From a virus, in IMG/VR virus record IMGVR_UViG_3300006734_000421, positions 1-23,396 of that record: a stretch of DNA of 23,396 nt; one strand, written 5' to 3'. The notes under the pieces were generated by a model. The model was not told the origin of the DNA. It saw nothing but the letters and a program-made list of their open reading frames with translations, and did not search any database. Numbering within the stretch: position 1 is the first letter of the stretch; each line of letters starts with the position of its first letter. Below are positions 1-23,396 of the stretch, in pieces. A program made the position numbers and the translations under genes.

Positions 1-6043: not shown

Positions 6044-7239
6044 AAACCAACGTACATGAAGAATCCGTAAGTCGGATAAACTTTGTGTTTGATGAATTTG
6101 AAAAAGTGTACTTGTCGTTTAGCGCAGGAAAAGACAGTACAGTTATGCTTCATATTGTTGCGGAAGAAGCGAGAAAAAGAGGGATTAAGATAGGACTACT
6201 GTTAATTGACCTTGAAGGGCAGTATAAGCTAACAATAGACCACGCATTAAAAATGATTGACGAATATCGAGATGTGCTGGATGTTTACTGGGTTGCATTG
6301 CCTATGCACTTAAGAAACGCTGTGAGCGTATATGAGCCGTTTTGGTTGTGCTACGATCCAGATAAAAAGGAAGATTGGATAAGAACACCTCCGGAGTTTG
6401 CAATAACCGATGAGGATTACTTCCCGTTTTTTAGGAAGGGCATGGAGTTTGAAGAGTTTGTTCCTGAGTTTGGGGAGTGGTATTCAGAAGGAAAAAGAAC
6501 AGCGTGTCTTGTCGGTATTAGGACGGATGAATCACTAAACAGGTACAGGACTATTGCCAGCGACAAGAAGGTAAAGTGGAAAGACAAAGGCTACACAACT
6601 CAAGTAACAGAAAACACCTACAACGTATACCCTATTTACGATTGGAGAACAGAGGATATTTGGATTTACCACGCTAAGTTCCCTGATAAAAGGCACAACG
6701 AACTTTACGATGTTATGCACAGGGCAGGGCTAAGCATACATCAACAAAGGATATGCCAGCCATACGGTGATGACCAAAGAAGGGGGTTGTGGTTGTTTCA
6801 TTTGATTGAGCCTGAAACATGGGCAAAGGTTGTGAGCAGGGTTAGTGGTGCTAATTCAGGGGCGTTATACGTGAATGAATCAGGCTCAATAAACGGTTAC
6901 AATAAGATAACAAAGCCTGAAGGTCATACATGGAAATCGTTTTCTGAGCTGTTTCTTGAAAGCATACCAAAGCAAACAAAGGAGCATTATCTCAACAAGA
7001 TATTCACCTTCATAAAGTGGTGGGAAGAAAGAGGCTATCCTAACGGGATACCCGATGAAGCCCCGTATATTTTGGAAAGCAAAAAACTTGTTCCGTCATG
7101 GAGGCGGATTGCAAAGAGTCTTTTAAGAAATGACTACTGGATGAAGGGGCTTGGATTTACTCAACACAAAACAGACGCTTACAGAAAATACCTTGAATTG
7201 AAAAAAAGAAAAAGAGAAGAATCAAAATTTGAACTATGA
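6025..7239 (+). CDS. IbrA-like PP-loop (PAPS-reductase family, DUF3440) protein
   Basis: The 404-residue protein has the PP-loop SFSAGKDS at residues 31-38, which binds the pyrophosphate of ATP or PAPS, and the downstream ACLVGIRTDESLNRY block (consensus G-I-R-x-x-E/D-S) seen in IbrA and related DUF3440 proteins. It belongs to the adenine nucleotide alpha-hydrolase superfamily with PAPS reductase (CysH) and DndC. IbrA was first described in E. coli with IbrB as a regulator of eib immunoglobulin-binding protein genes; the chemistry is not established. The protein is cytoplasmic. It overlaps the ParB-like IbrB partner by four bases (ATGA), giving the standard IbrA-IbrB pair. It should not be read as a sulfate-assimilation reductase without evidence. 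Family assignment is confident, function is not. Confidence 0.85.
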   Translation: MPKYRLKTNVHEESVSRINFVFDEFEKVYLSFSAGKDSTVMLHIVAEEARKRGIKIGLLLIDLEGQYKLTIDHALKMIDEYRDVLDVYWVALPMHLRNAVSVYEPFWLCYDPDKKEDWIRTPPEFAITDEDYFPFFRKGMEFEEFVPEFGEWYSEGKRTACLVGIRTDESLNRYRTIASDKKVKWKDKGYTTQVTENTYNVYPIYDWRTEDIWIYHAKFPDKRHNELYDVMHRAGLSIHQQRICQPYGDDQRRGLWLFHLIEPETWAKVVSRVSGANSGALYVNESGSINGYNKITKPEGHTWKSFSELFLESIPKQTKEHYLNKIFTFIKWWEERGYPNGIPDEAPYILESKKLVPSWRRIAKSLLRNDYWMKGLGFTQHKTDAYRKYLELKKRKREESKFEL

Positions 7240-7868
7240 AAAACTTAGATGAACTACTAAAGGAGATTGATTCGTTGGAATTGGATCAAAAGGTTGAAGC
7301 TATAAACAGGGTCAAAACAAAACTTCATGAGATTAGCCCGTTCAAAGATGAGCCGGTTGACTGTGTTTTATGGGTTAAAAACGACACCGTTCACGCAAAT
7401 GACTACAACCCTAACAGCGTTGCTCCACCTGAAATGGAATTGCTTAGATTGTCAATCACTAACGATGGATATACTCAGCCCATTGTTTCTATGGAAGAAG
7501 ATAATAGGCGAGTTGTTATAGATGGGTTTCACAGAAACAGAGTAGGAAAGGAATGTGATGATGTTAGGGAAAGAGTTAAAGGTTACCTGCCTGTGGTTAC
7601 TATACGTGAAAGTCAAACAGGCATAAATGACCGTGTTGCGTCAACTATAAGACACAACCGCGCCAGAGGCAAGCATCGTGTTGATTCGATGGCTGAAATT
7701 GTGGCAGACCTAAAAAAGCGGAACTGGTCACCAAAGAAGATTGCTAAAGAATTGGGGATGGACCAAGACGAAGTGTTAAGGCTTTCTCAAATAACGGGTC
7801 TAACCGAGCTGTTTAAGGATAAAGAGTTTAGCCAAGCATGGGAAGAAGTTGATGGGAAAAGTTTGTGA
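7236..7868 (+). CDS. IbrB-like ParB/Srx-domain protein
   Basis: The 210-residue protein holds a ParB N-terminal/sulfiredoxin-like domain: a VHANDYNPNSVAPPEME segment (about residues 49-67), GYTQPIV, and the hallmark VVIDGFHRNRVG near residues 89-100 where the G-x-H-R motif binds a nucleotide in ParB-like proteins. Near the C-terminus an HTH-like stretch (SPKKIAKELGMDQDEVLRLSQITG) suggests DNA binding. Its start overlaps the stop of the IbrA-like gene, as in other IbrA/IbrB pairs. ParB-fold proteins of this type may be CTPases, nucleases or regulators; which applies here is unknown. It is the last gene of this transcription block, followed by a 125-bp gap with a promoter and a structured RNA candidate. 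Confidence 0.85.
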   Translation: MKNLDELLKEIDSLELDQKVEAINRVKTKLHEISPFKDEPVDCVLWVKNDTVHANDYNPNSVAPPEMELLRLSITNDGYTQPIVSMEEDNRRVVIDGFHRNRVGKECDDVRERVKGYLPVVTIRESQTGINDRVASTIRHNRARGKHRVDSMAEIVADLKKRNWSPKKIAKELGMDQDEVLRLSQITGLTELFKDKEFSQAWEEVDGKSL

Positions 7869-7894
7869 TTGACGCAACCATTCTACTATATTTA
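7862..7894 (+). promoter_or_regulatory. Candidate Bacteroidota-type promoter
   Basis: TTTG at 7862-7865 (-33) is followed 21 bases later by TATATTTA at 7887-7894, seven of eight positions of a TAnnTTTG -7 box apart from the last base. The -33 element lies in the end of the ibrB-like gene. Transcription would start near 7900, exactly at the first bases of the structured RNA candidate and about 94 bases before the DnaD-like start. Confidence 0.45.
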
Positions 7895-7900
7895 CGTCTA

Positions 7901-7979
7901 TTAAGAGAGGTTGCCAGCTTAGCGGCTGCGTAAAAGGTTTACTGTAGTTCCTTTCCTCTCTCTTATTTAAACTACAGTA
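7901..7979 (+). ncRNA. Candidate structured leader RNA with H-type pseudoknot
   Basis: Two perfect stems interlock: A, TAAGAGAG (7902-7909) with CTCTCTTA (7958-7965), and B, TACTGTAGTT (7940-7949) with AACTACAGTA (7970-7979). The 3' arm of A lies in the loop of B, which is pseudoknot topology. Between the 5' arms is a small hairpin, CAGC (7915-7918) with GCTG (7925-7928). A competing hairpin, AAAGG (7933-7937) with CCTTT (7950-7954), would break stem B's loop and could make this a two-state element. It ends 15 bases before the DnaD-like ATG, so it may control that gene, be a separate small RNA, or act in replication. I cannot match it to a named riboswitch. Confidence 0.45.
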
Positions 7980-7993
7980 TAAAAAAACTACAC

Positions 7994-8653
7994 ATGGTCG
8001 AAGATTATCAAGAGAATTACGTTTCAGGGTGGGTCAAACTTTACCGATCTATTCAGAACAAAGGATGGTACAGGAAATCTCAGTACGTCCATCTGTGGGT
8101 ACATCTACTGACAAAAGCAAATCACAAGGGCAAAGAGTTTTGGATGAACGGCGAGAGTGTTGAACTTGAACCAGGTCAGTTCGTGACAGGGCGAAAAGCA
8201 CTATCCGCAGAAACAGGCATTTCAGAAAGTCAAGTGGAAAGGATATTGAAAGTGTTTGAAAAAGAGCGACAAATAGAACAACAAACGAACAACCGAAACC
8301 GTTGTATATCAATACTTAACTGGGGTCAGTATCAGAAACCTGAACAACAGATGGACAGCAACAGGACAACAACAGGACAGCCACAGGACACAAACAAGAA
8401 TGAAAAGAATAATAAGAATGATAAGAAAGTATATAGGGAGTTTGGTAAATTGAGTATCACTAAAGATGAGTTTAATAAACTTGTTGAAGATGGTTATACA
8501 CCATCGCAGGTTGATACTATCATAGACCAAATAGAGAACTACCCTAAAAACACTAAGTACAAATCGTTGTACCTTACCGCAAAGACATGGCTCAAGAAAG
8601 AGCCAAAGCAAAAACAACAGTATGAATCCTATGATCCGAAAAAGCATGGTTAA
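7994..8653 (+). CDS. DnaD-like phage replication protein (helicase loader/replisome organiser)
   Basis: The N-terminal 115 residues have the winged-helix pattern of phage replisome organisers: [17 protein letters not shown], then [12 protein letters not shown], a [18 protein letters not shown] segment and an HTH helix ([18 protein letters not shown]), ending [11 protein letters not shown] polar Asn/Lys-rich linker (about 115-145) follows, then a C-terminal part with [18 protein letters not shown] and [14 protein letters not shown], which corresponds to the DnaD/DnaB_2-type DNA-binding tail. Such proteins bind origins and load the replicative helicase. Here the DnaB helicase lies one small gene downstream, which fits. 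The gene stands behind its own promoter candidate and structured leader. Length (219 aa) is usual for the family. Confidence 0.75.
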
Positions 8654-8777
8654 GATAATTATGTCCAACCGTGAATACATAAAGATGTTTCAAGGCGCAG
8701 CCGACCCAGCGATAAAAGATGGGGTTCGCCAAGCCAAAGAATCACTATCCATATACACCAAAATGTTGAAAGGATGA
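8646..8777 (+). CDS. Small protein, 43 aa (or 38 aa from the second ATG)
   Basis: A 43-codon frame runs from ATG 8646, inside the end of the DnaD-like gene, to TGA 8775-8777, which overlaps the helicase ATG in an ATGA junction. A second ATG at 8661, eight bases after the upstream stop, gives 38 residues ([11 protein letters not shown]...). The product is basic and helical, with no motif I know. The perfect coupling to the helicase and the filling of an otherwise empty 120-base gap are the reasons to call it real. It may be a small helicase partner; that is inference from position. Confidence 0.5.
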
Positions 8778-10048
8778 GGCAGCAAGAAATGGAGATAGCG
8801 GTGCTTGGTAGCCTGATAGAAGACAGAAAACTATACTTTCGATACAAGACTCTGATAACTGCTGATATATTCGACAACGAAAGACGCAGGGACATCTTTG
8901 ATCGTTACGAAGAATACATTAACGCAGACGAGTACGTAGATGACTTGGTGCTAAAGTTCTTTGAAGACGGCTATGATGAAGTAATGGAGTCGGTGGGGGT
9001 AGAAAGTATAGACCAATTTCATAAGTACATTATGTTATTGAACGAGAGTGCCGACCGTAGAAGTTTGAAGGTAGCAGCGCAAAAGGTATTGCAGAACATA
9101 AAAAAGAACGAACCGGCAGACAAGAGCGCAAACCTATTGTTTGAGGCATCTTCTAAAGTTCTCAGCAAGAAACAAGAGGACAGGGATCACACTGAAATAA
9201 ACAAGGCACTCATAACGATAGCAGAAAAAGCGCAATCGGGGGAGGTTGTAGGTATGCCGTCAGGGCTGACCAAGTTAGACGCATTCTTAGGCGGTTTGAT
9301 GGGAGGGCTATACGTCATTGCTGGGCGACCTGGCATGGGTAAGTCTGCTCAGTTAATCACCCACCTTAGACACCTTTTGAAACAGGGCTACAAATGCGTT
9401 TTGAATAATTTGGAGATGCCCGAAGAACAAATACACGCACGTTTCTTTTCACAGGAAACGGGGTTAAGCGCATCAGGGTTTATCAAAGGAACGCACAAGG
9501 TTGACACGGTAGACCATGCGATAACGAAATGCGAGTATCTGAAAAACCTAACTATACTTCGGTGCGACAAGATTAAAGACCTGTACGCAAAGTGCAAGCA
9601 GTTAGACGCAGAGGGGCGTATAGATTGCCTTGGTACTGACTACTTGCAGTTGATGACATCGGACGACAAAGACAGACGGCAGCAGATAGAAAGCATAAGC
9701 CGACAGCATAAGTTAATTTCATTGGATTTAGATATACCTGTGATAGCATTGAGCCAGCTTTCAAGAAACGTAGAGAGCCGACCCGATAAGATTCCTAATT
9801 TATCAGACCTGAGAGAATCGGGAGCGATTGAGCAAGACGCAGACGTTGTTATGTTTGCGTACCGTCCTGAGTATTACAACCTTGATTGGAATGGTTTTAA
9901 TGCTGCGGGGAAATTCATATCTTTGATAGCAAAGAACAGGAACGGGGCAAGCAATGTTAATGTGGAGTTAGGCTGGCACGCTGAGTGCATGAGCGTGATT
10001 GAAGAAAGCAAACTTGAACCAAACGAACATTTTGATAACCCATTCTAA
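8774..10048 (+). CDS. dnaB: DnaB-like replicative DNA helicase
   Basis: The 424-residue protein has a short DnaB N-terminal helical domain (about 1-110) and a RecA-type motor: Walker A GRPGMGKS at 184-191, the catalytic-glutamate motif NNLEMP near 211-216, Walker B-like IDCLGTDYLQLM near 283-294, then the QLSR sensor motif and the DLRESGAIEQDADVV block typical of DnaB. It would form the hexameric 5'-3' helicase at the phage replication fork. It is slightly shorter than bacterial DnaB and has no primase fusion; no separate primase is visible in the window. It follows the DnaD-like loader and overlaps a small upstream gene by four bases. Confidence 0.95.
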   Translation: MRQQEMEIAVLGSLIEDRKLYFRYKTLITADIFDNERRRDIFDRYEEYINADEYVDDLVLKFFEDGYDEVMESVGVESIDQFHKYIMLLNESADRRSLKVAAQKVLQNIKKNEPADKSANLLFEASSKVLSKKQEDRDHTEINKALITIAEKAQSGEVVGMPSGLTKLDAFLGGLMGGLYVIAGRPGMGKSAQLITHLRHLLKQGYKCVLNNLEMPEEQIHARFFSQETGLSASGFIKGTHKVDTVDHAITKCEYLKNLTILRCDKIKDLYAKCKQLDAEGRIDCLGTDYLQLMTSDDKDRRQQIESISRQHKLISLDLDIPVIALSQLSRNVESRPDKIPNLSDLRESGAIEQDADVVMFAYRPEYYNLDWNGFNAAGKFISLIAKNRNGASNVNVELGWHAECMSVIEESKLEPNEHFDNPF

Positions 10049-10049
10049 A

Positions 10050-10295
10050 ATGAGACAAGACTACGTAGACGGAACACCTGACGACTGGCACGAAGGCAAC
10101 CCATTGTTCTCCAGAAATTACGGCAATCACAAGAAGCACTACTTTGAACACAAGCGATTCATTATAGGGGGTCGCAAGTACGAAGTAAGGGGGCAACGCT
10201 CCGCTGGTTACAAAGACATTTACCGAATCCGAAGGGATGATGGAATGGAAGTAGAGTGGACGATGCAAAAGATAGTTGAATGGTTAAGGTCTTAA
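10050..10295 (+). CDS. Hypothetical basic protein, 81 aa
   Basis: From the ATG two bases after the helicase stop, the protein has 81 residues (MRQDYVDGTPDDWHEG...), with a basic, His/Lys-rich middle and a C-terminal WTMQKIVEWLRS helix. The middle reads as beta-strands (KRFIIGGRKYEVRG, YRIRRDDGMEVEW), perhaps a small wrap-like barrel. No family recognised. It overlaps the PP-loop gene at 10280 by 16 bases. A longer frame opening at 9999 lies inside the helicase gene and is not supported. Confidence 0.6.
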   Translation: MRQDYVDGTPDDWHEGNPLFSRNYGNHKKHYFEHKRFIIGGRKYEVRGQRSAGYKDIYRIRRDDGMEVEWTMQKIVEWLRS

Positions 10296-11098
10296 GTTTA
10301 TCGGGCGGTAAGACATCCGCATACATATACGCTAATTACCATCAGGACTTATCTTTGTTTGCGTTGGTAACAAACGAAGAACCTTTGTGCGCTCACCCTG
10401 ACAAGGGCGTTTGGAGAGAGGTGCAGGACAAATGTGGAAAGGAAGTAATAGGCACGCCCGAACACCCCGACACTGTTAAGGTGGTATTGGATTTAGAACA
10501 GAAGTACGGCAAGCCGATAAAGTGGCTGGTAGGAGATACGTTTGAGAAAGTAATCAAAAACCACTCTAATGCACTTCCTAATCAAAACCAACGGTTCTGC
10601 ACTCAGGACATGAAATTGAAGCCGATATTTCAGCATTGTTACTTCAACCATGAGTTCGTTACCATGCAGATAGGATACAGGTATGATGAAAAAGAGCGGG
10701 CAGAACGGGCGACGACAGAGAGTAGGTATCCTATTCACTCAAATAACTACGGCACAAGGCGCAGAAAGTGGAAGGAAGTAACTTGGAGAGACTTGGAGTT
10801 TCCGCTTATTGAGGACAGGGTAGATCACTACCAAGTAGCTCAGTTTTGGAAGGGCAAAGACATAGTATTCCCAAAAGATTCTAATTGTCAGATGTGCTTT
10901 TGGAAACACCCTATGCAATTACGTAAGAACTATGACGACGCTCCCAACGTTATGCAATGGGCTAAAGAAATGGAGGCAAGGACGGGTAGAAGATTTTTAC
11001 ACAAGATGACAATGGAACAGGTTGAGAAGATTGCACCACAATTAGATTTTTTCTACGGTGGTGGGTCAGGTTGTTCTGCTGGTTTTTGTACAGACTAA
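10280..11098 (+). CDS. PP-loop adenine nucleotide alpha-hydrolase family enzyme with Cys cluster (PAPS-reductase-like)
   Basis: The 272-residue protein begins MVKVLSLSGGKTSAYIYANY, with the PP-loop SGGKTSA at residues 8-14. It then shows RFCTQDMKLKP (Cys 107), a feature of PAPS-reductase-like phage proteins, and a C-x-x-C pair at 203/206 (NCQMC) with further Cys at 265 and 270. Cys 107, 203, 206 and one of 265/270 could hold an iron-sulfur cluster, as in DndC and plant-type APS reductases. By family it would activate an oxygen or sulfur group using ATP or PAPS. It is not a duplicate of the IbrA-like protein: the motifs, size and Cys pattern differ. It sits between the helicase block and an HNH nuclease, so nucleic-acid modification is as plausible as sulfur assimilation. 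Confidence 0.75.
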   Translation: MVKVLSLSGGKTSAYIYANYHQDLSLFALVTNEEPLCAHPDKGVWREVQDKCGKEVIGTPEHPDTVKVVLDLEQKYGKPIKWLVGDTFEKVIKNHSNALPNQNQRFCTQDMKLKPIFQHCYFNHEFVTMQIGYRYDEKERAERATTESRYPIHSNNYGTRRRKWKEVTWRDLEFPLIEDRVDHYQVAQFWKGKDIVFPKDSNCQMCFWKHPMQLRKNYDDAPNVMQWAKEMEARTGRRFLHKMTMEQVEKIAPQLDFFYGGGSGCSAGFCTD

Positions 11099-11100
11099 TT

Positions 11101-11463
11101 ATGGCTAAAGGCATAGATGGCAAACTGGATCGGCTGTGGTCGGAACTTGTGCGAAAACGAGACGGTAAGTGTATGTACTGCGGGCGAACAGAGAATTTGG
11201 ACGCTCACCACATCATTGGAAGGGCTAACCGCTCTACCCGCTGGGACTTGGACAATGGGATTACCCTGTGCAAGAAGCACCATGTCTTCTCAAACGAGTT
11301 TAGCGCACACGGCACGCCCGTAAAGTTTACGCATTGGCTGGAAGAACAGCGGGGCAGGGAATGGGTGGAGGCACTTGTGCGGAAAGGAAATGAAACGGTA
11401 AAATTAAGCAAAGCAGACAAGGAAGAAATATTAAAAGGACTTACAGATGGCAAAGGTAATTGA
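11101..11463 (+). CDS. HNH endonuclease, NinG-like
   Basis: From the ATG two bases after the PP-loop gene's stop, the protein has 120 residues. It has the zinc pair CMYC at 24-27, the catalytic DAHHIIG at 35-40, Asn 52 and the second zinc half LCKKHH at 56-61: a full HNH beta-beta-alpha-metal core. The RWDLDNGITLC stretch and the overall order resemble the lambda NinG/HNH recombination nuclease group. A role in recombination, repair or replication-intermediate cleavage is likely; homing seems less likely because it is embedded in an overlapping operon. It overlaps the next gene by 17 bases. Confidence 0.85.
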   Translation: MAKGIDGKLDRLWSELVRKRDGKCMYCGRTENLDAHHIIGRANRSTRWDLDNGITLCKKHHVFSNEFSAHGTPVKFTHWLEEQRGREWVEALVRKGNETVKLSKADKEEILKGLTDGKGN

Positions 11464-11857
11464 GAGAAGTGTAACTGGCAACGGGGTTAGGTACTTGTTG
11501 GAGTGTGACTATTGTGGTGAACACTTTCATAGGGCGGGGTGTAAGGTGCAACCCCATAAAAACGCATTTTGCTCAAAAGAATGTAATGCGTCATACCATA
11601 GGGGTCTTGACACGGGTAAGATTGCTGACAGGTCTAAGAGAATAGGAAATACGTATCTGGACTTAATGCGTTCTGGGGCGAGCGAGGAGAGGGCTCGACA
11701 GATGGTACTGGAGGAGTATTCTATCAGTGATGAAAGGTTTGGTCATGTGATGGCTGCTTTCTTACCGTGGCATGTAAAGAAGGCCGTTAAGAAGAATGGC
11801 GAAAGAATTAGAGAGCAGTATAGTAAGATTGCTAAAGTGACTAAAAAAACACCCTGA
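11447..11857 (+). CDS. Zinc-ribbon protein, 136 aa
   Basis: The N-terminal 50 residues carry a treble-clef/zinc-ribbon pattern: C20-x2-C23 (CDYC) and C42-x3-C46 (CSKEC), followed by NASYHRG, a pattern shared with restriction-endonuclease-associated and HNH-associated zinc domains. The rest is helical and basic, ending KIAKVTKKTP. The C-terminal part includes a possible HTH (SGASEERARQMVLEEYSISDERF). It is probably a DNA-binding partner of the overlapping HNH nuclease gene. It is the last gene before the terminator at 11960. Specific function unknown. Confidence 0.65.
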   Translation: MAKVIERSVTGNGVRYLLECDYCGEHFHRAGCKVQPHKNAFCSKECNASYHRGLDTGKIADRSKRIGNTYLDLMRSGASEERARQMVLEEYSISDERFGHVMAAFLPWHVKKAVKKNGERIREQYSKIAKVTKKTP

Positions 11858-11907
11858 GATATTAGAGAAGTATAGATAAATGCTTACATTAGCAGTTCAT
11901 GTCGGGT

Positions 11908-11947
11908 CGCCACCAACCTCACAAGTACGTTCTTTTCAACGGTGGCG
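11908..11947 (+). other. 7-bp perfect stem upstream of the terminator
   Basis: CGCCACC (11908-11914) pairs exactly with GGTGGCG (11941-11947) across a 26-base loop, followed by TTTTGTTT. It may be a weak terminator or a separate RNA element. A 26-codon frame (11880-11960, MLTLAVHVG...) covers it and ends at the first base of the strong terminator. Confidence 0.35.
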
Positions 11948-11959
11948 TTTTGTTTACTG

Positions 11960-11992
11960 AGCAGGGGGAAATGAATCGCCTCCTGCTTTTTT
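11960..11992 (+). terminator. Rho-independent terminator after the replication block
   Basis: The stem AGCAGGGGG (11960-11968) pairs with CCTCCTGCT (11979-11987), nine pairs with one G-T wobble, around a 10-base loop, and runs straight into six T (11987-11992). It ends transcription of the 7.9-11.9 kb block and separates it from the late operon. Confidence 0.85.
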
Positions 11993-12027
11993 ACGTTTTC
12001 TTAACACTGCTTTAGGCAGAATTTTTT

Positions 12028-12035
12028 TATATTTC
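12028..12035 (+). promoter_or_regulatory. Possible late-operon promoter (-7 box)
   Basis: TATATTTC at 12028-12035 matches TAnnTTTG at all but the last position and would give a start near 12042, a short leader before the TTG at 12053. No good -33 TTTG is seen at the right distance, so the match is weak; the strong terminator just upstream makes a promoter here necessary. Confidence 0.3.
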
Positions 12036-12052
12036 CGCGCAAATGATTAGAT

Positions 12053-12475
12053 TTGCAACAGTTCATAAACGATAAGTGCAGAGATATTTGCAAGCGTTTA
12101 GCGGGAAGCGAGTGGGAAGATTTATACCACGACACCCTTATTCATTTGCATGAAACTCGGGGGTTGGATTGTCCAGCGTGTTACTTTTATAGGTCAGCGT
12201 TTAGTGTTTATGTTCAGCAAAAGAGAAAGCAGTTACGACCCGTAGACTACGGCAAACCGTTTCAATGGGACGACAACGAAGAAATGAGATACTTAGGCGA
12301 GCAGATTGAGACACAGGGCAAGGACGAAAGGAGTATGTTGATATGCGAAGTGGTGAATAGGTATTGCGAGTTGGGATCAGTCCACAAGACAGCAGAAGAT
12401 TTAGGGTTAAGTGTAGGAACGGTAATCAACTACCGTAACAAGTTTGTAGAAAAGGCAAAGAAGAACCATGAGTGA
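12053..12475 (+). CDS. Sigma-70-like / HTH transcription factor, candidate late regulator
   Basis: The 140-residue protein shows an N-terminal WEDLYHDTLIHLHE motif like the start of sigma region 2 and a C-terminal helix-turn-helix (GSVHKTAEDLGLSVGTVINYRNKFVEKAKK) like sigma region 4 or a LuxR-type recognition domain. It is shorter than a full sigma factor, and region 2.4 is not clear. An in-frame TGA lies at 12044 and no ATG or GTG is available downstream, so the start is taken as TTG 12053. Placed immediately after a strong terminator and as first gene of the long late operon, it is a candidate activator or sigma factor for late transcription. It overlaps the next gene by eight bases. Confidence 0.5.
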   Translation: MQQFINDKCRDICKRLAGSEWEDLYHDTLIHLHETRGLDCPACYFYRSAFSVYVQQKRKQLRPVDYGKPFQWDDNEEMRYLGEQIETQGKDERSMLICEVVNRYCELGSVHKTAEDLGLSVGTVINYRNKFVEKAKKNHE

Positions 12476-12743
12476 ATTGCTATTCATCACAGCGTCGATA
12501 GGCTTAGGCATAGGGCTACGGTCTTTACTTAGAACACAAATCTTAGGGCGCAAATCTATCAACTACCGAATAAAGTATCTATTGGTTGCCAACCAAGACA
12601 AACCGCTAAAGCCATTTGAGTGTGATGCGTGTTTAACATTTTGGGCTGCGGGGGTGCTATACATCATTGAAGCCCCTGAAATACTACTATACTCGTTAAC
12701 ATCATATTTCCTAATCAACTTAATAAATCGGATATGGCTGTAA
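12468..12743 (+). CDS. Small membrane protein with CxxC motif, 91 aa
   Basis: The protein has an N-terminal hydrophobic segment (about residues 2-18), a basic middle (RTQILGRKSINYRIKY), a KPFECDACLTFWAAG motif at about 48-62 that leads into a second span, and a third span at the C-terminus (ILLYSLTSYFLINLI). The CDAC motif next to a Phe-Trp pair is known to me from small membrane proteins in phage genomes ahead of terminases, but its function is unknown. It might bind a metal or form a disulfide. It overlaps both neighbours (8 and 10 bases). Confidence 0.6.
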   Translation: MSELLFITASIGLGIGLRSLLRTQILGRKSINYRIKYLLVANQDKPLKPFECDACLTFWAAGVLYIIEAPEILLYSLTSYFLINLINRIWL

Positions 12744-13120
12744 AGCTAACAGAAAAATTAGCCAACTTTGTAGAAGCTATTGCAAAAGGGGACGCACTAA
12801 GTTACCGCCCCGACCAAGAAGAAATACAACTTCTCCAGCAGGCGTATTTTCAATCGTCTAAAATGCTCGGTAAGCCCGCAGAATGGAACATGGGGTGTGG
12901 GGATTGTAAAATCAGAATCATGCAAGACATATACACTGCAATGATTAAACCGCAACGAAACCTTTCAGCGACGAGAATCGTTAAGAGGGTGACGCCTGAA
13001 GAACATAAGCCACTTGGAGAAATGACGCGAAAGGAGTTATTTGCAGAGGCAAAGAAGTTAGGCAAGACAGTACCAGCAAACGCAAGAAAAGAAGAAGTAA
13101 TACAGATTATCCGTGAGTAA
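12734..13120 (+). CDS. Hypothetical protein with C-terminal SAP/HeH-like domain
   Basis: The 128-residue protein has an N-terminal helical part with an MGCGDCKIRIMQDIY motif (about 53-67; C-x-x-C) and a C-terminal MTRKELFAEAKKLGKTVPANARKEEVIQIIRE stretch. The latter is a helix-extended-helix of the SAP/LEM/Rho-N group, used to bind DNA or proteins. Coming directly before the terminase genes and overlapping the small terminase by eight bases, it may take part in DNA packaging. The function is not established. Confidence 0.6.
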   Translation: MAVKLTEKLANFVEAIAKGDALSYRPDQEEIQLLQQAYFQSSKMLGKPAEWNMGCGDCKIRIMQDIYTAMIKPQRNLSATRIVKRVTPEEHKPLGEMTRKELFAEAKKLGKTVPANARKEEVIQIIRE

Positions 13121-13538
13121 GCCAGGCAGACCAATGAACTATTCAGACCCCTCAGAAATGTGGGAAGACTTCGTGGAGTACGCAAAAGACGTAAAAGAAA
13201 ACCCGCGATACAGAATAGAATACGTTGGTAAGGATGGAGACAAGGTAAGAACACCACTTGAAAGACCACTCACAATAGAGGGCTTTACAACCTTTGTGTG
13301 GAATAAAAGAAACTTTGGGATAGATGACTACATGAGGGAAAGAGACGAGCGATACAAGCCATTTTCCCGCATCATTACACGCGTGCGCGAAGAAATCCGT
13401 ATGGATCAGTTAGAAGGGGGCATGGTAGGTCAGTACAATTCTAACTTGACGGCAAGGATAAACGGATTAACTGACAAGAAGGAACATGAGGTCAAAACGG
13501 AGCAACCTTTGTTTGGGAATCCAACTAAGACTTCTTAG
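13113..13538 (+). CDS. Terminase small subunit (gp3-like packaging protein)
   Basis: The 141-residue protein follows the pattern of the gp3-type DNA-packaging/small terminase family: an N-terminal SDPSEMWEDFVEYAKD helix, an ENPRYRIEYVGKDGDKV hairpin, RPLTIEGFTTFVW, and a helical tail (IDDYMRERDERYKPFSRIITRVREEIRMDQLEGGMVGQYN) for oligomerisation. It would recognise phage DNA and regulate the large subunit. The start is GTG 13113, overlapping the previous stop by eight bases; the next in-frame ATG (MNYSDP) is possible but loses little. It ends 27 bases before the large terminase gene. Confidence 0.75.
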   Translation: MSKPGRPMNYSDPSEMWEDFVEYAKDVKENPRYRIEYVGKDGDKVRTPLERPLTIEGFTTFVWNKRNFGIDDYMRERDERYKPFSRIITRVREEIRMDQLEGGMVGQYNSNLTARINGLTDKKEHEVKTEQPLFGNPTKTS

Positions 13539-13565
13539 GGAATCGGGGTACTCACCGTCGAACGT

Positions 13566-14744
13566 ATGTCATTAGGATTCCAATACACCACCGCCATAGA
13601 TAAACTTCGTGAACTAACAGCCCGTAAAAGGGTAGTTCAAGGAGGCACGTCAGCAGGAAAGACATTTGGGATAATACCAATACTGGTAGACGACGCTATA
13701 AGAAATCCAGGTCAGGAGGTCAGCATAGTTTCAGAATCAATACCGCATCTTAGGCGGGGCGCAATGAAGGACTTTCTAAAGATTATGCAGCAGACAGGAA
13801 GGTACATAAATTCACATTGGAACAAGTCACTTTTAACATACACCTTTTCTAACGGAAGTTATATTGAGTTCTTTTCAGCGGATATGGAAGGAAGGTTGAG
13901 AGGCGCAAGGCGGACTACTCTTTACGTGAATGAGGCTAATAACATCCCGTTTGACTTTTACCATCAGATGGCGATACGTACCAGCGGAACGATATGGTTA
14001 GACTTCAACCCAACCACAGAGTTTTGGGCGCACACAGAAGTATTGAAGGACGACGACGCGGAGCATCTTATATTAACATACAAGGATAACGAAGCGTTAC
14101 CAAGCACAGTACGGGATGAAATAGAGAAAGCAAGGGATAAGGCAAAAGATTCAGCTTACTGGGCGAACTGGTGGAAGGTGTACGGATTAGGCGAGATAGG
14201 AAGCCTTCAGGACACTATATTTAACTTTGAGATAGTAGACACCACCCCAAGCGATGCAAGGTTATTAGGGTACGGCTTAGACTTCGGTTTTAGTTTTGAT
14301 CCCGCAGCGGTGGTTGAGGTTAGAATGATGGGGGATGACTTGTACGTTAAGGAGGTCATCTACGATAAGGAACTAACCAATCAAGACCTAAACTTAAAAC
14401 TGCATCAGTGGGGTGTTAGTGGAAAGATTGTAGCGGACAGCGCAGAGCCAAAAAGCATAGAAGAACTAAAGCGAAAAGGCTGGAACATCGAAGGCGCGCA
14501 CAAGGGTGCTGATTCGATTAAGATGAGTATAGACCTACTGCAAAGATTTAACATTAAGGTTACAAGAGATTCGGTAAATTTAATCAAGGAAATGCGCGGT
14601 TATAGTTGGGACAAGAACAGAACAGGGGAGTACACGGGAAAACCAACGGATAAGGACAACCACGCGATAGACGCACTGAGGTACGTAGCATTAAACAGGC
14701 TGCACAAGAAAAAAGCAGGAAGGATAGCGGTAAAATGGTCGTAG
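13566..14744 (+). CDS. terL: Terminase large subunit
   Basis: The 392-residue ATPase-nuclease has Walker A GGTSAGKT at 26-33, Walker B TLYVNEAN at 118-125 with Glu 123 as the likely catalytic residue, and an RNase H-like nuclease whose acidic metal ligands are expected at Asp 239 (GLDFGFSFDP), Asp 291 (VADSAEP) and Asp 369 (NHAIDALRY). It drives genome packaging into the prohead and cuts the concatemer. It belongs to the Terminase_3/PBSX-type group. It overlaps the following glycosyltransferase gene by ten bases; unusually, no portal gene follows. Confidence 0.95.
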   Translation: MSLGFQYTTAIDKLRELTARKRVVQGGTSAGKTFGIIPILVDDAIRNPGQEVSIVSESIPHLRRGAMKDFLKIMQQTGRYINSHWNKSLLTYTFSNGSYIEFFSADMEGRLRGARRTTLYVNEANNIPFDFYHQMAIRTSGTIWLDFNPTTEFWAHTEVLKDDDAEHLILTYKDNEALPSTVRDEIEKARDKAKDSAYWANWWKVYGLGEIGSLQDTIFNFEIVDTTPSDARLLGYGLDFGFSFDPAAVVEVRMMGDDLYVKEVIYDKELTNQDLNLKLHQWGVSGKIVADSAEPKSIEELKRKGWNIEGAHKGADSIKMSIDLLQRFNIKVTRDSVNLIKEMRGYSWDKNRTGEYTGKPTDKDNHAIDALRYVALNRLHKKKAGRIAVKWS

Positions 14745-15991
14745 GTATATGCACATATAATCGAAAGGAAACGTGCCAACAGTTAGTTAATGATTTAACC
14801 GAGCAAGGCGCGAGAGTTGTTGTATTACGGGACGGAGGCGAAGAATACCTAATTAAAGGCGCGGAGAACTACGCAAAGAAGAACGGGGGCAAGGAGGGTT
14901 ACATAGCCACCTTTCGGTATTTGATACAATGCGTATTAGAACACGCTGTCGATGAGTTGTGCGTAATGATGCCAGACGACGTAGAGATCCACCAATATAC
15001 GGTTGACGAGATAGAAGAACAGTTTTACAATACCCCCGAAGAAGTTTGTTGTCTTAACCTATTAGCAGACAACAGGACACCGCGCAAGCAATTCAAAAGC
15101 CACAAGCCATATATTGTACAGTCCTTCAAAACTCAATACTGGAACACAGGCTGGGTTGACGGATGTTTCGCTTGCTCACGCGACACGTTAGCAAAGGTCA
15201 AGTTAAAAGATATAGGGGAACAGTTCTTCAAGATGAACACCAGCGGGTCAGGATTAGGGCATAAGTTGAGCGAAGCGTTCAGGGAGCATGGAAAAATATG
15301 GAGTGTAGTTTATTCGTTGGTGAATCACTTGGGGCATGAATCTGTGATGAACCCTGAAGAGCGGAAGAAGCACCCGTTAATCACAAATTGGAAGCCCCCC
15401 GTTTCGATTATCATTCCTTACGTGTATGATAGGGGGTATTTAGAACAAGCGATTGAATCAGCAGAGGCGCAAGAATACGAAGGCGATATAGAGATTATCG
15501 AAAGTCAGTCAAACAATAGGGTAGGGTATAATATCAACAGAGGCTTAGAGGAAGCGTCAGGGCATTACTGGCGTTATCTGTGTGATGACGACTTAATACC
15601 AAAAGACGCAACAGACAGGCAAGTAATAGAGATGAATTTTGGTCATGACCTGGTACACGCTAACAGTTTGCACTTTGGTCCTAACGCAACGAATGTAAAG
15701 AAGCCAACACGAAAGCAGTTTAACGCACGACAGTTAGCGGGAAAGAACTTTATCAACGGTGGCAGCTGTATGTATAGGACTTCAAAGACCATAGAGATAA
15801 ACGGATGGAATGAGGAAGTATGGACGGGAGAGGAATTAGAATTTCATTTGCGGGTCTTGGCGAATGGCGGTAAATTAGGGTACTTAGATCACGTAACTTA
15901 CAAGTATAGAAAGCATGGGACGCAAAAGAGCAAAAAGGACTTTCACAAGAGAAAAGAGTATATCGAAAAGATTAGGGCAAAGTATAAATAA
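14735..15991 (+). CDS. Tandem GT-A glycosyltransferase (two catalytic domains)
   Basis: The 418-residue protein looks like two GT-A domains in one chain. Domain 1 (1 to about 215) begins MVVGICTYNRKET, has VVVLRDGGEE and an acidic MMPDDVE motif in the place of the D-x-D, and NTGWVDGCFACSRDTL. Domain 2 (about 225-418) is a full GT2: PPVSIIIPYVYDRGYLEQAIESA, IEIIESQSNN, the metal-binding CDDDLIP, INGGSCMYRTS, and the base-like GEELEFHLR followed by YRKHGTQKS. It would transfer sugars from nucleotide donors. Cytoplasmic, no membrane segment. It starts inside terL and shares its last base with a following ATG. Two domains could add two successive sugars. Acceptor unknown: virion protein, phage DNA or host glycan. 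Confidence 0.8.
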   Translation: MVVGICTYNRKETCQQLVNDLTEQGARVVVLRDGGEEYLIKGAENYAKKNGGKEGYIATFRYLIQCVLEHAVDELCVMMPDDVEIHQYTVDEIEEQFYNTPEEVCCLNLLADNRTPRKQFKSHKPYIVQSFKTQYWNTGWVDGCFACSRDTLAKVKLKDIGEQFFKMNTSGSGLGHKLSEAFREHGKIWSVVYSLVNHLGHESVMNPEERKKHPLITNWKPPVSIIIPYVYDRGYLEQAIESAEAQEYEGDIEIIESQSNNRVGYNINRGLEEASGHYWRYLCDDDLIPKDATDRQVIEMNFGHDLVHANSLHFGPNATNVKKPTRKQFNARQLAGKNFINGGSCMYRTSKTIEINGWNEEVWTGEELEFHLRVLANGGKLGYLDHVTYKYRKHGTQKSKKDFHKRKEYIEKIRAKYK

Positions 15992-16001
15992 TGAGAAGTT
16001 C

Positions 16002-16115
16002 GTGGGCTGGTTTATATTTGCCTGCATGATTACTTCTCCGCTGTTCCTTATACCTTTAGTTATTAAAGTGGCTTTCATGCCTGTAATGTGGTTAATCAGG
16101 AAGGTGTGGAAGTAA
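16002..16115 (+). CDS. Small single-TM protein, about 37 aa
   Basis: After the glycosyltransferase stop, a frame from GTG 16002 to TAA 16113-16115 encodes a 37-residue peptide with one strong membrane segment (GWFIFACMITSPLFLIPLVIKVAF) and a basic end (WLIRKVWK). The frame is open upstream to 15915, but that part overlaps the glycosyltransferase gene and has a basic composition expected of an out-of-frame shadow, so I use the short form. It might anchor the cassette's enzymes at the membrane. Modest support: size and start are uncertain. Confidence 0.4.
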   Translation: MGWFIFACMITSPLFLIPLVIKVAFMPVMWLIRKVWK

Positions 16116-16321
16116 AGATTAAATTTGTATTAGGGGAGTTCGTTTTCTTAAAGACAGATCCTGAGCAGAAGGAAAGACAGGTGACACGGATACAGATAGG
16201 AATGGATGCGGATGTGATGTACTGTCTTAGCTTTGGGACGGATAACAGTTGGCACTATTCGACAGAGATAGATTCATCGCCCAACGTGCTAAAAGTGTTG
16301 GGACTAAACGAAAAAGAATGA
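16106..16321 (+). CDS. SH3-like small protein, 71 aa
   Basis: From GTG 16106 (overlapping the previous stop) the protein has 71 residues: a short barrel-like pattern VLGEFVFLKTDPEQKERQVTRI followed by YCLSFGTDNSWHYSTEI. I recall similar 65-80 aa SH3-like proteins from Bacteroidota genomes and phages, with no known function. A GTG at 16088 would add six residues. The stop overlaps the ATG of the sulfotransferase gene. It may be a binding partner of the cassette, but that is inferred only from position. Confidence 0.55.
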   Translation: MEVKIKFVLGEFVFLKTDPEQKERQVTRIQIGMDADVMYCLSFGTDNSWHYSTEIDSSPNVLKVLGLNEKE

Positions 16322-16863
16322 AGATAGTAACGGCGGGGATGTACAGAAGCGGAACGACTTGGCAATTTAACGCTGTACGTGTTATCTGCGAAATGGCGTT
16401 CGGGGAGGATATGGTTTATTCGTGCTGGGTGGATCACTACAAAAAGGAAGACCCGCGACCTGTTCACATTATAAAGACCCACAAGCCACGCAAGGTGATT
16501 AACAACGCTAACTTCTTATTTAGTACCTATCGAAAGCCCGATGAAATTAAAGGCAGCATGGAGCGACGCGCGGTGTACTTGAAGGAAAACCCCGACACAA
16601 GATTTTCGGCAGAGGCGAACATAGCAAGGTTCGACGAGTTTATGGTATTTGCCGACCACTTTAGAAAGCGAGCAAACTACGTGCAGAAGTTCGGAATGAT
16701 ACGCAAAGACCCTGAAATGTTGATTCAGGACTACTGCGATGTTTTGGACGTTGAATTAAACCCTTCGGACGTTGTAAGGGAATTGGACAAGCAGATGAAA
16801 GTTCCCAAAAGCGGTTACGATCCAAAGACGTTACTACACGAAGGACATATAACAAAGAAATGA
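16318..16863 (+). CDS. PAPS-dependent sulfotransferase
   Basis: From ATG 16318 the protein has 181 residues. The 5'-phosphosulfate-binding loop is GMYRSGTTW at 7-15; IIKTHKP at 51-57 matches the KTHLP motif whose His is the catalytic base in sulfotransferases (His 55 here); FSTYRKPDEIKGSMERR at 68-84 matches the 3'-phosphate-binding block, with Arg 72 and Ser 80 at the expected spacing. It should transfer a sulfo group from PAPS to a hydroxyl or amine, most likely on a sugar given the flanking glycosyltransferases. It is shorter than usual (typically 250-300 aa), so the acceptor-binding part is reduced. Cytoplasmic, no membrane segment. It overlaps both neighbours by four bases. Motifs are clear; acceptor unknown. 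Confidence 0.8.
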   Translation: MKIVTAGMYRSGTTWQFNAVRVICEMAFGEDMVYSCWVDHYKKEDPRPVHIIKTHKPRKVINNANFLFSTYRKPDEIKGSMERRAVYLKENPDTRFSAEANIARFDEFMVFADHFRKRANYVQKFGMIRKDPEMLIQDYCDVLDVELNPSDVVRELDKQMKVPKSGYDPKTLLHEGHITKK

Positions 16864-17537
16864 AAGTAACGTGCAATATCGCCACGTTTCCACAACGGGA
16901 ACAAAGTTTGAAGACCATGTTAACTTCTGTGCTTAGTCAGTTCGACGAAGTGCGGGTGTATTTCAACAAATACCCTAAAGTTCCACAATGGGCTAAAGAC
17001 ATGGGTGTAAAAGGAACGGTAGGGCAAGACCTGACGGACAACGGCAAGTTCTTCTTCCTTCATACCATTGAAGAACATGAATACTACTTTACCTGTGATG
17101 ACGACCTAATTTACCCGAAAGACTACGTTAAGCGCACCTTAAGCGCATTAAACGACTATGGTGGGGTAATCACTCATCATGGGCGCAAACTACGAGGAGC
17201 GCGTAAGAAATACTACGGAGCGCATAAAGTGTACCATTGCCTAACCAACCAACCCGACACGACTAAGTTAGACGTATGTGGCACGGGTGTAAGCGCATTT
17301 GATACAAGAGAGTTTTACCCCAAAGGGATTGCGTTCGATGAGCGCAGAAAAATGACCGATCTTTTACTTAGTTTGGACGCTGTTCACTTCGGGGTTGATA
17401 TTACCACGATTCCACATAAGGGGAGCTGGATAAAGCACATTGACAACCCTGTAAGCATTCACGCAGAATGTGTAAGGAATGATGAACACCAGGCAGCGAT
17501 AGCCAACGAAATATACCGATTGAGATATGAAGATTGA
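16860..17537 (+). CDS. GT-A (GT2-like) glycosyltransferase
   Basis: The 225-residue protein begins MKVTCNIATFPQREQSLKTMLTSVLSQ, the N-terminal pattern of a GT-A nucleotide-binding fold, and carries the metal-binding YYFTCDDDLIYPKDY (about 76-90), nearly the same as the CDDDLIP block of the 14735 protein. Further on it has VCGTGVSAFD and a DLLLSLDAVHFGVDITTI region in the acceptor side. It would be a single-domain, soluble sugar transferase. It overlaps the sulfotransferase stop by four bases and the next, tail chaperone gene by eleven, so the cassette is welded to the tail operon. Confidence 0.75.
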   Translation: MKVTCNIATFPQREQSLKTMLTSVLSQFDEVRVYFNKYPKVPQWAKDMGVKGTVGQDLTDNGKFFFLHTIEEHEYYFTCDDDLIYPKDYVKRTLSALNDYGGVITHHGRKLRGARKKYYGAHKVYHCLTNQPDTTKLDVCGTGVSAFDTREFYPKGIAFDERRKMTDLLLSLDAVHFGVDITTIPHKGSWIKHIDNPVSIHAECVRNDEHQAAIANEIYRLRYED

Positions 17538-18132
17538 AGTACCATCAAAAGTAAAGGACTGCGAGTTGTGGCAGTTATACCAATTTGCACACCTTGACCA
17601 TTCAAAGGCAAACGACCACCGCGCAGCCGAATACATGGCAGAGGTGTTGTCTATATTTTGCGAACTTCCTGAAGCGGATATAATGGAACTGCAACCGAAG
17701 GACGTAAAGCCTGCGTATATCCATGTTATGAAAATGATGGGCGGGTTAAAATGGGATAGCATACCACCTGAATCGTTAAAAGTGGAAGGGGTGAAATATA
17801 CTCGCAGGTCCATAAACGAAAAGCAATGGACGTTCGGGCAGTTGGTGGACATGAGCAACACGGACTTTAAGCGACAATCCGAAAGACTGGCTGCAATGAT
17901 ATACATCGAAGAAGGTCGGACTTATGGCAATACAGACATGAGCGAACGTGCAAAAGTGTTTATCGACCATTTCCCGCGTGAAGTGTACGCTCAGTGTGTG
18001 GCTTTTTTTTTCGCATGGCGCAAGATTTCTATGTTAAGAGACACGGACCTATTAAAGCGGATGAAGAAAGCGACGAAGGTAAATCAAAAAGCACTAAAGG
18101 AGGTCAATCGACTTATGAGTGGACAAGGATAA
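17527..18132 (+). CDS. Tail assembly chaperone, G-type (zero-frame product)
   Basis: The 201-residue helical protein (DCELWQLYQFAHLDHSK..., LPEADIMELQPKDVKPAYIHVMKMMGG) has the size and helix-rich look of tail assembly chaperones of Bacteroidota siphophages. The best evidence is structural: nine T at 18003-18011 contain a T-TTT-TTT slippery heptamer in the right frame, and a second frame (17994-18278) opens across it in the -1 phase. That is the lambda G/GT arrangement. It would act in the cytoplasm, coating the tape measure protein while the tail tube is built. Forty residues follow the slip site in this frame, more than in lambda. Confidence 0.6.
   Translation: MKIEVPSKVKDCELWQLYQFAHLDHSKANDHRAAEYMAEVLSIFCELPEADIMELQPKDVKPAYIHVMKMMGGLKWDSIPPESLKVEGVKYTRRSINEKQWTFGQLVDMSNTDFKRQSERLAAMIYIEEGRTYGNTDMSERAKVFIDHFPREVYAQCVAFFFAWRKISMLRDTDLLKRMKKATKVNQKALKEVNRLMSGQG
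18003..18009 (+). promoter_or_regulatory. Putative -1 programmed ribosomal frameshift site
   Basis: Zero-frame codons are GCT TTT TTT TTC from 18001. The heptamer T TTT TTT (18003-18009) allows tandem slippage by one base, after which reading goes on as TTT CGC ATG GCG (from 18009) into the second chaperone frame ending at 18278. A downstream stimulatory structure was not established. Confidence 0.6.
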
Positions 18133-18278
18133 TCCACATACTTTCCAAAGAGTTCGGTTGTTCGTGGGATGACGTAACTAACTGGGAGGTTCACCATGCT
18201 TATTACCGGATGGACTTTCTGAACCTTTACATTAAGGAACAGGAAGCCGAAATGAGAAAAATGAACAATAGGCGTTGA
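18009..18278 (+). CDS. Tail assembly chaperone, T-type extension (made by -1 frameshift)
   Basis: This -1 frame extension encodes about 89 residues (from F-R-M-A-Q-D-F-Y-V to NNRR), giving a fusion of about 250 residues with the first 161 of the upstream gene. It is charged, with KADEESDEGKSKSTKGG as a flexible link, then a helical WTRIIHILSKEFGCSWDDVTNWEVHHAYYR domain, similar in style to the T domains that bind tail tube protein. An ATG at 17994 or 18015 could also start it alone; that cannot be ruled out. In lambda-like phages the fused form is made in a few percent of cases. Ends 16 bases before the gp10-like gene. Confidence 0.6.
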   Translation, partial: FRMAQDFYVKRHGPIKADEESDEGKSKSTKGGQSTYEWTRIIHILSKEFGCSWDDVTNWEVHHAYYRMDFLNLYIKEQEAEMRKMNNRR

Positions 18279-18294
18279 TTCTTATTTTAATGGT

Positions 18295-18888
18295 ATGGCA
18301 TTAGATGTATCTGATTTAGGTAAACCCAAAGGCAGTTTAACCCTTGCGGTGGAAACATCCATCGGGGCGACTGTGCAGAAGTTTACAGGAATGATACTTC
18401 AAAAGTCAGAAGAAAACTACGAAGAGCGGGTTAGGTCAAGAACGGGAGCGTTGCAGAAGTCGATACGACCACGAACGGATATTAAAGGTTCTGACGTTGC
18501 GGTACAGATTTACGCAGACGATTACTTAGACTTCGTAGATCAGGGTGTAACAGGAATGGGATGGGCAGGATATGAAGGGCAAACCAACTTTCATCAAGTG
18601 TATAACGGAAAGTTCAGGTTTAAGAATTTGCATATCTCACGGGGGATGGTAGATAAGATTGAAAAGTTTTGGATAGCATCGGCGGGGATGAGTATACCTG
18701 CGGGGGTAGATCCGAGACAGTTTGCCATAATGATAGCTAAGAATATCAAACGAAGGGGTATAAAGCCTACCAAGTTCTTTACGGATGCTATCAACGAAGT
18801 AAGCACCAAAGAATTGGAAAAGGAATTAGGTCAAGTAATGAATAGGGAAATAACAGTTGAATTAAAAGAAGCATTTAGACAAAAGTAA
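18295..18888 (+). CDS. HK97 gp10-like tail completion/head-tail connector protein
   Basis: The 197-residue protein shows the gp10/HK97-type pattern: a long N-terminal helix, SRTGALQKSIRPR, a VQIYADDYLDFVDQGVTGMGW strand-turn, and a C-terminal IAKNIKRRGIKPTKFFTDAI block. Members form the neck or tail-completion ring joining head and tail. It starts 16 bases after the chaperone extension and its stop overlaps the following ATG. Confidence is good for the family, moderate for the exact position in the virion. Confidence 0.65.
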   Translation: MALDVSDLGKPKGSLTLAVETSIGATVQKFTGMILQKSEENYEERVRSRTGALQKSIRPRTDIKGSDVAVQIYADDYLDFVDQGVTGMGWAGYEGQTNFHQVYNGKFRFKNLHISRGMVDKIEKFWIASAGMSIPAGVDPRQFAIMIAKNIKRRGIKPTKFFTDAINEVSTKELEKELGQVMNREITVELKEAFRQK

Positions 18889-20057
18889 TGGCAGTAACGA
18901 TACAAAGCGAGCCTAAAGATTACACACCTTCGGATAATCCTGTAACGTGGACGTTTAGCAGCGATCAAACGGGGCAGGCTAACTTTTACTTTCAGGTAGA
19001 CGTAAGGATAAACGCTGTAATACATTCTACGCATAAAATCTTTGTAGAGACCTCCAATTACGCACACTTCGATGCAAGTGAGATAGCACGTGCAAACTGT
19101 TCACCACCAACAAGAGGGCAAACAACGGAAATAGTAGACGCTGCCAATTATTGCACCGTTCAGTTAGTTGTTTACGAATACTACGGGGCAACCCCAAGCG
19201 TAGGGGCTAACGCTCAAACAACAACGATAACCGCTTTTAAGGCATCTTTGAGAAAGGAAGAATTTGAAGCTTGGGATAGCGACGATTACAACCTAAACGA
19301 AGCAGGCGCAGACAAAGTGTTGAGTTCGTTTCCTTCAGCAATCAATAGGTACGTTCAGGAGACAGGCGAAGAACTTTATTTGTTGACTATAAACGACAGT
19401 GCAACCAGTATTTTGTCGGTTACGCTTTACGATGAAGCAGGGTCGAGTGTGGCGAGTTATACCGATAGTTCAGTAAGCACTAACGACATAAATTTATGGC
19501 GGGTAGACCCTGACAACTTGGTAAGCAACACCACTTTAACAGCGCAGAACTTTACCGATTCAGCATATTACACTGTGGACATATCTATCAACACTAAAGG
19601 TTCAGTAGAAACAAGAATAGACATTGATAGAACGTGCCATCCGCTAACAGATAGGCGTTTGTATTGGTTGGATAGATTTGGGGGTATAGAATCTTATACA
19701 TTTAAGTTGAGGTCTAAAATCTCAGGAGAAGTAGAAAGGTGGAAGTATCAGCAACAGTGGGGGCGATGGAACGGCACAACATACGAATATTCTACTTCTA
19801 ACGGTGAGGTGGTAAACTACGGGGCGCGAGTTCAGGAGAAAATAGAGGTTTCCTCAGACTGGATAGGGCAGTCAGAACAAAATTGGCTGGTACGTTCTCT
19901 TAAACCATCCACATCTATCACAATGATTGACACCGATGGCACGTGGAGAATGAATGTCGAAGGAGGGTACACGCTGAAAGAGGACGGATTAGACGACCTT
20001 TTCAATGAAATAGTGCAGTTGAGTTACAGTAAAGTAGATTACGCACCAATCGTATGA
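18888..20057 (+). CDS. Tail structural protein, 389 aa
   Basis: Beta-rich, Thr/Ser/Asp-rich protein starting MAVTIQSEPKDYTPSDNPVTWTF, a pattern I know from Bacteroidota phage tails. Repeated strand-like blocks (VTWTFSSDQTGQANFYFQV, LSVTLYDEAGSSVASYTD, YYTVDISINTKG) suggest two or three immunoglobulin-like domains; the C-terminal part includes VERWKYQQQWGRWNG. No signal peptide or catalytic motif. Position between the gp10-like gene and the large tail protein suggests a distal tail or tube-associated part. Exact role unknown. Confidence 0.6.
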   Translation: MAVTIQSEPKDYTPSDNPVTWTFSSDQTGQANFYFQVDVRINAVIHSTHKIFVETSNYAHFDASEIARANCSPPTRGQTTEIVDAANYCTVQLVVYEYYGATPSVGANAQTTTITAFKASLRKEEFEAWDSDDYNLNEAGADKVLSSFPSAINRYVQETGEELYLLTINDSATSILSVTLYDEAGSSVASYTDSSVSTNDINLWRVDPDNLVSNTTLTAQNFTDSAYYTVDISINTKGSVETRIDIDRTCHPLTDRRLYWLDRFGGIESYTFKLRSKISGEVERWKYQQQWGRWNGTTYEYSTSNGEVVNYGARVQEKIEVSSDWIGQSEQNWLVRSLKPSTSITMIDTDGTWRMNVEGGYTLKEDGLDDLFNEIVQLSYSKVDYAPIV

Positions 20058-22618
20058 AGCTATACATTAACGGCATAGAGGCGACTTTAGAAAAGTCCAT
20101 ACCCTTTCCTTTGAACTACTCCATCGCGGATGTTAAAAACCCCGAAAAGAGAAAGCGCAGCGGATCGTTGACGGTTACACTACCAGGCGACCGCAACAAC
20201 CTTAACATATTCTATTCTGCGTATGCGTTAAGCATAACAGACTTGGGTGCGGGTACGGGCTTTCAGTTTGACCCAACGGTACGGGTAGAAGCACAAGTCT
20301 ATGAAGGGGGCAATTTATTGTTCGATGGTCTTTTACAGTTGTTCCAAGTAAAGATTGAAAAGGGCAAGTACAGCTTTGAAGTAGGGCTTTATTCTAATTA
20401 CGTGGACTGGTTCAAAGAATTAGGCGACTTAACCGTAGGAGGGTTGGGATGGTCCGAATACGACCACACGTTAAACCAAACGAACATTGAAAATAGTTGG
20501 GACACGTCCGTAGTAGTAAACTCAACACCTACTTCAAACTTTACCACGGGAGTTCCTGACGGGTTCGGTTATGTTTACCCTCACATTGACTGGGGCTATG
20601 CGGACGATTTAACGACGCTTAGCACTACTGATATTGTTCCTTTGTTGTATGTTAAAGAAGTATTAGAGAAATGCGCGGAGGTAGCAGACTTAACCATAAC
20701 AGGAAACTGGATTAACGAAGAAAAGATCAAGCGACTTTTGGTAAGTTGGGGCGGTGGAGAAAAGAACAGGCTTTCGCAGGCGCAGATAGACGCGCGTGAA
20801 GTAGACTACGACAACGCCTTAGACTATTCGGAAAGCGTATCACACAATCAAGGACCGTTTTATTTTGGCAACCCTAACGGGACGCCCGAATATAGATATG
20901 GTGGACCACCACAGCCTGTTTGGGGCGATATTTCTACCTTCACCCTAACCGATGACGACATAGGGCAATTCAATACCACAATAGGACGGGTTACGGTCGC
21001 TCAGTCAGGAAAGTATCGAATAACATTCAGCGGAACGATACGCGCCCGCGCACCATTCTCAGCAACCCCGACTTCAACAATAACGCACGACCCGAAATTA
21101 ACGATTCTGTTAAAAAGGAACGGTGCAAGTTTACCAGGTAGTTCTGTGACTATCCCCGCAAGCACAACAGCGTCGTACACTTCGACAGCAATAAACATAA
21201 CAGGGGAATTAGACTTACTGGCAGGTGATGAGATTCGCGTAGCATTTTTTCCACAGACGCTAAACAGTGCGATAACATGGAACGGCAACCCGACGAACGT
21301 TCCTACTATTGACTTTGATTTTGATACCACCACCGATGCGCGTTTCTTAATGGAGGCAATAGAAACACCTATAACAGACGGGGACACGGTGGAACTTGCA
21401 AGGTTCGCGCCCAACATGAAGTGTTCGGACTTTGTAAAAGGAATCGTAAGGGCGTTTAATTTGTACGTGGGTGATCCAACCGAAGAAGGGGAAATAAAAA
21501 TAGAACCGTTAGAGGATTTTTATCAAGACACGGACGACGCGGTAGATGTGACCGAGTTGGTTGACCACAATAAACCGATAGTAATAAAGCCAGCGTCAAG
21601 CATTGAGGGCAAGTTATATGAATATAAGTGGTCTGCATCAGGGGACTATTGGACCACAAGGTATGTAGAGGAATACGGCAGGGGCTACGGGGACTACACC
21701 TACGAAGTGCCTTCGACGTTTCAAACAGGGGTAAGAAAGTTTGAATTGCCATTTAGCCAAACAATTCCAGTAACCGTTCCTAACTCCGAAATTATTTCTC
21801 CACGAGTAGTAAGGATAGACAATTCCACAGGTGCAAAAAGCCCGTTCAAGGGCAAGCCCCGACTATTTATCTACAATGGATTAGTTTCATTGAGTTCGGG
21901 AACATTCACGTTAACCGATGACGACGGCACAAACGGCACATCGCACAACGATTACCCGAACGCAAATCATTTGATGGATTTAACCAATGCCGACTTCGAC
22001 TTGAATTGGACGCTGCCTGAAGAAATCTATTTTGAGCCAACGGCATATACTAACAACAATCTGTGGACTGGGTACGAAAGATTTGTAAGAGAAACCACAG
22101 GACGCGATAGTAAGATAGTCACGTTATTTTTGAAGGTGGATGCTGAATGGATGTATGACTTTACGTTTGATCAGTTGTTAATGATAAACGGGGTGGTGTA
22201 CAGGGTAAATGAGATTAAAGAATTTGACCCCGAAGCCAACGATACTACGATGTTTGAATTAGTGCGGGTGGTGGAAGCCGACAGCGCAGAGGCGTTAAGT
22301 TATTCAGGTAATGAGATACAGCCACAAGACCCTACAAGGGGAGGTGGTCAGCAGTTCGGGGAGGAATCGAGCAACTTCACGGTTAATCCTGACGTAAGAT
22401 TCACGAATGTAGACACAAGCGGGGGGGTGGTGATAGCTACACTAAACGCAGGTGATGAAGTTGGCAGGCAGGTGTCATTTAGGTCAACAGGCGGGTCACT
22501 AAGGGTTACGCCGAGTGGCACAACTCTCAATGGAGCAAGTAGAAGTATTGAGTATTCGAGCGAAAGCACCGTAACACTAATTTATACCAATGACGGCTGG
22601 TTTGAAATAGCGAATTAA
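20054..22618 (+). CDS. Large tail/baseplate structural protein, 854 aa
   Basis: The protein starts MKLYINGIEATLEKSIPFPLNYSIADVKNPEKRK, a block I associate with large Bacteroidota phage tail proteins, and continues with VTLPGDRNNLNIF and a FDGLLQLFQVKIEKGKYSFEVGLYSNY segment like a tail-hub (gp27-like) domain. A Thr/Ser-rich beta part (about 300-430) is probably a carbohydrate-binding or Ig-like insertion, and the C-terminal 100 residues are repeat-like beta. It overlaps the previous gene by four bases and is followed at once by the tape measure gene, so a distal-tail, hub or tube-tip role is likely. No enzyme motif is visible. Confidence 0.65.
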   Translation: MKLYINGIEATLEKSIPFPLNYSIADVKNPEKRKRSGSLTVTLPGDRNNLNIFYSAYALSITDLGAGTGFQFDPTVRVEAQVYEGGNLLFDGLLQLFQVKIEKGKYSFEVGLYSNYVDWFKELGDLTVGGLGWSEYDHTLNQTNIENSWDTSVVVNSTPTSNFTTGVPDGFGYVYPHIDWGYADDLTTLSTTDIVPLLYVKEVLEKCAEVADLTITGNWINEEKIKRLLVSWGGGEKNRLSQAQIDAREVDYDNALDYSESVSHNQGPFYFGNPNGTPEYRYGGPPQPVWGDISTFTLTDDDIGQFNTTIGRVTVAQSGKYRITFSGTIRARAPFSATPTSTITHDPKLTILLKRNGASLPGSSVTIPASTTASYTSTAINITGELDLLAGDEIRVAFFPQTLNSAITWNGNPTNVPTIDFDFDTTTDARFLMEAIETPITDGDTVELARFAPNMKCSDFVKGIVRAFNLYVGDPTEEGEIKIEPLEDFYQDTDDAVDVTELVDHNKPIVIKPASSIEGKLYEYKWSASGDYWTTRYVEEYGRGYGDYTYEVPSTFQTGVRKFELPFSQTIPVTVPNSEIISPRVVRIDNSTGAKSPFKGKPRLFIYNGLVSLSSGTFTLTDDDGTNGTSHNDYPNANHLMDLTNADFDLNWTLPEEIYFEPTAYTNNNLWTGYERFVRETTGRDSKIVTLFLKVDAEWMYDFTFDQLLMINGVVYRVNEIKEFDPEANDTTMFELVRVVEADSAEALSYSGNEIQPQDPTRGGGQQFGEESSNFTVNPDVRFTNVDTSGGVVIATLNAGDEVGRQVSFRSTGGSLRVTPSGTTLNGASRSIEYSSESTVTLIYTNDGWFEIAN

Positions 22619-22619
22619 G

Positions 22620-23396
22620 ATGGCAGAGAAGTTAGTATATGAAATAGACATTAACGGGTCGAAGTCTGCAAAGACGTTAGGGCAACTTAACAACGAACTC
22701 GAGCAGATGCGCGAAGAATTAGATTCCATTCCAATAGGAACGCAGGAATTTAAGAAAATGGCGCGTGAAATATCTAAGACTGAAAGCGAAGTTAAAAACC
22801 TCGAGGCGTCCTTTGAGGGTATGGATATGGAGCAAAAATTAACCGCCGCAACGGATGTGGTCGCAGGATTAGCAGGAGGCTTCGCAGCGGTTGAAGGTGC
22901 TATCGCCATAGCGGGTGTAGAGTCGGAGGCGTTTGAGGAAACCATGACAAAGGTGATGGGGGCTATGGCATTTGCTACGGGAATTAAAGACATGGGTGCT
23001 GCTGCTGTGGCTATGAAGAAGCTGACAGACGTTACTGAGCTACAAGCAAAAGCGCAGAAGGTATTGAACTTTGTAATGAGCATGAACCCTATCGGGTTAA
23101 TCGTTACAGCGATAGGATTGCTCATAGCAGGCATCGTTGCCTTTCAGAAACCTATCCAAAACGCTATCGCCAAGTTTGAAAGCATGAATGGTGTGGCGAA
23201 GGTTCTGATAGGAGTACTCGCTGGTCCGTTATTAGCAGCTATCTACGGTGTGACAAAAGCGTTAGAGTTCTTTGGGGTCATCAACTCCAAGACACAGAAT
23301 GATGCTATAAGCGCAGCGGAGAAAAGAAGGAGGGCAGAGGTCAAAGCACACAAGGAACGTATAAAAGAACTTAATAAGGAGATTGATGCGCTTGAC
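22620..23396 (+). CDS. Tail tape measure protein (3' partial)
   Basis: The ATG at 22620 lies two bases after the preceding stop and the frame is open for 259 codons to the window edge. Residues 1-70 are charged coiled coil (GQLNNELEQMREELDSIPIG, AREISKTESEVKNLEASFEG), followed by an Ala/Gly-rich block (VVAGLAGGFAAVEGAIAIAG) and two hydrophobic segments (PIGLIVTAIGLLIAGIVAF, VLIGVLAGPLLAAIYGV) separated by helical, charged stretches. This is the usual make-up of phage tape measure proteins, which set tail length and help DNA pass the host membrane. The rest lies beyond the window. Confidence 0.85.
   Translation, partial: MAEKLVYEIDINGSKSAKTLGQLNNELEQMREELDSIPIGTQEFKKMAREISKTESEVKNLEASFEGMDMEQKLTAATDVVAGLAGGFAAVEGAIAIAGVESEAFEETMTKVMGAMAFATGIKDMGAAAVAMKKLTDVTELQAKAQKVLNFVMSMNPIGLIVTAIGLLIAGIVAFQKPIQNAIAKFESMNGVAKVLIGVLAGPLLAAIYGVTKALEFFGVINSKTQNDAISAAEKRRRAEVKAHKERIKELNKEIDALD

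Follow-up and report, generated by a model that had tools for sequence, protein, structure and literature searches.

In the window, the whole 23,396-nucleotide stretch of viral DNA analyzed here, a run of overlapping genes sits between terL (13566–14744) and the tail genes (from 17527). The run encodes, in order, a two-domain GT-A glycosyltransferase (denoted as GT1), two small ORFs, a sulfotransferase (ST), and a second glycosyltransferase (GT2). The five ORFs that an earlier sequence-only reading had placed here are all present on the + strand, and the features of the locus are as follows.

13566..14744, + strand: terL, encoding the large terminase, at the left edge of the cargo slot (Pfam Terminase_3C, 6e-13; PHROG 2, 1.6e-33)
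14745..17526, + strand: variable cargo slot, terL to tail genes (interval comparison across terL relatives)
14735..15391, + strand: GT1 N-terminal domain, GT-A-like, with a PDD motif identified by eye (alignment A7)
15392..15991, + strand: GT1 C-terminal domain, GT2-family glycosyltransferase with a DDD motif (PF00535, 3e-14, above cutoff)
15915..16115, + strand: small ORF of uncertain start, encoding one hydrophobic stretch (ORF only)
16088..16321, + strand: small ORF, earlier described as SH3-like (ORF)
16318..16863, + strand: ST, predicted PAPS-type sulfotransferase, 181 aa, without the C-terminal region IV loop (homologue alignment, fold search)
16336..16362, + strand: 5'-phosphosulfate-binding (PSB) loop GMYRSGTTW, ST residues 7–15 (invariant or nearly so in alignments A2, A5, and A10)
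16474..16482, + strand: KTH motif, ST residues 53–55, putative catalytic His (K53 and H55 invariant)
16531..16557, + strand: 3'-phosphate-binding motif R72...S80 of ST (R72 and S80 invariant)
16860..17537, + strand: GT2, predicted heparosan-type glycosyltransferase (KfiA/PmHS2 GlcNAc-T-like, GT45-type; phmmer, profile, and fold searches)
17097..17105, + strand: DDD metal/nucleotide-sugar motif of GT2, residues 80–82, context YYFTCDDDLIYP (invariant in 16 phage sequences; DDD also in PmHS2)
17527..18132, + strand: right-hand border gene of the slot (L004 and L012 carry homologues)

The description of ORFs that overlap or nearly touch is borne out by overlaps of 10 nt (terL/GT1), 77 nt (GT1/the 15915–16115 ORF), 4 nt (16088 ORF/ST), 4 nt (ATGA; ST/GT2), and 11 nt (GT2/17527 ORF). 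The 4-nt stop/start overlaps on either side of ST suggest coupled translation. The structural-operon setting also stands, with the cassette amid terL, identified by Terminase_3C and PHROG 2, and tail genes, all overlapping on the + strand. A second, longer public contig represents the same virus, with 100% identity over the compared parts. The small ORFs fared less well. The hydrophobic stretch of the proposed membrane peptide (15915–16115) is present, but its start is uncertain, and neither a family (Pfam and PHROG scans) nor a homologue was found. The SH3-like label for 16088–16321 was not sustained, since Pfam, NCBIfam, and PHROG scans returned no family.

The assignment of 16318–16863 as a sulfotransferase is supported by both homologues and structure. 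In a nine-sequence alignment, R10, G12, and W15 of the PSB loop, K53 and H55 of the K-x-H motif, and R72 and S80, eight residues apart, are invariant. A fold search of the PDB with the ST model (pLDDT 86, pTM 0.84) agrees: all 50 of the 50 matches listed are sulfotransferase-family proteins (best E 6e-5, TMq 0.49–0.63), and no other P-loop family, the outcome that would have spoken against the assignment, appears among them. Identity to the solved enzymes in the fold alignments is about 11–17%. BLASTP links ST to a phage homologue passing the PF00685 and PF13469 cutoffs, while ST alone yielded no sulfotransferase match in Pfam, NCBIfam, PHROGs, or phmmer on the PDB. ST shares the PSB loop, catalytic His, R..S motif, and core fold with the cytosolic-type PAPS sulfotransferases (PF00685; SULT1/2, S4) but comprises just 181 aa and ends before region IV. 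The C-terminal GxxGxWK-type PAPS loop is thus absent; ST terminates in ...EGHITKK, and the homologue L042 runs on GHITDGGVGTYLKTL. Because this loop is lacking, ST was not filed in the cytosolic-type subgroup. Sequence and model together identify ST as a predicted PAPS-type sulfotransferase. One marginal match, to DUF3541 (E 0.02), was put down to chance. A DNA pattern scan with GxYRSG[ST]TWxxN returned mostly unrelated viral matches (capsid-like and glycine-rich proteins), which were discarded after ORF reading, and tblastn of ST, GT1, and GT2 against 50,697 phage records gave no match.

The enzyme classes read from the sequence as a tandem GT-A protein and another GT-A enzyme are likewise supported, by PF00535 for GT1 and by fold search for GT2. 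The HMM of the GT1 N-terminal domain matches L012 and L016 at about 1e-109, both being members of the profile, and has no PDB match below 0.1. The profile of the C-terminal domain (A6) finds an unnamed glycosyltransferase (6p61) at 6e-12, followed by residues 434–590 of chondroitin synthase (2z86) at 1.8e-10 and, weakly, the PmHS2 N-domain. For GT2, phmmer matched PmHS2 (3.5e-21) and KfiA (5.4e-10), the profile search strengthened both (1.6e-50 and 3.9e-32), and the Foldseek fold search gave an E of 9e-21 with a TMq of 0.90. GT2 aligns with these GT45-type alpha-GlcNAc-transferases over nearly its whole length, with the same predicted fold and DDD motif (YYFTCDDDLIYP versus YYITCDDDIIYP in PmHS2). 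It differs in being a single-domain protein adjoined by a sulfotransferase, with a putative GlcA-transferase partner and product. By sequence and model, GT2 is a homologue of heparosan-type GlcNAc-transferases, with putative use of UDP-GlcNAc as donor. Heparosan is the backbone of heparin. In 345 genomes from a single phylum, the one to which a Chitinophagales MAG belongs, a search for homologues of the heparosan-type enzyme gave only weak matches, the best at E 8e-8, so the phage family seems unlike a generic host glycosyltransferase. The glycosyltransferase domains of the cassette also co-occur and are pairwise fused in other phages: besides the GT1N-GT1C fusion of the window, L005 has GT45-GT1C (a PmHS2-like fusion to a GT2-family domain), and L012 and L016 have GT1N-GT45.

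To place the cassette in its clade, the interval was compared across 80 terL relatives picked without regard to cargo, of which 36 had complete intervals. The gap from terL to g18295 has a median of 2813 bp (range 740–4432 bp; above 1500 bp in 24 of 33), whereas the next three junctions have median gaps of 2, −3, and 3 bp. The d1/d10 genes preceding g18295 in other relatives are probably homologues of the 17527–18132 gene. The terL-to-tail interval is therefore a cargo hotspot. Pfam-supported glycan/methyl clusters occupy 25 of the 36 complete intervals, comprising methyltransferases (23), glycosyltransferases (10), and UDP-galactopyranose mutase (2), and hexapeptide acyltransferases occur in further loci. 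The recurrence of glycan-type cargo in the clade and its confinement to the terL-tail junction are more than chance. Cargo genes are mixed between relatives, and the sulfotransferase was found in just one sampled slot, that of the window phage. The recurrent feature is thus a variable glycan-gene slot after terL, of which the sulfotransferase is a rare lineage-specific extra. The common first slot gene, d0, matched no family in Pfam or a profile search of the PDB. The clade probably infects Bacteroidota; in the one isolate read, Flavobacterium psychrophilum phage FPSV-D22, every protein annotated after terL is hypothetical, and no isolate with slot cargo was found.

The role of phage sulfotransferases has been stated as unclear (PMC10580990). 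Relatives of ST in two other phage lineages adjoin glycan or methyltransferase genes: L183/L184 lie next to an FkbM methyltransferase and two GT-like ORFs, and L042/L043 beside a TylF methyltransferase, with a GT9 gene about 5 kb away. The concern that such genes never occur together in related phages is thereby answered. The earlier claim that a phage sulfotransferase with glycosyltransferases is not a described system needs narrowing, since Synechococcus phage S-SRM01 carries an annotated cluster (gp339–gp349) of a 2OG oxygenase, a d0-like protein, a sulfotransferase, a beta-1,4-glycosyltransferase, and a nucleotide-sugar epimerase. There, in a region that follows the baseplate and tail-fibre genes, the sulfotransferase lies two genes from the glycosyltransferase, and the homologue of d0 is shared with the window clade. 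S-SRM01 differs as a 240-kb cyanophage whose annotated 260-aa sulfotransferase has strong Pfam matches and which has no terL-adjacent slot. Glycan cassettes inside virion operons are also known already. Mycobacteriophage Corndog (cluster O), like the window phage, holds a short glycosyltransferase run with a tailoring enzyme, an O-methyltransferase, in its virion operon, between portal and protease (PMC4351075). Capsid and tail-tube proteins are glycosylated in mycobacteriophages such as Che8, Corndog, and Myrna (PMC12363180). Capsid glycosylation in Corndog involves gp38, and its cassette enzymes were detected in infected cells but were not among the identified virion proteins (PMC4351075, PMC12363180). 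Corndog differs in position, host phylum, and enzyme families, with no sulfotransferase reported, and the slot content of the window clade varies between relatives. New here are the pairing of a sulfotransferase with a heparosan-type enzyme and the terL-to-tail cargo hotspot.

Joint glycan function, as first suggested, remains plausible given the enzyme classes, operon setting, and co-occurrence and fusion of the glycosyltransferase domains. Since many relatives have other genes for sugar modification in this position, these phages probably decorate something, likeliest their own particle, with fast-changing glycans. From the gene order, enzyme families, predicted ST and GT2 folds, and slot recurrence, we infer a joint action with the following sugars, sulfation, acceptor, timing, and benefit. 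The slot would be a variable glycan-modification locus kept by the clade between terL and the tail genes, and the cassette one allele of it. Late in infection, the two GT-A domains of GT1, together with GT2, would build a short cytoplasmic glycan for sulfation by PAPS-dependent ST, with PAPS assumed to come from the host. The likeliest acceptor would be a structural protein from the same operon, as in Corndog, in which case the virion would carry a negatively charged glycan that may alter its surface and hence adsorption, protection, or avoidance of binding proteins. A cytoplasmic acceptor fits better because the cassette lacks a flippase or lipid-carrier transferase, and the DNA and host-surface acceptors named in the sequence-only reading have less support than the virion. 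Against this proposal, ST was found in just one sampled slot and, lacking the C-terminal PAPS loop, could be weak or inactive; the methyltransferases of relatives could act on non-sugar targets; and d0, the common first slot gene, has no recognised family. Overall, we give it an even chance of being right. A more specific version, in which GT2 adds GlcNAc, GT1 an alternating or linking sugar, and ST the sulfate of a heparan-sulfate-like glycosaminoglycan coating the virion, the slot being a rapidly swapped "virion glycan type" locus across the Bacteroidota phage clade, appears quite unlikely.

The resemblance of GT2 to capsule enzymes (heparosan synthase, KfiA) raises a different target: late in infection, the cassette would alter a polysaccharide at the host surface (capsule, LPS, or lipid-linked precursor) and thereby the receptor, so that released virions escape trapping or other phages are kept out. 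UDP-galactopyranose mutase, present in sister slots, typically belongs to pathways for surface glycans, and the glycosyltransferase clusters of jumbo cyanophages have been interpreted as systems for modifying capsular polysaccharide (PMC7824862). However, no flippase, polymerase, initiating phosphoglycosyltransferase, or large membrane protein is seen in the slot, and the serotype-conversion (gtr) genes for the GtrA flippase and bactoprenol glucosyltransferase GtrB are absent from it and from the scanned cargo representatives. Position in the virion operon also suggests late expression, leaving little time for a receptor change to act, and we regard host-surface alteration as rather unlikely. 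It is unlikely, too, that GT1 and GT2 form one pathway while ST acts elsewhere (on protein, lipid, or a small molecule) or decays, the GT-ST-GT order reflecting modular packing. The slot clearly mixes cargo, and ST has no Pfam sulfotransferase match of its own, occurs in one sampled slot only, and ends before region IV. Yet its tested catalytic and cofactor motifs are all intact, its model is confident, its 4-nt overlaps with both neighbours point to coupled translation, and its relatives in two other lineages likewise adjoin glycan or methyltransferase genes. Finally, hexapeptide acyltransferases and UDP-galactopyranose mutase, present in sister slots, would be unusual for DNA modification, which counts against a very improbable role in hypermodifying phage DNA, whereby a modified base would be glycosylated and then sulfated against restriction; nor does a hydroxymethylase, thymidylate-synthase-like, or TET/JBP protein occur among the scanned window proteins, the contigs being incomplete. 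Precedents for such a role are DNA hypermodification by phage glycosyltransferases (Pyle 2024, cited in PMC12619734) and GT- and ST-based nucleotide modification systems stated as reported in phages (PMC10829341).

The compact grouping of a sulfotransferase with a heparosan-type glycosyltransferase, at a site where cargo varies between relatives, offers a small, testable system that extends the study of virion glycan diversity outside actinobacteriophages. If virions indeed carry swapped glycan types, consequences would follow for how phages adsorb, decay, and are recognized in nature, and the locus would be a source of short sulfotransferases and GlcNAc-transferases for use in glycan synthesis.

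The predicted gene run between terL and the tail genes is borne out by its ORF coordinates and by its overlaps with the flanking genes.

13566–14744: terL (stop at 14744)
14735–15991: GT1, two-domain GT-A glycosyltransferase (start at 14735, left edge of the run)
15915–16115: small ORF
16088–16321: small ORF
16318–16863: ST, 181-residue PAPS-type sulfotransferase
16860–17537: GT2, heparosan-type glycosyltransferase (stop at 17537, overlapping the gene at 17527; right edge of the run)

No family match was found for either small ORF; the SH3-like label given to 16088–16321 in the sequence-only reading is unconfirmed. The base composition of the cassette is similar to that of the neighboring genes and thus bears no mark of a recent acquisition of ST.

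Searched alone, ST gives no match to any curated sulfotransferase family. Scanning DNA with a motif revealed true homologs both in bacteria and in further viral contigs, most of the bacterial members matching PF00685, and the core of the 5'-phosphosulfate-binding loop, Lys53/His55, Arg72, Ser80, and the C-terminal Asp168 and His177 are invariant in the alignments. The closest phage relatives, at loci L183 and L184, exhibit 28% identity over 181 columns (E 4e-18, single comparison) and exceed the PF00685 and PF13469 cutoffs. An AlphaFold2 model built from six sequences (pLDDT 86, pTM 0.84) retrieved only sulfotransferase-family structures among the 50 PDB matches listed, many of which are complexes with PAP or PAPS. 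The homolog motifs, the L183/L184 match and the fold search uphold the sulfotransferase call. The family profile matches solved sulfotransferases down to 4e-16, which is weaker evidence for ST itself because the profile includes canonical sulfotransferases. The protein stops where its homolog in L042 runs on into a GxxGxxxK-like loop; this difference is real and could lower its activity.

GT1 matches PF00535 at 3e-14 and comprises two domains, the C-terminal of which (GT1C) matches GT2-family enzymes. GT1C aligns with residues 434–590 of chondroitin synthase (2z86) at 1.8e-10; since an unnamed glycosyltransferase scores better, acting as a GlcA-transferase is no more than a possibility for it. 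The second GT-A enzyme, GT2, matches PF00535 at 0.023 only and belongs to a phage family that shares the motif YYFTCDDDxIYP and occurs in 19 viral loci. It was sharpened to a heparosan-type enzyme by matches to heparosan synthase 2 (PmHS2) and KfiA (3.5e-21 and 5.4e-10 for the single sequence; 1.6e-50 and 3.9e-32 for the family profile) and by superposition of its model (pLDDT 94) on PmHS2 (TMq 0.90, 26% identity). All pairwise fusions of the GT1N, GT1C and heparosan-type (GT45) domains occur: GT1N-GT1C in the window, GT45-GT1C in L005, and GT1N-GT45 in L012 and L016. Together with the separate, neighboring GT1C and GT45 genes in L006–L009, these fusions are good evidence that the three domains serve one pathway.

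The location of the cassette was compared across 80 loci picked by terL similarity alone (54–61% identity), without cargo selection. Between terL and the conserved gene g18295 the median gap is 2813 bp (range 740–4432), and five loci show a bare arrangement of 740–785 bp; at the three junctions that follow, the medians are 2, −3 and 3 bp and the maxima 41, 4 and 125 bp. By single-linkage clustering with a Pfam scan of representatives, 25 of the 36 complete intervals carry genes from clusters with Pfam support among their members: 23 have methyltransferases (of the Methyltransf_24, TylF, RMNT_CmcI or FkbM type), two have UDP-galactopyranose mutase and ten have glycosyltransferases, with cluster d3 giving a marginal PF00535 match only (0.035) and cluster d19, scored as a glycosyltransferase, being DUF3431. 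A gene present in the slot of about 48 loci (e.g., L054:8646–9302), where it usually comes first, encodes a highly conserved 219-residue protein, d0, with a YLYAHTKG motif, for which no recognized family was found. The partial locus L079 carries a family 4 glycosyltransferase (strong match) and a hexapeptide acyltransferase, and in the more distant L006 and L008 glycosyltransferase and hexapeptide genes adjoin sigma-like genes. UDP-galactopyranose mutase lies in the slots of L051, L063 and L089 (GLF 2.9e-70 in L063), which suggests a galactofuranose-containing glycan in some relatives. None of the other sampled slots contains an ST. Judging from the gap sizes and the varied glycan-type cargo across terL relatives, the slot is a variable one for glycan genes, and the GT-ST-GT run is one of its alleles.

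Two other viral lineages with ST-family genes were found, both in modification clusters. In L183/L184, the gene adjoins an FkbM methyltransferase, two glycosyltransferase-like ORFs (by eye; no Pfam match) and a sugar-nucleotide epimerase (L183:6584–8746, minus strand) split by an intein with a LAGLIDADG domain. In the large phage L042/L043, it adjoins a TylF methyltransferase, with a GT9 gene about 5 kb off; several paralogs starting MSLKRDIEAIYVLEPWYSKLRYE... are dispersed there among nucleotide-metabolism and methyltransferase genes. Synechococcus phage S-SRM01, reached via d0, encodes a d0 homolog three genes from an annotated sulfotransferase, itself two genes from a beta-1,4-glycosyltransferase, with a nucleotide-sugar epimerase nearby. 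The role of phage sulfotransferases is described as still unclear (PMC10580990).

Another public contig, G001 (33,042 bases), is 100% identical to the 23,396-base window in those parts that were compared and adds 9.6 kb upstream, where the rest of the tape measure and protease, capsid, portal and fiber genes were read from ORFs by eye; the virus is therefore a tailed phage. The assemblies compared are fragments, and one virus, in two assemblies, represents the ST of exactly this kind. The terL identities to Flavobacterium psychrophilum phages (51.5%) and Bacteroides phages (about 35%) point to a likely Bacteroidota host. Two fiber-like genes, at window 1–336 and upstream in G001 (L044), have a common C-terminal domain (GDDGDLExGRxxDFxTLxxNNPFGNT...), possibly a duplicated receptor-binding or tip domain. 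Elsewhere, window 6025–7868 encodes a protein with DUF3440 and a PAPS-reductase domain (PF11922, 1.9e-33). The next gene overlaps it and is ParB-like by eye, without Pfam confirmation; we take the pair to resemble IbrA/IbrB. A second PAPS-reductase/PP-ATPase-like protein (SGGKTS motif; weak NCBIfam matches only) lies at 10280–11098.

As for the product, a role in DNA modification is less likely: the scanned proteins include no recognizable base-modifying enzyme, which is a weak argument against it. Action on the host surface is also less likely, as the slot contains no export or lipid-carrier genes. A virion protein would be the likeliest acceptor. Phage Corndog, in which an O-methyltransferase and glycosyltransferases are located between portal and protease (PMC4351075) and glycosylation of a virion protein is reported (PMC12363180), provides a precedent for such an acceptor. 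On the best reading, the cassette would encode a cytoplasmic, late-expressed pathway in which a short glycan is assembled and then sulfated, probably on a virion protein.
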